Positions 1 through 64,000 of a stretch of 64,000 nt of DNA are shown here, one piece after another; within the stretch, counting starts at the first letter, position 1, and each line of letters opens with the position of its first letter. This DNA is from Winogradskyella forsetii (GTDB taxonomy: Bacteria > Bacteroidota > Bacteroidia > Flavobacteriales > Flavobacteriaceae): the NCBI RefSeq assembly GCF_013394595.1, contig NZ_CP053348.1, forward strand, positions 1,426,001 through 1,490,000. The letters run 5' to 3'. A program made the position numbers and the translations under genes. The notes beneath the pieces were generated by a model. It was not told the origin of the DNA, searched no databases, and saw only the letters and a list, made by a program, of their open reading frames with translations.

Positions 1-33
1 ACGAAGTAGAAATAAGTAAGAATTCTAAAACAT

Positions 34-68
34 AAAAAAGCGGCCTAAATTGCAGGTCGCTTTTTTTT
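34..68. terminator. Bidirectional intrinsic terminator
   Basis: Arms GCGGCCT and AGGTCGC pair with one G-T wobble and are flanked by an A-run on the left and a T-run on the right, so it can stop transcription from either side. It lies downstream of the minus-strand lipoprotein gene that ends at 130. Confidence 0.6.
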
Positions 69-129
69 ATGGAATTTGTTAAGGATGAGTTTATTTGTTT
101 CAGCGAAGTACTTTTTTGGAAAAGGTTAT

Positions 130-876
130 TTATTCATAATCAAATTGTCGGGTGTAAATTAGCGTTTTATCGTCTTCAATTTGGTAAACTCTATTTTCAG
201 AATCAAATACATAACTATATTCATAAAACCTTAATGGTTGGGAGTAATCGCCTCCATCAAAAGGATAGGCTTTTTCTGTTGCGAAAATATTTTTAAAATA
301 GGGTTTATAGTCCATTCTTAAAATACCAATAGATTTGATTAAATTCAATGGGTTTCTTTTAGTTGAATCATAATTTAGATATTCTACATAAATTTCAGTC
401 TCGTTTTCAATAGAAACTATATTTTGGTTTGATGAGTCATAATTGAAGTTTTTCGTTCGAATATTATCTGTAGAAAATCCTACCTTATGGTCGGTTAATA
501 TTTCTCCACTAAAATTAAATTCAGATATTTTTTGATTCTGAATATTATAAACTTCGGCATTGTTATTTGTCCAAATTACATTAAAAAAAACTTCTCCATC
601 TCTAATTTCTTTAAGAACACGTCCATTGTTGTCATACTCAAATGTGCTGAAATGACTATGCTGCGGATTACTAATATTTGTATAATTTTCGGAAATTACT
701 TTTCCTTGTTCGTCGAAAGAATATTCCTGAATGTAAACAATTTCGTCTGGATAATTTGTCAATTTGACTGTATATTTAAGAGAAGTTACGAAGTCTTCAG
801 TGGTTGTTTCATCGCCATCATCAGAGCTACATCCTAAAATTAGAAATCCGAAAAAAAGTAAGGTTAAATTTTTCAT
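130..876 (-). CDS. Hypothetical lipoprotein
   Basis: A 248-residue protein with a lipoprotein signal peptide: a charged start, a hydrophobic stretch, and a lipobox ILGCSS with the acylated Cys near residue 16. An acidic linker (SSDDGDETTTED) follows, as in many Flavobacteriaceae surface lipoproteins. The mature part is rich in Tyr, Asn and Asp with short repeats such as YSFDEQGKV, FEYDNNGRV and YVFDSENRV, which look like RHS/YD-type beta-hairpin units. I do not recognise a named family. It reads in the same direction as the cassette genes to its right, but the spacer between them (877-1073) is not a good cassette site, so its membership of the array is doubtful. Confidence 0.7.
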   Translation of the reverse strand: MKNLTLLFFGFLILGCSSDDGDETTTEDFVTSLKYTVKLTNYPDEIVYIQEYSFDEQGKVISENYTNISNPQHSHFSTFEYDNNGRVLKEIRDGEVFFNVIWTNNNAEVYNIQNQKISEFNFSGEILTDHKVGFSTDNIRTKNFNYDSSNQNIVSIENETEIYVEYLNYDSTKRNPLNLIKSIGILRMDYKPYFKNIFATEKAYPFDGGDYSQPLRFYEYSYVFDSENRVYQIEDDKTLIYTRQFDYE

Positions 877-1094
877 AGTATTTGGTGAAAATATTTAGTT
901 TGGTCTCTGAGTATATGTAGTTAAAATTAAAGTAGTAAATATAAATTGAACCCGCAATAAATATCGGGTAATCGACAATTTTAAGAATTAAAACCAATTA
1001 TTATATGATACAGGAATACAAGTATGGAAGTGAAAAATTAATGGATTTTACTTGTTTTTTACCACAGTACTTTGTTGTGTGTAGTTGTTTTCAT

Positions 1095-1748
1095 TCAATT
1101 AGTTTTCTTTCCCATTTCGTATTTTCCAGTTTCAGCTAATTTTCCGTCATCGCTCCAAAGTTCATATTTGCCATGATGGATTTCTCCAACTTCCTCGTCA
1201 AATACATTGCCCAAATCTGTGTTGAAAATTTCGTAACTTTCTTTGATTCGTTCACATTCTTCGTCGTAGAATATTTCCAATTTGATTATTCCACCGTTTG
1301 AAAAGTGTATTTTGTTAAAGTCAAATTTGAATATACCATTTGCTTTTGTTTTCGTACCGGTTTTATAATCCTCGTGAAATCGGATAATAATATTCACTCT
1401 TTGGTATTGATTACTGTCTTGAAATTTCTCATTATCATTAAACTTGCTTTTCAAAAGAGTATTCTCCGAGTCCAAATAATTTCCGTTGTCAATGACGTAA
1501 TTTAAACTGTTGTTTTCATTGTAAACCTCAGTATAATATGCTATTCCATTTTTAATTCTATTTTTATAAGTCAATTTTGAATTTTGGTCATAATAGATTG
1601 AATTTCCATTAAAAGGTTCCCAACTGTTTTTGCTGAATAATACATTTTTAGTTTCCACAAGATTTGGCTCATCGATATATTCCGAATTATCCTGTGCAAA
1701 AAGACTGAACGTTTGTATCAAAAATAGAATTATTAATGTTTCTCTCAT
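1095..1748 (-). CDS. Hypothetical exported protein (cassette 1 cargo)
   Basis: Starting at the ATG at 1748 gives 217 residues beginning MRETLIILFLIQTFSLFAQD, a clear signal peptide with a cleavage site after FAQ; a TTG four codons upstream is possible but would only lengthen the N-terminus. The C-terminal region (GKYELWSDDGKLAETGKYEMG) resembles MORN-like or toxin-antitoxin-type YwqK repeats, in which short GxY-W-GK units recur. No catalytic motif is visible. The gene fills its cassette almost completely: the start is 14 bases inside one core and the stop 12 bases before the other. Confidence 0.65.
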   Translation of the reverse strand: MRETLIILFLIQTFSLFAQDNSEYIDEPNLVETKNVLFSKNSWEPFNGNSIYYDQNSKLTYKNRIKNGIAYYTEVYNENNSLNYVIDNGNYLDSENTLLKSKFNDNEKFQDSNQYQRVNIIIRFHEDYKTGTKTKANGIFKFDFNKIHFSNGGIIKLEIFYDEECERIKESYEIFNTDLGNVFDEEVGEIHHGKYELWSDDGKLAETGKYEMGKKTN

Positions 1749-1761
1749 TTTATTTTGCAAT

Positions 1762-1899
1762 TACACACAACGGATCCGTATATGAGAAGTAGCAGGTTAA
1801 AATGTAGTTACTTTTTAAGTTATAAACAAAGATAGCAGAAAAGAACAAAACTAATGTCTAGCTCTTAACTGCTATTTCTTATATACATTGTTGTGGTTA
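1762..1899 (-). repeat. attC-like cassette site 1
   Basis: The 118-base body lies between TACACACAAC (1762-1771) and GTTGTGGTTA (1890-1899). The inner arms include GTATATGAGAAGTAGCAG on one side and the complement of CTGCTATTTCTTATATACA on the other, giving a long imperfect stem. This is the most divergent of the four sites: the GAAA..TTTC central hairpin seen in the other three is absent. Confidence 0.65.
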
Positions 1900-1904
1900 G
1901 TTTT

Positions 1905-2468
1905 TTATTCCTCTTTTGTCAACGTTATGTTCGTTGGCAGTTGAAACTCTAAATTGTTAGGTGGTGGGTCATTCGGTGTTCTAATACCACTTGTACCAAT
2001 TGGGTCTTGTAAACTTATTGTTGCCGTACCATCATCGTTTATAATAAATGTTCCTTGTTTGTATTTCTCGCTTATAATGTCTGATATTTGAATAAAAAAT
2101 GTATTCTCTGATTCATATCCAACATATACTTTTGGTCTGTTTTGAATTAGATTTGGGATTTCTATAACTTCGGCAATTATATTTCCATCTTCAATATATT
2201 TATATTTTCCATGAATAACATCTTTAAAAAATGTTGAACCTTCAAAACCTGGGCTCTGTTCAAATTCCTGTAAAGTAATTTCAAAAGAAGAATTTCCACT
2301 TTCCCATCTCCAAACCCCAACGACTTGGTCGTGAATATTTTCTATATCTTTTATGTAGAAATTATTTTCAGTAATTTGTTCTCTTGGTGTACCTAATGGG
2401 TAAATTGTTTGCGCTTTACAACTGTAAAACGTTATTAATGTTATGAGTACTAATACTATATTTTTCAT
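1905..2468 (-). CDS. DUF6705-like exported protein (cassette 2 cargo)
   Basis: A 187-residue protein with a signal peptide whose end, FYSCKAQ, could be a lipobox. The region VVGVWRWESGNSSFEITLQE, followed by a block around HGKYKYIEDGN, matches my memory of the DUF6705 pattern (vGtWkw ... f.i.L ... G.Y.YieNG), a Flavobacteriia family of unknown function. It is the second gene of its cassette, 11 bases downstream of the 560-residue lipoprotein gene and probably cotranscribed with it. Its stop is only 6 bases before the cassette core at 1890-1899. Confidence 0.65.
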   Translation of the reverse strand: MKNIVLVLITLITFYSCKAQTIYPLGTPREQITENNFYIKDIENIHDQVVGVWRWESGNSSFEITLQEFEQSPGFEGSTFFKDVIHGKYKYIEDGNIIAEVIEIPNLIQNRPKVYVGYESENTFFIQISDIISEKYKQGTFIINDDGTATISLQDPIGTSGIRTPNDPPPNNLEFQLPTNITLTKEE

Positions 2469-2479
2469 AATCGTTATTT

Positions 2480-4162
2480 TTAATTACAAGGTTTTTCGTT
2501 TATTGTTGTATTGTCATTCTTTAGTTTTAGTTGTGACCAATTGGTGAAATCATCTTTATCGCCTTTGTATAATGTTAGCCCTAAATCCATATCTTTTAAT
2601 GCAAAAAGGAACTTTTGTTCGTTAATATTAGCAGAGATATTTGGATTAATAAAGTACTTATCTCTAAATAATAAAGACAAAGCATCTTCATCACTTAGAT
2701 AGATAGAAGCTTTAGCTAAAAATGCATTTGTATCAGAGATAGTTAAAGCATATAGAGTATCATCATCTGTAGATGCATTGCTATTGCCAGTTGTAGTAAG
2801 ATACATAACAAAAGTATCTGCATTATTAATGAGGTTATTACTGTATAAAGACCACAATGAGAATAAATCACCAGGTGAAAAAACAGGTAAACCTCCTAGA
2901 AAATGGTTGTGTATAAAGGAATCTGTCGGATTAAGAATGGTGTGATTAGGTATGCCATGTGTATTAGGGTCACTTTCTATTCTATCACCAGAAGAATAGT
3001 CCATATTGCCATCATTACCAATGTTACCATAGTAAAGTATTTCTGTGTTACCAGTTGTGGCTGTTCTTAACTCTTGCATACGATTTGTCCAATTGCCATT
3101 ATTTGCGATTTGCTGTAATTGATTACATCGTCTATTGCGTTCATCTTCCTCAACACATTCAGCAAGAGTATTTTCATCTGCAACACAATCACATATTTCT
3201 TGGCTATAGTCCCCAAGCATACAGAATTCATATGGACTCAAAGCGCAATCTCCGTCTAAGTCACCATCTAATCGTTCAGTACATTCTTCGGGTTTTATTG
3301 TAACTGTAATTGATGGGTCATCTTCTGTTGGGTCAGGTAAAGAGACACCTCCAGGATTTCCTGTGTCTCCTGGGTCGTAAGGGTCTTCAATGTCCCAGCT
3401 TTCTTCACAGGCGTAAGTTATGACTTGTTCTGTAGATGGGAATCTTGGTGTATAGGCGATACAGCCTCCACACTCAGACATACTTGTGTGTCCACAACCA
3501 CATGGTGTCGTAATATAATTAGTAGTTACAACAACAGTTCCTATACAACCAACAGGATAATCTGAGCTGTAAATAGCTCCACCACCTCCGCCAGTACCAT
3601 AATCAGCTGGATTGCCAAGACCACCACCTAACTCTTCTTCAAAGGCTTCTTCTGGGTCGGTGTATTGTGTCAATGTAGCTCTTTTTGATTGCACCTCACC
3701 TTGATATACGTCACCTTTATTGTTTAGCCAATATTCAGTTGGTGTATATTTAGTGATAAACATATCTGATTCACCATTCTTATATTCTATGGTAAGGTTA
3801 TAGAAAACTGTACTATCATTTTGGTGTACAATCTTCATTGTATAAGATGTGTAATCGCCAAGTGTCGCTTGCTTAATAATATCAGTTTCTATAATTAACC
3901 CAAGAGTATCTGTAGTTGATTTAGCTTGTATATTCTCAGAAAATCTTGAGGCTTTATACCTATCTAAATTGTATTGGGCTTTAAGATTGCTAAAAGTAGT
4001 ATTGGCATCATCATAGGATATTGTTTCTATTTTAGGAATTTTACGTTCCGAGTTTTGTTCTGTAGAAACATTATCATCTTTTTGACAGGCAATGGAAATA
4101 GCGGAAATTCCAAAGAGTAGGATTCCAAATTTGAGATAAGTTTTAATTCGTTTGTTTTTCAT
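2480..4162 (-). CDS. Lipoprotein with JAMM-like metalloprotease motif
   Basis: A 560-residue lipoprotein with lipobox SIACQ at about residue 26. Residues about 40-170 resemble the N-terminal domains of secreted Bacteroidota proteins. A Gly- and Cys-rich segment (about 190-345, including GGGLGNPADYGTGGGGG and many Cys) follows. The C-terminal domain carries H418-N-H420, then S429-P-G-D432, very like the JAMM/MPN zinc site HxH-x7-SxxD, but with eight instead of seven intervening residues; a candidate upstream Glu lies near residue 375. If real, this would be an extracytoplasmic isopeptidase-like or peptidase domain. It is the first gene of the largest cassette and has a 115-base leader that may hold a promoter. 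Function is inference. Confidence 0.65.
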   Translation of the reverse strand: MKNKRIKTYLKFGILLFGISAISIACQKDDNVSTEQNSERKIPKIETISYDDANTTFSNLKAQYNLDRYKASRFSENIQAKSTTDTLGLIIETDIIKQATLGDYTSYTMKIVHQNDSTVFYNLTIEYKNGESDMFITKYTPTEYWLNNKGDVYQGEVQSKRATLTQYTDPEEAFEEELGGGLGNPADYGTGGGGGAIYSSDYPVGCIGTVVVTTNYITTPCGCGHTSMSECGGCIAYTPRFPSTEQVITYACEESWDIEDPYDPGDTGNPGGVSLPDPTEDDPSITVTIKPEECTERLDGDLDGDCALSPYEFCMLGDYSQEICDCVADENTLAECVEEDERNRRCNQLQQIANNGNWTNRMQELRTATTGNTEILYYGNIGNDGNMDYSSGDRIESDPNTHGIPNHTILNPTDSFIHNHFLGGLPVFSPGDLFSLWSLYSNNLINNADTFVMYLTTTGNSNASTDDDTLYALTISDTNAFLAKASIYLSDEDALSLLFRDKYFINPNISANINEQKFLFALKDMDLGLTLYKGDKDDFTNWSQLKLKNDNTTINEKPCN

Positions 4163-4277
4163 ACCGTTGTTGGTTTTAAGTTAATCATTTAAATTTAATT
4201 CGAGTTAATTTACTTTCAAATCGATAATGAGTGAACTATGTTTCTCGTTTAGTTAACTGCTCATTGGCTTGGTAAAT

Positions 4278-4415
4278 TAACCACAACGGGTTTGTGTATG
4301 ATTTCGTTGCGTGTTTAAGCACTAAAGTTAGCAAATAAATCACAGATAGAAAGTCCGCGAGGACTTTCGTAAATAGGCTATAACTAGCAATGAATTATAC
4401 ACGTTGTTAGCTACA
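4278..4415 (-). repeat. attC-like cassette site 2
   Basis: The 118-base body is bounded by TAACCACAAC (4278-4287) and GTTAGCTACA (4406-4415). The outer arms TGTGTATGATTTCGTTGC and the complement of GCAATGAATTATACACG form an imperfect stem. At the centre is a perfect 8-base hairpin, GAAAGTCC-GCGA-GGACTTTC (4349-4368). A conserved tract around GTGTTTAAGCAC is shared with site 3. Confidence 0.75.
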
Positions 4416-4421
4416 GTATTT

Positions 4422-4925
4422 TTAATTTTCTAAATAATCTTCTATAAAGTGAGTTCTATTGTATAAAAATAGCCAACCCATTTTGTTAGTTTTTGAATTA
4501 GGTTGATTTTGATAAGTCCATTCAATACGATAATTTTTTGTCTCCCATACTTGAGCTTTGTTTCCTATTTTTCTTCTGTCTTTTACGAATCCAGTCGGCA
4601 AGTTATCCCAATGTTTTATTAATTCATTTCTAATTTTCTCATAAATCTCAAAAGGTAAACCATCTCCATTTTCTCCAAAAATCACGTGTAATGAAATTAG
4701 TTTTTTACTTTCAAAATATGCAACTAATCGATAAGGAAAATCTGTTTTAATATCTACTAACTCCATTTCAGATGATGCTATGACCCAACCAGTCTCTGGT
4801 AATGGATCTGGTGCAGTAATTTCTCCAAGACCATCTAATTCGAAAGGTTTGAGAGTAGGATTTTTGTCTTGGGCTTTTACCAAGATACTCATCAGTATTA
4901 GAATTAGTAAAAATGTTTGTTTCAT
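4422..4925 (-). CDS. Hypothetical exported protein (cassette 3 cargo)
   Basis: From the ATG at 4925 the product is 167 residues beginning MKQTFLLILILMSILVKAQD, a standard signal peptide ending in KAQ. An in-frame ATG at 4946 lies 3 bases inside the cassette core; it would add seven charged residues and spoil the signal peptide, so I prefer the inner start. No family recognised. The mature chain has conserved-looking aromatic patches (RIEWTYQNQ, MGWLFLYNRTHF). The gene is alone in its cassette and its stop is 6 bases before the core. No room for a private promoter is apparent, so it may depend on read-through or on a promoter in the adjacent site. Confidence 0.6.
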   Translation of the reverse strand: MKQTFLLILILMSILVKAQDKNPTLKPFELDGLGEITAPDPLPETGWVIASSEMELVDIKTDFPYRLVAYFESKKLISLHVIFGENGDGLPFEIYEKIRNELIKHWDNLPTGFVKDRRKIGNKAQVWETKNYRIEWTYQNQPNSKTNKMGWLFLYNRTHFIEDYLEN

Positions 4926-4948
4926 TTCGAATGTTCGTTTTTTCATAT

Positions 4949-5084
4949 TGTAGCTAACGTGATTGTATAAGATTAGTGGCGTGTTTAAGCACCTAATTTA
5001 GCAAAAAAACACCAGATAGAAAATCCGCGAGGATTTTCGTAAGTAGGCGAGAACTAGCCATTAATTTTATACGGTGTTGGCAAC
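4949..5084 (-). repeat. attC-like cassette site 3
   Basis: The 117-base body lies between TGTAGCTAAC (4949-4958) and GTTGGCAAC (5076-5084). The outer arms GTATAAGATTAGTGG and the complement of CCATTAATTTTATAC match at 13 of 15 positions. The central hairpin is GAAAATCC-GCGA-GGATTTTC (5019-5038), identical to that of site 2 except for one base pair, which changed on both sides. Confidence 0.75.
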
Positions 5085-5780
5085 TGGCTTTTTATTCAAT
5101 TTGTTAATTATTTCCTCGTCTTGAAATGTCCGAATTCCATTTTTATAATTGTTCAAAAAATATTCATCGTAACCTGTATCATTAATTTTTTCCGCAATAA
5201 TTTTTTCTGTAAGAAATGATTTTGGATTAGGAACAGTCAATGTCGCTATAAGAAAATCAAATTCATTCATTTCGTCAGTCCATTTTATTTTTAGAAATCC
5301 GTTTTTATCAATTATTTCGGTTTCTTTTTCTATTGTGTAATCAGAAGGTTTGAAATTATATTCAGAATATATTTTTGTCCAGCGTTCTTTTATAATTTCA
5401 AGATTTCTACTTTCCTCTAATTTTGGGTTTATTAAAAGTCCAACAGTTCCCCAACTTTTATTTAAAGAAGGCCCAGTTTTTTTCCAAAGTCCTTCTGCTG
5501 ATGCCATAGCAAATGCTTGACTTTCTAAATTTCGAGCGTTTTTAAGTACTTCTTTAAATCTCAAAATGTAAGCGTTTCCAAATTCCGTTTTTGGGTGATT
5601 TGACAAAATCATTGTATGTGTATTTCTACGAGAACTTGATTCTCTTCCGTAACGAATTCGAGCTTTTAATGGAATTAGATTTTCTGTAGGTTCTAGATAG
5701 AGTTTTCTCCATTTAATTCGTTTCGGTTCGTTGTCCCAAAGTAATGAACCTATGATTATTGCTCCTCCTTTAAATTCCAT
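5067..5780 (-). CDS. Hypothetical protein (cassette 4 cargo)
   Basis: A 237-residue protein without a signal peptide or membrane segment. I do not recognise the family. The N-terminus MEFKGGAIIIGSLLWDN, a basic Arg/Ser cluster (RYGRESSSRRNTHTMILS) and a Gly-Leu loop (WGTVGLLINP) look like an enzyme or nucleotide-binding fold, but no diagnostic motif is present. The start is 20 bases inside the right core. The last residues, ...PVANTV, are encoded across the left core, and the stop codon lies within the attC-like site, as happens in many integron cassettes. Confidence 0.6.
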   Translation of the reverse strand: MEFKGGAIIIGSLLWDNEPKRIKWRKLYLEPTENLIPLKARIRYGRESSSRRNTHTMILSNHPKTEFGNAYILRFKEVLKNARNLESQAFAMASAEGLWKKTGPSLNKSWGTVGLLINPKLEESRNLEIIKERWTKIYSEYNFKPSDYTIEKETEIIDKNGFLKIKWTDEMNEFDFLIATLTVPNPKSFLTEKIIAEKINDTGYDEYFLNNYKNGIRTFQDEEIINKLNKKPVANTV

Positions 5781-5799
5781 CTATGTTGTTTTTCAGCTT

Positions 5800-5937
5800 G
5801 TTGCCAACGCTCAGTGTATGGTTTGTTGCGTGATTAAGTTACTAATTTAGCAAACTTTGACGAGCCTGAGAAAATTCCGAAGGAATTTTCCAGATAAGCA
5901 CTTGGCAAGCAATGAACTATACACAATGTTGTAGGTA
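5800..5937 (-). repeat. attC-like cassette site 4
   Basis: The 119-base body lies between GTTGCCAAC (5800-5808) and GTTGTAGGTA (5928-5937). The outer arms GTGTATGGTTTGTTGC and the complement of GCAATGAACTATACAC match at 13 of 16 positions. The central hairpin is GAAAATTCC-GAA-GGAATTTTC (5870-5890), a perfect 9-base stem whose sequence differs from sites 2 and 3 while keeping pairing. Confidence 0.75.
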
Positions 5938-5942
5938 GTTTT

Positions 5943-6357
5943 TTATAGTCCGTCAAATATTCCTCCAATAAATTCTCCAACACCTTCTAATAATCCATCA
6001 AAGACATCTCCGAAATCCAGCCAAGAAGCGTCAATATCTAAATCAGGAATTGCTAACCAATCTACAGAAGTCGAAGTTGTAAGTCCACTTAACATTTCGG
6101 TTTTCATATCAACATAGTTGCATACCTCTCCAGTAATTTCGTGATAAGCGTCAAAGTCAGAATGAGAAGAGAATGTACACATAGCCCAACAATGCCAATC
6201 TATTCCGCTAGAATCATAGTGTTTAGATTTTTTTGAGGGTTTTTTAACTTCTTCTGGCTTATAGTATTTTTTATTTCCGTGTTCTGCGACTAATATCTTT
6301 CCAATATCTGTGATTTATTCTTTTTTATTAGGTGGTGCTGTAGGACATTGAGTGTTC
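5943..6357 (-). pseudogene. Broken cassette gene with in-frame stop
   Basis: The reading frame starts MNTQCPTAPPNKKE from the ATG at 6357, meets a TAA after codon 14, then continues without another stop as ITDIGKILVAEHGNKKYY and on to a 79-residue tail from the next Met at 6182, ending at 5943. The frame is continuous on both sides, so one A-to-T change (AAA to TAA) explains the break. The tail holds Cys and Trp residues (DWHCWAMC, GEVCNY) and an acidic, Gly-rich amphipathic C-terminus. A short product from 6182 may still be made. I do not recognise the family. Second gene of cassette 5; its end is 6 bases before the core. Confidence 0.55.
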
Positions 6358-6370
6358 ATTTTTAGTTTTT

Positions 6371-6790
6371 TTATTTTTCATTCAGTTTGTCAAAATATTT
6401 TTTACGATAAAATTCATTGACATCTCTTTTTATAGTGTCCGTTTTTGAATTTCTAACATAATATTCAAAATCAGAATCAATTTTCTTATATAATGAATCT
6501 CCAATATTTATTTTTTCGTGGATGAAAAAAGGAATTTCTTTTTCCCATTTATTGTCAATTAAAATCGGTCTAGTTCGTCCGTTATCTTTGACTAATAATA
6601 GACTTGTTATTTTTCCAGAGTATGAGTTATTTCGGATTTTTTCATATTCTTTTTTAAGATAATTCTGCGAATTGTTTTGAATTAGTGAGATAGAGATAAT
6701 TACAATAAAAATTGGAATAAACACCAATGCAAGACTTTTTCGGATTGTCTTTTCTTGTTTTTTCAATTCATTTTTGTTTTCCGTACTCAT
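6371..6790 (-). CDS. Hypothetical membrane-anchored protein (cassette 5)
   Basis: A 139-residue protein: a charged, Lys-rich N-terminus of about 20 residues, one hydrophobic segment (about 21-38, LVFIPIFIVIISISLI), then a hydrophilic domain likely exported. Family not recognised; the domain around SGKITSLLLVKDNGRTRP looks like a small beta-rich module. The start is only 9 bases from the cassette core at 6800-6809, so there is no space for a separate leader. The stop is 13 bases before the start of the broken gene next to it. Confidence 0.55.
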   Translation of the reverse strand: MSTENKNELKKQEKTIRKSLALVFIPIFIVIISISLIQNNSQNYLKKEYEKIRNNSYSGKITSLLLVKDNGRTRPILIDNKWEKEIPFFIHEKINIGDSLYKKIDSDFEYYVRNSKTDTIKRDVNEFYRKKYFDKLNEK

Positions 6791-6799
6791 TGGTCAAAT

Positions 6800-6945
6800 T
6801 ACCTACAACACCTGTATAAGGTTACTTAAGCCATAAAAGTAACGTTATTTCGCTTAAGTCTGTACTTCTGGGTGGTCTGTTTTAAGGCTAATAATATCAA
6901 GCTTTATAATTCTTACTATTTTTAATATATAAAACGTGCAAATAT
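6800..6945 (-). repeat. Degenerate terminal cassette site next to corA
   Basis: TACCTACAAC (6800-6809) is the core of the last cassette. It is followed by CCTGTATAAGGTTACTTAAG, which resembles the outer arm of the other sites, and about 118 bases later by ATATATAAAACGTGC, which resembles their opposite arm but has lost the GTT core. A private hairpin (GTTACTT..AAAGTAAC, 6831-6853) is inside. The site ends about 20 bases before the corA stop codon. It could be a decayed attC or the primary, attI-like, attachment site. Confidence 0.4.
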
Positions 6946-6963
6946 CAAATGGATCTTCATATC

Positions 6964-8043
6964 CTACAACCACTTCTTACGCTTAAAATAATACAGTAAA
7001 CCCAAAAACATAACGAACATCACGCCAAGCAGTACAAAATAACCATAGCGGTATCGCAGTTCTGGAATGTACTCAAAATTCATTCCGTAGATACCAGCAA
7101 GAAAGGTCAATGGAATAAAAATGGATGACATAATGGTGAGGACTTTCATCACTTCGTTCATACGGTTGCTAATGGTGGTCATATACATATCCATTAAACT
7201 CCAAATCATTTCACGGTAAATATCTATATTTTCGGATACTTGAATTAAATGATCGTAAACATCTCTAAAATAGGTGATTGTGCGTTTGTAAATCAATGGG
7301 TGTTCGCCTTTTTCGATACGGTTGATAATTTCACGAAGCGGAAAAATAGCACGACGTACTTTTAGTATTTCACGTTTTAGTTGTTGGACTTCAATATTGA
7401 TATCTTCCTTTGCATTGCCAGCAAATAAATCGGTTTCTAAATCTTCAATTTTATTCCCTAAAGTTTCAATGATGCTAAAGTAATTATCGACAACCGCATC
7501 AATCAACGCATAGAGTAAATAATCAGATTTTAAACCTCTAATACGGCCATTTCCCAATCGTATTCGTTCTCGTATGTTGTCAAAAACATCACCTTCAGAT
7601 TCTTGAAACGATAGCACGTAATTTTTTCCCAAAACAAAGCTCACTTGCTCAATAACAATGTTTTCATCCTTATCATAATACAGCATTTTTAGGACGACGA
7701 AGAGATAATCATCGTATTCATCAATTTTGGGACGCTGTGTGGTATTGACGATATCTTCAAGCACCAGCGGATGCAAATCGTATTGCGTTCCAATTTGTTC
7801 AATCTCTTTTATTGAATTTAAACCATCAATATTAATCCAAGTTACGGAATCCGTATCCTTAAATGCAAAGGCATCTTCAATATTGGTGAGAATCTTTTCC
7901 CTGATGCTGTCCTTGTCATAGTCGAAGGATTCAATATGAAGGGGTTTGTCGTTTTTGGTTCCCGTATATACAAGGGTTCCAGGCGCTTTTCCCGTATGTT
8001 TTTTATGATTTTGGGTACGTTTTTTGGCGATTCTTTTCCTCAT
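6964..8043 (-). CDS. corA: CorA-family Mg2+/Co2+ transporter
   Basis: A 359-residue inner-membrane cation channel of normal length for the family. A large N-terminal cytoplasmic domain with long helices (about 150-290) precedes two C-terminal transmembrane helices. The signature Tyr-Gly-Met-Asn is present (AGIYGMNFEYIPEL, near residue 325) at the end of TM1, where it forms the selectivity filter. The C-terminus ends in the basic KRKKWL typical of the family. The start is 3 bases from the stop of the MscS-like gene, so the two are almost certainly cotranscribed as an ion and osmotic homeostasis pair. Its 3' end is directly next to the cassette array. Confidence 0.92.
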   Translation of the reverse strand: MRKRIAKKRTQNHKKHTGKAPGTLVYTGTKNDKPLHIESFDYDKDSIREKILTNIEDAFAFKDTDSVTWINIDGLNSIKEIEQIGTQYDLHPLVLEDIVNTTQRPKIDEYDDYLFVVLKMLYYDKDENIVIEQVSFVLGKNYVLSFQESEGDVFDNIRERIRLGNGRIRGLKSDYLLYALIDAVVDNYFSIIETLGNKIEDLETDLFAGNAKEDINIEVQQLKREILKVRRAIFPLREIINRIEKGEHPLIYKRTITYFRDVYDHLIQVSENIDIYREMIWSLMDMYMTTISNRMNEVMKVLTIMSSIFIPLTFLAGIYGMNFEYIPELRYRYGYFVLLGVMFVMFLGLLYYFKRKKWL

Positions 8044-8046
8044 GTG

Positions 8047-8580
8047 TTATAAAATACTTGTATCGTCCAAAGCATCTTTTTCCATTAAAGTTACAGCTTT
8101 CTGAAGAATAAGATTATTCGGATAGGTGGTAATATTACCATTATCTTCCCTTAAAATAAGTTGAAAAGCCCTAATATCTTCTATAATGGCTTCAATTGGT
8201 GCGTCTTTATCGTGTATTTTAATTTTATCGCCAACTTTATAGGGGAAGGAAAAAAACATAATAACACCAGAAGTGATATTGCTAAGGATGGACCAAATAG
8301 CAAATAACCCAATACCAATTACAGCAAAAACCGAAGAAAAAACTAAAGAAATTTGTTGCGTTTCCACGCCGAGAATAATGGACTCTATCAAAATAGCAAT
8401 AAGTACCAATACAACAGTCACATAGCGACCAATAAGTGTCGCTCTTGCTTCTGTTGTACCACTTTTGTGACCAATTTTTTTTACGGTGATAACAATTATT
8501 TTTCGGATTATGAATAAAATTATAAGCAGTACTACTGAATATATAATTTCCGATTGGTGGGTTTGAAAAAAGTTTGGCAT
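8047..8580 (-). CDS. Small MscS-family mechanosensitive channel
   Basis: A 177-residue member of the MscS family, with about three transmembrane segments (about 12-28, 48-68 and 78-112) and the beta domain that follows the pore helix (SFPYKVGDKIKI). It is much shorter than E. coli MscS (286 residues) and stops after the beta domain, lacking the C-terminal alpha/beta cage. Such short forms are common in Bacteroidota. Predicted role: release of solutes on hypo-osmotic shock. It lies directly upstream of corA. Confidence 0.82.
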   Translation of the reverse strand: MPNFFQTHQSEIIYSVVLLIILFIIRKIIVITVKKIGHKSGTTEARATLIGRYVTVVLVLIAILIESIILGVETQQISLVFSSVFAVIGIGLFAIWSILSNITSGVIMFFSFPYKVGDKIKIHDKDAPIEAIIEDIRAFQLILREDNGNITTYPNNLILQKAVTLMEKDALDDTSIL

Positions 8581-8627
8581 TCTTGTGGTTTTGGTCTGAA
8601 CAAATATAGTTTAGATTCCTGAATTTT

Positions 8628-9569
8628 TTATTTCAACTTTAAAGTTTCCCTCAGACTTAAATCCGAATTATTGTTTTTGGTCCAATAATCAGATTTTATG
8701 GTTTTTAATTTCGTGGCTTTAGTGGTTAAAACGGAAGCAGCATCACCATAACCGCTTAAAAAAGTTTCTTCCCAACTTAAAATTTCATAAGGAAAAATAG
8801 GATTAAAATTGATGCGTAATGTTCTGTTCAGGTTATTGTAAGTCAATGTGTAAGTGCTGTTGTTAAGGTTTGCAGTGGCTTCAAAAGCTTTTATATCCTC
8901 GTGTTTTAATCTCGTATATTCAACAGAAGGTATAATTTTCAATGATCCTGCTGGTAAGCTCTTAGGGTCGATTCTCAGTTTTAGCCAAAGCTCATTTTCC
9001 GTCCAGGTTTTTTCGATATGAAATGTTTCATCAGCTTCGCCTTGAAAGTAGGAATGCGACATCACTTCAAAATCAGATCTATTATTGAGTTGTGTATACA
9101 CTTGGCCGCACCATTCTTGAACAGAGGCCGAAATTTTTAAAGCATGTTGATTGTTTGCTACAGGATAAAAGGTGCTTTGCATAATCGAATAGGGGTAAAT
9201 ACCTGTATTGAAATTTTTGGTGGCATTAAGCTTTAAAACAGGAATATTATTTTCACTATAGTTGTCAGCTTTGACTTGTTCTTCTGGTAAAAAATCTTCA
9301 GTTACAAATATTAAAACTGCTGTGCCTTCCCGTATTTCACCATAACGCGCCTGTTCTAATTTGTAGGACGTAATTTCTGCTTCACCATTATACCAATAAT
9401 CTTTAAATTCTGATGACAATTTGGTTTTTGGTGTTGATGGTTGTGTTTTGGTTTGTGAAATTGTTTTATTTTCTGAAGTTGAAGTATTATTTTCTTTGCA
9501 CGACAACAACGTTACGAGTAACGCAATACTAAAAAGCAGTCTGTTTTTTATATTTAATATTTTTATCAT
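8628..9569 (-). CDS. Hypothetical lipoprotein upstream of the ion channels
   Basis: A 313-residue lipoprotein with lipobox LLSCKE at about residue 24 and a Ser/Thr/Lys-rich linker. The mature domain (about 55-313) has no motif I can assign to an enzyme; its many beta-prone segments (TYTLTYNNLNRTLRINFNP) suggest a beta-rich periplasmic or surface domain. It follows maf in the same direction. Similar proteins sit near maf in other Flavobacteriia and are sometimes loosely labelled as septum-formation related, a label I cannot support from the sequence. Confidence 0.75.
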   Translation of the reverse strand: MIKILNIKNRLLFSIALLVTLLSCKENNTSTSENKTISQTKTQPSTPKTKLSSEFKDYWYNGEAEITSYKLEQARYGEIREGTAVLIFVTEDFLPEEQVKADNYSENNIPVLKLNATKNFNTGIYPYSIMQSTFYPVANNQHALKISASVQEWCGQVYTQLNNRSDFEVMSHSYFQGEADETFHIEKTWTENELWLKLRIDPKSLPAGSLKIIPSVEYTRLKHEDIKAFEATANLNNSTYTLTYNNLNRTLRINFNPIFPYEILSWEETFLSGYGDAASVLTTKATKLKTIKSDYWTKNNNSDLSLRETLKLK

Positions 9570-9681
9570 AAATTGAATATTTTAAAATTTAAAGAGACAC
9601 TTCGACTGCTTGCCTGTTCAATAGACAGGCGCTCAGCGTGACAGCTCGTAAAATAAAACACATTATAATAAAGATAAGGCT

Positions 9682-10275
9682 CTAAATGCCGTCTGCAATG
9701 GCATTTAACGTTTCATAAAGTAAATGGGTTGGTAAGCCAACGACGTTGTTGTAAGACCCTTCAATACTTGTAATACCTATTGCACCAATCCATTCCTGTA
9801 TGCCATAAGCACCAGCTTTATCCAAGGGTTTGAAATGGTCAATGTAATATGAGATTTCATCATCGGTCAAGCTTTTAAAGGTCACTTTTGTGATGGTGTT
9901 GACGATGCGTTGTTCAGATTTTAAGGTGAAGCATATTGAAGTCACCACCTCATGGGTTTTATTGCTCAACGATTTTATCATTTTGAAGGCATCGTCTTTA
10001 TCTTTGGGTTTTCCTATGGCTTTTCCGTCCAGCCAAACAATGGTGTCACTAGTAATTAGGAGGTCTTTCTGTTTTAAAGATTTGGCAAAAGGTTCAGCTT
10101 TTAGTTGTGCCAAAAAATCGGTTATTTCTTCACGTTTTAGGTGATCAGGATAAATTTCTTCAACAGGTTTTAGCTGAATCTCAAAATCGAGATGTAGGTC
10201 TTTTAAAAATTTATGACGACGTGGTGAGGCTGAGGCTAGAATTAGGTTGAAATCTTTGAGTTTTTCTTTGAGCAT
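9682..10275 (-). CDS. maf: Maf-family nucleotide pyrophosphatase
   Basis: A 197-residue house-cleaning enzyme of normal family length that hydrolyses non-canonical or excess nucleoside triphosphates, probably dTTP/UTP type. The N-terminal signature LILASASPRRHKFLKDL is present. The catalytic acidic loop appears as LITSDTIVWLDGKAIGKPKD, and KAGAYGIQEW matches the conserved lower loop. It begins one base after the UbiA-family gene stops, so translation is probably coupled. Confidence 0.92.
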   Translation of the reverse strand: MLKEKLKDFNLILASASPRRHKFLKDLHLDFEIQLKPVEEIYPDHLKREEITDFLAQLKAEPFAKSLKQKDLLITSDTIVWLDGKAIGKPKDKDDAFKMIKSLSNKTHEVVTSICFTLKSEQRIVNTITKVTFKSLTDDEISYYIDHFKPLDKAGAYGIQEWIGAIGITSIEGSYNNVVGLPTHLLYETLNAIADGI

Positions 10276-10276
10276 G

Positions 10277-11203
10277 TTATTTCAAGATAAAATTATACAA
10301 CAACAAAGATAGCATTCCTGTAAGCATCACTATTTTTAAAACCAGACTAATATGTTTGTATTGTGCATTAGTTTCAGCGTTAAATAGTTTAATACTGACG
10401 TAAATTAATGGTGCGATGACCAAAATTAAAAAGTAACCAACAACCAATTGTTGTTTGAATAGGTAAGTAATGACATAATAGGTTACGGAAAATATAGGAA
10501 CCAACGACAAGATAAAAACGATTTTATTTGCTCGTGCTCTACCTAAAAGTACAGGTAAAGTTTGAATTCCGGCGTTATGGTCACCATCAATATCTTCAAT
10601 ATCCTTTACCATTTCCCTAACCAAATTTATCATAAAGGCGAAAATGGCATAATCTTTAATGATATTGATAAAAGTCGTTTGAACCACTTTATTATTGGCA
10701 TTCATTGCGGGAATCAATTCAAAAATTCCGACCAACAAAATACTTAAGGCGACGACAATTGAAACTACAACATTACCAACAACGGCAATTTGTTTTAGTG
10801 AAGTCGAATAAATATAGAGCAATGCAGAAGCTATAAAGAAAATGGCGAAAAAACCAGATTTCCCTATACCATTAGCTAAATAAAAACCGATGCCAACCCC
10901 AATGATATTTAACACCATGAATACTGTTGTTGCCGTTTTTTCTGTAATGTGCTTATTAATGATGAGTTGATTGGGTTTGTTGATTTTATCGGTTTCAATA
11001 TCGTGAATATCGTTAATGATATAACCTCCAGCGGCAATGCAAAGTGTAGCAAAAACCAAAAGGAAAAAGTTGAAATCGCTTAAGGTTATGAAAACACCAT
11101 GACTTTCACGGAAAGGTAACAAAAGGGCATACTTTATTAAGTATTGCGTCAGCGCAATGATGAGTAAGTTTTTCCAGCGAATTAAATTGAGAAAGTGGAT
11201 CAT
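10277..11203 (-). CDS. UbiA-family prenyltransferase
   Basis: A 308-residue integral membrane protein with about eight to nine TM helices. Both UbiA aspartate motifs are present: NDIHDIETDKINKPN (about residue 64) and VKDIEDIDGDHNAG (about 195). In Bacteroidota close relatives at this locus are usually annotated geranylgeranylglycerol-phosphate geranylgeranyltransferase; substrate here is inferred, not visible. It lies in a tight minus-strand set between a small membrane protein gene and maf. Confidence 0.85.
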   Translation of the reverse strand: MIHFLNLIRWKNLLIIALTQYLIKYALLLPFRESHGVFITLSDFNFFLLVFATLCIAAGGYIINDIHDIETDKINKPNQLIINKHITEKTATTVFMVLNIIGVGIGFYLANGIGKSGFFAIFFIASALLYIYSTSLKQIAVVGNVVVSIVVALSILLVGIFELIPAMNANNKVVQTTFINIIKDYAIFAFMINLVREMVKDIEDIDGDHNAGIQTLPVLLGRARANKIVFILSLVPIFSVTYYVITYLFKQQLVVGYFLILVIAPLIYVSIKLFNAETNAQYKHISLVLKIVMLTGMLSLLLYNFILK

Positions 11204-11211
11204 TTGAGGGA

Positions 11212-11523
11212 TTAGTGGGATAATATTTGGTTAATGAGGTAGTAAGCAAAAACGGCTATGATAATAAAAACAATGGCACTGACAAATGCCGTTTGTTTTA
11301 ATAGTTTCCGTTCTTGACTTCTTATTTTTGCTTTAATGTTTTGTTTGTCTTCATTGGTTAAATCTTTATGCAAAAAATGCATTTTGTAATGCAAATGTGC
11401 TTCAAGATCCAATTTTTCCTTGTATTTGGAAAATGGTTTTGCAGACCTTTGGTTAAATGTCGCCTGACTATTACCAAAACCAATATAACCAAACCCTGTG
11501 CTATGTCTTCTTCTGCTTGACAT
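11212..11523 (-). CDS. Small C-terminal membrane protein
   Basis: A 103-residue hypothetical protein. The N-terminus is basic and Ser/Gly-rich (MSSRRRHSTGFGYIGFGNS), the middle a helical charged region (about 35-75), and the C-terminus a single TM helix (about 78-100). It ends 8 bases upstream of the prenyltransferase gene and belongs to the same operon. Family not recognised beyond its likely conservation at this locus. Confidence 0.7.
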   Translation of the reverse strand: MSSRRRHSTGFGYIGFGNSQATFNQRSAKPFSKYKEKLDLEAHLHYKMHFLHKDLTNEDKQNIKAKIRSQERKLLKQTAFVSAIVFIIIAVFAYYLINQILSH

Positions 11524-11604
11524 TTATATTATTCGTTATTTTTAAAATTGAAAGAGTAAGTATGATATTTAGTTTACTGCTTACTGCCGACTGCCAACTG
11601 AATA

Positions 11605-12138
11605 CTAGTCATACTTAGCACCAAAATTACCATTCCATTTCCCTTGTACTTTTAGCACTTGTTCAATGACATCCCTTACCGCCCCTTTTCCACCATTTTT
11701 ATGCGATACATATTTTGAAATCGCTTTAATCTCAGGAACAGCATCTTGTGGACAACAGGGTAAACCGACCAGTTTCATCACAGGAAAATCTGGAATATCG
11801 TCTCCCATATACAACACTTGGGTTTTTAAAATATTGTGTTGGTTTAAGTAACTGTTAAGCTGTTCAATTTTATTATGAGCCCCTAAAAAAATGTCTTTAA
11901 TGCCCAATCCAGCCAAACGTGTTCGGACACCTTCGTTAGAACCGCCAGAAATAATACAAAGATTAAATCCAGCATCGATGGCAGTTTTTAAGGCGAATCC
12001 GTCTTTGATGTTCATGGTTCTTAACATTTCACCTTCTGTGGTTACGGAAATTGTGCCGTCGGTAAGTACACCATCAACATCAAAAATAAAGGTGGTAATA
12101 TCTGCTAAGTATTCTTTGTAACTTTTGTCGTCGTTCAT
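11605..12138 (-). CDS. kdsC: KdsC-like KDO 8-phosphate phosphatase
   Basis: A 177-residue HAD phosphatase of the capless KdsC type, which removes phosphate from KDO-8-P in lipopolysaccharide core synthesis. Motif I is FIFDVDGVLTDG (nucleophile Asp and acid/base Asp), motif II is the Ser in CIISGGSNEG, and motif IV is YMGDDIPDFPVM. The length matches KdsC. The gene sits 12 bases downstream of an unknown gene and the DUF2520 gene, an order often seen in Flavobacteriia. Confidence 0.85.
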   Translation of the reverse strand: MNDDKSYKEYLADITTFIFDVDGVLTDGTISVTTEGEMLRTMNIKDGFALKTAIDAGFNLCIISGGSNEGVRTRLAGLGIKDIFLGAHNKIEQLNSYLNQHNILKTQVLYMGDDIPDFPVMKLVGLPCCPQDAVPEIKAISKYVSHKNGGKGAVRDVIEQVLKVQGKWNGNFGAKYD

Positions 12139-12150
12139 TTTATTTCTATG

Positions 12151-12711
12151 TTATATGCTTAACTCTATTAATTTGCTAAATATATCAAAATAATGTTTTT
12201 CTGTTCTTAAGTCTATGGTCAATATATTTTTTTGATAGGTAATTTGGTATATTTCATTTGTAATAAATAAGGGTTGAAGAACTTGTATTAAATTCTGAAT
12301 TTCAAATGAATTTCTGTTTGTTATTAATATGTAGTTTTGGTGCGATTCGATCTTTTTTATACTTTGATTGACTAATTTCAAAATAGAATCCGTGAATTTC
12401 TTTTTTCGGATAAGAAAATCACTTTTAAAAGCCTTATTAGTTCGAGTTTTCCAAATTGCGGAAACAAATAAACTTTGCGATTTTGTGGATAAAAATAAAT
12501 TTCCTGAAGTGAAAGTTGATTTTTTATATTCTAAAGCCCATTCTTTTGGCTTAATGATTTTTCCGTAAACTAAATAAGACCATGCATTGTATTTACCTTT
12601 TGAATTTCCGTCATGTTGACTAATGAAGTCTTCAAATTTTTTGCAAAATAATTCGTTCTTTAAATAGAAAGGCGACTGTTTTTCGCTTGATTCTGCATTT
12701 GGTTCTATCAT
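12151..12711 (-). CDS. Hypothetical protein between DUF2520 and kdsC genes
   Basis: A 186-residue protein, not recognised. It has no signal peptide or TM segment, is rich in Lys, Phe and Ile, and has long predicted helices (about 95-125). Its ATG overlaps the TAA of the upstream DUF2520 gene by one base (TAATG), a sign of translational coupling. Higher A+T use and lack of a recognisable domain suggest a lineage-specific insertion into an otherwise conserved gene order. Confidence 0.6.
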   Translation of the reverse strand: MIEPNAESSEKQSPFYLKNELFCKKFEDFISQHDGNSKGKYNAWSYLVYGKIIKPKEWALEYKKSTFTSGNLFLSTKSQSLFVSAIWKTRTNKAFKSDFLIRKKKFTDSILKLVNQSIKKIESHQNYILITNRNSFEIQNLIQVLQPLFITNEIYQITYQKNILTIDLRTEKHYFDIFSKLIELSI

Positions 12712-13490
12712 TATTTATTTTTTAACTTTGTCGAAATATTATGCGTCTTTTTAATCGAAGACGTCAACAATCGGTAAATCGTTTCATGCTCTTCTTTTTC
12801 AGTCAGTTTCAACTGTCGCTTTATGGTTTTTTTATCGTTGCGTTTTGCAGGACCTGTTTGTGCCATATATGGTGACATGTTCTGGATTTTCTTTGCTGTT
12901 TCTTCGATTAAAGGATGTAAGATTTCAAACTCTATGTTTTTGGTTTCGCAAATTTCATGTCCGATTCTATAGAGTTGATTCGTGAAATTGTTGACAAAAA
13001 CTGCCGCTAAATGAAGGGTTTGCCGTTGTTCGGTGGTAATTTTATGCGGTTTACAATCCACAGCTTTAGCCAAATCCTTTAAAAGTTGAAGGTTTTCTTT
13101 TTCATAGACTTCAACACAAATTGGTACATCACTAAAATCGATGTCCGCAGCTTTAGAAAACGTCTGTAGTGGATAAAAAACACCGATTTTATTCTTCTTG
13201 TCCAAATCGTGCATGGCAACATTTCCAGAAGTATGAACGACTAGCCGATTTGAAAACGGTAAATCGGATGATAATTGTGAAATACTATCGTCACTAACTG
13301 CCAAAATATAAATGTCGGCTTCCTTTAATTCGTTCAATTTATCTGTAACAGCAACTTCATTGGCATAGGAAGAAATGGAAGCACGCGTTCGATTATACCA
13401 TTGTTTAACCAAAATGGTTTCAGACTCTGAAAATGCTTTATAAAGATGTGTGGCCACATTGCCAGCACCAAGAATTATAACTGATATCAT
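12711..13490 (-). CDS. Rossmann/DUF2520 domain protein
   Basis: A 259-residue two-domain protein. The N-terminal Rossmann fold shows the dinucleotide-binding loop VIILGAGNVATHLYKAF; the C-terminal helical DUF2520 domain (about 130-259) resembles 6-phosphogluconate dehydrogenase-like dimerisation domains. It is related to pyrroline-5-carboxylate reductase and F420-dependent NADP oxidoreductase folds, but the substrate is unknown. First gene of the minus-strand run that continues to corA. Confidence 0.8.
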   Translation of the reverse strand: MISVIILGAGNVATHLYKAFSESETILVKQWYNRTRASISSYANEVAVTDKLNELKEADIYILAVSDDSISQLSSDLPFSNRLVVHTSGNVAMHDLDKKNKIGVFYPLQTFSKAADIDFSDVPICVEVYEKENLQLLKDLAKAVDCKPHKITTEQRQTLHLAAVFVNNFTNQLYRIGHEICETKNIEFEILHPLIEETAKKIQNMSPYMAQTGPAKRNDKKTIKRQLKLTEKEEHETIYRLLTSSIKKTHNISTKLKNK

Positions 13491-13517
13491 GGTGTAAAAA
13501 TACTAAGATTTCTTATT

Positions 13518-13892
13518 TTAGAATAAGAAGTTCAGGATTAAAACGATAACTTTGGATTATGCAAATAAGGTTCTCATTTCATGGACAATTTTCAGGTAAA
13601 AAGCAATATTCATTCAATTGGCCATTTATAGAAAGAATATTAGTAAAAGATATAAGATGCAATTGTCCCGTTAGGGACAATATATCGGTTGATATATTCT
13701 AAGATTATTTTAGGATAAGTAGTTTTGGATTAAAATGATAACTTTGGATTATGCCAATGAGGTTGTCATTTCATGGACAATTTTCTGGTAAAAAGCAATA
13801 TTCAATCAATTGGCCATTGATAGAAAGAATCTTTGTAAAAGATATTAAGATTAAATTGTCCCGTTAGGGACAATATATCGGTAGATATATTC
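13518..13892. repeat. Tandem ~190-base duplication with REP palindromes
   Basis: Two direct copies (about 13518-13700 and 13709-13892) share GATAACTTTGGATTATGC, TTTCATGGACAATTTTC, GGTAAAAAGCAATATTCA and the end TTGTCCCGTTAGGGACAA. Each copy ends with two palindromes: TTGTCCC-GTTA-GGGACAA (13663-13680 and 13856-13873), then ATATATC-GGTT/GGTA-GATATAT. They lie upstream of the transposase and form its likely substrate or a duplicated element end. Confidence 0.7.
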
Positions 13893-13940
13893 CATTCCAT
13901 TAATCCAGCGTGCCTTTAGGTACGCTATGTGTTATTAATT

Positions 13941-14402
13941 ATGCCAAACACATACACACAAATTCATATTCAGGTGGTTTTTGCGGTTCAAAACCGACAA
14001 AGCCTTATTAACGATGGTTGGAAATCGGAATTGAACAAATATATAACGGGAATTATTCAAAATAACAATCATAAGGTTTTGCAGATTAATGGTATGCCTG
14101 ACCATATTCATATTCTTTTTGGGATGCGACCAACGCAGGCGTTATCAGATTTAATGAAAATGGTTAAGCATGACTCGTCTAAATGGATAAATGACAAGCG
14201 ATTAGTTCAAGGCAAGTTTTCATGGCAATCTGGTTATGGTGCATTTTCGTATTCTAAGTCTGATGTTCCGAGAATTATAAATTATATCAAAAATCAAGAA
14301 GCGCATCATAAGAAAGTTGAATTTCAAGATGAGTATTTAAAACTGTTGAAGGATTTTAACGTGGAATATGATGAGCGATATATTTTGAAACCTGTTAGAT
14401 GA
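13941..14402 (+). CDS. REP-associated tyrosine transposase (IS200-like, RAYT)
   Basis: A 153-residue Y1-type HUH transposase of the IS200/IS605 and RAYT group. The HUH metal motif is HIHILFG (in MPDHIHILFG), and the catalytic Tyr candidates are in YSKSDVPRIINYIKNQEAHHK near residue 110. I chose the ATG at 13941; a GTG four codons upstream is possible. No TnpB is present. The gene is embedded in imperfect palindromes of two types (GTCCC..GGGAC and GTGCC..GGTAC), the hallmark of a RAYT with its REP sequences. Confidence 0.82.
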   Translation: MPNTYTQIHIQVVFAVQNRQSLINDGWKSELNKYITGIIQNNNHKVLQINGMPDHIHILFGMRPTQALSDLMKMVKHDSSKWINDKRLVQGKFSWQSGYGAFSYSKSDVPRIINYIKNQEAHHKKVEFQDEYLKLLKDFNVEYDERYILKPVR

Positions 14403-14406
14403 TTTT

Positions 14407-14767
14407 TAACCCATATGTTGTACCTAAAGGCACAATAGCTCTAGGCTAGCATTTTTTACCCATAGATAGTCCCTCACGGGACAAAAAATATGTCGAAAAA
14501 AATAATAGAATAGGTTTTAATTTAAAACCTATTGGAAACATATAATGAAATTGTCCCGTGAGGGACAACATATCGGTAGCAAGGACGAAAAACATGTCGA
14601 GAAAAAATAAACCAATTGTGTTTTTATAAACAATATATCAATAGAATTATTGATAAAAAAAATAATCGAATTCAATTGTCCCGTGAGGGACAACATATCG
14701 GTAGCAACACGTCAATAAAAAATAATCGAATTCAATTGTCCCGTGAGGGACAACATATCGGTAGCAA
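14407..14767. repeat. REP-like palindrome array downstream of RAYT
   Basis: GTACC-TAAA-GGCAC (14420-14433), GTCCC-TCAC-GGGAC (14469-14482) and three copies of TTGTCCC-GTGA-GGGACAA (14551-14568, 14676-14693, 14736-14753), each of the three followed by CATATCGGTAGCA. The last two copies sit in an almost exact 60-base direct repeat (14645-14704 and 14705-14764). Orientation of the 14469 copy is opposite to the other three, as in bacterial interspersed mosaic elements. Open frames through this array are artefacts of the repeats. Confidence 0.75.
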
Positions 14768-14827
14768 CAAATTATGGGTAATAAATAACAACAGCCCAAA
14801 TTGTCGCACAAAATATCGAAATTAATA

Positions 14828-15217
14828 ATGAACAAAAAAGACATTAAAACCAGAGAAGATATATTCCTGTTGGTTTCCAAATTCTACGAAAAAGTAAGAA
14901 AAGACGAAAAATTAGGGCCGTTTTTTAACGAAACCATAAAAGATTGGGATACGCATCTTCAGCATTTAACGACCTTTTGGGAGTCCAGTTTGTTTTTAAA
15001 AACAAAATTTTTTGGCAATCCATTAGAAGCGCATATCAAAGTTGATAAAGCTTTTAACCATAGCATTACAGAATTACATTTTGGCTTATGGCTCAATTTA
15101 TGGATTCAGACCATAGACGAATTATTTGAAGGCGATTATGCCGAAAACGCTAAACGCAGAGCACGAAAAATGGGCACCTTTATGTATATGAACATTTTTG
15201 CCGCTAGAAAACAGTGA
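14828..15217 (+). CDS. Truncated globin (group III type)
   Basis: A 129-residue heme protein from the ATG at 14828. An upstream TTG at 14801 would start inside the repeat region and is less likely. Features that fit trHb group III: VSKFYEKVRKDEKLGPFFNE at the B/E helices, DWDTHLQHLTTFWESSLF, HIKVDKAFNHSITELHFGLWL with the proximal His candidate, and a C-terminal helix with Arg/Lys. The family binds O2 or NO. The reading strand is away from the RAYT array. Confidence 0.82.
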   Translation: MNKKDIKTREDIFLLVSKFYEKVRKDEKLGPFFNETIKDWDTHLQHLTTFWESSLFLKTKFFGNPLEAHIKVDKAFNHSITELHFGLWLNLWIQTIDELFEGDYAENAKRRARKMGTFMYMNIFAARKQ

Positions 15218-15236
15218 TCTTTAATAGGCTTCTTCT

Positions 15237-15244
15237 TAAATTTG
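15237..15244 (+). promoter_or_regulatory. -7 promoter element of mscL
   Basis: TAAATTTG matches the Bacteroidota -7 consensus TAnnTTTG and lies 27 bases before the mscL start codon. No clear -33 TTG was located at ideal spacing. Confidence 0.4.
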
Positions 15245-15270
15245 CGCCTTAATTTTAAATATTCATATGA

Positions 15271-15720
15271 ATGGGTTTGCTTAAGGAATTTAAAGAGTTT
15301 GCGGTTAAAGGTAATATGATGGATATGGCTGTCGGAATTATTATTGGTGCGGCATTCAACAAGGTCATAGATGTATTGGCAAAGCAAGTAATTTTGCCGC
15401 CATTATCTTTATTGACGGATGGTGTTAATTTTGATGAAAAGAAATGGGTTTTAAGGGATGCTGTAGTAGATGCTTCAGGAACAATTACCATCGAAGAAGT
15501 TGCTATAGCATACGGAAAATTATCTGAAGTATTCCTGGATTTCATTATCATAGGTTTTACCGTTTTTATCATTGTGAAGTTTATGAACAGACTGAGGACC
15601 AGAGCCCAAGATACAACAGACAAAACCGTAGTGACACCAAAGGACATTCAGTTATTGGCAGATTTAAAAGAACTGATGCAAGAGCAAAATAAAATGTTGA
15701 AGTCAAAATCAGGGAATTAG
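15271..15720 (+). CDS. mscL: Large-conductance mechanosensitive channel MscL
   Basis: A 149-residue homopentameric inner-membrane channel. The N-terminus MGLLKEFKEFAVKGNMMDMA, with GIIIGAAFNKVIDVLAKQVI as TM1, is highly characteristic; TM2 lies at about 88-108 (VFLDFIIIGFTVFIIVKFM), and a charged C-terminal helix follows. It protects cells during osmotic downshock. It stands alone between the globin and cytochrome c biogenesis genes, with a -7 element directly upstream. Confidence 0.95.
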   Translation: MGLLKEFKEFAVKGNMMDMAVGIIIGAAFNKVIDVLAKQVILPPLSLLTDGVNFDEKKWVLRDAVVDASGTITIEEVAIAYGKLSEVFLDFIIIGFTVFIIVKFMNRLRTRAQDTTDKTVVTPKDIQLLADLKELMQEQNKMLKSKSGN

Positions 15721-15790
15721 TATGCTGAATTAATAGAATTTTAACAACTTTTGAAACGTTGAATCCTACATCTAAATCGTTTAAAAACCA

Positions 15791-15798
15791 TATCTTTG
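15791..15798 (+). promoter_or_regulatory. -7 promoter element of ccsBA
   Basis: TATCTTTG fits TAnnTTTG, 26 bases before the ATG at 15824. A TTG occurs upstream (15759-15761) but at longer than usual spacing. Confidence 0.4.
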
Positions 15799-15823
15799 CG
15801 CGAGCTTAAAAAAGCCTATAGCT

Positions 15824-18800
15824 ATGCAAAAGAAAATCGCTAATTTCCTATTCTCTACAAGACTTACTGCATTTTTATTTATTGCCTTTGCTGTTGCCAT
15901 GGCAGTTGGTACAATCTTGGATCGAAACATGGAGACGTCTCCAACGCCATACACCAGAACGTTGATTTATAATGCCTGGTGGTTTGAGACCATAATGGTA
16001 TTTTTTGTTATCAATTTTGTAGGTAATATTTTTAGGTATCGATTGCATAAAAAGGAAAAGTGGGCGACGCTAATTCTACATTTATCTTTCATTTTTATTC
16101 TTTTAGGAGCATTTATAACACGCTATGTTGGTTATGAAGGCATGATGCCGATTAGGGAAGGGGAGACTGAAAGTGAGTTTTTCTCTAGAAAAGCCTATAT
16201 AAGCGGACGCATAGTTGGCGATTTTGAAATAAACGGCCAATTACAGCAGCGCAGGATTGAAGAAGAAGTTGATTTTTCCCCAAGATTGGATAATGAATTC
16301 GATAAAACCTTTGATTATGGTAAAACGGAAGTTACTGTTAAGCTTAAGGAATTGATTAAAGGTGCTGAAAAAGATATAATTCCGAGCGAAGATGGTAAAC
16401 GCTATTTAAAGATTGTTGAAGCTGGTCAAGGCGCACCACATAATCATTTTTTGGAAGAAGGAAAAGTAGCCAACCTACATAATGTTCTGGTCTCGTTAAA
16501 TAAGTTTCAAGAAGGCGCCATTAATATTTCCGAAACCGACGATGGACTTTTTATCAATTCACCATACGATGGTGAATATATGACCATGGCAACAGGTACT
16601 ACAGGAAAATTAGTTAAAGATAGTTTACAGCCTTTGATTCTTAGGTCACGCTATATAATTGGAAATATGCAAATTGTATTACCTAAGCCAATTATAAAAG
16701 GGAACTTTGGAATTGTAAAAAAATCACAGTTGTTAAAAGGTGATGAAGACGGACTTATTTTGGAAGTATCAGCAAATGGTGACACAAAGGAAATAGGTGT
16801 TTTAGGTGGTCCAGGTATTAATAGCCAGTATGAAGAATTTGAAATAGGAGGACTGGAAATGGCGTTGAAATATGGGCCTAAAATTTTAGAGCTGCCTTTT
16901 CAAATTAAATTGAACGATTTTATTGCTGAAAAATATCCAGGTACGGAAAAAGCCTATTCGTCTTACGAAAGTAAAGTGACGGTCTTGGATAAGGAAGAAG
17001 GCGATTTTGATTATCATATCTATATGAATCATGTTTTGGATCATAAAGGGTATCGCTTTTTCCAAGCGAGTTTTGATCCCGATGAAAAAGGCACTGTTCT
17101 ATCTGTAAACCATGACCTTTGGGGAACTTACATCACCTATGCTGGTTATATGCTATTGTATTTTGGACTGATGGCCATTCTGTTTGCCAAAAACACACGT
17201 TTTGATGATATACGCAGTAGATTAAAAAAATTGAAAGAAAAGAAAGCACAAATGATGACCATGATTTTGCTTCTCATCAGTGTTTCTGGCTTTGCACAAG
17301 TCCACACGGAAAATGATGGTCACGATCATTCAAAAAAAACAGGTAAAGAACAAATTGATTCCATTCTAAGCGTTCATATTACACCAAAGGAACACGCGGC
17401 GAAATTCTCGGAAATGGTGGTTCAGGATTATGGTGGTCGTATGATGCCGATGCATACATTTTCATCTGAAATGTTGCGGAAATTGAGCAAAAAAGATACT
17501 TATGAAGATTTTAATGCCGATCAAGTATTTCTGTCCATTCAAGAAAGCCCGATGCTTTGGTACAATGTGCCAATTATCTATTTAAAGCCTAGAAAAGCAG
17601 ATTCCATTAGAACCATTATCGGAATTGATTATGATCAAAAATATTCGAAATTAGTAGATTATTTCACACCTGACGGACGCTACAAATTAGCGCCTTATTT
17701 AGAGGAAGCTTATAAAGCGCAAGTACCTAATGGTTTTCAAAAGGAAGTAAAGGAAGCAGACTCTAGAGTTAATTTGTTGTATAATGCCATAGAAGGACGT
17801 TCCAATAAGATATTTCCAATACCAGGCGATGAAAACAATAAATGGATTTCGGCTTTGGAGTTTCGGGAACAAGGATATAGGGATAAAATAAAAGATTCAT
17901 TATACGCCAATTTTATCAATAATGGATTTAGCGCGTATTTGGTCACCTTAAACAATGCCAAGCAAACAGGCGATTATTCTAAAGCTGAAAATTTATTAGC
18001 AGGCATCAAGAAAACACAGCAGAAATTAGGTAGCGAAGTGATGCTATCGGACGAAAAGATAAAATCTGAAATTCTTTACAACGATTATGATATTTTCAAG
18101 CGCTTGTATAGTTGGTACATGTATGCGGCTGCGGTTTTATTCATTTTAATTATTGTTCAAATCTTTAAATATAAAAGCAAAGGGCTCAAGATTGCTATAA
18201 ATGTTTTTATAGGTGTTATTGTGTTGTTGTTTGCAATGCATGTTGCTGGTTTAATTTGGAGGTGGTACTTATCTGGTCACGCACCATGGAGTGATGCTTA
18301 CGAATCCATGATTTATGTGGCCTGGTCCGTAATGTTATTCGGCCTGTTGTTGGGTAGAAAAAGTAATCTTACAGTTGCGGCATCTGCATTTGTATGCGCT
18401 ATGATTTTAATGGTTGCGCACTGGAATTGGATGGATCCTGCAATTGCGAATCTTCAACCGGTTCTTCAAGGCTATTGGTTAATGATTCATGTTTCCGTTA
18501 TTGTAGCGAGTTATGGCCCTTTTGCCATTGGTATGATTTTAGGGGTCGTCGCATTATTACTTATGATCTTTACAACTAAAGAGAACAAAGAACGCATGCT
18601 AATTAACATAAAAGAACTAACCATAATTAACGAAATGGCATTAACAGTTGGTCTGGTAATGCTAACCATAGGCAACTTCCTTGGTGGTATGTGGGCAAAT
18701 GAAAGTTGGGGACGTTATTGGGGGTGGGACCCAAAAGAAACTTGGGCTTTAATTAGTATTATGATTTATGCTTTTGTGATTCACATGCGTTTAGTGCCAG

Positions 18801-19018
18801 GCTTACGCAGTCGCTGGTTCTATAATTTGATGTCCATTCTAGCCTTTGCGAGTATTTTGATGACCTATTTTGGCGTTAATTTCTATTTATCAGGATTACA
18901 TGCTTATGCCAGTGGAGATCAAATATTGAGTTTTCAGTTTATTGCTATAACTTTGGGTGTTGTTGCTATACTAGGATATTTCTCTTATATGAAATTTAGA
19001 AAGTATTATAAGAAATAA
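15824..19018 (+). CDS. ccsA: Fused cytochrome c synthetase CcsBA (ResB-CcsA)
   Basis: A 1064-residue membrane protein that joins both halves of the system II cytochrome c maturation synthetase. The N-terminal ResB/CcsB-like part has TM helices at about 10-30, 50-70, 80-100 and 440-465, with a large extracytoplasmic domain between them. The C-terminal CcsA part from about 760 has several TMs and the heme-handling tryptophan-rich WWD motif (ESWGRYWGWDPKETWAL) plus flanking His residues. The fusion attaches heme to CXXCH apocytochromes outside the cytoplasm. Fusion is common in Bacteroidota and epsilon-proteobacteria. The gene is monocistronic here. Confidence 0.92.
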   Translation: MQKKIANFLFSTRLTAFLFIAFAVAMAVGTILDRNMETSPTPYTRTLIYNAWWFETIMVFFVINFVGNIFRYRLHKKEKWATLILHLSFIFILLGAFITRYVGYEGMMPIREGETESEFFSRKAYISGRIVGDFEINGQLQQRRIEEEVDFSPRLDNEFDKTFDYGKTEVTVKLKELIKGAEKDIIPSEDGKRYLKIVEAGQGAPHNHFLEEGKVANLHNVLVSLNKFQEGAINISETDDGLFINSPYDGEYMTMATGTTGKLVKDSLQPLILRSRYIIGNMQIVLPKPIIKGNFGIVKKSQLLKGDEDGLILEVSANGDTKEIGVLGGPGINSQYEEFEIGGLEMALKYGPKILELPFQIKLNDFIAEKYPGTEKAYSSYESKVTVLDKEEGDFDYHIYMNHVLDHKGYRFFQASFDPDEKGTVLSVNHDLWGTYITYAGYMLLYFGLMAILFAKNTRFDDIRSRLKKLKEKKAQMMTMILLLISVSGFAQVHTENDGHDHSKKTGKEQIDSILSVHITPKEHAAKFSEMVVQDYGGRMMPMHTFSSEMLRKLSKKDTYEDFNADQVFLSIQESPMLWYNVPIIYLKPRKADSIRTIIGIDYDQKYSKLVDYFTPDGRYKLAPYLEEAYKAQVPNGFQKEVKEADSRVNLLYNAIEGRSNKIFPIPGDENNKWISALEFREQGYRDKIKDSLYANFINNGFSAYLVTLNNAKQTGDYSKAENLLAGIKKTQQKLGSEVMLSDEKIKSEILYNDYDIFKRLYSWYMYAAAVLFILIIVQIFKYKSKGLKIAINVFIGVIVLLFAMHVAGLIWRWYLSGHAPWSDAYESMIYVAWSVMLFGLLLGRKSNLTVAASAFVCAMILMVAHWNWMDPAIANLQPVLQGYWLMIHVSVIVASYGPFAIGMILGVVALLLMIFTTKENKERMLINIKELTIINEMALTVGLVMLTIGNFLGGMWANESWGRYWGWDPKETWALISIMIYAFVIHMRLVPGLRSRWFYNLMSILAFASILMTYFGVNFYLSGLHAYASGDQILSFQFIAITLGVVAILGYFSYMKFRKYYKK

Positions 19019-19422
19019 TCGAATTTTCTTTTGTTTTCTAATTATTTTTTTGTATACTAATAATACATACATCTAGACTATACTTCTTTTTCTTTAATGA
19101 AGTAATTTAATTAAAGGTATTTAATCACAATTTTTGGCCTATCGTCAGTTGGATAGGTTGTATAGAATTTCTGTAATTTTAGACTAACCATCTAACAGAA
19201 TTTATAAGCATATTTAAATCTTATTAGTAGCAATTTATATTGTTTACATTAATCTTTATAAAATTAAATTGAGGTCAAATAATAGCTGACCACTAAAAGT
19301 CGAAATTAATTAAGACGACATCAAATAATAATTGATTCGAGAAAAGATGTTATGAGCATCAAAGTTGAAAATCGATACGAGTAAACATTAATTTAATTAA
19401 CAATAAAACAATAAAATATTTT
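19019..19422. other. 404-base A+T-rich intergenic region
   Basis: No open frame, RNA gene or repeat that I can support. The end of the region (about 19390-19420) is the A-rich leader of the following lipoprotein gene. Confidence 0.4.
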
Positions 19423-19992
19423 ATGAAAAAAATAAAGCATTTCGCAATATTAACATTGATAATTAATATCATCTTTCTAGCATCTTGCAGTCCTGATTTA
19501 AATGATTCAGAAATTGTGGAAAATCATTCAATGGAAAATTATGCCAAAAACACGAGTGTAACTGTATCAGGAGAGGATTTAATTGTTGATGCAATAAAAA
19601 TAGATTCGCTATCATATTTGTATGTCATTGATATTGATATAACTAATAGGGATACTTATGAGAGATTACCCACTAGGACACATGTATTTAAGTCTGATGA
19701 TGTTAAGGATGATATTTCAAATTTGAGAACAAATTTCAGTAATTTTGATGGAACTTTTGAGGTATTCGTTCAAAATCAATTAATAGCTAGTTCTGTGATA
19801 AATAAAGGTGTAGTAGTAAGTTCTCAACTATATCAGTATGCTGGCGATTATGCATGTAGCGTTGATGGAATAACAACTTGTGCAGATGATGAAATAAACC
19901 AAATGAATTTTATTGAATATGCATTTTGTGCGGCTGGTGCCCCAGCTTGTCTAGCTGAAATCTATGCAAGTTGTATATGGGAAAATTGTTAA
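19423..19992 (+). CDS. Cys-rich lipoprotein, possible bacteriocin-like
   Basis: A 189-residue lipoprotein with lipobox FLASCS at about residue 22. The last 50 residues are compact and Cys-rich: six Cys in YACSVDGITTC, YAFCAAGAPACLAEIY and SCIWENC, the final Cys being the C-terminal residue. The middle domain is acidic and beta-rich. No family recognised. The Cys-rich amphipathic end recalls small secreted antimicrobial or pheromone peptides, but that is only resemblance. A 60-residue membrane protein gene starts 19 bases downstream. Confidence 0.65.
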   Translation: MKKIKHFAILTLIINIIFLASCSPDLNDSEIVENHSMENYAKNTSVTVSGEDLIVDAIKIDSLSYLYVIDIDITNRDTYERLPTRTHVFKSDDVKDDISNLRTNFSNFDGTFEVFVQNQLIASSVINKGVVVSSQLYQYAGDYACSVDGITTCADDEINQMNFIEYAFCAAGAPACLAEIYASCIWENC

Positions 19993-20011
19993 ATTTAAAA
20001 ATTTTATAATT

Positions 20012-20194
20012 ATGAATAAGTCATACATTTTATATTTTATTTTTTTTGTAAGTATTATTCTTATGGTTATTACTATAAAACGAATACGAAAGCAAAAATA
20101 TACTGGGAAATTTACAAAGTCAATATTGATTTATTTAACTATTTTATTTCCGATAATTGGGTTTATAATAACATTAGGTAAGAATAATGATTAA
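20012..20194 (+). CDS. Small two-TM membrane protein
   Basis: A 60-residue protein with TM helices at about 4-22 and 36-56 separated by a basic loop (KRIRKQKYTGKFTK). The second helix (ILIYLTILFPIIGFIITLG) resembles PLDc_N-type helices found in some small bacteriocin immunity-like proteins. Translation starts 19 bases after the Cys-rich lipoprotein gene, so the two are a likely operon closed by the terminator at 20231-20265. Confidence 0.55.
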   Translation: MNKSYILYFIFFVSIILMVITIKRIRKQKYTGKFTKSILIYLTILFPIIGFIITLGKNND

Positions 20195-20230
20195 TTATTG
20201 ACCAAATTAATAGTATACAATTATATTAAC

Positions 20231-20265
20231 AGCCATGATATTACTTAATATTATGGCTGTTTTTG
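20231..20265 (+). terminator. Intrinsic terminator
   Basis: AGCCATGATATT and AATATTATGGCT pair with one bulge and are followed by TTTTTGTTGTTT. It closes the lipoprotein and small membrane protein pair. The rest of the 20195-20516 gap is A+T-rich leader with nothing else I can support. Confidence 0.65.
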
Positions 20266-20516
20266 TTGTTTCAAATTTACTTTATTTCATCATCAGGTTT
20301 AAAAAAAGTACATATCTAAGTATAACCTGTCTTATTTAATTATTTGGGCGAACTGATTTTATAGCTTCAATAGTTTTATACAAGACCCATTTTTAAATAG
20401 TGTGGTTTTTCTAAATTTTGACTTATGTTTATTTCTGAACTTCAAAAAGATTTTATTTTAATAAGATAACTAGAGTACTATTTTTATTAAATTTATGGTA
20501 TATAATTTTATACGAA

Positions 20517-21668
20517 ATGTCAAACAAAAAACCAGGTTTAAACACCATTTGCACACATACAGGAGAAATTAAGGACGAACAATTTAAAGGCGCTGTTTCA
20601 CCAATGTATCTAAGTTCGTCTTACGAATTTTTAGATGTTGATGTAAAACGTTATCCTAGATATTTCAATACGCCAAATCAGGAATATTTATCCAAAAAAA
20701 TTGCGGCTTTAGAGCATACCGAAGCAGCCATGATTTTTGGTTCAGGTATGGCAGCGATTAGTACCATGTTTTTAGCTTTTCTGAAACAAGGCGACCATTT
20801 GGTGGTTCAGAATACCTTGTACGGTGGAACGGTTAATTTCATCAAAGAGGAATTTCCTAAGTATGGCATAGAATATACATTTACCAATGGCTATAAAGTT
20901 GAAGATTTTGAAGCTGCCATTAAATCCAACACCAAATTGATTCATATTGAAACCCCTTCAAATCCATTGTTGACCATTACAGATATAAAGGCAGTTGCTG
21001 AATTAGGCAAGGTTAAAGGTATCTTAACGTCTATAGATAATACGTTTGCTTCGCCAGTAAATCAATTACCGATTGATTTAGGCATTGATATGGTCATGCA
21101 TTCCGCCACTAAATATTTTGGTGGTCATAGCGATATTTGTGCTGGTGCTGTGGCGAGTTCCGAAGTTCATATTCAGCGGATTTGGAACGTTGGAAAAAAT
21201 TTAGGTGGAAGTTTAAGCGACATGACCGTTTGGATGCTTGAACGTAGTATGAAAACGTTAGGACTTCGTGTGAAGGCACAAACCAAGAACGCCATGAAAT
21301 TAGCCAAATGGTTAGACAAACATCCTAAGGTTTCAAAAGTGCACTATCCAGGTTTAAAATCGCATCCTGAACATAAATTAGCCAAATCCCAGATGAGCGG
21401 ATATGGAGCCATGCTATCGTTTGAATTGAATGACGATATAGATTCACAACAATTTCAAAAACAATTGAAACTGATTAAATCTTCTATGAGTTTGGCAGGA
21501 ATTGAAAGCACGATGCTTTCGCCTCATTTAACATCTCATTCATTATTAACTCAAGAAGAACGTGATAAAGTAGGGATTAGCAATCAATTGATTCGTTTTT
21601 CGGTTGGCATTGAAGAAACCAAAGATTTAAAACGCGATATCAATCAGGCCATAGAAAATGTTAATTAA
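20517..21668 (+). CDS. Cys/Met-metabolism PLP-dependent enzyme
   Basis: A 383-residue fold-type I PLP enzyme of the cystathionine gamma-synthase / gamma-lyase / methionine gamma-lyase family (about 380-400 residues). The Schiff-base Lys lies in MHSATKYFGGHSD, the cofactor loop is FGSGMAAISTM, and the phosphate-binding Tyr region YPRYFNTPNQEYL and the substrate-binding SPHLTSHS are also present. Whether it acts in synthesis or degradation cannot be told. It is convergent with a DUF2490 gene one base away. Confidence 0.88.
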   Translation: MSNKKPGLNTICTHTGEIKDEQFKGAVSPMYLSSSYEFLDVDVKRYPRYFNTPNQEYLSKKIAALEHTEAAMIFGSGMAAISTMFLAFLKQGDHLVVQNTLYGGTVNFIKEEFPKYGIEYTFTNGYKVEDFEAAIKSNTKLIHIETPSNPLLTITDIKAVAELGKVKGILTSIDNTFASPVNQLPIDLGIDMVMHSATKYFGGHSDICAGAVASSEVHIQRIWNVGKNLGGSLSDMTVWMLERSMKTLGLRVKAQTKNAMKLAKWLDKHPKVSKVHYPGLKSHPEHKLAKSQMSGYGAMLSFELNDDIDSQQFQKQLKLIKSSMSLAGIESTMLSPHLTSHSLLTQEERDKVGISNQLIRFSVGIEETKDLKRDINQAIENVN

Positions 21669-21669
21669 C

Positions 21670-22353
21670 TTAAACTTTCTTTTTGCTAAAATTGTATTTT
21701 AAATTTAATTGAAGAGATAATCGGTTAAAGCTCTTGGTCTTAAAAGAGTGTCTGGCATAGCCTAAATCAAAATTAATGTTCTTGTTAAGATTGAACCCAA
21801 GGCCTAAATACGCTCGGTTTTGCTGAAAATCGAATGCGTTTAAGTGAAAATGAATTTCATCATAGGTGGAAATAAACAGTGTATTACTTAAAGGGATTTT
21901 CACCTTGAATCTATAGCGTATTCTGTGTTTAAGTAAATTATCTGATGGAAATTCTAAAAAACGCTGCTCTAATCTAAAGCGTTGTGCAACTCCAATAGAA
22001 TTTAATTTGTGGCTTATGGCTAATTGTTCAATGATTCTATGTTCTAGGGTGTGTGGTATGTCATTTATTTCAAAAGACGAATCAATATCACCATACCCAT
22101 AGCCTATACCGACAGAGACATTCTTGTCAAAATGATAGTTTATACCAATAACACCTAAAAGTAAATGCTCTTTATTTACAGGTAATTCATAGTCCCAATT
22201 GGTAAAAGAGCCACTTATACTAAATTTTTCACTTATTCTGTTGGACGAGGTGATTTCATACCATGCACCTAATTGATCCTCTCCAGTATTTTGTGCATTT
22301 GACCGATTTTGAACTAGGAGAATAACAATTACTAAGTATAGGTAGTTTTTCAT
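21670..22353 (-). CDS. DUF2490 outer-membrane beta-barrel protein
   Basis: A 227-residue protein with signal peptide (ending SNAQ) and alternating amphipathic beta strands (VGIGYGYGD, HRIIEQLAIS, GVAQRFRLEQRFLE, HRIRYRFKVKIPL) that end in a C-terminal aromatic-rich strand (SLQLNLKYNFSKKKV). This pattern, with the conserved LEQRF, is that of DUF2490, a Bacteroidota outer-membrane barrel family of unknown function. It is 57 bases downstream of pckA, separated by a terminator. Confidence 0.82.
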   Translation of the reverse strand: MKNYLYLVIVILLVQNRSNAQNTGEDQLGAWYEITSSNRISEKFSISGSFTNWDYELPVNKEHLLLGVIGINYHFDKNVSVGIGYGYGDIDSSFEINDIPHTLEHRIIEQLAISHKLNSIGVAQRFRLEQRFLEFPSDNLLKHRIRYRFKVKIPLSNTLFISTYDEIHFHLNAFDFQQNRAYLGLGFNLNKNINFDLGYARHSFKTKSFNRLSLQLNLKYNFSKKKV

Positions 22354-22365
22354 ACATGTAGGTAC

Positions 22366-22396
22366 AATAAAAAAGAGCCCATTTCTGGGCTCTTTT
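22366..22396 (-). terminator. Intrinsic terminator of pckA
   Basis: GAGCCCA-TTTC-TGGGCTC is a perfect hairpin flanked by A-run/T-run, read on the minus strand just after the pckA stop at 22411. Confidence 0.75.
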
Positions 22397-22410
22397 CAGT
22401 CATGGAATTA

Positions 22411-24021
22411 TTAAACGTGATCGTTTAAGTGATGATGCTCATCAATTAATGGTCCACCTTCAATGATTTGCTCTGAAGCTTCACTCGCAAATTTTTCAAA
22501 ATTCAAATGGAATGAATGTGCTAATTGAATAGCCTTGCTAATATAGCCACCCTTCTGTAACCAAGTGTTCATTGGGTCTAATATTTCTGTTGGTACATTA
22601 GGAATATATTTTGGCATAAACAATCCGAATATTGGATGTTGTTCATAATCAACGTTGTCTAGATCTCCATTGAGAATAGCGGTAATCATAGCTCTTGTAT
22701 ATTTTAGTTTTATACGAGATCCGACACCGTAAGGTCCGCCGCTCCAGCCTGTGTTTAGTAACCAAACATTAACACCAGCTTCTTGCATCTTGCTGCTCAA
22801 CATTTCGGCATATTTTGTTGGGTGTAATGGCATAAATGGCTCACCGAAACAGGCTGAGAATGATGGCACAGGCTCTGTAATACCAGCTTCGGTACCAGCT
22901 ACTTTTGCTGTATAACCAGAAATAAAGTGGTATGCAGCTTGGCCAGGCGTTAACTTAGATACTGGTGGTAAAACACCAAAAGCATCACAGGTCAAAAAGA
23001 AAATATTCTTAGGGTTATCTGCAAAAGAGGGTTGTTGAATATTATCAATATGATAAATTGGGTAACTTACACGAGTGTTTTGTGTTATGCTGCTATCCAT
23101 ATAATCGACCTCACCATTTTCTTTAAATACTACATTTTCGAGAATCGCTCCTGGCTTAATCGCTCTAAAAATGTCTGGTTCTTTTTCTTCTGTTAAATCA
23201 ATTACTTTAGCGTAGCAACCACCTTCAAAATTAAAGATATTGTTGTTGGCGGTCCAGCCATGTTCATCATCACCAATCAATTTACGTTTTGGATCTGCAG
23301 ATAACGTCGTTTTACCAGTACCAGATAATCCAAAGAAAATAGCGGTATCTCCATCTTCACCAACATTGGCAGAACAGTGCATCGGTAACACATTTTTTTC
23401 AACAGGAAGTATAAAGTTTAAAGAAGAAAATATCCCTTTTTTAATTTCACCTGTGTAGGCAGATCCACCTACTAATGCTACTTTTTTTGTGAAGTTAAGT
23501 ATTGAGAAATTCCCCTGACGCAAACCTACAGCTTTAGGATCATTAGCTTCATATCCTGGTGCGCAAAGTACGAGCCATTCTTCTTCAAAATTTTCTAATT
23601 CGGCTTCGTCGGATCTTAAAAACATGTTATAAGTGAACATATTTGACCAAGGATATTCCGTTACGGTTCTTACGTTGGTCTTAAATTCTGGATCGGAACA
23701 GACATAAGCGTCTCTAACGTAGATTTCTTTTCCACTTAAATAGTTGACGATTTCAGACTGTAAATGGTCGAAATTTTCTGGAGTAATAGCTTTGTTCGTT
23801 TTTCCCCACCACACTTTGTCCTTCGTATAATCGTCTTTTACAATGAAGCGGTCTTGTGGCGAACGTCCTGTGAACTTTCCTGTATTGATAGCTAAAGTTC
23901 CATTAGCAGTTTCTTTTCCCATTCCTTTTTCAATAGTAATAGCTTGTAATTTTTCTGGAGAAAGGTTCCAATGTGCTTGGGTGTCTTTAAGTCCGTACTT
24001 TGTGAGGTCTCTAGTTTTCAT
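22411..24021 (-). CDS. pckA: ATP-dependent PEP carboxykinase
   Basis: From the ATG at 24021 the protein has 536 residues, close to E. coli PckA (540); another ATG nine codons upstream (24048) is possible. It converts oxaloacetate and ATP to phosphoenolpyruvate, CO2 and ADP in gluconeogenesis. Diagnostic motifs: Walker A GLSGTGKTTLSADP, kinase-2-like GDDEHGW, oxaloacetate-binding FTGRSPQDRF and the Mn2+ site around HCSANVGEDG. Monocistronic; a terminator follows. Confidence 0.95.
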   Translation of the reverse strand: MKTRDLTKYGLKDTQAHWNLSPEKLQAITIEKGMGKETANGTLAINTGKFTGRSPQDRFIVKDDYTKDKVWWGKTNKAITPENFDHLQSEIVNYLSGKEIYVRDAYVCSDPEFKTNVRTVTEYPWSNMFTYNMFLRSDEAELENFEEEWLVLCAPGYEANDPKAVGLRQGNFSILNFTKKVALVGGSAYTGEIKKGIFSSLNFILPVEKNVLPMHCSANVGEDGDTAIFFGLSGTGKTTLSADPKRKLIGDDEHGWTANNNIFNFEGGCYAKVIDLTEEKEPDIFRAIKPGAILENVVFKENGEVDYMDSSITQNTRVSYPIYHIDNIQQPSFADNPKNIFFLTCDAFGVLPPVSKLTPGQAAYHFISGYTAKVAGTEAGITEPVPSFSACFGEPFMPLHPTKYAEMLSSKMQEAGVNVWLLNTGWSGGPYGVGSRIKLKYTRAMITAILNGDLDNVDYEQHPIFGLFMPKYIPNVPTEILDPMNTWLQKGGYISKAIQLAHSFHLNFEKFASEASEQIIEGGPLIDEHHHLNDHV

Positions 24022-24078
24022 AATTGAATTGTTTAATAAAGTTTCCATGATTTAATGATTTTTAATTCGACTTTCGAT

Positions 24079-25917
24079 TTAAAATGGCCATATCAATGGC
24101 ACTAATAGTAATGTTGTTATTAAAAAGAGCAGGAGCAATGGTGCACCTACTTTTAAGTAATCCATAAATTTGTAGCCACCAGCAGTCATTACCATGGCAT
24201 TGGTAGTTGTACCTACTGGTGTTAAGAATGCGGTTGAAGCACTAATGGCGACCACAATCATAAATGGTGCGGCTGAAATATTTAAGGTATTTGCGGCAAT
24301 TATGACGATAGGTGCCATTAATACTGCGGTTGCAGAGTTGTTAATCACTTGACTAAATGTTGTGGTAAGCAGAAATACGCCACCAAGAAGTACAATAGGA
24401 TGTAAACTGCCTAAGGTATCCACTAAGCCGTTTGCAATCAATTCTGCTGTTCCTGTTTTTTGAAGTGCCACTCCCATTGGTATCATTGCGGCAATCATTA
24501 CCACGCTTATCCAGCTTATACCTTTATAAGCTTTTGTCATGGGCACACATCCTGTAATTAAAATAATCCCTGCTGAAATTAACGCTGCAATGGCTCCAGG
24601 AACAACCTTGAACACCAATAAGGCAACCATCAATGCTAATGAGAATAAAGCAATGTAAGATTTGGAGGTTAGGTTGGTCACGGTTTTTGCCATGCCTTCA
24701 GGACTACCACAAATCACTAAATGTTCGTAATGTTCTTTTAATTCCTCAATAGCACTCCATGCCCCTCTAATTAAAAAAGCATCTCCTGCTTTAACTGTAA
24801 TTTCAGGTCCCTCTAAAGGTTTAGAATTACGAGAAGCTGCCATCAATTGAACATTGTAGCGATCCAAGAAATGACTGGATTTAATTTTTCTACCGACCCA
24901 AGCTGACTGTGGCGTTACCAATACCTCGGTCATACCAACTTCTTGATTGATAAGATTATTTCTTAATTCATTTTCTATTGGATCTAAAGGTAAAAGGCCT
25001 AATCTAAAATTTATCATTAAAGCATTGATGGCTTCAGTAGTACCTTTAACCGTAATAATATCATGGTACAAAAATTCAGTCTCACTTGTTGGTAATTCAA
25101 TGAATGGATCATTACCTTTTAAACGACTTGGATGTCTTCGTTTAATCCGCAAAATGGTAATACCATGTTCACTTTCAAAATTCCAATCGCCTATTTTAGT
25201 ATTTAAAAATGGAGATACAGAACGAACTCTTAGTCTGTAATAGTCATTATCTACCTTATAAGCTTCAATCCATTGGTGAAGCGTGGTACTGATATTCACA
25301 GGTTTATTATTGGTTTTGTTACTCGGTAATAATCGGTAGCCTATGAATCTAAAATAGAGTAGTGCCAATATCAAAAGGGGTAAACCGATAAGTCCAAATT
25401 CAAAAAATGAAAAGCCTTCTAATCCACTTTCTAGCATGGTATTATTTACGATGATATTGGGTGGTGTTCCTGTTAAGGTTAATAGTCCACCAGTATTAGA
25501 ACCAAAGGCCACAGGCATTAATAATTTTGAAGGCAGTGTACCAATGCTCCAAGCCGATGCAATGGTTACAGGCATCAAGGTTGCTACTGTTCCTGTATTG
25601 CTAACCACTCCAGAAAGCAAACCGGAACCGAGTGTGGTAATTAATAAAAGTTTCACTTTACTTTTACCGGCCATTTTTATGAACTTTTCTCCAGCCAATG
25701 CCGTCCAACCGGTTTGTGATAAGCCTTCTCCTATTATAAACAAAGCAGCAATCATAATTACTGTTGGGTTGCTAAATCCGCTTAATGTTTCGGTTAGGTT
25801 TAATATCCCGAAAATAAAGAGACTTAACATCGAAAGAAGTGCAATAATATCTGGTGTGAATTTTCCCCAAATGAATAAGGAAATGGTAATAATAAGTATG
25901 GCTATCATTAAGCTCAT
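24079..25917 (-). CDS. SLC13-family permease with TrkA-C domains
   Basis: A 612-residue transporter with about 11-12 TM helices, interrupted by a cytoplasmic insert (about 200-400) that contains two TrkA_C/RCK_C-type domains, a known architecture of DASS-related permeases in bacteria. The motif NNSATAVLMAPI near 525 and TGTPPNIIVNN near 150 are the Asn-rich substrate and sodium hairpins. Likely substrates are dicarboxylates, sulfate or related anions. It lies 30-58 bases upstream of pckA in the same direction, which would suit dicarboxylate uptake feeding gluconeogenesis, but linkage is inference. Confidence 0.85.
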   Translation of the reverse strand: MSLMIAILIITISLFIWGKFTPDIIALLSMLSLFIFGILNLTETLSGFSNPTVIMIAALFIIGEGLSQTGWTALAGEKFIKMAGKSKVKLLLITTLGSGLLSGVVSNTGTVATLMPVTIASAWSIGTLPSKLLMPVAFGSNTGGLLTLTGTPPNIIVNNTMLESGLEGFSFFEFGLIGLPLLILALLYFRFIGYRLLPSNKTNNKPVNISTTLHQWIEAYKVDNDYYRLRVRSVSPFLNTKIGDWNFESEHGITILRIKRRHPSRLKGNDPFIELPTSETEFLYHDIITVKGTTEAINALMINFRLGLLPLDPIENELRNNLINQEVGMTEVLVTPQSAWVGRKIKSSHFLDRYNVQLMAASRNSKPLEGPEITVKAGDAFLIRGAWSAIEELKEHYEHLVICGSPEGMAKTVTNLTSKSYIALFSLALMVALLVFKVVPGAIAALISAGIILITGCVPMTKAYKGISWISVVMIAAMIPMGVALQKTGTAELIANGLVDTLGSLHPIVLLGGVFLLTTTFSQVINNSATAVLMAPIVIIAANTLNISAAPFMIVVAISASTAFLTPVGTTTNAMVMTAGGYKFMDYLKVGAPLLLLFLITTLLLVPLIWPF

Positions 25918-26290
25918 AGTTTGCTGGTGTTTAAATTATAGTGTAAAGTTAAAGGTAGAAGAATGGAATAATTATGACGAAAGTCATACTTTGGTTGAAT
26001 TGAGAATTTTTCAATTTATAGTAGTTTTAAACTATCATAATATTGAAATCTGTAAACGAAACCGATTTCGAATTAAAAAGAAAGCGATTATCTATCTTCT
26101 TTTTAATATTTTTGGCATTCGAGTGGTGTCTCCAACTGATGAAACTGTAATTGTAAAATAGTATTTACAGCAAAAAAGGGGGTTACAAATGTCACTGTAC
26201 CTTTTTAAAACAATAATAACATGATAAAAGATTCTTATCCCAATTTAACTTTAAAGCGAGGTTTTTAACTTTTTTTTAGAATTGGTGATA

Positions 26291-26432
26291 GTCCATTTAT
26301 GGACAAAATATGCGTAAAAAACCAAAGTTTTTTTTTGCAACAATGCCTTTAGGTATTGCATATGGTGTACCTAAAGGCACACATTAAGAAGAGCGTTACA
26401 AGTTTTTACCCATATAAAGTCCCTAACGGGAC
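26291..26432. mobile_element. ORF-less RAYT-derived element (REP cluster)
   Basis: Order of palindromes: GTCCA-TTTA-TGGAC (26291-26304), CAATGCC-TTTA-GGTATTG (26341-26358), GTGTACC-TAAA-GGCACAC (26365-26382), GTCCC-TAAC-GGGAC (26419-26432). The same order and the same linking words (TATG, TTTTTACCCATA) flank the RAYT gene at 13909-14482, where the two inner palindromes are separated by the transposase. Here only a few bases separate them, so this looks like a miniature, non-autonomous derivative. The rest of the gap 25918-26482 shows no gene. Confidence 0.6.
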
Positions 26433-26482
26433 GAAAAATGAGAGTAAAATATATTTTATCATGTAATAATAAAAATATATAA

Positions 26483-27205
26483 ATGAAATTAGATATTTTG
26501 GCATTTGGATCACATCCAGATGATGTAGAATTAAGCTGTGGCGCAACTTTGGCAAAAGAAGTGTCAAGAGGTAAGAAAGTGGGAATTGTGGATTTAACGC
26601 GAGGCGAATTAGGCACTAGAGGTACTGCAGAAACAAGGGACGAAGAGGCTTTTAACGCGGCTAAAATTTTAGGCATTCACTCTCGGATCAATATGCGATT
26701 TGCCGATGGCTTTTTTCAAAATGATAAAGCACATCAATTGGAAATCATAAAAGTAATTCGCTATTACCAACCAGAAATTATTATTTGTAATGCAATAGAC
26801 GATAGACATATTGACCACTCTAAAGGAAGTCAATTGGTTAGTGATGCGTGTTTCTTAAGTGGTTTAAAAAAAATTGAAACCATTTATGGTGACGAAAATC
26901 AACCACAAGAACCTTGGCGACCAAAAGCGGTTTACCATTATATACAATGGAAAGATATTACACCAGACGTGGTGGTGGATGTCTCTGGTTTTATGGATAA
27001 GAAAGTGGCATCAGTATTGGCCTATAAAACCCAATTTTTTGATCCTGATAGCAAAGAGCCTGAAACGCCTATTTCCAGTAAGAATTTCACAGATAGTGTG
27101 GCGTATAGGGCTCGGAATTTAGGACGTTTAATCGGCGTAGAACATGCTGAAGGTTTTACGGTTGAACGTTTTCCTGGTGTGGATAGTTTATTTGATTTGA
27201 AGTAG
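26483..27205 (+). CDS. bshB1: Bacillithiol biosynthesis deacetylase BshB1
   Basis: A 240-residue LmbE-like zinc deacetylase that removes acetate from GlcNAc-malate during bacillithiol synthesis. The N-terminal metal site AFGSHPDDVELSCGA and the distal HIDHSKGSQL motif are intact, and DLTRGELGTRGTAETRDEE is the highly conserved BshB1 block. Length and the C-terminal ERFPG region agree with BshB1 rather than MshB. It stands alone, with a REP cluster just upstream. Presence implies a bacillithiol thiol pool; bshA and bshC are not in the window. Confidence 0.92.
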   Translation: MKLDILAFGSHPDDVELSCGATLAKEVSRGKKVGIVDLTRGELGTRGTAETRDEEAFNAAKILGIHSRINMRFADGFFQNDKAHQLEIIKVIRYYQPEIIICNAIDDRHIDHSKGSQLVSDACFLSGLKKIETIYGDENQPQEPWRPKAVYHYIQWKDITPDVVVDVSGFMDKKVASVLAYKTQFFDPDSKEPETPISSKNFTDSVAYRARNLGRLIGVEHAEGFTVERFPGVDSLFDLK

Positions 27206-27417
27206 GTTGACTAGATGTGATTTGGTAGTTTAAGAGAGTTGATTCTAATACGTTTTTATCATCAGTTTGATCGCCTCTAAACCTAGAATTCTAGTGGTTA
27301 TATTCGGACGTAAGATTTTCTTATTTGTTTATATGTGCTTTAAATAGGATTAATGCGTGACGTTTTTGCTTATAACGTTTTATTTCCAGCCTGTCTATTT
27401 GTATTCATTTTTAGAAT

Positions 27418-27654
27418 TTATTTATTTTTAGTGAAGTGGTTTGTTTCCATTTCGCTGTTAATAATTCTTCTTTTTAATATAGTTTTGTCAATTATCCTAA
27501 ATATTACTCCGAAGCCAACAATGGTAAATATAAATTGTAGAATATTAAGAGTAATTTCAGATTTCACATAAACTCCAATATGTGGTTTAATCATTAACGT
27601 AATACCAAAGCTAAAGACTAGTGAAATAAATGCTACTATTGTTTTTGAAATCAT
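27418..27654 (-). CDS. Small two-TM hypothetical protein
   Basis: A 78-residue protein from the Met at 27654 (MISKTIVAFISLVFSFG), chosen because the first TM helix starts directly after it; upstream Mets at 27675 and 27708 are alternatives. A second TM is at about 40-60 and a basic cytoplasmic tail follows. No family recognised. Confidence 0.45.
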   Translation of the reverse strand: MISKTIVAFISLVFSFGITLMIKPHIGVYVKSEITLNILQFIFTIVGFGVIFRIIDKTILKRRIINSEMETNHFTKNK

Positions 27655-27805
27655 TTTAATTGGATTTGAATGCATTTTTAATGAATGCAAAAGTATTTGA
27701 CATATCATTTTTCATAATTATAGACAGCTCAAAAGGTTAGGTTATACACATTTTATTGAAAATTTTATTATAACCTCCCAAACAGGAGTTATTCAGAACC
27801 GAATC

Positions 27806-28360
27806 TCATTTCCATTTAATCCCACAGCCCACACTCGGCTTTTGGTCAGGATTTACAGTTTCGTTCTCAATCAAGGCATTCATGGCTTGTCGAATATCTT
27901 TTCCTGTGACTGGTTTGAAGTTTCCTGGTCTGGAATCATCCAACTGACCTGTGTAAACCAATTTTAAGTCTTTATCGAACAAGAAAAAATCGGGCGTGCA
28001 TGCGGCATCATAAGCTTTGGCGACCTCTTGGGTTTGGTCGTACAAATAAGGAAAAATATAGTCGTTATCTATTGCGTTTTTTTTCATTAATTCTGGCCTG
28101 TCCTGTGGATAGTTATCGATATCGTTACTCGAAATTGCAATACATTTTATGCCTTTAGAAACATAATCTTTAGCCAATTTTGAGAGTTGGTCGTTAACAT
28201 GCATTACAAAAGGGCAATGATTGCAAATAAACATTACTAACGTTGCAGTGGTGCCTTTTAGTTCATCTAGTGACTTTTTGGTGTCGTCAACTGTATCGAT
28301 AAGTTTAAAGTCTGGTGCTTTGGTGCCAAGTGGCAACATATTGGATTCTGTGCGAGCCAT
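27806..28360 (-). CDS. Thioredoxin-family (AhpC/TSA-like) protein
   Basis: A 184-residue redoxin-fold protein without a signal peptide. The peroxidase-type motif is FICNHCPFVMHVNDQL, a CxxC that places it in the group of thioredoxin-fold proteins with CNHCP found in many bacteria. Other conserved parts are GTKAPDFKLIDT, CIAISSNDIDNYPQD and the C-terminal GCGIKWK. It presumably reduces disulfides or peroxides in the cytoplasm. Monocistronic and divergent from the tRNA-binding gene. Confidence 0.82.
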   Translation of the reverse strand: MARTESNMLPLGTKAPDFKLIDTVDDTKKSLDELKGTTATLVMFICNHCPFVMHVNDQLSKLAKDYVSKGIKCIAISSNDIDNYPQDRPELMKKNAIDNDYIFPYLYDQTQEVAKAYDAACTPDFFLFDKDLKLVYTGQLDDSRPGNFKPVTGKDIRQAMNALIENETVNPDQKPSVGCGIKWK

Positions 28361-28435
28361 AGTTTTTTTATATTTATGATTAAATTAAATATTTATGATT
28401 AAATTAACGAGATACCCACATTCGTGGGAAATATT

Positions 28436-28771
28436 ATGGAAAAGATAATAACTTATGAAGACTTTACAAAGGTAGATTTACGAATTGGGACAATTATTGC
28501 TGTTAATGATTTCCCGAATGCTCGTCGTCCTGCGTATCAACTTACCATCGATTTTGGTGACTTAGGAATTAAAAAATCGTCAGCACAGATTACAACGCAA
28601 TACCAAAAAGCGGAGTTGTTGCAAAAACAAATTGTGGCTGTGGTTAACTTTCCTAAAAAGCAGATCGCCAATTTTATGAGTGAATGTTTGGTGGTTGGTG
28701 CCGTGAAAGCGGATGATGTGTTTTTGTTGCATCCGGAAATAAAAGTTAGGAATGGCGCTGTGGTTTCTTGA
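28436..28771 (+). CDS. csaA: CsaA-like tRNA-binding protein
   Basis: A 111-residue OB-fold protein from the inner ATG at 28436 (MEKIITYEDFTKVDLRIGTI), the canonical start of CsaA; an ATG four codons upstream is possible. Conserved DLRIGTI, SAQIT and VVNFPKKQIANFMSE.LV match the tRNA-binding domain. CsaA is a homodimer with tRNA-binding and chaperone-like activity. Symbol given on similarity to the family; no export partners are nearby. Confidence 0.85.
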   Translation: MEKIITYEDFTKVDLRIGTIIAVNDFPNARRPAYQLTIDFGDLGIKKSSAQITTQYQKAELLQKQIVAVVNFPKKQIANFMSECLVVGAVKADDVFLLHPEIKVRNGAVVS

Positions 28772-28777
28772 TTATTT

Positions 28778-28910
28778 CACAAAGTTACGCAGAGAATGTA
28801 CAAAGATTCGCAGAGAAATTTGTAAATTCATTTACGTTTTTTAGTAAAATTTGAAACATTCAATGATTTTCTCTGTGTATCTCCGTGTAACTTTGTGAAT
28901 CTCTGTGTAA
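28778..28910. repeat. Imperfect inverted repeat CACAAAGTTACGCAGAGA type
   Basis: The left part (CACAAAGTTACGCAGAGAATG, CAAAGATTCGCAGAGAAAT) is mirrored on the right by TTCTCTGTGTATCTCCGTG and TAACTTTGTGAATCTCTGTG. Intergenic palindromic repeats of this kind are widespread in Flavobacteria. Confidence 0.6.
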
Positions 28911-28922
28911 CAAGCTATTTCT

Positions 28923-28953
28923 AAAAAAAAACCGTCACAAATCGTAACGGTTT
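28923..28953 (-). terminator. Intrinsic terminator of the PUR-alpha gene
   Basis: AACCGT and ACGGTT pair across CACAAATCGTA; the preceding A-run is a T-run on the minus strand. It follows the minus-strand gene ending at 28978. Confidence 0.6.
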
Positions 28954-28977
28954 CATTTATAATTTTAAAAGTCAATT

Positions 28978-29367
28978 TTAGATATCGTCAAAACTAATAT
29001 CTGTAAAACTTTCAGTGCTTTTTGTGTCTTCTGGCGTTTTTGCTTCTTGAGCGACAAAATCATCTTCACGTTTAAAGTCTTTTTGGTGACGTTCGCTAAT
29101 CACTTCTGTACCTTTTTCGTCAATGATATAATCGGTCATTTCAGCTAAGATTTCCCTAAATTCAACAAAATCCTCTTTGTAAAGGTAGATTTTATGTTTT
29201 TTATAATGGAACGAACCATCGTCATTGGTAAACTTCTTACTCTCCGTAATCGTTAAATAATAATCACCAGCTTTTGTAGCTCTAACATCAAAGAAATAGG
29301 TTCTTCTTCCGGCACGTAATACTTTAGAATAAATTTCTTCCTTGTCCATCATTTCATAATCACTCAT
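28978..29367 (-). CDS. DUF3276 / PUR-alpha-like nucleic-acid-binding protein
   Basis: A 129-residue cytoplasmic protein with the Bacteroidota/Spirochaete PUR repeat: SKVLRAGRRTYFFDVRATK, followed by DYYLTITESKK and HKIYLYKEDFVEFREIL. The C-terminal tail is acidic and unordered. The family binds single-stranded nucleic acid, and Bacteroidota and Borrelia relatives act as DNA/RNA-binding regulators. A Met at codon 6 is an alternative start. Confidence 0.85.
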   Translation of the reverse strand: MSDYEMMDKEEIYSKVLRAGRRTYFFDVRATKAGDYYLTITESKKFTNDDGSFHYKKHKIYLYKEDFVEFREILAEMTDYIIDEKGTEVISERHQKDFKREDDFVAQEAKTPEDTKSTESFTDISFDDI

Positions 29368-29430
29368 ATCTCAATTTTTATAATTTCAAATCCAAAAATC
29401 TAAAAAAAAAGTAACCTAAGCAACAAATAC

Positions 29431-31185
29431 TTACATTTCTTTTTCTGAGAGTTGTTTAATATAAAGTTCTTTATAGTAACCATCAGTATTTATAAGACTT
29501 TCATGATTACCAGACTCTCTTATTTTACCATCTTCCAATACAATAATTTTATCCGCATTCTTTGCTGATGATACACGATGGCTCACAATTATCGTTGTTT
29601 TGTCTTTAGTTAGCTTTACTAGATTTTTTAAGATTTTTTCTTCAGTTTCTGTGTCAACAGCAGATAAACAGTCGTCAAACAACAGAATATCCGGTTTTTT
29701 GATGACAGCTCTCGCAATGGATACACGCTGCTTTTGTCCGCCAGAAAGGGTAATACCACGTTCGCCCAAAACCGTATCGTAACCTTTGCTAAAGCCGATG
29801 ATGTTTTTGTGTACTCTGGCATTTTTCGCCGCTTCTATAACTTCGTCGTCCGTAGCATCTTCTTTTCCGAATTTGATATTGTTCTTTATGGAGTCCGAAA
29901 ACAAAAAGGCATCTTGAGGTACATAGCCAATACTTTCTCTAAGGCTGAAAAGATTCAAGTCTGAAATAATAGTATCATCAATTAATATGGTACCATTATT
30001 TATATCGTACAAACGACCAATTAAATCCAGAATAGTGGATTTTCCTGAACCTGTTTTTCCTAAAATGGCTAACGTTTCTCCAGATTTCAGCGTGAAACTA
30101 ACATCTTTCAAAGCTTTGATATTAGTGTCAGGATAAACGAAGGATACATTTTTAAACTCAATATCGCCCTTTATGGGTGTAAGTTCATTTGCGCTGTTCT
30201 TAATATCCGGTTCTGTATCCAAAAATTCGTTAATGCGTTCTTGTGATGCTTCTGCTTGTTGTATTAAAGACGTTACCCAACCAACGGTGGCGACTGGCCA
30301 AGTAAGCATATTAACATAGATAATGAATTCTGCAATAGTCCCGATATTTTCAATTTTACCATTCATATATTGCATGCCTCCTACATAGATAACTATAAGA
30401 TTACTCACCCCAATCAATAAAATCATCAATGGAAAAAATAAGGCTTGCACTTTAGTAAGGTTAATTTGTTTCTGACGGTTTTCCGCAGAAAGATGTTCAA
30501 ATTCCACATTGGTTCTAGGTTCAATACCGTACGATTTTATAACCGAAATGCCGCTGAATGTTTCCTGTGAATACGTAGAAAGTGTAGAAAGCGATTGCTG
30601 CACTATGGTGCTTCGCTTATTGATCATTCGGCTCAATTTATAAATGGCAACCGATAAAAACGGTAAAGGTAGCAACGTGTATAAAGTTAATGATGGAGAT
30701 CGATCAATCATATAAATAATGGCGACGGCAAAAAGTGTAAGTGTGTTCATGGTGTACATAATTGCAGGACCAACATACATCCTAACTTTACCGACATCTT
30801 CACTAATACGATTCATGAGGTCACCAGTTCTGTTCGACTTATAGAAATTTAAAGACAGTACTTGATAGTGCTGATAGACTTCATTCTTAAGATCAAATTC
30901 AATGTAACGCGACACATTAATAATCGTTTGGCGCATTAAAAACGTGAAAACGCCAGCAACCACAGCGGCTCCAATAAGATAGAGAATATTTGTGGTTAAG
31001 TCACTTCTAAAAACTTCCTTTGTAATTTTGCCATCCAAATGGTCCGATACTACATTGATGGAAGCCCCTATTAATCTTGGTGTGAAAAGCGCAAATATCT
31101 TAGCAATAATAGTGATGATGATACCTACAATTAAGCGGTATCTGTATTTGTAAAAATATTTATTGAGGTGTTTTAGTGCTTTCAT
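29431..31185 (-). CDS. ABC exporter (fused permease-ATPase)
   Basis: A 584-residue half-transporter, with the six-helix type 1 exporter domain (about 1-310) and the ATPase domain (about 335-575). Walker A is LGKTGSGKSTIL, the signature LSGGQKQRVSIARA, and Walker B ILLFDDCLSAVD with the H-loop VSHRVS; note Cys-Leu-Ser after Walker B in place of the usual Glu region DEATS, which is common in this MdlB-like subgroup. Likely dimeric; substrate is probably a lipid or drug. Divergent from the dehydrogenase gene at 31316. Confidence 0.88.
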   Translation of the reverse strand: MKALKHLNKYFYKYRYRLIVGIIITIIAKIFALFTPRLIGASINVVSDHLDGKITKEVFRSDLTTNILYLIGAAVVAGVFTFLMRQTIINVSRYIEFDLKNEVYQHYQVLSLNFYKSNRTGDLMNRISEDVGKVRMYVGPAIMYTMNTLTLFAVAIIYMIDRSPSLTLYTLLPLPFLSVAIYKLSRMINKRSTIVQQSLSTLSTYSQETFSGISVIKSYGIEPRTNVEFEHLSAENRQKQINLTKVQALFFPLMILLIGVSNLIVIYVGGMQYMNGKIENIGTIAEFIIYVNMLTWPVATVGWVTSLIQQAEASQERINEFLDTEPDIKNSANELTPIKGDIEFKNVSFVYPDTNIKALKDVSFTLKSGETLAILGKTGSGKSTILDLIGRLYDINNGTILIDDTIISDLNLFSLRESIGYVPQDAFLFSDSIKNNIKFGKEDATDDEVIEAAKNARVHKNIIGFSKGYDTVLGERGITLSGGQKQRVSIARAVIKKPDILLFDDCLSAVDTETEEKILKNLVKLTKDKTTIIVSHRVSSAKNADKIIVLEDGKIRESGNHESLINTDGYYKELYIKQLSEKEM

Positions 31186-31239
31186 TTTGTATTTGGTAGC
31201 TCAAAAGTATTACGATAATCGTATTTTATAGTTAATATT

Positions 31240-31270
31240 TTGCTAATGCTCTATTATTAATTTATTTTTG
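31240..31270 (+). promoter_or_regulatory. Bacteroidota-type promoter of the dehydrogenase
   Basis: TTG (31240-31242) and TATTTTTG (31263-31270) are spaced by 20 bases, matching the -33/-7 consensus TTG-N19-20-TAnnTTTG, and sit about 45 bases before the ATG at 31316. Confidence 0.6.
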
Positions 31271-31315
31271 CACGCTGTTTTTAGATTTTCTTTAAACGCC
31301 CTAAACTTAACTTGC

Positions 31316-32419
31316 ATGACTTCAGAAATTATATCATCAAAAGAATTAAAAAAAATAGATCCTGTTTTTGGACAACCATCTTTTGATGACCATGAGCAAA
31401 TCGTTTTTTGCAACGACAAAGATACTGGTTTAAAAGCTATAATCGGTATTCATAATACAGTTTTAGGACCAGCTTTGGGTGGCACCAGAATGTGGAATTA
31501 CGCTAACGAATGGGAAGCCCTCAATGATGTGTTGCGTTTGTCTCGTGGAATGACCTTTAAGTCTGCTATCACAGGATTAAACCTCGGTGGAGGAAAAGCG
31601 GTCATTATTGGTGATGCCAAAACCCAGAAAACATCAGAATTGATGAAACGTTTTGGAGAGTTTGTCCATTCTTTAAGCGGACGATACATCACAGCGGAAG
31701 ATGTTGGAATGACAACTGAAGATATGGATACGGTACGCGAAGTGACACCTTATGTTACAGGTATTTCTGAAAGTAAAGGTGGTGCAGGAAATCCGTCTCC
31801 AATAACAGCTTACGGTGTTTTTATGGGTATGAAAGCTGCGGCTAAATTTCAGTTTGGATCCGATATTCTAGAAGATAAAAATGTATTTGTTCAAGGTATC
31901 GGAAATGTTGGTGAAGCACTTGTTGAGCACTTGGTCAATGAAGGTGCTAACGTTACTATTGCGGACCTGAGCCAAGACCGTTTGGAACAAATAAGGTCAA
32001 AATATGGAGCAACGATTTATGGAGGTCAGGATATTTATAGCGAAACCATGGATATTTATGCACCGTGCGCTTTAGGTGCCACTATTAACGACGATACCAT
32101 TTATAAATTGAAGGCTAAGATTATTGCTGGAGCTGCAAATAATCAATTAGCTGAAGAAAAAAAGCACGGTAAAATTCTACAAGAACGTGGTATCGTATAT
32201 GCACCAGATTTTTTGATCAATGCTGGAGGAATTATTAATGTTTATGCGGAATTAGAGAATTACGACCGACAAGAAATAATGCGTAAAACGGAAAACATCT
32301 ATAATACCACACTCGAAATTTTAGACAATGCCAAAGTGAATAATTTAACAACCCACAATGCGGCTTTAAACATAGCTAGAGAGCGTATTGAAACTCGTAA
32401 AAGAGAAAATATGAAATAG
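31316..32419 (+). CDS. Glu/Leu/Phe/Val dehydrogenase (leucine dehydrogenase-like)
   Basis: A 367-residue NAD-dependent amino-acid dehydrogenase. The first ATG after the promoter (31316) is used; the frame is open further upstream, but that part overlaps the promoter. The substrate-binding ALGGTRMW, the catalytic loop LNLGGGKAVIIGD with the catalytic Lys, and the Rossmann loop GIGNVGEAL are intact. The length and the short N-terminal domain fit Leu/Val dehydrogenase more than glutamate dehydrogenase. The enzyme deaminates branched-chain amino acids reversibly. Confidence 0.88.
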   Translation: MTSEIISSKELKKIDPVFGQPSFDDHEQIVFCNDKDTGLKAIIGIHNTVLGPALGGTRMWNYANEWEALNDVLRLSRGMTFKSAITGLNLGGGKAVIIGDAKTQKTSELMKRFGEFVHSLSGRYITAEDVGMTTEDMDTVREVTPYVTGISESKGGAGNPSPITAYGVFMGMKAAAKFQFGSDILEDKNVFVQGIGNVGEALVEHLVNEGANVTIADLSQDRLEQIRSKYGATIYGGQDIYSETMDIYAPCALGATINDDTIYKLKAKIIAGAANNQLAEEKKHGKILQERGIVYAPDFLINAGGIINVYAELENYDRQEIMRKTENIYNTTLEILDNAKVNNLTTHNAALNIARERIETRKRENMK

Positions 32420-32597
32420 AGGTAGATTAATTTTTATTTCAAAATGAAGTGATTTAAACTATTAACATTTAAGCGAAAATTAATGATTTTTTGGCTAGTT
32501 GAAGACTTTTTTGATTTACATAGCAGCGTTACGGAAAGAAAAAAAGACAATAAATAGACGAAAAAGAGAAATTTTTTAGCGAATGGAAAAAGTTTAA

Positions 32598-32626
32598 TTG
32601 ACTTCAATAAAATAATAGTATTTTTG
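32598..32626 (+). promoter_or_regulatory. Bacteroidota-type promoter of nusB
   Basis: TTG (32598-32600) and TATTTTTG (32619-32626) are spaced by 18 bases and lie about 60 bases before the nusB ATG. Transcription should begin within a few bases of the hairpin at 32630-32657. Confidence 0.65.
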
Positions 32627-32629
32627 CAC

Positions 32630-32657
32630 GGTGAATTTTTAAAAATTCACCTTTTTT
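32630..32657 (+). promoter_or_regulatory. 5' leader hairpin with U-tract before nusB
   Basis: A perfect 11-base inverted repeat, GGTGAATTTTT directly followed by AAAAATTCACC, then six T. This looks like an intrinsic terminator or attenuator lying between the promoter and the ATG at 32687. It may alternatively stabilise the 5' end of the mRNA. Only the sequence is seen; a regulatory role is inference. Confidence 0.5.
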
Positions 32658-32686
32658 AATAACCATAACAAAGCGAGTTCTTACAC

Positions 32687-33631
32687 ATGCTAAACCGAAG
32701 ACACATCAGAATAAAAGTCATGCAATCTATGTATGCTTTTAAAGGTACAGAAAGTGATGATTTAACAAAAGAACAAAAGTTTTTGCTTCACAGTTTAGAT
32801 AGCATGTACGATTTATACCTGTCACTTTTGGCGTTACTTACCGAACTACACAAAAAGAGTAAGGATCATAACGAAAAGCTTCAAAAGAAGCTAGTGAAAT
32901 CTGAGGCCGATAAAAACCCGAATTTAAAGTTTCAAGACAATCAACTTTTGTATCTTATCAGCAGTAATACAATGCTGCAAGATGCGATAGCGAAGCGAAA
33001 ACTGAATTATTGGGATTTAGATTTTGAGTATGTCGATATCATTTTTAAGGCGATTTTAAAAAGTGACCTTTACAAGAATTACACAACGGAAACGGAGACC
33101 AGCTTCAAAAAGGACAAGCAGTTTATAATCGAAATTTTTACTGAAATCATTGCGCCAAATGATAAGCTTTACGATTTTTTTGAAGATAAAAAACTCACTT
33201 GGGTAGATGATTTACCTGTGGTGAATACGGCTATTTTGAAAGTATTACGAAAATTGAAATTAACTTCTCCCGAAACAGCTTTATTACCGGATTTATATAA
33301 AGATGACGATGATAAGGAATTTGCAATTGATTTATTCAAAAAAACATTTCTCAATAGCTCAAAGTATGCTGAGGAAATTAGCGAAAAAACGACTAATTGG
33401 GATTCTGAACGTTTGGCAAGTTTAGATGGTGTGTTGCTAAAAATGGCACTTTGTGAATTTCAGAAGTTTTCATCCATACCTTATAAAGTGACTATTAATG
33501 AATATTTAGAAATCGCCAAGGAATATTCTACACCGAAAAGTAGCTTGTTTATCAATGGGATTTTAGATAAAATAGTAAAAGAATACCAATCTGAAAATAA
33601 GCATCTTAAAGCTGGAAGAGGCTTGATGTAA
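32687..33631 (+). CDS. nusB: Transcription antitermination factor NusB, long form
   Basis: A 314-residue protein. The NusB fold is recognised by the N-terminal MLNRRHIRIKVMQSMYAFK and by the C-terminal block WDSERLASLDGVLLKMALCEF followed by KVTINEYLEIAKEYSTPKS. At about twice the usual 140-160 residues, it has a middle extension (about 60-170), which is normal in Bacteroidota NusB. It acts with NusA/NusE in rRNA antitermination. The DUF1573 and yajC genes that follow are its usual neighbours in this group. Confidence 0.9.
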   Translation: MLNRRHIRIKVMQSMYAFKGTESDDLTKEQKFLLHSLDSMYDLYLSLLALLTELHKKSKDHNEKLQKKLVKSEADKNPNLKFQDNQLLYLISSNTMLQDAIAKRKLNYWDLDFEYVDIIFKAILKSDLYKNYTTETETSFKKDKQFIIEIFTEIIAPNDKLYDFFEDKKLTWVDDLPVVNTAILKVLRKLKLTSPETALLPDLYKDDDDKEFAIDLFKKTFLNSSKYAEEISEKTTNWDSERLASLDGVLLKMALCEFQKFSSIPYKVTINEYLEIAKEYSTPKSSLFINGILDKIVKEYQSENKHLKAGRGLM

Positions 33632-33786
33632 GCCATAAATAGTATCTAGATTTTCGGTTTTAGTGTACATTAAGACATCTTTTTCGTACAAAAACCTGTT
33701 AAGAAAGGGCTAAAAATTTTAATTAGACAAAATAATCATTAGCTTTGCCAGCTGAAAATAAATCTTAACCATTAAAAATAAAAATA

Positions 33787-34356
33787 ATGAAAAAAGTAAT
33801 TTTAGGACTTAGTGCATTATGTATGGTAGCATTTACATCTTGTAAAGAAGATGCTGCTAGCAAAATTAAATCTGAAAATATTGCAGTTGCAGCAGAAAGA
33901 GATGCTAATGCAGGAGATTTTCCAGTAATTTCATTTGATAAAACGGAACACGATTTTGGAACTATCGAAAATGGAACACCAGTAGAAACAACTTTTAAAT
34001 ATGAAAATACAGGTAACTCTATGTTAGTTGTAAGTAACATTAAAAGTACTTGTGGTTGTACTGTACCATCTAACTGGACAAAAGAAGTTGCGCCAGGAGA
34101 AACAGGTGAGTTTACTGTAAAGTTTAACGGAAAAGGAAACGGGAATAAAGTTAGTAAGTCAATTACCATGACTACAAATACAGAAAAGGGTAAAGAAATT
34201 GTTAAGATTTCCGCTTTTGTGGAAAAGGATCCTAATGCACCAGTTAAAGCGGCACCTCAAACAGCTAAACAAACTGTTAATCCTTTAGCGACACCAGTTG
34301 CAGCTCCAACAAAATCTTCTACACAACCAGGTCACGAAGGTCATAACCACGATTAA
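33787..34356 (+). CDS. DUF1573 lipoprotein
   Basis: A 189-residue lipoprotein with lipobox AFTSCKE (Cys at about residue 19). The single DUF1573 Ig-like domain (about 50-150) shows the characteristic EHDFGTIENG, FKYENTGNS and IKSTCGCTVP, and is followed by a Pro/Ala/Thr-rich tail ending in GHEGHNHD, a His-rich terminus that may bind metal. Promoter element TAGCTTTG (33740-33747) lies upstream. Function unknown; yajC starts 11 bases after it and is probably in the same operon. Confidence 0.85.
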   Translation: MKKVILGLSALCMVAFTSCKEDAASKIKSENIAVAAERDANAGDFPVISFDKTEHDFGTIENGTPVETTFKYENTGNSMLVVSNIKSTCGCTVPSNWTKEVAPGETGEFTVKFNGKGNGNKVSKSITMTTNTEKGKEIVKISAFVEKDPNAPVKAAPQTAKQTVNPLATPVAAPTKSSTQPGHEGHNHD

Positions 34357-34367
34357 TTAAATACTGA

Positions 34368-34655
34368 ATGGATTTAGGAACTGTTTTACCGTTTTTGGGC
34401 ATATTTGCTGTGATGTATTTCTTTATGATTGCACCACAAATGAAACGCTCTAAACAAGAAAAAAAGTTTGCTGCAGAACTAAAACGTGGCGATCGTGTGA
34501 TTACTAAAAGTGGTATGCACGGAAAGGTTGTAGATCTAAATGATAAAGACAACAGCTGTGTTATTGAAACATTGGCAGGAAAAATAAAATTTGACCGTTC
34601 CGCAATTTCTATGGAAATGAGTTCGAAGTTAAATGCACCAGCTACAACAAAATAA
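34368..34655 (+). CDS. yajC: Preprotein translocase subunit YajC
   Basis: A 95-residue accessory subunit of the SecDF-YajC complex. The single N-terminal TM helix (FLGIFAVMYFFMIAPQMKR) and the following conserved PQMKRSKQEKKF.AELKRGDRVITKSGMHGKV are diagnostic. It is followed by a strong terminator, so the usual downstream YbbR and coaE genes of other Flavobacteriia are not in this operon. Confidence 0.92.
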   Translation: MDLGTVLPFLGIFAVMYFFMIAPQMKRSKQEKKFAAELKRGDRVITKSGMHGKVVDLNDKDNSCVIETLAGKIKFDRSAISMEMSSKLNAPATTK

Positions 34656-34678
34656 GCTTATTGCATTTTAGAAATATA

Positions 34679-34713
34679 AAAAGACTGTTCGTTTATTTGA
34701 ACAGTCTTTTTTT
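34679..34713 (+). terminator. Intrinsic terminator after yajC
   Basis: AAAGACTGTTC and GAACAGTCTTT form a perfect 11-base stem with loop GTTTATTT, followed by a long T-run. Confidence 0.8.
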
Positions 34714-34813
34714 TTGTTAAAGGGTTTTATTGATGAACTCGTTTAGACTTCAAAGCTTATCGTTGCTGAGTGAAGTCGAAACTAAACCTTTGAGATTTTT
34801 ATAATTAAGCATA

Positions 34814-36943
34814 TTAAAGATTGACGCGTTTACCTTTAGGGAATTTTACCGAGTACGAATGCTCAACTTTATCAGTGTCTCCAGATTTTAAGTTTATTTT
34901 CCATTTTAAAATGCCCTTGTCTTCATCGTAAACGGAACTTCCTGTTTCAATATCATCAATCTTAATAGCTTTATTCTGACTTTTTGGAATACGATCTAAA
35001 ACCGTTAATTGAATCGCTGCTTGTTTGTTGTTTTTAATTTCAATCTCAAAAGCCTTATTAATGACCTTATTACTGCCAATGAATGTGGTTTTCTTAAAAT
35101 CATTAAGTTGTGTGCGTTTCACAACAATATTTGGATCTACACCAAGTGAAACCGTTAGACTATCTGTTGTAGCAGATGGATTAATGTTGGTTTTACCTGA
35201 ATAGCTTCCTTCAAAATACACATTGGCTTCCGCAGGTAATAAGTTATATTGTTCCCAATTGCCAATTTTTGCGGTTAGGAACACATTTTCGTTTAATACA
35301 GGCGCAGCAAAATAATTATAGGTTGCTGGCACGCTGAATTTATCGATTTCAATAACTGTGATATCTCCATCAGAAGGAATGTTATATTTTTTGTCTATTT
35401 TGAAGTTTGTGTTTGTGATTCCTGTTTCGACACTAATGCCTAATTTATTCATTGCACTTTCAGAATTATCTTTTAATGTTATTAAGACTGCCCCATTAGC
35501 CGCACGATTTCCATATAGCGTGGTCGCTGATACATCCTTAAGCACTTCCATAGATTCAATATCTGATGGGTCTATAGTTTCCAAGGTATTTCTTTCTGCA
35601 GGAATACCATTTACAACGAAAAGGGGAATAGAATTTTCGTTCATAGAACTAAACCCTCTAATACGAATATCCGTATTTGTACTTGGTTGCCCTGATCTAG
35701 AAATCACATTTAACCCAGAAACTTCGCCTTTCAATGCTTCAGTAATTTTACTATAACCTGTAACTACAACTTCGTCCAAATTATTATAATTATCTAATTC
35801 CACATTCATAATACTAGAATGAATTGGTAATTCTTCAGTTTTCATACCAACATAAGAATACACTAAAGCGTTTCCTGAACTTGTTTTTAAATTATATCTA
35901 CCATCAAAATCGGTTTGTGTACCATTAGAAGTTCCTTTCTCAATTACAGTAGCTCCAGGAATTGGTAAACCATCATTGGCAGAAGTTACAACTCCAGTTA
36001 CCGTTTTTACCAAAGGGTTATACTTATAATTATAACTCCTTGTAGCACGTTGCGATTGGTAATTACTATAAGCGCTTATAAAATTTAAGTATTTTGGGTT
36101 TACCGTGGGTTTTTCGTTATTGGTGTTTGGGTCACTAGTGGATAGCACTAAATCCACATCTTTCCAATCGCAACCAGAATTTTGGAATACATGTGCCTTA
36201 TATTCTAGATTTATAGGACTATTGATTTTCTCTGCTTTTAAATCGTAAATAGGGAACCATCCCGCATTTTTAATATTATACTTTATTTTTAAGTCTAATG
36301 TAGTTGCCACGTCACTATTCAATTTTAATTTAATTTCTCCAGTTTGTACTCTTTCTTCTACATTAAATTCGGCCAATTGTTTTTTGATGTCGGTTTGCCG
36401 TACTTCATAATGTTCAATTTCTGAATTTGATTTGTTGATTGCCACTTTCAATTCTGTAATACGAGTTCTGTAATACGAGGCGAAGGTTTTTAATTTTTCT
36501 AAACTGACAACTGTAGTTTCGTTACCTAGGTGTTTATTGCTTTGAATCAGACTTAATTCCTCGTTGTACCCAGAAATTAAATCGTATTGATATTGAATTT
36601 TGTCTTCAAGAGTTTTTAATTCTGTTTGTAATGTTGGAATTGAATCGCTTGGTTTTTGTTTCGATAAGTAATTGATTCCATAATTAATGGAAAGAATGGA
36701 AGCATCCTTTAGTCCCGAGATTTGAATACTGCTTTCTTCAATTTGTGGAGATAAGCCAATAAAGGTAATTTCGGATTTCCCTGAGTTGAGCTGGAATGTG
36801 GATTCGCGGTTTATTTCTGCACCATCTAAATACACCTTAACAGCTGTGATTTCACTTGACTGCTGAAAAGCATTGGCAAAATTAATAAGCAATATAAAAA
36901 GTAGTAAATGAAAGATTTTGAAAAATTTTAGTTGGATCGTCAT
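34814..36943 (-). CDS. MuiA-like DUF4139 protein with inserted TonB plug
   Basis: A 709-residue protein. After a signal peptide come a DUF4140-like N-terminal domain (about 30-110, VKVYLDGAEINRESTF), a coiled coil (about 105-190), and the start of DUF4139 (about 205-310, KYNIKNAGWFPIYDLKA). Then a carboxypeptidase-regulatory-like domain (about 325-385, VTSANDGLPIPGATV) and a TonB-receptor plug domain (about 390-505, EALKGEVSGLNV and GFSSMNENSIPLFVVNGIP), after which DUF4139 resumes (about 510-709). There is no beta barrel, so this is not a transporter. The plug inside DUF4139 is odd and probably mediates complex formation at the cell envelope. Confidence 0.82.
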   Translation of the reverse strand: MTIQLKFFKIFHLLLFILLINFANAFQQSSEITAVKVYLDGAEINRESTFQLNSGKSEITFIGLSPQIEESSIQISGLKDASILSINYGINYLSKQKPSDSIPTLQTELKTLEDKIQYQYDLISGYNEELSLIQSNKHLGNETTVVSLEKLKTFASYYRTRITELKVAINKSNSEIEHYEVRQTDIKKQLAEFNVEERVQTGEIKLKLNSDVATTLDLKIKYNIKNAGWFPIYDLKAEKINSPINLEYKAHVFQNSGCDWKDVDLVLSTSDPNTNNEKPTVNPKYLNFISAYSNYQSQRATRSYNYKYNPLVKTVTGVVTSANDGLPIPGATVIEKGTSNGTQTDFDGRYNLKTSSGNALVYSYVGMKTEELPIHSSIMNVELDNYNNLDEVVVTGYSKITEALKGEVSGLNVISRSGQPSTNTDIRIRGFSSMNENSIPLFVVNGIPAERNTLETIDPSDIESMEVLKDVSATTLYGNRAANGAVLITLKDNSESAMNKLGISVETGITNTNFKIDKKYNIPSDGDITVIEIDKFSVPATYNYFAAPVLNENVFLTAKIGNWEQYNLLPAEANVYFEGSYSGKTNINPSATTDSLTVSLGVDPNIVVKRTQLNDFKKTTFIGSNKVINKAFEIEIKNNKQAAIQLTVLDRIPKSQNKAIKIDDIETGSSVYDEDKGILKWKINLKSGDTDKVEHSYSVKFPKGKRVNL

Positions 36944-37441
36944 GGTTATTGAGTTTAGTTATTTCTCAAAAATATAATGACAGATGAACTATGTAAAGTA
37001 TGAATGAGTGTAGTAGGCGATGTCAGTAGTAAACGCCATATTTTGATTAGTTATGAAGGATATATGATTTATTATTCAAATGAATTTATAAAAATATATG
37101 GGTTAACATTATTATAAAATTAGTGTTATTCGCCTCCGAAATTTGACAAGTAAGATATTTTACCATAGTGTAATTGATAGACATAATTTGCACTTTTAAA
37201 ACCGAAATCAATTTAATGTGTAATTATATCGAGTATTTTAGGTAAAACTTAAACCTGACCATATATTTATAAAAACAAAACGATGTGCTATTAACCAATT
37301 CGCTATTTTCCCTCATTATAATTGAATTGAGATTACAATTTTTGTTTTAAATTAAATTAGTTTTAAGTAAGTTGTTAAATTAAAAAAGCCCTTTTCATTG
37401 GTTGTGAACGGGCTTTTTTTCATTTATATTAAGATATTATA
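36944..37441. other. ~500-base A+T-rich gap
   Basis: No gene on either strand. The right end carries the terminator at 37382-37420; the left end is the leader of the minus-strand MuiA-like gene. Nothing else supportable. Confidence 0.4.
37382..37420 (-). terminator. Terminator of the DCC-family gene
   Basis: AAAAAGCCC and GGGCTTTTT pair around a TTTTCA..TGAA extension; A-run and T-run on the two sides make it usable in both directions. It lies downstream of the minus-strand gene ending at 37442. Confidence 0.7.
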
Positions 37442-37861
37442 CTAGTCCATAAACTTGGCTTTTAATTCCGGAGTCGGGATCATACACGATTCTTTTTTAC
37501 CATACCATTTATAGCGGTTCTTCGCAATATAATTATAAACCCAATTTCTGATAAAAGTGGGTACAATTAAAAAAATAGACAAAAAATTGGTCGGAAACCC
37601 AAGATGACTTGCTACTAGTAATGCCGCAGTGGATTTATGGGATAATTTACCCTTTTCAGGATTATAGAGTAATATCGAATCTGTTTTCTCAGTATCAATA
37701 ATAAATTTTTTAATGATGTCTTTTCCAATATCACTTTGTAAAGGGGCAAACAAGAATTTGTCTTTTTTATCTCGTTTGATCACAAACAAAACACTAGCGT
37801 TGCATAGATTGCAGACTCCATCAAAAAGAATTAATTGTTTGTTATTTGGAATTTCTGTCAT
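37442..37861 (-). CDS. DCC-family thiol-disulfide oxidoreductase (DUF393)
   Basis: A 139-residue thioredoxin-fold protein with the DUF393 signature LILFDGVCNLCNASVLFV (DxxCxxC, the family's name-giving motif) and the C-terminal YNYIAKNRYKWYGKKESC. Redox function is presumed from the family. Follows the mutS2-like gene in reverse order, 67 bases away from it, both on the minus strand. Confidence 0.85.
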   Translation of the reverse strand: MTEIPNNKQLILFDGVCNLCNASVLFVIKRDKKDKFLFAPLQSDIGKDIIKKFIIDTEKTDSILLYNPEKGKLSHKSTAALLVASHLGFPTNFLSIFLIVPTFIRNWVYNYIAKNRYKWYGKKESCMIPTPELKAKFMD

Positions 37862-37928
37862 TTTTTATGTAATCTTAATCTTAATCATTTAATTCGTCTT
37901 ATCTGAACTCTGAAAACTGCTATCTACT

Positions 37929-40100
37929 TTACTTCTTAGCGGCTTCGACCAATTCCAATTGATCAAGGCTAACATTAGTTGTAAACATACCATAATTAAC
38001 GTTTGCTTTCTTTTTCTCGATAGAATCAATACTTCCAACAGCTCTGCCATCGTGCAATCTTACGCGGTCACCCACTTTTAAGATAGCTTTTGGTGGTTCA
38101 GGTTTTTCTTTTTTCTTTCTTTTCTCTTCTTTTTTCTTTTTACGAATGACTTCAACTTTTTTCTCCGCTTCTTGTTTGACTTGTCTTTCCTTATGTTTTT
38201 CGGCACGTTTTTGCTTGGCAGAAACCTTTTTGCGTTTCGAATTTTCGATTTGAACCAATCTGAATAATTCTGCCATCAACTCGCGCTTTTTCTTATCTTC
38301 AAAATATTTTTCTGAGATGTCATTGACCTTTTGACCTAAGTAAATTAAGCGCTGATTGGAATCATAGAGTTCTTGAAAACTTTCTAATTTTTTCTGAACC
38401 TTTGCGTTCACTTCTTCAAGTTTATCTGCTTCCGATAATTTTTTCTTTTCATTCTCTTTTAGCGAACGTTCGGTGCGTTCTAACTTGCTTCGTTCTTTCT
38501 GAAGTTTTGCAATAGTGGCATCAAAACGAACCTTACCTCGTTCGATCTTCTTTTTCGATTTGTTGATTAAACTATAAGGAATGCCATTTTTTTGAGCCAC
38601 TTCAAAAGTGAATGAACTTCCTGCTTGTCCAACGACTAACTTGTACATTGGTTCTAAAGTTTTTTCATTAAAAAGCATATTGGCGTTTTCAATATGCGGC
38701 AATTCATTCGCCAATAATTTTAAGTTAGAATAATGCGTAGTTATGATTCCGAAAGCTTCACGCTCGTAAAATACTTCTAAAAATGTTTCGGCTAAAGCAC
38801 CTCCCAATTCAGGATCACTTCCAGTTCCGAATTCATCGATTAAGAATAATGTCTTCTTATTGACTTTTCGTAAAAAATAATTCATCTGCTTCAAACGGTA
38901 ACTATAGGTGCTCAGATGGTTTTCAATGGATTGGTTATCGCCAATATCGCTCAAAATCCGATCAAACAAACAGACATAGCTGCGTTCATGTACAGGAATT
39001 AGCATACCACTTTGCAACATCACCTGAAGTAAACCAACCGTTTTGAGTGTGATGCTTTTTCCACCTGCATTGGGTCCAGAAATTACAATAATTCTGCTCT
39101 CTTTTTTTAAGCCAATGGTTTGCGGAAATGTTTGTTCTCCATTTTCTTTGTTGGTCAGATAGAGCAGCGGATGATAGGCATCTCGCAAGTGCATACTGCG
39201 TTCTTTAGAGAATTCTGGCAAAATGGCGTTCATGCTTTTGGCATATTTTGCTTTCGCCGAAATTAGATCTATGTTGGTTAAAAATTCTTGATAATCGTGA
39301 AGAAGTGGCAAGAACATACGTATGTAATTCGTTAGTTCTTTTAAAATTTTAATAACTTCTTCTTTTTCCTCGTACTCTAAATTGTTAAGTTCCCTGGTGT
39401 GTTGTAAGGTGGTTTCCGGTTCAATATAAACTATGCTTCCGGTTTTACTGCCACCCATAATGGCACCTTTTACTTTTCTGCGGTACATAGCTTTTACAGC
39501 AAGTACACGCTTGTTTTCTACAACAGATTCTCTAATATCATCTAAATAATCTAAGTTGTGATAGGTGTTTAGAGCTGAAGAGAAACTACTGTTTATCTTG
39601 CCTTTGAGTTGATTTATGGATTTACGCAACGTGGAAAGTAGAGGAGAGGCATCATCCTTAATATCGCCAAAACGATCTACAACAGCATCTACCTGTTCAA
39701 CAATGGAGGTATTGATTTCTATATGTTGACTAGATTGTAGTAGCTTAGGGTAATAGTCTTCAAATTTCTTCAAAAATTTTAAAATTGAATTTACGGTCAG
39801 TGACATACCGACGATCTTTTGAAAACTGGATACTTCGAGATAGGTGTTTTCAATTTTTAATAATTTCAATTCTTTGGTAATGGTTTCAAATCCATGGTTC
39901 GGGATTCTGTTGTCGTTTTCAAAGGATGATAAGTATTCATTGACATAGTCAAGTTCGCGCATTAATTGTTCTTCCTCTTTAAATGGAAGAACAGCCAATA
40001 CGGCTTCTTTTCCTAAAGCTGTAAGTGTATGTGCGCTAATTTGGTCTAAAACCGTAAAAAATTCGAGATCTTTTAAGGTTTTTTCATGAATGTTTATCAT
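37929..40100 (-). CDS. MutS2-like ATPase lacking an Smr domain
   Basis: A 723-residue MutS-family protein: helical clamp and lever region (about 1-310), MutS ATPase domain (about 315-510) with Walker A ISGPNAGGKSITLKTVGL and the Walker B region FLIDEFGTGSDPELG, then a long Lys/Glu-rich coiled coil (about 510-660). The C-terminus is a KOW/SH3-like module (VGDRVRLHDGRAVGSIDSI) instead of the Smr endonuclease domain that ends canonical MutS2. MutS2 proteins act on recombination intermediates and stalled ribosomes; without Smr a direct nuclease role is unlikely. Confidence 0.85.
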   Translation of the reverse strand: MINIHEKTLKDLEFFTVLDQISAHTLTALGKEAVLAVLPFKEEEQLMRELDYVNEYLSSFENDNRIPNHGFETITKELKLLKIENTYLEVSSFQKIVGMSLTVNSILKFLKKFEDYYPKLLQSSQHIEINTSIVEQVDAVVDRFGDIKDDASPLLSTLRKSINQLKGKINSSFSSALNTYHNLDYLDDIRESVVENKRVLAVKAMYRRKVKGAIMGGSKTGSIVYIEPETTLQHTRELNNLEYEEKEEVIKILKELTNYIRMFLPLLHDYQEFLTNIDLISAKAKYAKSMNAILPEFSKERSMHLRDAYHPLLYLTNKENGEQTFPQTIGLKKESRIIVISGPNAGGKSITLKTVGLLQVMLQSGMLIPVHERSYVCLFDRILSDIGDNQSIENHLSTYSYRLKQMNYFLRKVNKKTLFLIDEFGTGSDPELGGALAETFLEVFYEREAFGIITTHYSNLKLLANELPHIENANMLFNEKTLEPMYKLVVGQAGSSFTFEVAQKNGIPYSLINKSKKKIERGKVRFDATIAKLQKERSKLERTERSLKENEKKKLSEADKLEEVNAKVQKKLESFQELYDSNQRLIYLGQKVNDISEKYFEDKKKRELMAELFRLVQIENSKRKKVSAKQKRAEKHKERQVKQEAEKKVEVIRKKKKEEKRKKKEKPEPPKAILKVGDRVRLHDGRAVGSIDSIEKKKANVNYGMFTTNVSLDQLELVEAAKK

Positions 40101-40148
40101 GTACTATTGTAAGTTTTTAGAAATGCAAATTTAGGATATTATGGACTA

Positions 40149-41642
40149 TTATAAGTATGAAGACACCGCTAATACTGTTAAGGTTACAATAATTAAAAGT
40201 ATAAATAATGGCATTATAAATTTTAACCATTTGCTAAAATTAATCTTCGCCACAGCAAGAGATGCTAAAATTAACCCAGTTGGATTTATAAGATAGAAAA
40301 GTCCTAATCCATATTGATAAGTATTAACAACGACTTCACGACCTACTCCGACTGTATCTGCCAAGGGCGCCATTATGGGCATCGTTAAAACAGCCATTCC
40401 TGAAGAACTGGGAATAAAAAATGATAATCCAGAATAAATCATGGTCATTGAACCCGCAAAAACCCCTTTATTCATACCTGTGGTAATATCGCTAGCGTAA
40501 TACAATAAAGTGTCGCTTATTAAACCATCGGTCATTAAAACAGTAACACCTCTTGCTATTCCTATGATTAGCGCTACACCTAACAGGTCTCCTGCGCCTT
40601 TCACAAAAGTTTCAATAAATTCGGCTTCACTGATTTGAATAATAAATCCAATAAGTATAGCTCCAACCAAGAAAACAGTCGTCATTTCTATAAACCACCA
40701 ATCGAGCATTGAAACACCGATAATCATAAGGATAAATGAGCATGTAAAAATAAATAAGGCGAGTTTTAATCGCCAGTTAAAATTAATATTAGAGCTATCT
40801 TTTAGAGCAAATAATTCTGCAATTTCATGTCTTTGATCAAAGATCAAGGATTTTGTCGGATCGTTTTTAACACGTTTGGCATAGCGCATAATATAAATCA
40901 CGGTTATGGATAAACATAAAAGCAACATAAAAATACGACCGTACAAACCGGTTGTCCAACTGATACCAGCCGCATCACTTGCAATAATGGTAGAGAATGG
41001 ATTTATGGTGGAACACATGGTACCAATCGCTGACCCTAAGAAAATACTGGCCACACCAACCATAGCATCATATTCAGCGGCTAAAAAAACAGGAATTAAA
41101 ATAGGGAAGAAGGCAATGGTTTCTTCTGCAAAACCGAAGGTGGTACCACCTAAAGCAACCAAAGAAGTTACAAGAACTATCAGTAAGGATTCTCTACCTT
41201 TTAATACCGTTGCTAATTGTCCTATGGCAGCATCAAAAGCACCAGATTTGTTTAAAACGCCAATTAAACCGCCAATGATTAATACTAGAAAAATGATATC
41301 TGCAGCCTCAATAATACCTTTAATTGGAGAAGTTATAAAATCGAAAAAATTTTGTGGTTTAGCGTCTAGTTTATTGTAAGTTCCAGGAATATTAATGGGT
41401 TTGTATATATCTCCATTGGTAAACTTTTCTATAGGTATATTAATATTCAAATCATCTAGAGACACTTGAGAAGCATCAAGGCTTATTTCTTTATCTAGAC
41501 TTAAACGTGTAAATTTGTCCGTTGCAGAATCATAACTTAAAGTATCATATTTTCCTGCTGGAATAAACCAAGTTAAAAGTGTTACTAAACCTGCAATAAT
41601 GAATAATATAGTTTGTGCAGAAGGGAATTTTAGATTTTTCAT
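40149..41642 (-). CDS. YfcC-family membrane transporter
   Basis: A 497-residue integral membrane protein with about 12 TM helices. The N-terminus KFPSAQTILFIIAGLVTLLTWFIPAG is typical of YfcC/DcuC-related (UIT3) carriers. It continues with an extracytoplasmic loop (about 30-95) and the TM region around FGFAEETIAFFPIL and SPGFMIYSGLS-like hairpins (FIPSSSGMAVLTMPIMAPL). Substrate class (C4-dicarboxylates, or basic amino acids as in arginine/ornithine antiporters) cannot be resolved. It ends 49 bases upstream of the mutS2-like gene. Confidence 0.8.
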   Translation of the reverse strand: MKNLKFPSAQTILFIIAGLVTLLTWFIPAGKYDTLSYDSATDKFTRLSLDKEISLDASQVSLDDLNINIPIEKFTNGDIYKPINIPGTYNKLDAKPQNFFDFITSPIKGIIEAADIIFLVLIIGGLIGVLNKSGAFDAAIGQLATVLKGRESLLIVLVTSLVALGGTTFGFAEETIAFFPILIPVFLAAEYDAMVGVASIFLGSAIGTMCSTINPFSTIIASDAAGISWTTGLYGRIFMLLLCLSITVIYIMRYAKRVKNDPTKSLIFDQRHEIAELFALKDSSNINFNWRLKLALFIFTCSFILMIIGVSMLDWWFIEMTTVFLVGAILIGFIIQISEAEFIETFVKGAGDLLGVALIIGIARGVTVLMTDGLISDTLLYYASDITTGMNKGVFAGSMTMIYSGLSFFIPSSSGMAVLTMPIMAPLADTVGVGREVVVNTYQYGLGLFYLINPTGLILASLAVAKINFSKWLKFIMPLFILLIIVTLTVLAVSSYL

Positions 41643-41698
41643 TATGAATAGTTTATCTGTAAATTTAAGTCTTAATCCTAAATAATCTGTTTGAAAAC

Positions 41699-42373
41699 AT
41701 GAATGTAAATATAGACCAAAGCTGGAAAAAATATCTCAATCCTGAATTTGAAAAACCTTATTTTAAAGATTTGGTAGCTTTTGTAAAAGCTGAATATCAA
41801 AATCATACCTGCTTCCCAAAGGGATCTGATATTTTTAATGCCTTTAACTACTGTACTTTTGATGATGTTAAAGTCGTCATTATTGGTCAAGATCCCTATC
41901 ATGGAATTGGTCAGGCAAATGGTTTGTGTTTTTCTGTTAGTGATGGTATTTCGCATCCGCCGTCCTTAATTAATATATTCAAAGAGATTGAAAAAGACCT
42001 TAATATCCCTTATCCTAAAGGTGGGAACCTAATGCCGTGGGCAGCACAAGGTGTATTGCTATTAAACGCCACTTTAACCGTAAGAGCGCATAATGCTGGA
42101 AGCCATCAGAATAAGGGTTGGGAGCAATTTACCGATGCCGTAATTAAAACGATAAGTGCAGAAAAAAATAATGTTGTGTTTTTACTTTGGGGCGGATTTG
42201 CCAAAAAGAAAAAGAAATTAATTGATACGACTAAGCATATTGTATTGGAAAGTGGACATCCCTCTCCGTTAAGTGCCAATAGAGGCTATTGGTTTGGAAA
42301 TGGACATTTTAGTAAAACTAACTCCCAGTTGGAGCAAGTTGGCGAGCCTTCAATCGATTGGAAACTAGAGTAG
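41699..42373 (+). CDS. ung: Uracil-DNA glycosylase
   Basis: A 224-residue family 1 UDG that removes uracil from DNA in base excision repair. The catalytic water-activating loop IIGQDPYHGIGQANGLCF and the Leu intercalation/His loop ESGHPSPLSANRGYW are intact, with the Ung-type motif LLNATLTVRAHNAGSH. Length agrees with E. coli Ung (229). Divergent from the YfcC-family gene. A small minus-strand gene overlaps its 3' end by about 55 bases. Confidence 0.95.
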   Translation: MNVNIDQSWKKYLNPEFEKPYFKDLVAFVKAEYQNHTCFPKGSDIFNAFNYCTFDDVKVVIIGQDPYHGIGQANGLCFSVSDGISHPPSLINIFKEIEKDLNIPYPKGGNLMPWAAQGVLLLNATLTVRAHNAGSHQNKGWEQFTDAVIKTISAEKNNVVFLLWGGFAKKKKKLIDTTKHIVLESGHPSPLSANRGYWFGNGHFSKTNSQLEQVGEPSIDWKLE

Positions 42374-42521
42374 GCGTTTTTTCAGCTTTAAAGGATTCCG
42401 ATTTTATAGGATGAGGCAATCTATTATCCTCCTTTTTTGTCGTTTTGTTACAACTAAATATCAACAACAAGAAATTTATCGCAACTAAGAAAGATAAAAT
42501 CAGAGTTATTGTAAGAATCAT
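42318..42521 (-). CDS. Small membrane-anchored protein ending LAPTGS
   Basis: A 67-residue protein: one N-terminal TM helix (MILTITLILSFLVAINFLLLIF), a CNKTTKK stretch, a Pro-rich tail, and the C-terminus RLKARQLAPTGS. It overlaps the 3' end of ung on the opposite strand by 56 bases. I believe similar short proteins ending in APTGS sit next to ung in other Flavobacteriia, from memory; hence it is kept despite the overlap. Confidence 0.5.
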   Translation of the reverse strand: MILTITLILSFLVAINFLLLIFSCNKTTKKEDNRLPHPIKSESFKAEKTPTLVSNRLKARQLAPTGS

Positions 42522-42682
42522 ATTATTCTGTAGTGTTGTTAATTCTAAAAATTTTGTTAAATCAAATGTAAGAAAATTTTTTAGAATTTGAAAATTATGG
42601 CTAAAATGAGTTTGGTTGTAGCCAAAAATAGTCTCAAATTATATACATAAATCGCACAATCTCTATGTGTTAAACCATTTAT

Positions 42683-43543
42683 TTAACGTTTTACCTCATG
42701 TACTAATTCGGTATAATCCACTTTTTTCGGAATAATATTTAAGTCAAATAGTTGCTCTTGTACATTTGCTATGGTCTTTTTATCCATAACATTCTGAGAC
42801 CATTCAGTGAGTGACAACCACTCTTGTACATCTTCCAATTCTTGCTCATATCGATTTGCAATGGTTTTATCAATACTTGGTATGGATTTGAATTCCGCTG
42901 TAGTTTGGTTTACAATATCTAGAATAATTTTTAAGGTATCTTCATTATTTTCAATAAACTCATCACGAACGGCGATAACAAAACAGGGCCAAGGCGACGG
43001 ACAATTTGCAATACGTCTAAAAATACCATCATCAACGATTGGTTTGGTGGTGAATTTTTCCCACATAAAATAATCGGCTTTGTCCTCTGTTAAACCTCTT
43101 ATAGCACCATCTAAATTTTTTATGACTTCAAAATTGAGATCCTCTTGTAAATCCCAATCATTATTTTTTGCATTGATGTAAGCCATGAGATGCGAACCAG
43201 AACCGTATCTGCTAATTGCAGCTCGGCTTCCTTTTATATCTTCAATAGTTTTGAATTTTGAATCTGTTGCGACATGAATTCCCCAGATTAAAGGCGTTTC
43301 AACAAAAGTCTGTACAATTTTTGAAGGATTACCATCAATAATATCTTTTATGATTCCTTCAGTTAATATGACGGCCATATCAATTTCGCCAGAACGAAGC
43401 GCTTTATTCATTTCACCAGTTCCACCATGATAATCGTGCCACCTTAAATTGATGTCTTGATCTTTATATTCGCCATTTTTTAGTGTTAAATACCAGGCTA
43501 AATTGAAGTGTTCTGGTACGCCTCCTATGTTTACTTTTTTCAT
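42683..43543 (-). CDS. Cytoplasmic solute-binding-fold protein
   Basis: A 286-residue protein with the NMT1/SsuA-like periplasmic-binding-protein type II fold: KVNIGGVPEHFNLAWYLTLKNG at the start, EIDMAVILTEGIIKDI, then SRAAISRYGSGSHLMAYINA. It has no signal peptide and no transporter genes next to it, so it likely works in the cytoplasm, perhaps as a ligand-binding sensor or a degenerate enzyme. Stop lies 50 bases past a promoter-free gap. Confidence 0.7.
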   Translation of the reverse strand: MKKVNIGGVPEHFNLAWYLTLKNGEYKDQDINLRWHDYHGGTGEMNKALRSGEIDMAVILTEGIIKDIIDGNPSKIVQTFVETPLIWGIHVATDSKFKTIEDIKGSRAAISRYGSGSHLMAYINAKNNDWDLQEDLNFEVIKNLDGAIRGLTEDKADYFMWEKFTTKPIVDDGIFRRIANCPSPWPCFVIAVRDEFIENNEDTLKIILDIVNQTTAEFKSIPSIDKTIANRYEQELEDVQEWLSLTEWSQNVMDKKTIANVQEQLFDLNIIPKKVDYTELVHEVKR

Positions 43544-43600
43544 CCTATCCTAACCTTCCCAAAGAGAAGGAATTTTCAATTAATTTAGAATTCGTTTTAC

Positions 43601-44473
43601 TTAAATATTCACAATACGCTCCAAAGCATATAAAATCAATTTATCAACCGTTTTTTTGGGATCTTTACTAAAATCACCAGTCGCTCTATTGGCAATAATA
43701 GCATTAAGCGATAAGGCTTCGTGGCCTAATAACTTCGATAGGCCATAAATCACAGAGGTTTCCATTTCAAAGTTGGTAATTCTGAAGTCTTTATAGCTAA
43801 AGTTATCTAATTTTGAATTGAGACCTGCATCTTGCAATGGTAAACGCAACACACGACCTTGTGGCCCATAAAATCCTCCAGCAGTGCCTGTCATACCTTT
43901 AAAAATGCTATTTTCATCGAAGTATTTTTCAAGATATTTACTGTTATTGATAATTATAGGTCTTGCTTTATTTTTATCCCAATTGGTATGCTTAATGAAC
44001 TCGTCTTCAATTTCAGGATTAGAAATGCCATCAATCTGATAAAAATGCAACATGCCATTGATATCCAAAGCATGTGTGCTGATTAAAAATGCATCAACAG
44101 GAATATCTTTTTGCAAAGATCCAGAAGTGCCGATTCTAATAATGTTAAGACTGGATAATTCTGTTTTAACTTTCCGGGTTTTTAAATCGATATTGACTAA
44201 GGCATCCAATTCATTGAGAACAATATCGATATTATCTGGACCAATGCCTGTAGAGATAACCGTGATTCGCTTATCTTGATAATAGCCCGTTTGTGTTTTA
44301 AACTCACGTTTTTGTGTGCTAAATTCAATACTGTCAAAATGTTTCGTGATTTTCTCAACCCGATCTTGGTCACCCACAAAAATAATGGTGTCTGAAATAT
44401 CTTCTGGCTTCAGATTTAAATGATAAACACTTCCATCTGGATTTAATATCAGTTCTGAATCTTTAATTGCCAT
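43601..44473 (-). CDS. Uridine phosphorylase-like nucleoside phosphorylase
   Basis: A 290-residue PNP/UDP family enzyme that phosphorolyses nucleosides to base and ribose-1-phosphate. The family markers are present: IIFVGDQDRVEKITKHFDSI, the phosphate-binding region ISTGIGPDNIDIVLNEL, IRIGTSGSLQKDIPVDAFLI and the specificity block FEMETSVIYGLSKLLGHEAL with its conserved Glu-Met-Glu. The ATG overlaps the DUF1835 gene's end by 11 bases, so the two are translationally coupled. Confidence 0.88.
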   Translation of the reverse strand: MAIKDSELILNPDGSVYHLNLKPEDISDTIIFVGDQDRVEKITKHFDSIEFSTQKREFKTQTGYYQDKRITVISTGIGPDNIDIVLNELDALVNIDLKTRKVKTELSSLNIIRIGTSGSLQKDIPVDAFLISTHALDINGMLHFYQIDGISNPEIEDEFIKHTNWDKNKARPIIINNSKYLEKYFDENSIFKGMTGTAGGFYGPQGRVLRLPLQDAGLNSKLDNFSYKDFRITNFEMETSVIYGLSKLLGHEALSLNAIIANRATGDFSKDPKKTVDKLILYALERIVNI

Positions 44474-45404
44474 GATTTATGGTTTGAATAAGTTTATTTT
44501 GTTCTTCGTTAAATTGATATTCCAAACGGTTTACACCACCATAAGTCATATCGTTATTGACTTCTGAGGCAAAATTATGCTGTTTTAGTAAGGCTTCATG
44601 TCCCTTTCTATTAAGTGTAATTTGATTTTCAGTTTTGTTGAAAAACATATCTAATTCCTCAATTTTACGCTTTAGTTGCATATCGCTATAGCCGTAATAG
44701 CCTTGATAATTTAAGCAATAGCCTAATAAATGATTTTCGGATTTAACGTTGTTTTGTTTTACTAAATTTAAGATATGGGCTTCAAGCGTTCCCAATCCAC
44801 TCTGATGATGCGGAAAACGTTTTAGATGTGCTTTTAAACAACTGCTCAGGTATTTGAAATTAGAGGTTTTAACAATATAGGGTTTAAAAATATTGTGGTC
44901 TTTTCCACAATAGGTTCGCCATAGCGCAATTGCCAATTCGATATCTTCTTTAGTTAATAATACCTTTTCTTTATAATGTGTTTTAATCTGCGTAGGACTC
45001 AATTCCGCTAGGCCTTTTAAATTCTTTTCACCTTTGATACGTCCGCTACAGATAAGATATAATGGTTTATCAATATTTCTTTGGTGCAACAAATTTATAA
45101 TGCCCAACAAATTAATATGGCAGAATAAATCGAATTCAAACCACAGGTTGATTTCATCATATTTATCAATATGGTTTAATTTAGACAATTCAGCTTGAAG
45201 CTCATTGGAATTAACTTCTATATCATAATAAGATTTTAAAAACTCACTTCGTATATCAAAGAATTCTTTGGAATCTATTTTCGGAATCGTTGGGCCTTCG
45301 CATAACATTTCTTGCCAGGTAAGTATGTCTTCAGTAAAATCAAGTTCCCGTAAATAATCCGTAAGAACATCACCATTGGTAATATGTAAACCATTTTTTG
45401 CCAT
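44463..45404 (-). CDS. DUF1835 domain protein
   Basis: A 313-residue protein from the ATG at 45404; six codons further upstream the frame is open but would overlap the SUI1 gene more. The N-terminal LHITNGDVLTDYLRELDFTEDILTWQEMLCEGP is diagnostic of DUF1835, a family of unknown enzymatic role in Bacteroidota and Firmicutes. The remainder, mostly helical with charged residues, fits a DUF3658-like C-terminal region. Overlapping starts and stops suggest an operon SUI1 - DUF1835 - nucleoside phosphorylase. Confidence 0.8.
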   Translation of the reverse strand: MAKNGLHITNGDVLTDYLRELDFTEDILTWQEMLCEGPTIPKIDSKEFFDIRSEFLKSYYDIEVNSNELQAELSKLNHIDKYDEINLWFEFDLFCHINLLGIINLLHQRNIDKPLYLICSGRIKGEKNLKGLAELSPTQIKTHYKEKVLLTKEDIELAIALWRTYCGKDHNIFKPYIVKTSNFKYLSSCLKAHLKRFPHHQSGLGTLEAHILNLVKQNNVKSENHLLGYCLNYQGYYGYSDMQLKRKIEELDMFFNKTENQITLNRKGHEALLKQHNFASEVNNDMTYGGVNRLEYQFNEEQNKLIQTINHGN

Positions 45405-45408
45405 AAAA

Positions 45409-45738
45409 TTAACCTCCAACACGTTTAACGTTAAACCCTTTATCTTTCAGCATCGACATTATTTTATCCCTGTAATCGCCTTGGATTATAATTTTGTCAT
45501 CCTTAAAACTTCCTCCGACGCTCAGTTTAGTTTTAAGTTCTTTGGCTAATTTCTTAAAGTCTTCTGTTGCACCTGTATAGCCTTCCAGAATAGTTGTAGG
45601 TTTTCCCTTTCTTTTTTCGTACTTACAAAGTATTGGGTCATCTTGTAACCATAAACTCTCTTTTGAATCTTCAGGGTTGTCCGTTGGTTCTGGTGTATGG
45701 TCTGGGAATAGATTTTTTAATTGATCTTGTAAATCCAT
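45409..45738 (-). CDS. SUI1/eIF1-like translation initiation factor
   Basis: A 109-residue YciH/SUI1-family protein, with an acidic N-terminal extension (about 1-38) and the SUI1 domain RKGKPTTILEGYTG, KKLAKELKTKLSVGGSF.DDKIIIQGDYRDKI. In bacteria the family is proposed to affect start-codon fidelity. First gene of the compact set followed by DUF1835 and the phosphorylase. Confidence 0.85.
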   Translation of the reverse strand: MDLQDQLKNLFPDHTPEPTDNPEDSKESLWLQDDPILCKYEKRKGKPTTILEGYTGATEDFKKLAKELKTKLSVGGSFKDDKIIIQGDYRDKIMSMLKDKGFNVKRVGG

Positions 45739-45745
45739 GGTTTTA

Positions 45746-45776
45746 GTGTTCAGTCTTCAGTCTTCAGTCTTCAGTG
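45746..45776. repeat. Short tandem repeat CAGTCTT
   Basis: Four adjacent copies of the 7-base unit CAGTCTT (with a partial fifth) between the SUI1 and oxygenase genes. Such 7-mer arrays vary in copy number. The remaining 45777-45826 stretch is plain A+T-rich spacer. Confidence 0.7.
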
Positions 45777-45826
45777 ATTAGCACGAACATTTAATGGACT
45801 GCTTACTGAGGACTGCCAACTGCTAA

Positions 45827-46777
45827 CTATTTTTTAATAAGTCCAAGCTCAATTAAACGTTCATTTAGGAATTCGCCAGCTGTGATATCCTCAAATTGCT
45901 TTGGGTTATCTTCATCGATACAACTTTCTAGAACATCTAATTTCATTTCGCTTACAGGATGCATAAAAAATGGCATAGAGTAGCGCGATGTGCCCCAAAG
46001 TTCTCTTGGTGGATTTATAACACGATGAATTGTGGATTTCAATTTATTATTGGAATGTCTCGATAACATATCGCCAACATTGATCATTAATTCGTCTGGT
46101 TCTGCAATCGCATCAATCCATTCGCCATCGTTGCGTTTTACCTGCAGCCCACGGCCTTGCGCACCCATTAATAAAGTAATTAAATTAATATCACCATGAG
46201 CTGCAGCTCTTACGGCGTTTTTTGGTTCTGAAGTAATTGGTGGATAATGAATTGGTCGTAATATTGAATTTCCATTATGAATATAGTCATCAAAATACGT
46301 CTCCTCTAAATCAAGGTATAGCGCCAACGCTCTCAAAACATATTTAGCTGTTTTTTCGAGCATTTGATAGGTTTGTTTTCCTATTTTATTAAAATTCTCC
46401 AATTCCTTAACTTCAACATTTTCAGGATATTCCTTGCGTCTTTCCGGATCATCTTCAACATATTGCCCAAAGTGCCAGAACTCCTTCAAATCCCCTTCTT
46501 TTTTTCCTTTGGCACTTTCTTTACCAAAAGACACGTAACCGCGTTGGCCACCAATTCCTGGTATTTCGTAGCTTTCTTTTACTTCCAAAGGCAAGTTGAA
46601 AAAATTCTTAACTTCATCATATAAATTATCGACTAAAGTGTCGTCTAGGAAATGTCCCTTTAAAGCGACGAAACCTATATCTTCATAAGCTTTTCCTATT
46701 TCGTCTATAAACTTTTGCTTTCGTTTTGGATCGTCAGAAATGAAATCCTTTAAATCTACGCTAGGTATTCTATCCAT
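45827..46777 (-). CDS. Isopenicillin N synthase-like 2OG-Fe(II) oxygenase
   Basis: A 316-residue non-heme iron oxygenase from the ATG at 46777; a longer start at 46846 adds a hydrophobic-rich stretch without support. The DIOX_N-like N-terminus is PSVDLKDFISDDPKRKQKF. The iron triad is His-x-Asp in AAHGDINLITLLMGA and the distal His in STIHRVINPP, and the 2OG-binding Arg-x-Ser is in SRYSMPFFMHP. Length and order match the IPNS/gibberellin oxidase-like superfamily. Substrate unknown. Divergent from the E1 gene. Confidence 0.85.
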   Translation of the reverse strand: MDRIPSVDLKDFISDDPKRKQKFIDEIGKAYEDIGFVALKGHFLDDTLVDNLYDEVKNFFNLPLEVKESYEIPGIGGQRGYVSFGKESAKGKKEGDLKEFWHFGQYVEDDPERRKEYPENVEVKELENFNKIGKQTYQMLEKTAKYVLRALALYLDLEETYFDDYIHNGNSILRPIHYPPITSEPKNAVRAAAHGDINLITLLMGAQGRGLQVKRNDGEWIDAIAEPDELMINVGDMLSRHSNNKLKSTIHRVINPPRELWGTSRYSMPFFMHPVSEMKLDVLESCIDEDNPKQFEDITAGEFLNERLIELGLIKK

Positions 46778-46967
46778 TAAAATGTTGTTTAAAATTTTGA
46801 CAATATACAAATGTAACGAAAATACTACTAAAAAAATAGGTCGCATTTATTGACAAATTGAAGTCTAATAATGGTTTATTGCAGCAATTTTATTTACATT
46901 TGAAATACTATTCCATCTCATAAACAATAATAAATATCCGCAATTGGTATTGACGAAATAATATTTT

Positions 46968-48968
46968 ATGCCAACAATCACAAAAAGTAACATAGCCTAC
47001 GACAAAAGAAATTTAAGTGATAAGATGCTCCTAGAGCTTTATTACAACATGCTAAAACCTCGTTTGATAGAAGAAAAAATGCTTATTCTATTGCGGCAAG
47101 GTAAAGTTTCTAAGTGGTTTTCTGGAATAGGACAAGAAGCCATTTCAGTAGGTGTAACCATGGCTCTCAAACCTAGTGAGTATATTTTGCCCATGCATAG
47201 GAATCTTGGTGTTTTTACAACACGGGAAGTTCCATTGCATCGTTTATTTTGTCAATGGCAAGGTAAAGCGAGTGGATTTACAAAAGGTAGGGATCGCTCG
47301 TTTCACTTTGGAACACAAGAGTATAATATTGTTGGGATGATTTCACATTTGGGACCACAATTAGGTGTTGCAGATGGCATAGCTTTAGGAAATTTATTAA
47401 AGAAAAACGGGAATGTCACTGCCGTTTTTACTGGTGAAGGCGGAACGAGTGAAGGCGATTTTCACGAAGCCCTAAATGTGGCTTCCGTTTGGCAGTTACC
47501 AGTAATTTTCTGTATTGAGAATAATGGTTATGGACTTTCTACACCAACTAATGAGCAATATCACTGTAAGCATTTGGCTGATAGAGGCAAAGGTTATGGT
47601 ATTGAATCATTTGTTTTAGATGGCAATGATGTGATTGAAACCTACACTAAAGTTCAAAAATTGGCAGAGAGTATTAGGAAACGTCCACGTCCGATTTTGA
47701 TAGAATTTAAAACCTTTAGACGCAGAGGCCATGAAGAGGCCAGTGGAACAAAATATGTACCTCAGGAGTTGATGGATGAATGGGAAGCCAAAGATCCCAT
47801 AGAAAACTTTAGAAGCTTTTTGTACAGCAAAAAAATTCTAAGCCCTACTATAGATGAAGCTTATGTTTCTGAAATAAAGTCTGAAATTGACACCGCTTTA
47901 GAATCTGCTTATGCAGAACCTGAGATAATTCCAAACGAATCTACGGAGCTAAATGATGTTTACAAATCATTTGTTTATAATGAACATTCACCAAATAATG
48001 CGGTAAAAGAACTCCGTTTAGTTGATGCTATTTCCGAAGGTTTAAAGCAATCCATGCGAAAGCATAAAGACCTCGTCATTATGGGGCAGGATATCGCGGA
48101 ATATGGAGGTGTTTTTAAAATTACGGAAGGTTTTGTCGAGGAATTTGGAAAAGACAGAGTTAGAAACACACCAATTTGTGAATCGGCAATTGTGGAAACC
48201 GCTATGGGTTTATCCATTTCGGGAATTAAGTCGGTTGTAGAAATGCAATTTGCGGATTTTGTGACTTCGGGATTTAATCCTGTAGTTAACTACTTGGCAA
48301 AATCGCATTACAGATGGCAACAGGAAGCCGATGTCGTGGTGAGAATGCCATGTGGTGGAGGCGTAGCAGCTGGTCCTTTTCATTCGCAAACCAATGAAGC
48401 TTGGTTTACCAAAACACCTGGTTTGAAAGTAGTATATCCTGCTTTTCCTTATGATGCCAAAGGTTTGTTAGTAACAGCCATAAACGATCCAAATCCAGTA
48501 TTGTTTTTTGAGCATAAGGCGTTGTATAGAAGTATTCGACAAGACGTACCAACAGATTATTTTACCATTCCATTCGGAGAAGCTGCTTTGTTAAAAGAAG
48601 GAGAATCAGTTACGATTATTACTTATGGCGCAGGAGTACATTGGGCTTTAGAAACTTTAGAAAAGAACCCTAATATTTCAGCCGATTTAATTGACTTAAG
48701 AACCTTGCAACCTTTGGATAAGGAAGCCATTTTTAATTCTGTTAAAAAGACAGGACGAGCAATTATTCTTCAAGAAGACTCGTTGTTTGGAGGTATTGCC
48801 AGCGATCTTTCTGCCATGCTTATGGAAAACTGTTTTGAATATTTGGATGCACCAATAAAACGAGTCGCTAGTATGGAAACGCCGATTCCTTTTATTGGAC
48901 ATTTGGAGGAACAGTATTTGGCAAAAGGAAAGTTTGAAGTTGCACTGCAAGAACTTCTAAGCTATTAA
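46968..48968 (+). CDS. Fused 2-oxoacid dehydrogenase E1 (alpha-beta)
   Basis: A 666-residue single chain joining both E1 subunits. The alpha half (about 1-335) has the TPP/Mg motif VFTGEGGTSEGDFHEAL and FCIENNGYGLSTPT; the beta half (about 350-666) has VIMGQDIAEYGGVFKITEGF and the region RMPCGGGVAAGPFHSQ. It resembles branched-chain (2-oxoisovalerate) or other lipoamide-linked 2-oxoacid dehydrogenases. E2 and E3 are not next to it. The leucine dehydrogenase-like enzyme elsewhere in the window would feed it branched-chain 2-oxoacids, by inference. Confidence 0.88.
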   Translation: MPTITKSNIAYDKRNLSDKMLLELYYNMLKPRLIEEKMLILLRQGKVSKWFSGIGQEAISVGVTMALKPSEYILPMHRNLGVFTTREVPLHRLFCQWQGKASGFTKGRDRSFHFGTQEYNIVGMISHLGPQLGVADGIALGNLLKKNGNVTAVFTGEGGTSEGDFHEALNVASVWQLPVIFCIENNGYGLSTPTNEQYHCKHLADRGKGYGIESFVLDGNDVIETYTKVQKLAESIRKRPRPILIEFKTFRRRGHEEASGTKYVPQELMDEWEAKDPIENFRSFLYSKKILSPTIDEAYVSEIKSEIDTALESAYAEPEIIPNESTELNDVYKSFVYNEHSPNNAVKELRLVDAISEGLKQSMRKHKDLVIMGQDIAEYGGVFKITEGFVEEFGKDRVRNTPICESAIVETAMGLSISGIKSVVEMQFADFVTSGFNPVVNYLAKSHYRWQQEADVVVRMPCGGGVAAGPFHSQTNEAWFTKTPGLKVVYPAFPYDAKGLLVTAINDPNPVLFFEHKALYRSIRQDVPTDYFTIPFGEAALLKEGESVTIITYGAGVHWALETLEKNPNISADLIDLRTLQPLDKEAIFNSVKKTGRAIILQEDSLFGGIASDLSAMLMENCFEYLDAPIKRVASMETPIPFIGHLEEQYLAKGKFEVALQELLSY

Positions 48969-49143
48969 TAGTTGAGCTTTGTTTACAACAAAAAACAAAT
49001 TCAAACCATCTTTAAAGGTCTAACTAATAGGCGTATAACTGAAAATTTGTCAGTTATTATGAAATTTTTTCAGTTGTTTTCAATTGGTATTTTTTTTGCA
49101 TAAGATAAGTTGAAATTAATGTTTAATTCAAATTTTAAAACTT

Positions 49144-49623
49144 ATGAGTAATTTAATTCCAACTGTAAAAAATGGTAGCGGAAGAAATTCCAATTTAGGT
49201 TTTTCATCAGTACCGAGTTTATCATCTTGGATGGATGATATTTTAAACAAAAATTTTGGTAATGAATTTGTATCTAACTTTAATACTGGTATAACCTTAC
49301 CAGCTGTTAATGTACTTGATACGGATGATGAATTTATTGTGGAAATGGCAGTTCCAGGTTTAAATAAAGATGATTTTGATATCAATTTAGATAACCAATT
49401 GTTGTCAATTTCTGCTGAAATATCCACAGAGAATGAAGAAGAAAAAGATAATTATACGAGACGTGAATTTGGTTATTCGTCCTTCAAACGTACATTTTCC
49501 TTACCAGAAACTGTAGAAACCGAGAAAATTAATGCAAAATATGAAGATGGTTTATTAAAAGTTACGTTGCCAAAACGTGATGAAGCTAAAAAGAAACCAT
49601 CAAAACAAATTAAGGTTTCTTAA
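49144..49623 (+). CDS. Hsp20 / alpha-crystallin small heat-shock protein
   Basis: A 159-residue chaperone with an N-terminal arm (about 1-55) and the alpha-crystallin domain (about 58-150): LPAVNVLDTDDEFIVEMAVPGL, the YSSFKRTFSLPETVE strand and the closing KYEDGLLKVTLPKRD. The C-terminal tail (KKKPSKQIKVS) carries the I-x-V motif that assembles the oligomer. Heat-shock induction is expected from the family, but no operator was found. Confidence 0.9.
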   Translation: MSNLIPTVKNGSGRNSNLGFSSVPSLSSWMDDILNKNFGNEFVSNFNTGITLPAVNVLDTDDEFIVEMAVPGLNKDDFDINLDNQLLSISAEISTENEEEKDNYTRREFGYSSFKRTFSLPETVETEKINAKYEDGLLKVTLPKRDEAKKKPSKQIKVS

Positions 49624-49642
49624 TAGGATAATTTGTTCAAGG

Positions 49643-49668
49643 AAAAGCCAGCATTTTGCTGGCTTTTT
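49643..49668 (+). terminator. Intrinsic terminator after hsp20
   Basis: AAAAGCCAGC and GCTGGCTTTT pair across ATTTT, then T-rich sequence. Confidence 0.8.
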
Positions 49669-49845
49669 ATATTTTATTATCTTTTGGATTTATAAATTGT
49701 CTATAAATTTCAATCTTTTAACTTCTGTTCTCTAGACTGCAATTACAGCCAAGTTCTCGATTTGAGTTTTATCTAATTCCAATAATCATTCATTTATATG
49801 GAGACTGCTAATAAATTCTTATTTTTACATCTCAAATAAAGAACT

Positions 49846-52155
49846 ATGAAATTTAAACTACTTTTTACGCTATTATTTACGTGTGTATTAGCTTTTGCAC
49901 AACAAATTCCAGAAGATGTAAAACCACCAAGCTGGAAACAAGCTAATTTGTCTGATTTGGTGCCCTTTAAACTTCCATCTTTCGATTTGAAAAAATTACA
50001 GGATGAAGATAAAATTAATGATAAGGATAAATCCATTCCATGGAGATTTGGTCATGATATATACGTGGATCACAATTTTCATGATGTAGGTGAGTGGACA
50101 ACTCTTGAAAACGGAGACCGTATTTGGAGAATGGCTTATACCTCAAAAGGTGCCTATTCTATAAATTTTTTGTTTGATGTGTTTAGTATTCCAGAAGGTG
50201 CAAAACTTTATGTTTACAATAAAGATAAGACGGATTTATTAAGACCTTTTACACATTACAATAATAATCCTGAAGAAGTTTTAGGCACATGGCTGGTTCA
50301 GGGAAGTCATGCTTACATTGAATATTATCAGCCAGCAAATGTGGTTGGAGAAGCCAAACTTACGGTGGGTTCCGTGGTACATGGTTATCGTTCAACAGCA
50401 ACTTATGAGAAATCTTTAGGCGACTCTGGTAATTGTAATCAAGATGTAGATTGTGATATCACGCCACCAGGTTCTGATCCTTTTGAATTGAACACAAGAA
50501 AAGAAGAAATTAAAGCGGCATCAGCCATGATTGTGGTTGGTGGCTCAGGTGCTTGTTCTGGTACATTGGTGAACAATACAAACAATGATGGGAAAGCCTA
50601 TTTTATGACAGCTAACCATTGTCGTGGTGGAGAAGGAAGCTGGGCGTTCAGATTTAACTGGCGAAGTCCAAATACATCTTGTTCTACAACCACGCCTAGT
50701 ACTAATGGTTCATTTAATCAAACCGTAAGTGGTTCTGTTTTAAGAGCTAATAGTGCTGAATCTGATATGGAATTGGTAGAAATTACCGACACTAGTTTCT
50801 TTACAAATAATACTGATTTAGTATGGGCAGGTTGGAATAGGTCTACGGTAGATGTCCCTGTTGTGAATTTTGGAATTCATCATCCTAGTGGAGATATTCA
50901 GAAAGTGTGTAGAGAAGATGATGGTGCATACAGAGCAAATGTTAATTTTGAAATACCCAACACTAAAATGTGGTATATCGATCAATGGGAACTTGGTGTT
51001 ACAGAACCTGGCTCTTCTGGGTCTGGATTGTTTAATGAAACGGGTCATTTAATAGGTATGCTCTCTGGTGGTGGTGCTGCGTGCAATGGTACAAGTAATA
51101 ATGGAGCACCTGATTATTACGGACGCTTTGATGTCGCATGGGATTTTGGGAGTTCTACTTCAACACGACTTAAAGAATGGCTAGATCCGTCGGATTCTGG
51201 TATCGAGATTTTAGATCAATATCCAGCATTAGAAACTTTTGATAATGATGCTAGAGCTAATGCAGGCTCCAATAGTACAGAATTTTGTGGTGAGGATTTT
51301 TCGCCTGAAGTAACACTCTTAAACCCAGGTAACCTACAATTAACATCCGCTGACATATCATACTTTTTGGATTCAGATGTACCAACAGCAATAGCTTGGA
51401 CAGGAAGTGTCCCTAGCGGTGGAAGTACAGTTGTAGCAACACCAACTTATAGTAATTTGAGTCCTGGAGCGCATACATTTACTATTAATGTTGCAAATCC
51501 AAATGGAACAACTGATGAAAACACGGCTAACGATAGCTTTGTTCTTAATTTTGATGTAGCACCTACATACTTAACTTCTGAGGTTGTTTTCAATATAACA
51601 ACCGATAATTATGGTGAAGAGACGTCTTGGGAACTTAGAAATAGCTCGGGAAGTTTGGTCAGTAGTGGTCCTTTATTCAATTATAATGATAATACGGTTT
51701 ATCAAGAAAATATTTCTATCCCTAACTTTAATGGTTGCTATACCTTTACCATCTTCGATGACGCAGATGATGGTATTTGTTGTGCCTTTGGTACTGGTAG
51801 CTACAATTTAGAAGATGGAAATGGAAATGTAATTATATCGGGTGGAGATTTTGGTACTTCAGAATCGATACTATTTAATCCGCAAGATCCATTAAGTGTT
51901 GATGATTTCAATCTTGAAAATTTTGTCAAAATCTATCCAAACCCTGTAGAAAATAAATTAAGTATAGAATTAACCAACTTCAATGAAGATGTGGATTATC
52001 AAATTTATAATACGCTTGGTCAAGAAATAACTAAAGGTAATTTGAATTCTAGTAGCATCCAAAATATAAATATGTCTCAATATGAAAGTGGGATATATTT
52101 TATAAAGCTATCTATTGGTACTAATTCTATGACTCAAAAGCTTATAAAAAATTAA
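49846..52155 (+). CDS. Secreted trypsin-like serine protease with T9SS signal
   Basis: A 769-residue secreted protease: signal peptide (ending AFAQQ), a propeptide (about 20-210), and a chymotrypsin-fold domain (about 220-450) with catalytic His in YFMTANHCRGGEGSWAF, Asp in ESDMELVEI and Ser in GVTEPGSSGSGLF. It is of the lysyl-endopeptidase (S1E-like) group, with multiple Cys. It continues with beta-rich modules (about 470-670) and a C-terminal type IX sorting domain (about 690-769; NFVKIYPNPVENKLSIEL, ... GIYFIKLSIG). Thus it is exported through the T9SS and probably anchored or released outside the cell. Confidence 0.92.
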   Translation: MKFKLLFTLLFTCVLAFAQQIPEDVKPPSWKQANLSDLVPFKLPSFDLKKLQDEDKINDKDKSIPWRFGHDIYVDHNFHDVGEWTTLENGDRIWRMAYTSKGAYSINFLFDVFSIPEGAKLYVYNKDKTDLLRPFTHYNNNPEEVLGTWLVQGSHAYIEYYQPANVVGEAKLTVGSVVHGYRSTATYEKSLGDSGNCNQDVDCDITPPGSDPFELNTRKEEIKAASAMIVVGGSGACSGTLVNNTNNDGKAYFMTANHCRGGEGSWAFRFNWRSPNTSCSTTTPSTNGSFNQTVSGSVLRANSAESDMELVEITDTSFFTNNTDLVWAGWNRSTVDVPVVNFGIHHPSGDIQKVCREDDGAYRANVNFEIPNTKMWYIDQWELGVTEPGSSGSGLFNETGHLIGMLSGGGAACNGTSNNGAPDYYGRFDVAWDFGSSTSTRLKEWLDPSDSGIEILDQYPALETFDNDARANAGSNSTEFCGEDFSPEVTLLNPGNLQLTSADISYFLDSDVPTAIAWTGSVPSGGSTVVATPTYSNLSPGAHTFTINVANPNGTTDENTANDSFVLNFDVAPTYLTSEVVFNITTDNYGEETSWELRNSSGSLVSSGPLFNYNDNTVYQENISIPNFNGCYTFTIFDDADDGICCAFGTGSYNLEDGNGNVIISGGDFGTSESILFNPQDPLSVDDFNLENFVKIYPNPVENKLSIELTNFNEDVDYQIYNTLGQEITKGNLNSSSIQNINMSQYESGIYFIKLSIGTNSMTQKLIKN

Positions 52156-52180
52156 TCTTTTTATAAATTTAAAGCAAAAA

Positions 52181-52216
52181 AAAAGTCAGTTTCTTTATTG
52201 GAAACTGACTTTTTTG
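52181..52216. terminator. Bidirectional terminator at protease 3' end
   Basis: AAAAGTCAGTTTC and GAAACTGACTTTT form a long perfect stem around TTTATTG, with an A-run to the left and T-run to the right. It stops the protease mRNA and, on the minus strand, the micro-ORF unit that starts near 52713. Confidence 0.8.
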
Positions 52217-52265
52217 ATTAGAATACATCTTAAATTTTAGACGAATTAGTAAAGCTGGTTTAACT

Positions 52266-52343
52266 TCAAAACTTAATTTTAATTGTTTCTAAGTCATCAT
52301 CTAAACTATTAGATGTATTGACAATTCTTGATAAAACTCTCAT
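52266..52343 (-). CDS. Micro-ORF 3 (25 residues)
   Basis: MRVLSRIVNTSNSLDDDLET followed by IKIKF. It shares the start context AATTATTATGAGA with micro-ORFs 1 and 2, and a hairpin CCGAAC-CTA-GTTCAG (minus strand, 52361-52375) precedes it, as a similar hairpin precedes micro-ORF 1. No SD is visible, as usual here. No known function. Confidence 0.4.
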   Translation of the reverse strand: MRVLSRIVNTSNSLDDDLETIKIKF

Positions 52344-52399
52344 AATAATTGATTTGTATGCTGAACTAGGTTCGGCACGGATTGATGAAATTTGTAGCG

Positions 52400-52489
52400 T
52401 TATGATCTATAACGTCTTTTGCTGTTCCAAGTAAAACTTTTGGTTTCGGTTGATGTACTTGATAATTGATTGTTGTGTAAAGTTCTCAT
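52400..52489 (-). CDS. Micro-ORF 2 (29 residues)
   Basis: MRTLHNNQLSSTSTETKSFT continuing WNSKRRYRS. The first 20 residues are identical to micro-ORF 1 except at residues 5-6, and the two differ again near the end. Basic C-terminus, Ser/Thr-rich middle. The preceding AACAATT-ATGAGA context is the same in all three. Confidence 0.45.
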   Translation of the reverse strand: MRTLHNNQLSSTSTETKSFTWNSKRRYRS

Positions 52490-52524
52490 AATTGTTGATT
52501 TTTTGATTGATGAATTTTTTGTTC

Positions 52525-52611
52525 TTATCTAAAGCGTCTTTTTCTGTTCCAAGTAAAACTTTTGGTTTCGGTTGATGTACTTGATAATTGATTGCTGTTT
52601 AAAGTTCTCAT
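52525..52611 (-). CDS. Micro-ORF 1 (28 residues)
   Basis: MRTLNSNQLSSTSTETKSFT continuing WNRKRRFR. It is the first of three tandem micro-ORFs in a minus-strand unit that runs from the operator-like palindrome (52693-52713) to the terminator (52216-52181). A leader hairpin, TGCTGAACTTGTTTCAG (minus), is just upstream. It may be a real peptide or part of a structured RNA. Confidence 0.45.
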   Translation of the reverse strand: MRTLNSNQLSSTSTETKSFTWNRKRRFR

Positions 52612-52692
52612 AATTGTTGTTTTTTAATACTGAAACAAGTTCAGCACAGGTTGGTTATACTTAATAGACGACGAAACTTTAAAATTGTTACA

Positions 52693-52713
52693 GTACTTTG
52701 CATAACATAGTAC
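52693..52713. promoter_or_regulatory. Operator-like palindrome of the micro-ORF promoter
   Basis: GTACTTTGCA and AACATAGTAC are inverted with 8 of 10 matches. The site overlaps a possible minus-strand -7 element (TACTATGTTATGC) with a TTG 18 bases upstream, so a bound protein would block that promoter. Similar boxes stand before PadR-type regulator operons in Flavobacteriia as I recall; none is found here. Confidence 0.45.
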
Positions 52714-52754
52714 ATTTTAACTTATTTTAACAATAATGCTTTATCTTTAGAGCT

Positions 52755-53171
52755 ATGAAAACTAGGTTTTATATCATTGTGCTATGCTTTTGCAGTTTGA
52801 ATAACTGCAACAGTAGAGCAGAAGATAATTGCCATAATAAAACTATAGAAGTTATAGCAACAGCCTATAATTCCTTAGCATATCAGACTAATGCCAATCC
52901 GAGTATAACAGCTTTTGGAGATAGCTTAAAGCCTGGACTGAGATATATTGCTGTTTCAAGAGATTTATTAGATTCTGGTTTGGTGCATAACACCAAAGTA
53001 AAAATCCAAGGTTTCGATAGTCTATTTACAGTGAAGGATAAAATGAATCGACGTTATCGAAAACGTATTGATATTTATATGGGTAATGATGTAAAAAAGG
53101 CAAAAAAATGGGGCAAAAAGCGGGTGAATATCAACTATTGTCTGCCAATATTAGATTCAATCTCTAATTAG
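52755..53171 (+). CDS. 3D (Asp-Asp-Asp) domain protein
   Basis: A 138-residue exported protein: an N-terminal lipoprotein-like signal (CFCSLNNCNSR) and a 3D domain, recognised by the TIEVIATAYNS start, then GLRYIAVSRDLL, KVKIQGFDSLFTVKDKMNRR and the Asp-rich RIDIYMGNDVKKAKKWG. Such domains occur in resuscitation-promoting factors, MltA and cell-wall-binding proteins, and have a double-psi beta-barrel with three acidic residues. No other domain is attached. Convergent with the ExbD gene, overlapping by 8 bases. Confidence 0.75.
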   Translation: MKTRFYIIVLCFCSLNNCNSRAEDNCHNKTIEVIATAYNSLAYQTNANPSITAFGDSLKPGLRYIAVSRDLLDSGLVHNTKVKIQGFDSLFTVKDKMNRRYRKRIDIYMGNDVKKAKKWGKKRVNINYCLPILDSISN

Positions 53172-53730
53172 AACGCTTTACAGCAATCTCAGAAACTTTA
53201 AAAGGATACGCTTTTTTTACATTTTCGAGTTCCTCTTTTGTTAATTGATCAGGTGTTTTGTTAAAAACTTGTTTGGCGTATCGTGTTCTTAAATCGTAAT
53301 AGGCTTTTGTAATTTCATCCTGTACAGATATAAAGGCACTATATTTGGTTAATGCATCATGACTTAATGAAATTACAGCGGCATCAGGATGGTCTGAAGA
53401 TTCTGACGATGTTTTACCTTCACAATAATCACAAGTACTAAGACCGTTGTTATCGATAAAAGTTTCAACAATCTTCTTAACGTCTGTGAGTTCAACTAGG
53501 TCATTCTCAATCATTATTTCCTGTTTTTCGTTCATCGCAATGTGTAATAAGTTGCGTTCTGCGATGTCTGCGGTACAGTCACCTGTTTCACAGACAGGAG
53601 GCAATTGTCGTAAAATGCCTTTATCTGCGGAAATGGTCGTAGTTACTAAAAAGAAAATAAGTAACAAAAAGGCAATGTCTGCCATGGATCCTGCATTGAC
53701 CGTTGCAGAATGTCTTCTAAATGATTTCAT
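53164..53730 (-). CDS. ExbD/TolR-family protein
   Basis: A 188-residue protein starting at the ATG at 53730 (MKSFRRHSATVNAGSMADIAFLLLIFFLVTTT), which places the single N-terminal TM helix with its essential Asp (MADIAFLLLIFFLV) at the normal place; an upstream start would add a nonsense leader. The periplasmic domain (about 45-188) contains a CETGDC and a CDYC cluster. It stands without an exbB/tolQ partner, whereas the family works with an ExbB motor and TonB. Confidence 0.8.
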   Translation of the reverse strand: MKSFRRHSATVNAGSMADIAFLLLIFFLVTTTISADKGILRQLPPVCETGDCTADIAERNLLHIAMNEKQEIMIENDLVELTDVKKIVETFIDNNGLSTCDYCEGKTSSESSDHPDAAVISLSHDALTKYSAFISVQDEITKAYYDLRTRYAKQVFNKTPDQLTKEELENVKKAYPFKVSEIAVKRSN

Positions 53731-53849
53731 AATAATAAGATTTAAATGTCTGCCTGTGGGCAGAAAAGTTAATACTTTGTTAATATCAATAACAGTACCA
53801 ATGTTGTTAAATCTTGTTAACAATCCATTTTAAAACCCTTACAATGTGC

Positions 53850-53857
53850 TATTTTTG
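53850..53857 (+). promoter_or_regulatory. -7 promoter element of the helicase
   Basis: TATTTTTG 30 bases before the ATG at 53887. No strong -33 TTG. Confidence 0.4.
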
Positions 53858-53886
53858 CAAAATTAACTAATTGCAAAATTTAGTCT

Positions 53887-55401
53887 ATGTCGTCAGAAAC
53901 TGGAACCGTACAACAAAATGCCACAGAGAAAAGTCTTTATGATTATCAAATAAAGGACTTGAACCGCATTTTTGATGTGATGGAAAATGAGGCTGATGAT
54001 TTTAACCTCTTGTACCAGCTGCCAACAGGAGGAGGGAAAACGGTTATTTTTTCTGAAATCGTAAGACGTTACGTCGAACAACACAACAAAAAAGTGGTAA
54101 TTCTTACACACAGAATTGAGCTATGCAAGCAAACGTCTAATGTGCTTTCTGGTTTCAATGTGAAGAACAAAGTCATTAATAGTAAGGTAAAAACACTTCC
54201 AGATCAAGACGATTTTCAATGTTTTGTAGCCATGGTCGAAACCTTGAATAACCGCTTGTCGGATAACGATTTTCAGCTAAAAAATGTAGGATTAGTTATT
54301 ATTGATGAAGCACATTACAATTCTTTCAGAAAGCTCTTTAAGTTTTTCGAGCATTGTTTTATTCTTGGTGTTACGGCAACACCATTGAGTAGTAATATTA
54401 AGCTACCCATGAAAGATAATTACAACAAACTTATTGTTGGTGATGATATTTCTACTTTAATTAAAAACGGATTTTTGGCCAAGGCAGAAGTGTCCCATTA
54501 CGATGTTGGTCTAACGTCACTGAAAATAGGTATTAATGGCGATTACACCGTAAAATCCTCTGAAGCCTTATATACCAATTCCTTAATGCAATCCAAATTG
54601 TTAATCGCCTATGAAGACATGGCGAAAGATAAAAAAACCTTGATTTTTAATAACGGTATTTATACGTCGAAGGAAGTCTATTACACCTTTAAGAAAGCAG
54701 GTTATAATGTTCGGCATTTAGATAATACGGCTAACAAGCAAGAACGAAAAGAAATTTTAAAATGGTTTAAGCACACACCCGATGCAGTATTGACTTCGGT
54801 CAGTATATTAACTACAGGTTTCGATGAGCCATCTGTGGAATCCATTATCTTAAATAGAGCCACGAGATCCTTAACCTTGTATTTTCAGATGATTGGTCGT
54901 GGTAGCCGAATTTACAAAGACCGAAAATCGTTTCAAGTCATCGATTTAGGTAATAATGAAGCGCGTTTCGGCCCGTGGGATCAGCCGGTGGATTGGCAGC
55001 ATATTTTTAAATATCCAGATTTTTATCTAGAAAATATTCTTGATGACGAATTGCTGGAACGTGATTTCGTCTATACAATGCCAGATTCCCTCAAGGTGAA
55101 ATTCAAGAAATCATTCACTTTAGATTTTGATGTTAAAGCGGAATATAAAGATGTTATTAATTCTGGTAAGAAATCCTTTACGGTAATTGAGCGTTCCATT
55201 GCCCAACATTCTCAAATTTGCATAGACAATAGCGAAGATGTTTTTGATGCAAGAGAACTAACAAAAGATTTGCAAGATGAAATTGCCTACAGGATTAAGC
55301 AATATTGCTATTGTATTATGAACAGCACACAAAACTATAAAGACTGGCTTTTTGAAGAATATAACAGAAAGTTGAGAATTAGCTTCAATGGTAAGTTTTA
55401 A
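53887..55401 (+). CDS. DEAD/DEAH-box SF2 helicase (restriction-type)
   Basis: A 504-residue SF2 helicase of the HsdR/Res-like group: Q-motif region YDYQIKDLNRI, Walker A LPTGGGKTVIFSEIV, DEAH box LVIIDEAHYNSF, motif III GVTATPLS, and the C-terminal helicase domain with motif VI-like MIGRGSRIYK. The remaining C-terminal part (about 400-504) is unique. No nuclease, methylase or target-recognition domain is present, and the neighbours are not a restriction operon, so it appears to be a stand-alone helicase. Confidence 0.85.
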   Translation: MSSETGTVQQNATEKSLYDYQIKDLNRIFDVMENEADDFNLLYQLPTGGGKTVIFSEIVRRYVEQHNKKVVILTHRIELCKQTSNVLSGFNVKNKVINSKVKTLPDQDDFQCFVAMVETLNNRLSDNDFQLKNVGLVIIDEAHYNSFRKLFKFFEHCFILGVTATPLSSNIKLPMKDNYNKLIVGDDISTLIKNGFLAKAEVSHYDVGLTSLKIGINGDYTVKSSEALYTNSLMQSKLLIAYEDMAKDKKTLIFNNGIYTSKEVYYTFKKAGYNVRHLDNTANKQERKEILKWFKHTPDAVLTSVSILTTGFDEPSVESIILNRATRSLTLYFQMIGRGSRIYKDRKSFQVIDLGNNEARFGPWDQPVDWQHIFKYPDFYLENILDDELLERDFVYTMPDSLKVKFKKSFTLDFDVKAEYKDVINSGKKSFTVIERSIAQHSQICIDNSEDVFDARELTKDLQDEIAYRIKQYCYCIMNSTQNYKDWLFEEYNRKLRISFNGKF

Positions 55402-55499
55402 CTTTTTTTTGTATGGATTTCTGTTTTTATACGTTTATTTTGAATTAGGAACGGTTTTTGTTTCTTAGTCAATATCTAATTTTATAACTTATTTTTAAA

Positions 55500-56231
55500 T
55501 TGAAAACCATCAAATACATCCTGTTTATAGTCTGCATATTATGTAGCGCTATGGTTTTTGCCCAAGTTCCGGACAAGGAAAATAAGTCCATTCGTATTCC
55601 TGCTGAAAAATCTGAAACCAAAAAAGATTCTGCTTTGGTGAAAGTTAAGATTGCACCAATCCTCAAAAATGAAGAGGACAGGTCCAGTGGAAAATCTAAG
55701 GAAGAAGAGAAGTTTGTAATTAGGGAAACCGAAAAACCATTCTCAATGACCGAAAATGACGGTCTAAAAAGCCCAGGTGAAATCTTTGAAAAACGCTGGA
55801 AAAAAGAAGCGGTTAAGGGCGGCTATGTTCAAGTCATGTCCGATCAGTTTTTAGGGGAACATAATGTGGATACAAAATTTGTAAATATTGTGTGTAGGGA
55901 TCATCAATATCCTGATGGTGACCGAGTTCAAATTTTGATTAATGGTGTAGTAATAAAACACAGTTTAACGCTTACTAGTAGTTATAGACGTGTAGAAGTT
56001 GATTTGGTAGATGGTAAAAATACCGTTGACATTGTAGCACTAAACCAAGGCGAATCCGGTCCAAATACGGCCGAATTTGTAGTTTATGATGATGTAGGCA
56101 ATGTGATATCTTCAAAAGAATGGAATTTACTAACAGGTGTCAAAGCCACCATTATTTTTAATAATGAAAAGGTGATTATAAAAGAAAAATCCGCTGAAGA
56201 GACGAAAGCTGAAACGGCTTCGAACAATTAA
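55500..56231 (+). CDS. Hypothetical exported protein
   Basis: A 243-residue protein starting at a TTG (LKTIKYILFIVCILCSAMVFA), the only start that gives a complete signal peptide ending in VFAQ. The middle (about 25-100) is Lys/Glu-rich and disordered, then a beta-rich domain (about 110-210) with YPDGDRVQILINGVVIKHSL that looks like an Ig-like or C2-like fold. Not recognised further. Monocistronic, convergent with pepT. Confidence 0.65.
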   Translation: MKTIKYILFIVCILCSAMVFAQVPDKENKSIRIPAEKSETKKDSALVKVKIAPILKNEEDRSSGKSKEEEKFVIRETEKPFSMTENDGLKSPGEIFEKRWKKEAVKGGYVQVMSDQFLGEHNVDTKFVNIVCRDHQYPDGDRVQILINGVVIKHSLTLTSSYRRVEVDLVDGKNTVDIVALNQGESGPNTAEFVVYDDVGNVISSKEWNLLTGVKATIIFNNEKVIIKEKSAEETKAETASNN

Positions 56232-56330
56232 CAACCAATTGATTGTTTGTTGGGCAAAAAATAAGCAATAAACTAAAGTATTTTTAGCTTATTGCTTAAT
56301 AAGTATTAAATCTGAGACTGCGACTGAATA

Positions 56331-57560
56331 CTACTTTTCCAAAGCCGTCAACTCCGCAATCTTAACAATCACTTCGACCGCTTTCTGCATACTTTCTACG
56401 GGCACGTACTCATAACGTCCGTGAAAATTATGGCCTCCAGCAAAAATATTTGGGCAAGGTAAACCCATGTAAGACAATTGAGAACCATCGGTTCCACCGC
56501 GAATGGCTTTAATTAGTGGTGCAATACCAACCGCTTTCATCGCTGCTTCAGCAATATCCACGATATGCATTACAGGTTCCACTTTTTCTTTCATGTTGAA
56601 ATATTGGTCCTTCAATTCAAGCTTAAAAACTTCGCTTTCATATTTAGTGTTTAAATCGTCAACAATCTTTTGCATCAAGGCTTTTCGAGCTTCAAATTTG
56701 TCTTTGTCATGATCACGAATAATATATTCTAATTTTGTTTCTTCGACATCACCTTCAATATTATGTAAGTGGAAAAAACCTTCATATCCTTCGGTATGCT
56801 CTGGCGTTTCCAATCGTGGTAGGCTATTAATAAATTCAGACGCATAATACATGGAATTTATCATTTTTCCTTTGGCATAACCAGGATGTACAATTTTTCC
56901 TTTGACCGTGATTTTTGCGCCTGCTGCATTGAAATTTTCGTATTCGAGTTCGCCAACTTGGCTACCATCCATGGTATAAGCCCAATCGGCTCCAAATTTT
57001 TCGACATCAAATTTATGGGCGCCGCGTCCAATTTCTTCATCAGGCGTAAAACCGACTTTGATGTCTCCATGTTTAATTTCGGGATGATTAATAAGGTGCT
57101 CCATCGCAGTGACGATTTCCGTAATTCCGGCTTTGTCATCTGCTCCCAGAAGTGTTGTACCGTCTGTGGTAATCAACGTCTGACCTTTGTACATCAATAA
57201 ATCTTCAAAATAATCTGGCGAAAGTATAATATTTTGTTCCGCATTGAGTACAATATCCTTTCCATCATAATCTTCAACAATTTGAGGTTTTACATTTGCG
57301 CCAGTAAAATCTGGAGAGGTGTCAAAATGCGAAATAAAACCAATTGTCGGCACATCGTGATCTACGTTACTTGGCAAAGTTGCCATAATGTAGGCATTCT
57401 CGTCAATAGTAACATCGCTTAAGCCTATGTATTTTAGTTCTTCAACTAATTTATTGGCCAAAACCCATTGCTTTTTCGTACTTGGTGTGGTTTCAGAATT
57501 TGGATCGGATTCGGTATCTATGGTTACATAGCTAATAAAACGGTTAATGATATGTTGCAT
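56331..57560 (-). CDS. pepT: Peptidase T (tripeptide aminopeptidase)
   Basis: A 409-residue M20B zinc aminopeptidase that hydrolyses tripeptides; the ATG at 57560 ([20 protein letters not shown]) is the normal start. Zinc ligands are visible: the His-x-Asp of [13 protein letters not shown], the bridging Asp and catalytic partner of [14 protein letters not shown], the Glu pair of [15 protein letters not shown], then the Asp of [10 protein letters not shown] and the His of [13 protein letters not shown]. The gene follows the USP gene in the same direction; the two overlap only if a longer PepT start is used. Confidence 0.93.
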
Positions 57561-57591
57561 AAAGTCGTCTTTATTTTTTAAAATTTTATGA

Positions 57592-58422
57592 TTAAAGTTT
57601 AAAGGTAATAACAGGAAGCTTACTATGGTTGACGACGTCTTCCGAAATACTGCCTCCAAAAAAATGGCTCAACCCTTTTCTTCCGTGTGTAATCATCGCT
57701 AAAGCATCTGCTTTGTTTCTTTTGGCGAAACTTAATAAACCGTCTTCTACATTATGGTCTGAGATACGTGCAATGCTCACATCTGTTTCTTTTAACTTTG
57801 CTGATTCTAAAAATATAGAAATTTTTTCGTCAACTTCATCAGTACTCAAGAAGTCTAAATTTGGAGTATTGATGTGTAGCACGGTTGTATTTGTTCCTAA
57901 TTCTCCAAGTAATTCTAAGGCGGTTTTAAATGCTGAAACACTCTCCTCAGAGAAATCACTTGCCAATATGATGTTTGTAAAATTAACATTTTCTGGTTTA
58001 GATTTTATAACTAAAACAGGCGTATCACTATAGCGAACTACTTTTTCAGTATTAGAACCTGTAAAAATACCATCGTGATCGCTGTGACCTCTAGAACCCA
58101 TTACGATTAAATCAGCTCGGACTTCACTAGCAACTTCAGCTACTTCCTTCAACACCTTATGATATTTTATCATTGGTGTTACACTAATGGCTTCGAGATA
58201 GGGTTGATCCAAAAAAGCTTCAAACTTCTTGTTGGCAACCATCATCATAAATGCATTTTCTTCATTCCGTTGCGAACTAGTTGCTGTTATAATAGATTCT
58301 GATAGCTCTAGCATGTGCATTACAATCAATTCTGAGTTGTGTTGTTTTGCTAATACAGCAGCTGTTTCTAACGCGTATTCTGAGTGTTTTGAAAAATCGA
58401 CGGGAACTATAATTTTTTTCAT
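57592..58422 (-). CDS. Tandem universal stress protein
   Basis: A 276-residue protein with two USP domains (1-140 and 145-276). The first shows the ATP-binding loop [21 protein letters not shown], the second the shorter [17 protein letters not shown]. The N-termini [19 protein letters not shown] and [19 protein letters not shown] are typical. Function in stress survival is general for the family. Start lies about 135 bases from the divergent pyrD ATG. Confidence 0.9.
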
Positions 58423-58533
58423 GATGTGTTGATTTTGATTAGGTTTTCAAAGTTAATCAAATTAGAACCCATTAAATATGATAAATGGCAGTTTATGATA
58501 AAATTAATACTTCGTAATTAAGCTAGAGATGCT

Positions 58534-58541
58534 TATTTTTG
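58534..58541 (+). promoter_or_regulatory. -7 promoter element of pyrD
   Basis: TATTTTTG, 18 bases before the pyrD ATG at 58560, so the mRNA would be nearly leaderless. Confidence 0.45.
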
Positions 58542-58559
58542 CAGTGTTAAAACCGTTGT

Positions 58560-59588
58560 ATGTACAAAGCTATAATCAGACCCATTTTATTTTGTTTCGA
58601 TCCAGAAAAAGTACATTACTTTACGTTTTCTTTAATTCGGAATATATCTAGATTGCCAGGCATTAAAGGTCTATTTAAAAGTCTTTTTATGGTTGAAGAC
58701 AAACGATTGGAACGAGAACTTTTTGGGTTAAAATTTAAGAATCCAGTCGGTTTAGCAGCAGGTTTTGATAAAAATGCGGTTTTGTATAATGAGTTGGCCA
58801 ACTTCGGATTCGGTTTTATTGAAATAGGAACCGTTACACCCGAAGCCCAAAAAGGAAATCCTAAACAACGGTTATTCAGATTAAAAGCAGATCAAGGTAT
58901 TATTAACCGTATGGGTTTTAATAATGAAGGTTTAAGTGCAGCCATTTCAGAACTTAAAAAGAATAAAGGGCAACTTATTATCGGCGGAAATATTGGAAAA
59001 AACACCCAAACCCTTCCAGAAGATTATACCAAAGATTATCTAGAATGCTTTAATGCCTTGCATCCTTATGTGGATTATTTTGTACTGAATGTCAGTTGCC
59101 CAAATGTAGGAAGCCATGCGAAATTAAACGACAAAGACTATTTGTTGGAGTTGATTTCTGCTGTACAAAATGCGAATACGACGTTTAGCAAAGAAAAACC
59201 AATTCTACTGAAAATAGCACCAGATTTAAATACCCAACAATTAGATGAAATCATAGAGTTAATCGCAGAAACCAAGCTCGATGGTGTCATTGCAAGTAAC
59301 ACCTCAGTGGATAGATCGGGATTGAAAACAGGTGATCAAAGACTTTCAGAAATTGGTAATGGTGGACTCAGTGGACAACCAATAAAAGAAAAATCTACTA
59401 AAGTGATCAAATATCTAGCTGATAAAAGCAACAAGGCATTTCCGATCATTGGAGTAGGAGGTGTTCATTCTGCAAAAGATGCTTTGGATAAAATTGATGC
59501 TGGTGCCGATTTAGTTCAAGTTTATACTGGTTTTATTTATGAAGGACCGAGTTTGGTTAAACAGATTAATGAGGCATTGTTAAAGTAA
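58560..59588 (+). CDS. pyrD: Quinone-dependent dihydroorotate dehydrogenase
   Basis: A 342-residue class 2 PyrD that oxidises dihydroorotate to orotate with membrane quinones. The N-terminal helix region (1-40, [16 protein letters not shown]) is the membrane/quinone-binding extension that separates class 2 from class 1. FMN and substrate sites are [16 protein letters not shown], the catalytic Ser in [12 protein letters not shown], and [16 protein letters not shown]. Length and order are normal. Divergent from the USP gene. Confidence 0.95.
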
Positions 59589-59618
59589 AATTTGAAACCA
59601 TAATATTGAAAAAGTTAA

Positions 59619-59691
59619 GACACGAATTTCACTCATTATAACTATAACTAAAATTGCGCAATAATTAGTGAAAATTCGTGTAATTCGTGTC
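59619..59691. repeat. Inverted repeat GACACGAATTTCACT type, copy 1
   Basis: GACACGAATTTCACT at the left, AGTGAAAATTCGTGTAATTC then GTGTC at the right. It lies between pyrD and the LysE gene; copy 2 is on the other side of the LysE gene. Confidence 0.65.
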
Positions 59692-59734
59692 AAAAAATCA
59701 CGCATACAACCATTATCGCTAACTAAATCTCATT

Positions 59735-60352
59735 TTGAATTACGACATCCTCTTATCATTCGCATTGGCGACATCAGCTTTAGCCATTTCGCCAGGACCA
59801 GATAATATCTATGTCTTAGTACAAAGTATAAGCAACGGTAAATCTTATGGATTGGCAACCGTTTCCGGATTGATTACGGGCTGTATCGTTCACACAACGC
59901 TGTTGGCATTTGGTGTTTCGGCCATTATAAAAGCGAATGAAAACTTATTCTTTGGCATTAAACTATTAGGCGCTATTTATCTTTTGTATCTGGCTTATAA
60001 AGTCTTTAAATCTAATGCTGAAATAACACTTAGCTCAGAGAATGTACCGAAGAAAAATCTAAAACAGTTATTTGTACAAGGATTTTTTATGAATGTCCTC
60101 AATCCAAAAGTGACAATTTTCTTTCTCGCTTTTTTTCCAGGATTTTTGTTTAGCGAATCGATGAGTACTGTGATTCAGTTTTATATTTTGGGTGGCATTT
60201 TTATGTTGGTGTCGTTTATTATTTTTTCTGCAATAGCATTATTGGCAGGACAGATTAAAACTTATACTTTAAACCATAAGAACTCAGGATTGGTTTTAAA
60301 ATGGTTGCAGATTGTTGTATTTGTTGGGATTGCGGTTTTTATTTTAATTTAG
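59735..60352 (+). CDS. LysE-family amino-acid exporter
   Basis: A 205-residue inner-membrane exporter with six TM helices, starting at TTG (LNYDILLSFALATSALAISPGPDN). The LysE/RhtB signature SPGPDNIYVLVQSISNGKSYGL is near the N-terminus, and NVLNPKVTIFFLAFFPGF is the conserved second motif. Substrate unknown. The gene is bracketed by two related inverted repeats (59619-59691 and 60379-60426). Confidence 0.85.
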   Translation: MNYDILLSFALATSALAISPGPDNIYVLVQSISNGKSYGLATVSGLITGCIVHTTLLAFGVSAIIKANENLFFGIKLLGAIYLLYLAYKVFKSNAEITLSSENVPKKNLKQLFVQGFFMNVLNPKVTIFFLAFFPGFLFSESMSTVIQFYILGGIFMLVSFIIFSAIALLAGQIKTYTLNHKNSGLVLKWLQIVVFVGIAVFILI

Positions 60353-60378
60353 AAAACAAACTTTATTAAAAACCTACT

Positions 60379-60426
60379 GACACGAATTTCACTAATTTCG
60401 ACTATTTATTCGTGCTAATTCGTGTC
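60379..60426. repeat. Inverted repeat GACACGAATTTCACT type, copy 2
   Basis: GACACGAATTTCACTAATTT paired with AATTCGTGTC across a degenerate centre. It overlaps the open frame before the HMG-CoA lyase start, one reason to prefer the start at 60508. Confidence 0.65.
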
Positions 60427-60507
60427 AAGAATAAAAATTTCAATCGATCTATTCATGTTAATAATTATGGCTTTCAAATCCCTAACCTAAACCGTATATT
60501 TGAACCA

Positions 60508-61371
60508 ATGAACAAAGCCGTCAAAATCATAGAATGTCCACGCGATGCCATGCAAGGCATTAAGGATTTTATTCCTACGCAGCAAAAGGTACAATACATT
60601 CAGTCCTTGTTGCGAGTGGGTTTTGATACTATTGACTTTGGGAGTTTTGTATCGCCAAAAGCGATTCCTCAAATGGTAGATACAGCAGAAGTTTTAGCAC
60701 AATTGGATTTAAGCAAAACCGAAAGTAAACTACTTGCCATTATTGCCAATACCAGAGGTGCAACGGATGCGTCCCAACATTCTGAAATCGATTATTTAGG
60801 GTTTCCGTTTTCAATTTCAGAAAACTTCCAAATGCGAAATACCCATAAAACCATTGCACAATCTGTAGTCACACTTTCTGAAATTTTGGAAATCGCAGAT
60901 AAGAGTCATAAAAAAGTAGTCGTCTATATTTCCATGGGTTTTGGAAATCCTTATGGCGACCCTTGGAATGTGGATATCGTTGGCGATTGGACCGAACGTT
61001 TAGCTAAAATGGGGGTTGGTATTTTATCACTTAGCGATACCATTGGAAGCTCTGATGCCGAAAATATTGATTATTTGTTTTCAAACTTAATTCCTGCCTA
61101 TCCCAACATAGAATTTGGAGCTCATTTGCATACCACGCCAACCACTTGGTTCGAAAAAATTGATGCAGCATACAAAGCGGGTTGTAGACGCTTTGACGGT
61201 GCTATTCAGGGATTTGGTGGTTGCCCAATGGCAAAAGATGACTTAACAGGCAATATGCCAACCGAAAAAATGTTATCATACTTCACTCAGAAAAGAGCGC
61301 ATGATCTTAATGCGATGAGTTTTGAGAGTTCTTATAATGAAGCTACCAAAATTTTTACCGAATTTCACTAA
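60508..61371 (+). CDS. Hydroxymethylglutaryl-CoA lyase
   Basis: A 287-residue TIM-barrel lyase from the ATG at 60508 (MNKAVKIIECPRDAMQGIKD). It cleaves HMG-CoA to acetoacetate and acetyl-CoA in leucine degradation. The conserved ECPRDAMQG (catalytic Arg and metal Asp), FGSFVSPKAIPQM, SLSDTIGSS, the His-x-His of FGAHLHTTP, and the signature GFGGCPMAKDDLTGNMPTE with the catalytic Cys are intact. Together with the leucine dehydrogenase-like enzyme and the fused E1 in this window, it points to branched-chain amino-acid catabolism. Confidence 0.92.
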   Translation: MNKAVKIIECPRDAMQGIKDFIPTQQKVQYIQSLLRVGFDTIDFGSFVSPKAIPQMVDTAEVLAQLDLSKTESKLLAIIANTRGATDASQHSEIDYLGFPFSISENFQMRNTHKTIAQSVVTLSEILEIADKSHKKVVVYISMGFGNPYGDPWNVDIVGDWTERLAKMGVGILSLSDTIGSSDAENIDYLFSNLIPAYPNIEFGAHLHTTPTTWFEKIDAAYKAGCRRFDGAIQGFGGCPMAKDDLTGNMPTEKMLSYFTQKRAHDLNAMSFESSYNEATKIFTEFH

Positions 61372-61561
61372 CGAAGTTTCCTAAAAAATCATGTACTAAA
61401 AAAGTTTGAAAGTCTTAATTTTTGAGTAATTAAAACACTCTATAAATTTAACGCTTTTGAATTAAATAAAGTTATCATTGAGATAAATATGAGCTTGGTT
61501 TTGTATTACATTTACTTATTTAAACGCGTAATTTTAAATAACAATTTTATAACAATTAAAA

Positions 61562-62758
61562 ATGAGAAAACTTGCCCTTTACCTATTATTAGTAGCTGTT
61601 GTTTTGTCTTCTTGTTCTAGCGATGACAATAGTTCAGAAGATAATCAACTCATTATTCCACCAACATACCAGTTTACAAGAAACGGAAATTCCACGGTTA
61701 ATTACATAGATCAAACCAATGGGATTTTAATGGCTAACCAATTTATAACTGCACTTGTTAATGTTAATAGAACGGAAATGGAACTTCAAGGTATGTATAA
61801 CAATACTGGGAATTATTTTTCCACATCAGCCTTAAATGAATCTCCTATTAATTTAAGAGGCAAAACAGCAGCCTCACAAGACTATTTTTCAAACAATGCA
61901 TCTGTGTCCAGTGCTATAAGATCTGATGTGGATGGGTGGATAACCAATCAGGTAGTAGAAGTGTTTCCCAATTGGGCTATTACCGCTACATCTGGAACTG
62001 CAGGAAAATTGACTGAAGCAGATAATATCACTATACGTCGGGTAAGTGCTAAAGGTGTTCAATATGCTCAGCTTATGGGTAAGGTAATAGTTGGAAGTTT
62101 TATGATTGATCAGATATTAAATGATAATTTAAGCGTAGCCGTTTTAGATGCTGGAAACAATAGAGCAAATAATGACAATGAAGTCTTGGTAGATGGCAGT
62201 AACTATACCGCCATGGAACATAAATGGGATGAAGCATTTGGTTATGCTTATGGTTTGGACAATGCACAATCACCGCAATTAAATCAAGATTTTTTTCTCA
62301 ATAAATATATTTCAAGGGTAGAGAATGATTCAGATTTCGCAGGAATAGCCGATGACATTTATAGTGCTTTTAAAATAGGAAGAGCTGCTATCGTCGCAAA
62401 GGACTATGATCTTAGAGATGAACAAGCTGATATTATTAAAGAAAAGCTTTCCGTAATTATTGGAATACGATCGGTGTTCTATTTGCGTCAAGGTGTATTC
62501 CAATTGGAAACAGATAAGGCCAGAGCGTTTCATGAATTGTCAGAAGCCTACGGGTTTATTTACGCATTGCAATTTACACGCCAGCCAGGTACAATAAGTC
62601 CATACTTTACAAAAGCGGAAATTGATGCTTACTTAGCGCAACTTATGATAGGAAATGGTTTTTGGGATGTAACTGATGAAACATTAAATCAAATTGCCAC
62701 TGCTATAGCAAACCGTTTTAATTTTAGTGTAGAAGAGGCTGAATTCGCTCCACAATAA
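61562..62758 (+). CDS. DUF4856 lipoprotein, copy 1
   Basis: A 398-residue lipoprotein with lipobox LSSCSS (Cys about residue 18). DUF4856 is recognised by TYQFTRNGNSTVNY, KTAASQDYFSN, KGVQYAQLMGKVIVGSFMIDQILN, YTAMEHKWDEAFGYAYG and the C-terminal helical region LSEAYGFIYALQFTRQPG. It is a Bacteroidota family related to imelysin-like proteins, which are often linked with iron acquisition. The next gene is its paralogue. The terminator at 62791-62827 follows. Confidence 0.88.
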   Translation: MRKLALYLLLVAVVLSSCSSDDNSSEDNQLIIPPTYQFTRNGNSTVNYIDQTNGILMANQFITALVNVNRTEMELQGMYNNTGNYFSTSALNESPINLRGKTAASQDYFSNNASVSSAIRSDVDGWITNQVVEVFPNWAITATSGTAGKLTEADNITIRRVSAKGVQYAQLMGKVIVGSFMIDQILNDNLSVAVLDAGNNRANNDNEVLVDGSNYTAMEHKWDEAFGYAYGLDNAQSPQLNQDFFLNKYISRVENDSDFAGIADDIYSAFKIGRAAIVAKDYDLRDEQADIIKEKLSVIIGIRSVFYLRQGVFQLETDKARAFHELSEAYGFIYALQFTRQPGTISPYFTKAEIDAYLAQLMIGNGFWDVTDETLNQIATAIANRFNFSVEEAEFAPQ

Positions 62759-62790
62759 ACTATTTATAATTTTTACCAATTCGTCTTAAT

Positions 62791-62827
62791 AAAGCTCATG
62801 GATAATTTCGTTCTTGAGCTTTTTTTA
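62791..62827 (+). terminator. Intrinsic terminator of DUF4856 copy 1
   Basis: AAAGCTCA and TGAGCTTT pair around a 16-base loop with seven T afterwards. The remaining 62828-63164 region is an A+T-rich leader of the second copy with no other feature that I can support. Confidence 0.65.
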
Positions 62828-63164
62828 TGTTCTAAAAAATAATTTGAGGTAATTTTTTTAGCTGATTAATAGCAAAAAATTAAATATCGAGGCAACAATA
62901 CTTTTCGTCATGATGTGATTATATTTTTTTGATGTTGTAAAAAATTCAGTTGATTACTACTAATGGATTTTAGGTCAGTACAACTTTATTTGAAAAAAAT
63001 AATAGTGTAATGTGTTGTTATTGAGCTGGCTGTATTTTTATTTAAATTTAATCTAAATAAAATTTGATAATGTAAATATCTGGTTTAAATTTGCATCTTC
63101 AATTGAAATATTATTTATAACAAGTCTTAATAAGAATAGCATAACGATTAAACGTATCATTAAA

Positions 63165-64000
63165 ATGAAGAAAATAGCCTTAAGTTTATTAGTAATAGGA
63201 AGTGTTTTAACCTCATGTTCCAGTGATGATGACAACGGAGCATCAGAACCACAGGTAGTTGCGCCAACCACCTATCAATTTGAAAGAGATGGAAATTCAA
63301 CGGTGAGTTTTAGTGGACAAACTACTAGAATTGCAATGGGAGAAGAATTTGTAAATGCTTTAAAGGATGACTCCTATACAGAATCACAATTAGACGGCAT
63401 GTTTGCACATGTTGATGGTGCTTCAGATTTCGCTAATGCGGATTTAAATGCGTCAGATAAAAGTATACGAAGCAAAGTTGCGGCATCCAAAGATTATTAT
63501 TCTGCGAATACAACTGAAGCCAATGCTATAAAATCACAGTTTGATACTTGGATTTCAGATCAGGTTACTGATGTTTTTCCTAATTGGAATAACACGGCAT
63601 CGGCTGGCACTGCAGGACAATTACAACAAGCAGGTGGTGGCAGCATAAGATATATCAACGCTAAAGGTTTTGAAATTAATCAGCTAGTGGCAAAGGGATT
63701 GATTGGTAGTTTAATGACCGACCAAATTCTTAACAATTACCTAAGTCCAGCAGTTTTAGATGAGGCCTCAAATATTACAAATAATAATAATGATGTGGTA
63801 GAAGATGGAAAATCCTATACGACAATGGAGCACAAATGGGATGAAGCCTTCGGTTACTTGTATGGTGCAGAAGCAGATCCTACAATGCCAAGCTTAGATG
63901 CAGATTCTTTTTTAAGTGAATACATGGATCGTGTAGATTCTGATGAAGATTTTACTGGTATTGCACAAACTGTTTTCGATGCTTTTAAATTGGGAAGAGC
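63165..64000 (+). CDS. DUF4856 lipoprotein, copy 2 (cut by window end)
   Basis: The open frame from the ATG at 63165 runs off the window after 278 codons. The N-terminus MKKIALSLLVIGSVLTSCSS has lipobox LTSCSS. The first 278 residues align along their whole length with copy 1: TYQFERDGNSTVSFSGQTTR, KVAASKDYYSAN, KGFEINQLVAKGLIGSLMTDQIL and MEHKWDEAFGYLYGAEAD. This is a tandem gene duplication that has diverged considerably. Confidence 0.88.
   Translation, partial: MKKIALSLLVIGSVLTSCSSDDDNGASEPQVVAPTTYQFERDGNSTVSFSGQTTRIAMGEEFVNALKDDSYTESQLDGMFAHVDGASDFANADLNASDKSIRSKVAASKDYYSANTTEANAIKSQFDTWISDQVTDVFPNWNNTASAGTAGQLQQAGGGSIRYINAKGFEINQLVAKGLIGSLMTDQILNNYLSPAVLDEASNITNNNNDVVEDGKSYTTMEHKWDEAFGYLYGAEADPTMPSLDADSFLSEYMDRVDSDEDFTGIAQTVFDAFKLGR

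Follow-up and report, generated by a model that had tools for sequence, protein, structure and literature searches.

The window, a 64,000-nucleotide stretch of Winogradskyella forsetii contig NZ_CP053348.1, carries on the minus strand between positions 1074 and 6809 an array of five same-strand cassettes joined by four spacers and preceded by a head site (Table 1, which read from bottom to top follows the order of transcription). All boundaries were recomputed, and this reproduced in both coordinates and orientation the original prediction of five co-oriented blocks with spacers of 118, 118, 117 and 119 bases. Its account of the block contents was right in general anatomy and required three amendments: the second block holds two open reading frames, the fifth holds a second frame with an in-frame stop, and the last cassette of the array has lost its own spacer. 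The only family within the array that Pfam recognizes is DUF6705. The private inverted ends described for each block are likewise real, although the proposed 9-10 bases were too short; the ends comprise 14 positions, of which 13/13 or 12/13 pair when position 11 is omitted. Position 11 is the exception in all five blocks, with A where the cassette begins and G when its other end is read as the reverse complement. Across the 10 variable positions, the five ends score 10, 10, 10, 9 and 10 with their own partners, as compared to 1-8 with wrong partners. A rule-based scan of the entire 64 kb returned these five cassettes and one low-complexity match on the minus strand, and zero cassettes on the plus strand.

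Table 1. Features of the cassette array, in window coordinates
Feature	Position	Strand	Remarks
R'' (3' end) of cassette 1, last in array	1074-1087	-	No downstream site of its own
Cassette 1 body, 698 bp	1074-1771	-	ORF about 1095-1748, family unknown
R' of cassette 1	1758-1771	-	GTTGTGTGTAATTG
attC-like spacer of cassette 2, 118 bp	1772-1889	-	78.8 bits; divergent within the site family
Cassette 2 body, 2398 bp	1890-4287	-	560-aa ORF 2480-4162 (Pfam: none) and DUF6705 ORF 1905-2468
attC-like spacer of cassette 3, 118 bp	4288-4405	-	142.8 bits; also present, identical, at genome 2171.6 kb
Cassette 3 body, 553 bp	4406-4958	-	ORF 4422-4946; identical cassette in another array, genome 2171069
attC-like spacer of cassette 4, 117 bp	4959-5075	-	149.2 bits
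Cassette 4 body, 733 bp	5076-5808	-	ORF 5067-5780, stop within spacer
attC-like spacer of cassette 5, 119 bp	5809-5927	-	115 bits
Cassette 5 body, 882 bp, first in array	5928-6809	-	ORF 6371-6790 and interrupted ORF 5943-6182
R' of cassette 5	6796-6809	-	GTTGTAGGTAATTT; abuts head site directly
attI-like head site	6807-6866	-	AAGCGAAATAACGTTACTTTTATGGCTTAAGTAACCTTATACAGGTGTT; 8 genome copies, one right after the integrase gene
Probable trace of a lost integrase gene (3' end)	6862-6890	-	Stop codon of the homologous stretch changed to CAG

The four spacers belong to a large family of sites dispersed over the genome. A covariance model run on the whole genome found at least 144 copies (a lower bound, with 150 candidates scored), a query with one spacer yielded 40 scored copies among 120 candidates, and an iterated profile search of about 330 kb around the copies gave 143 matches, 142 of them extractable. 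The sites are grouped in a dozen or more clusters, each with a single orientation, and their AAC-to-GTT spacer lengths fall into two classes of about 113-121 and about 178-192 bp. Between neighbouring sites, the facing ends match at all six of positions 4-9 in 90 of 108 pairs, with a mean of 5.60 out of 6, whereas 1000 shuffles of the partners gave a mean of 2.48 (sd 0.13) and a maximum of 2.93; the two ends of one and the same site match at a mean of 2.71 out of 6. The match spans positions 4-10 and 12-14 and drops to chance level from position 15 onward, and the rule of A versus G at position 11 is obeyed by 80 of 83 well-matched cassettes. The ends of 22 of the 105 cassettes score below 8/10, and these may be decayed cassettes or may hide an overlooked intervening site. 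The longest open reading frame is forward in 74 cassettes and reverse in 5, with a median coverage of 92%. Among 64 distinct cassette proteins, recurring families are few; among the matches are a type IIG restriction enzyme, a PifA/QatA-like KAP-NTPase, a glyoxalase, SUFU, LRR and several DUF proteins. The integron logic proposed for the five blocks, in which ends pair within a cassette and not within a site and all cassettes share one orientation, extends to more than 100 cassettes, and to identical mobile copies.

Seventeen pairs of cassettes are 100% identical at separate places in the same or different arrays. In these pairs the cassette's own downstream spacer is 0.97-1.0 identical, and the upstream spacer 0.47-0.93. 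Since the gene takes its downstream spacer along but leaves the upstream one behind, the mobile unit is a gene plus its 3' site, as in integrons. When compared base by base, 8 of 9 pairs are identical across the entire cassette and spacer; the identity runs from GTT, preceded by 1 to 5 shared bases, to a point inside the next R'. Two window cassettes participate in this traffic: cassette 3 and its spacer have the identical copy listed in Table 1, and cassette 5 and its spacer are 98.9% identical to genome 1112802-1113839, there located behind an ordinary site rather than a head. One cassette of the genome is 98.8% identical over 938/942 bp to a cassette of another species (G040; one genome per species in these comparisons), where the array has an integrase of a different clade. 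At the level of sequence, these comparisons establish the cassette anatomy, the matching ends, the exact mobile unit with its breakpoints, and the presence of copies across arrays and across species.

Could ordinary homologous recombination between dispersed repeats have shuffled the blocks without a dedicated enzyme? The spacers are similar enough for RecA, and such events may add to deletions and tandem copies; as a full account, however, this has only a slight chance of being right, as the breakpoints lie at GTT and not within the homologous spacers, the upstream spacer differs where the downstream one is identical, private complementary ends require a mechanism, and head sites with adjoining recombinases exist. 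Alternatively, given the private inverted ends on every block, each block could be a transposon or MITE bounded by terminal inverted repeats of its own. We regard this as very improbable, considering that the ends vary between blocks under a fixed position rule, that the spacer beyond one end moves with the block, and that the blocks are chained one way through their spacers.

Folded as single-stranded DNA in their circular form, a check that had been suggested along with the original prediction, the sites are more stable on the bottom strand in 66 of 68 cassettes, with mean folding energies of -27.4 kcal/mol for the bottom versus -22.8 kcal/mol for the top strand (68 sites). The bottom strand is favoured because A.C mismatches on the top strand become T.G wobbles on the bottom: A stands opposite C at two arm positions in 36 of 36 sites and likewise at R-box position 11, and the inner arms of the top strand contain A.C 91 times and G.T once. 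Extrahelical bases govern the choice of strand in integrons (PMC2727003). By analogy, the three invariant A.C/G.T positions may play that role here, with or without extrahelical bases, and the folding energies suggest that the folded bottom strand could be the single-stranded substrate. The spacer hairpins, among them an AAAATCC..GGATTTT stem that is a possible terminator, could instead be structured RNA elements acting as terminators or regulators between co-oriented genes, a reading initially named as one that would overturn the cassette interpretation. We give it a very small chance, since the spacers have no Rfam match at E up to 0.1, it is the antisense DNA strand that pairs better, the sense strand carrying the invariant A.C mismatches, and the spacers travel with genes. 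The spacers could nonetheless have a side role in termination, beside recombination.

The head of the window array also has a family of its own. Searches with the sequence upstream of the first cassette detected eight genome copies at E <1e-6, and the seven copies read in sequence each lead directly into a GTT R' and stand at the upstream end of an array; at some arrays of the genome the head went undetected. One head comes immediately after the stop codon of a tyrosine recombinase gene that is intact, and the largest array follows it; by its anatomy, this arrangement corresponds to an attI in cis to an integrase gene at the head of an array. The other heads, including that of the window, are orphan. 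Upstream of heads 1413510 and 1658593, the DNA still encodes pieces of the recombinase C-terminus, further heads retain nucleotide traces of the integrase gene end in alignment, and the window head adjoins about 30 bases similar to that gene end, with the stop codon altered. Judging from this short stretch, the window array looks like an orphan platform that has lost its own integrase save a probable trace of the 3' end. In the closest relative examined (G033), the neighbouring CorA-like protein is 95% identical and identity at the DNA level is 89% as far as the head, beyond which two different cassettes follow, with the divergence falling at GTT. Block content thus differs at the same head, contrary to the invariance that would have counted against the cassette reading. 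In seven other relatives, homology at the same locus stops at the CorA-like gene, and the head was not seen there. The best integrase match in G033 is 44% identical and belongs to another clade; as the head is kept alongside an integrase of a different clade, the pairing between head and enzyme appears loose.

What enzyme might serve these sites? The array had been described as lacking an integrase, which is true locally, but a genome search of the kind originally proposed found a tyrosine recombinase at the head of the largest array, and this candidate integrase (C1:2129318-2130454) lies 697 kb from the window array. Six other tyrosine recombinases are present in the genome. Residues R218, K243, H307, R310, H333 and Y342 are invariant in 12 homologs, PF00589 is matched, and this catalytic R-K-HxxR-H-Y set assigns the protein by sequence to the tyrosine recombinase superfamily. 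Against the IntI model TIGR02249, it scores 187.7 bits in two stretches and a homolog from Galbibacter 185.5 bits, both short of the cutoff of 265, whereas the true IntI proteins of the phylum lie above it, mostly at 400-497 bits; the genome itself has no TIGR02249 match above cutoff. Its alignment to IntI4 (2A3V; 106.8 bits) breaks at chain residues 205-246, and the gap indicates that the IntI-specific insertion with the I2 helix is absent. XerCD lack the I2 helix, which is specific to integrases (PMC4792948). Two members scored with the XerA model NF040815 gave 198.4 and 187.1 bits, below its cutoff of 220. In a tree, the 16 IntI proteins of the phylum form one clade with support 100, and the array recombinases fall outside it, mainly in three supported clades; given the long Xer branches of the tree, IntI may or may not be sister to the array recombinases. 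An AlphaFold model of the Galbibacter homolog (pLDDT 76, pTM 0.47), to be read at the fold level only, retrieved XerA first and IntI4 next in Foldseek. Given the score below cutoff, the lack of the IntI-specific insertion and the position outside the IntI clade, the recombinase is by its sequence not an IntI.

These results bear directly on the possibility that the arrays are a classical IntI integron, or a CALIN (clustered attC sites without an integrase), whose sites are degenerate. The cassette logic is the same, the site length and orientation are VCR-like, and the recombinase does match both TIGR02249 and IntI4. R boxes of IntI integrons read RYYYAAC / GTTRRRY. Here, GTTRRRY fits 2 of 83 R boxes, in line with the departure beyond GTT that had been noticed in the window; moreover, the recombinase scores far below a cutoff that the true IntI of the phylum exceed, lacks the IntI-specific insertion and is separated from the IntI clade with full support, and the genome is without an IntI over the cutoff. 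We therefore consider a classical IntI integron or CALIN very unlikely; of the two readings in the original prediction, the best fit is the second, in which another recombination system follows the same logic.

In a sample of 400 Flavobacteriaceae genomes, 17 encode close relatives of the recombinase. Carriers include Galbibacter orientalis, Lacinutrix jangbogonensis, Cellulophaga baltica and Mariniflexile gromovii, as well as two genomes outside the family but within the same class. Among the recombinase loci examined, 53, the present one included, have rule-obeying cassettes downstream, with 206 forward pairs and 1 reverse pair, and 0 in shuffled sequence. The first R' mostly lies 30-150 bp past the recombinase stop, and many further recombinase loci are located at contig ends. 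In the relatives, the A/G rule at position 11 was not imposed, yet 140 of the 141 perfect pairs follow it, and the spacers measure 115-125 and 179-186. Within the genus, at least 30 of 61 sampled genomes have such loci. The idea that arrays are restricted to close integrase orthologs proved wrong, as many homologs of 31-48% identity, meant as negative controls, carry arrays themselves; a 14-row clade of similar recombinases, with zero arrays, serves as the negative control. Phages have no recombinase homolog at 1e-50, and on plasmids there are only distant homologs (40-50%), mostly in Acinetobacter. Together, the sampled loci point to related recombinases in three clades that head similar arrays across the Flavobacteriaceae, and to a system that is common in the family.

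We conclude, with a probability of roughly 90%, that the window array belongs to a chromosomal, integron-like system of gene capture that comprises many arrays and whose enzyme is a non-IntI tyrosine recombinase. The cassette would exist as a circle comprising one gene, sometimes two, and a 3' site measuring about 118 or 182 bp. Within this circular form, R' and R'', the 14-base outer ends of the site, would be complementary, and the bottom strand could extrude a long hairpin. The enzyme would be a tyrosine recombinase that is related to IntI but distinct from it and of which the genome has a single copy; it would cut R' at its GTT or next to it and would join the circle to a double-stranded attI-like head or to another site, thereby inserting the gene behind the head in a single orientation. 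Cassettes would be moved and copied between arrays in trans. The adjacency of enzyme and site suggests that catalysis is carried out by the recombinase at C1:2129318-2130454; the cassette system may be active at present, and its cassettes may be expressed by read-through. A bolder proposal, to which we assign a little less than even odds, is that this is a second, independently evolved kind of integron: a non-IntI recombinase acting on single-stranded hairpins without an I2 helix, a G.T-wobble strand code, and one integrase for many scattered orphan heads, together forming the main cassette system of the Flavobacteriaceae and one that present integron finders probably miss.

In an integron survey the Bacteroidetes were nearly empty, an earlier survey had found only integrases and no cassettes, and one complete integron within Bacteroidetes proper was later found in Salinibacter ruber (PMC9024848). 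A single genome with at least 144 cassette sites contrasts with that picture. We found no earlier description of the system in the open-access literature, preprints and most subscription journals lying outside the search. If confirmed, these arrays would bring to light a large reservoir of mobile genes that has been hidden until now, with restriction-modification and other defence-like genes among them. They would also render a mechanistic question testable: are the I2 helix and extrahelical bases necessary for recombination of folded single strands, or are another recombinase and a wobble-pair code sufficient?

Among known systems, XerA-type recombinases (PDB 5HXY, 4A8E; NCBIfam NF040815) provide the best sequence and fold matches of the integrase, which nevertheless misses the NF040815 cutoff of 220, has an extra N-terminal region of about 85 residues and is associated with cassette arrays. 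CALINs share the arrays without a local integrase; unlike them, several of the present arrays retain an attI-like head, in some cases together with traces of the lost integrase gene, and the sites are of another class. The closest parallel in organization is offered by chromosomal integrons such as the Vibrio superintegron (IntI, attI, attC/VCR), in which a gene and its 3' site are likewise mobile, cassettes share one orientation, R' and R'' pair within a cassette, the site is an imperfect hairpin of about 120 bp whose bottom strand is favoured in folding, and an attI-like head lies beside a tyrosine recombinase. The present system differs from them in its recombinase, which falls outside the IntI clade and lacks the IntI-specific insertion, in R boxes of 14 positions that are not GTTRRRY, in a strand polarity marked by invariant A.C/G.T positions, in an integrase gene located upstream of the cassettes on the same strand, and in several heads per genome, most of them orphan.

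Entire platforms seem to duplicate in some genomes, since two nearly identical integrase genes are followed by different cassettes within a single genome, both in G186 and in Galbibacter orientalis. Within one array of genome G000, an 822-bp cassette occurs five times, its bodies all 100% identical, with two copies in direct succession and different cassettes between the others.

The cassette adjoining the integrase codes for a divergent protein that resembles HhH DNA glycosylases; its match to Ogg-HhH lies under the Pfam cutoff. The second ORF of window cassette 5 begins MNTQCPTAPPNKKE and then meets an in-frame TAA; as the same stop is present in the copy of this cassette in another array, either it is older than the copying of the cassette or the sequence is decoded in another way.

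Coordinates of the features discussed
Feature	Locus	Position
Integrase gene pair, G186	L136, L137	C1:668592, C1:3128963
Integrase gene pair, Galbibacter orientalis	L124, L126	
Array with 822-bp cassettes, G000	L042, L043	C1:1110069-1127670
Integrase-adjacent cassette	L038	10538-11284
Cassette 5, second ORF		window 6183-6370
Cassette 5 copy		genome 1.1131 Mb
Acinetobacter plasmid recombinase	NZ_CP041297.1	22391-23074

Similarly built recombinases, 36-41% identical, form a widespread clade with no cassette array (loci L169-L171, L181, L182, L184-L186, L190, L202, L220-L223). Acinetobacter plasmids, such as the one tabulated, carry a recombinase 50% identical across the catalytic half, annotated as TnpF in FJ012881.1.
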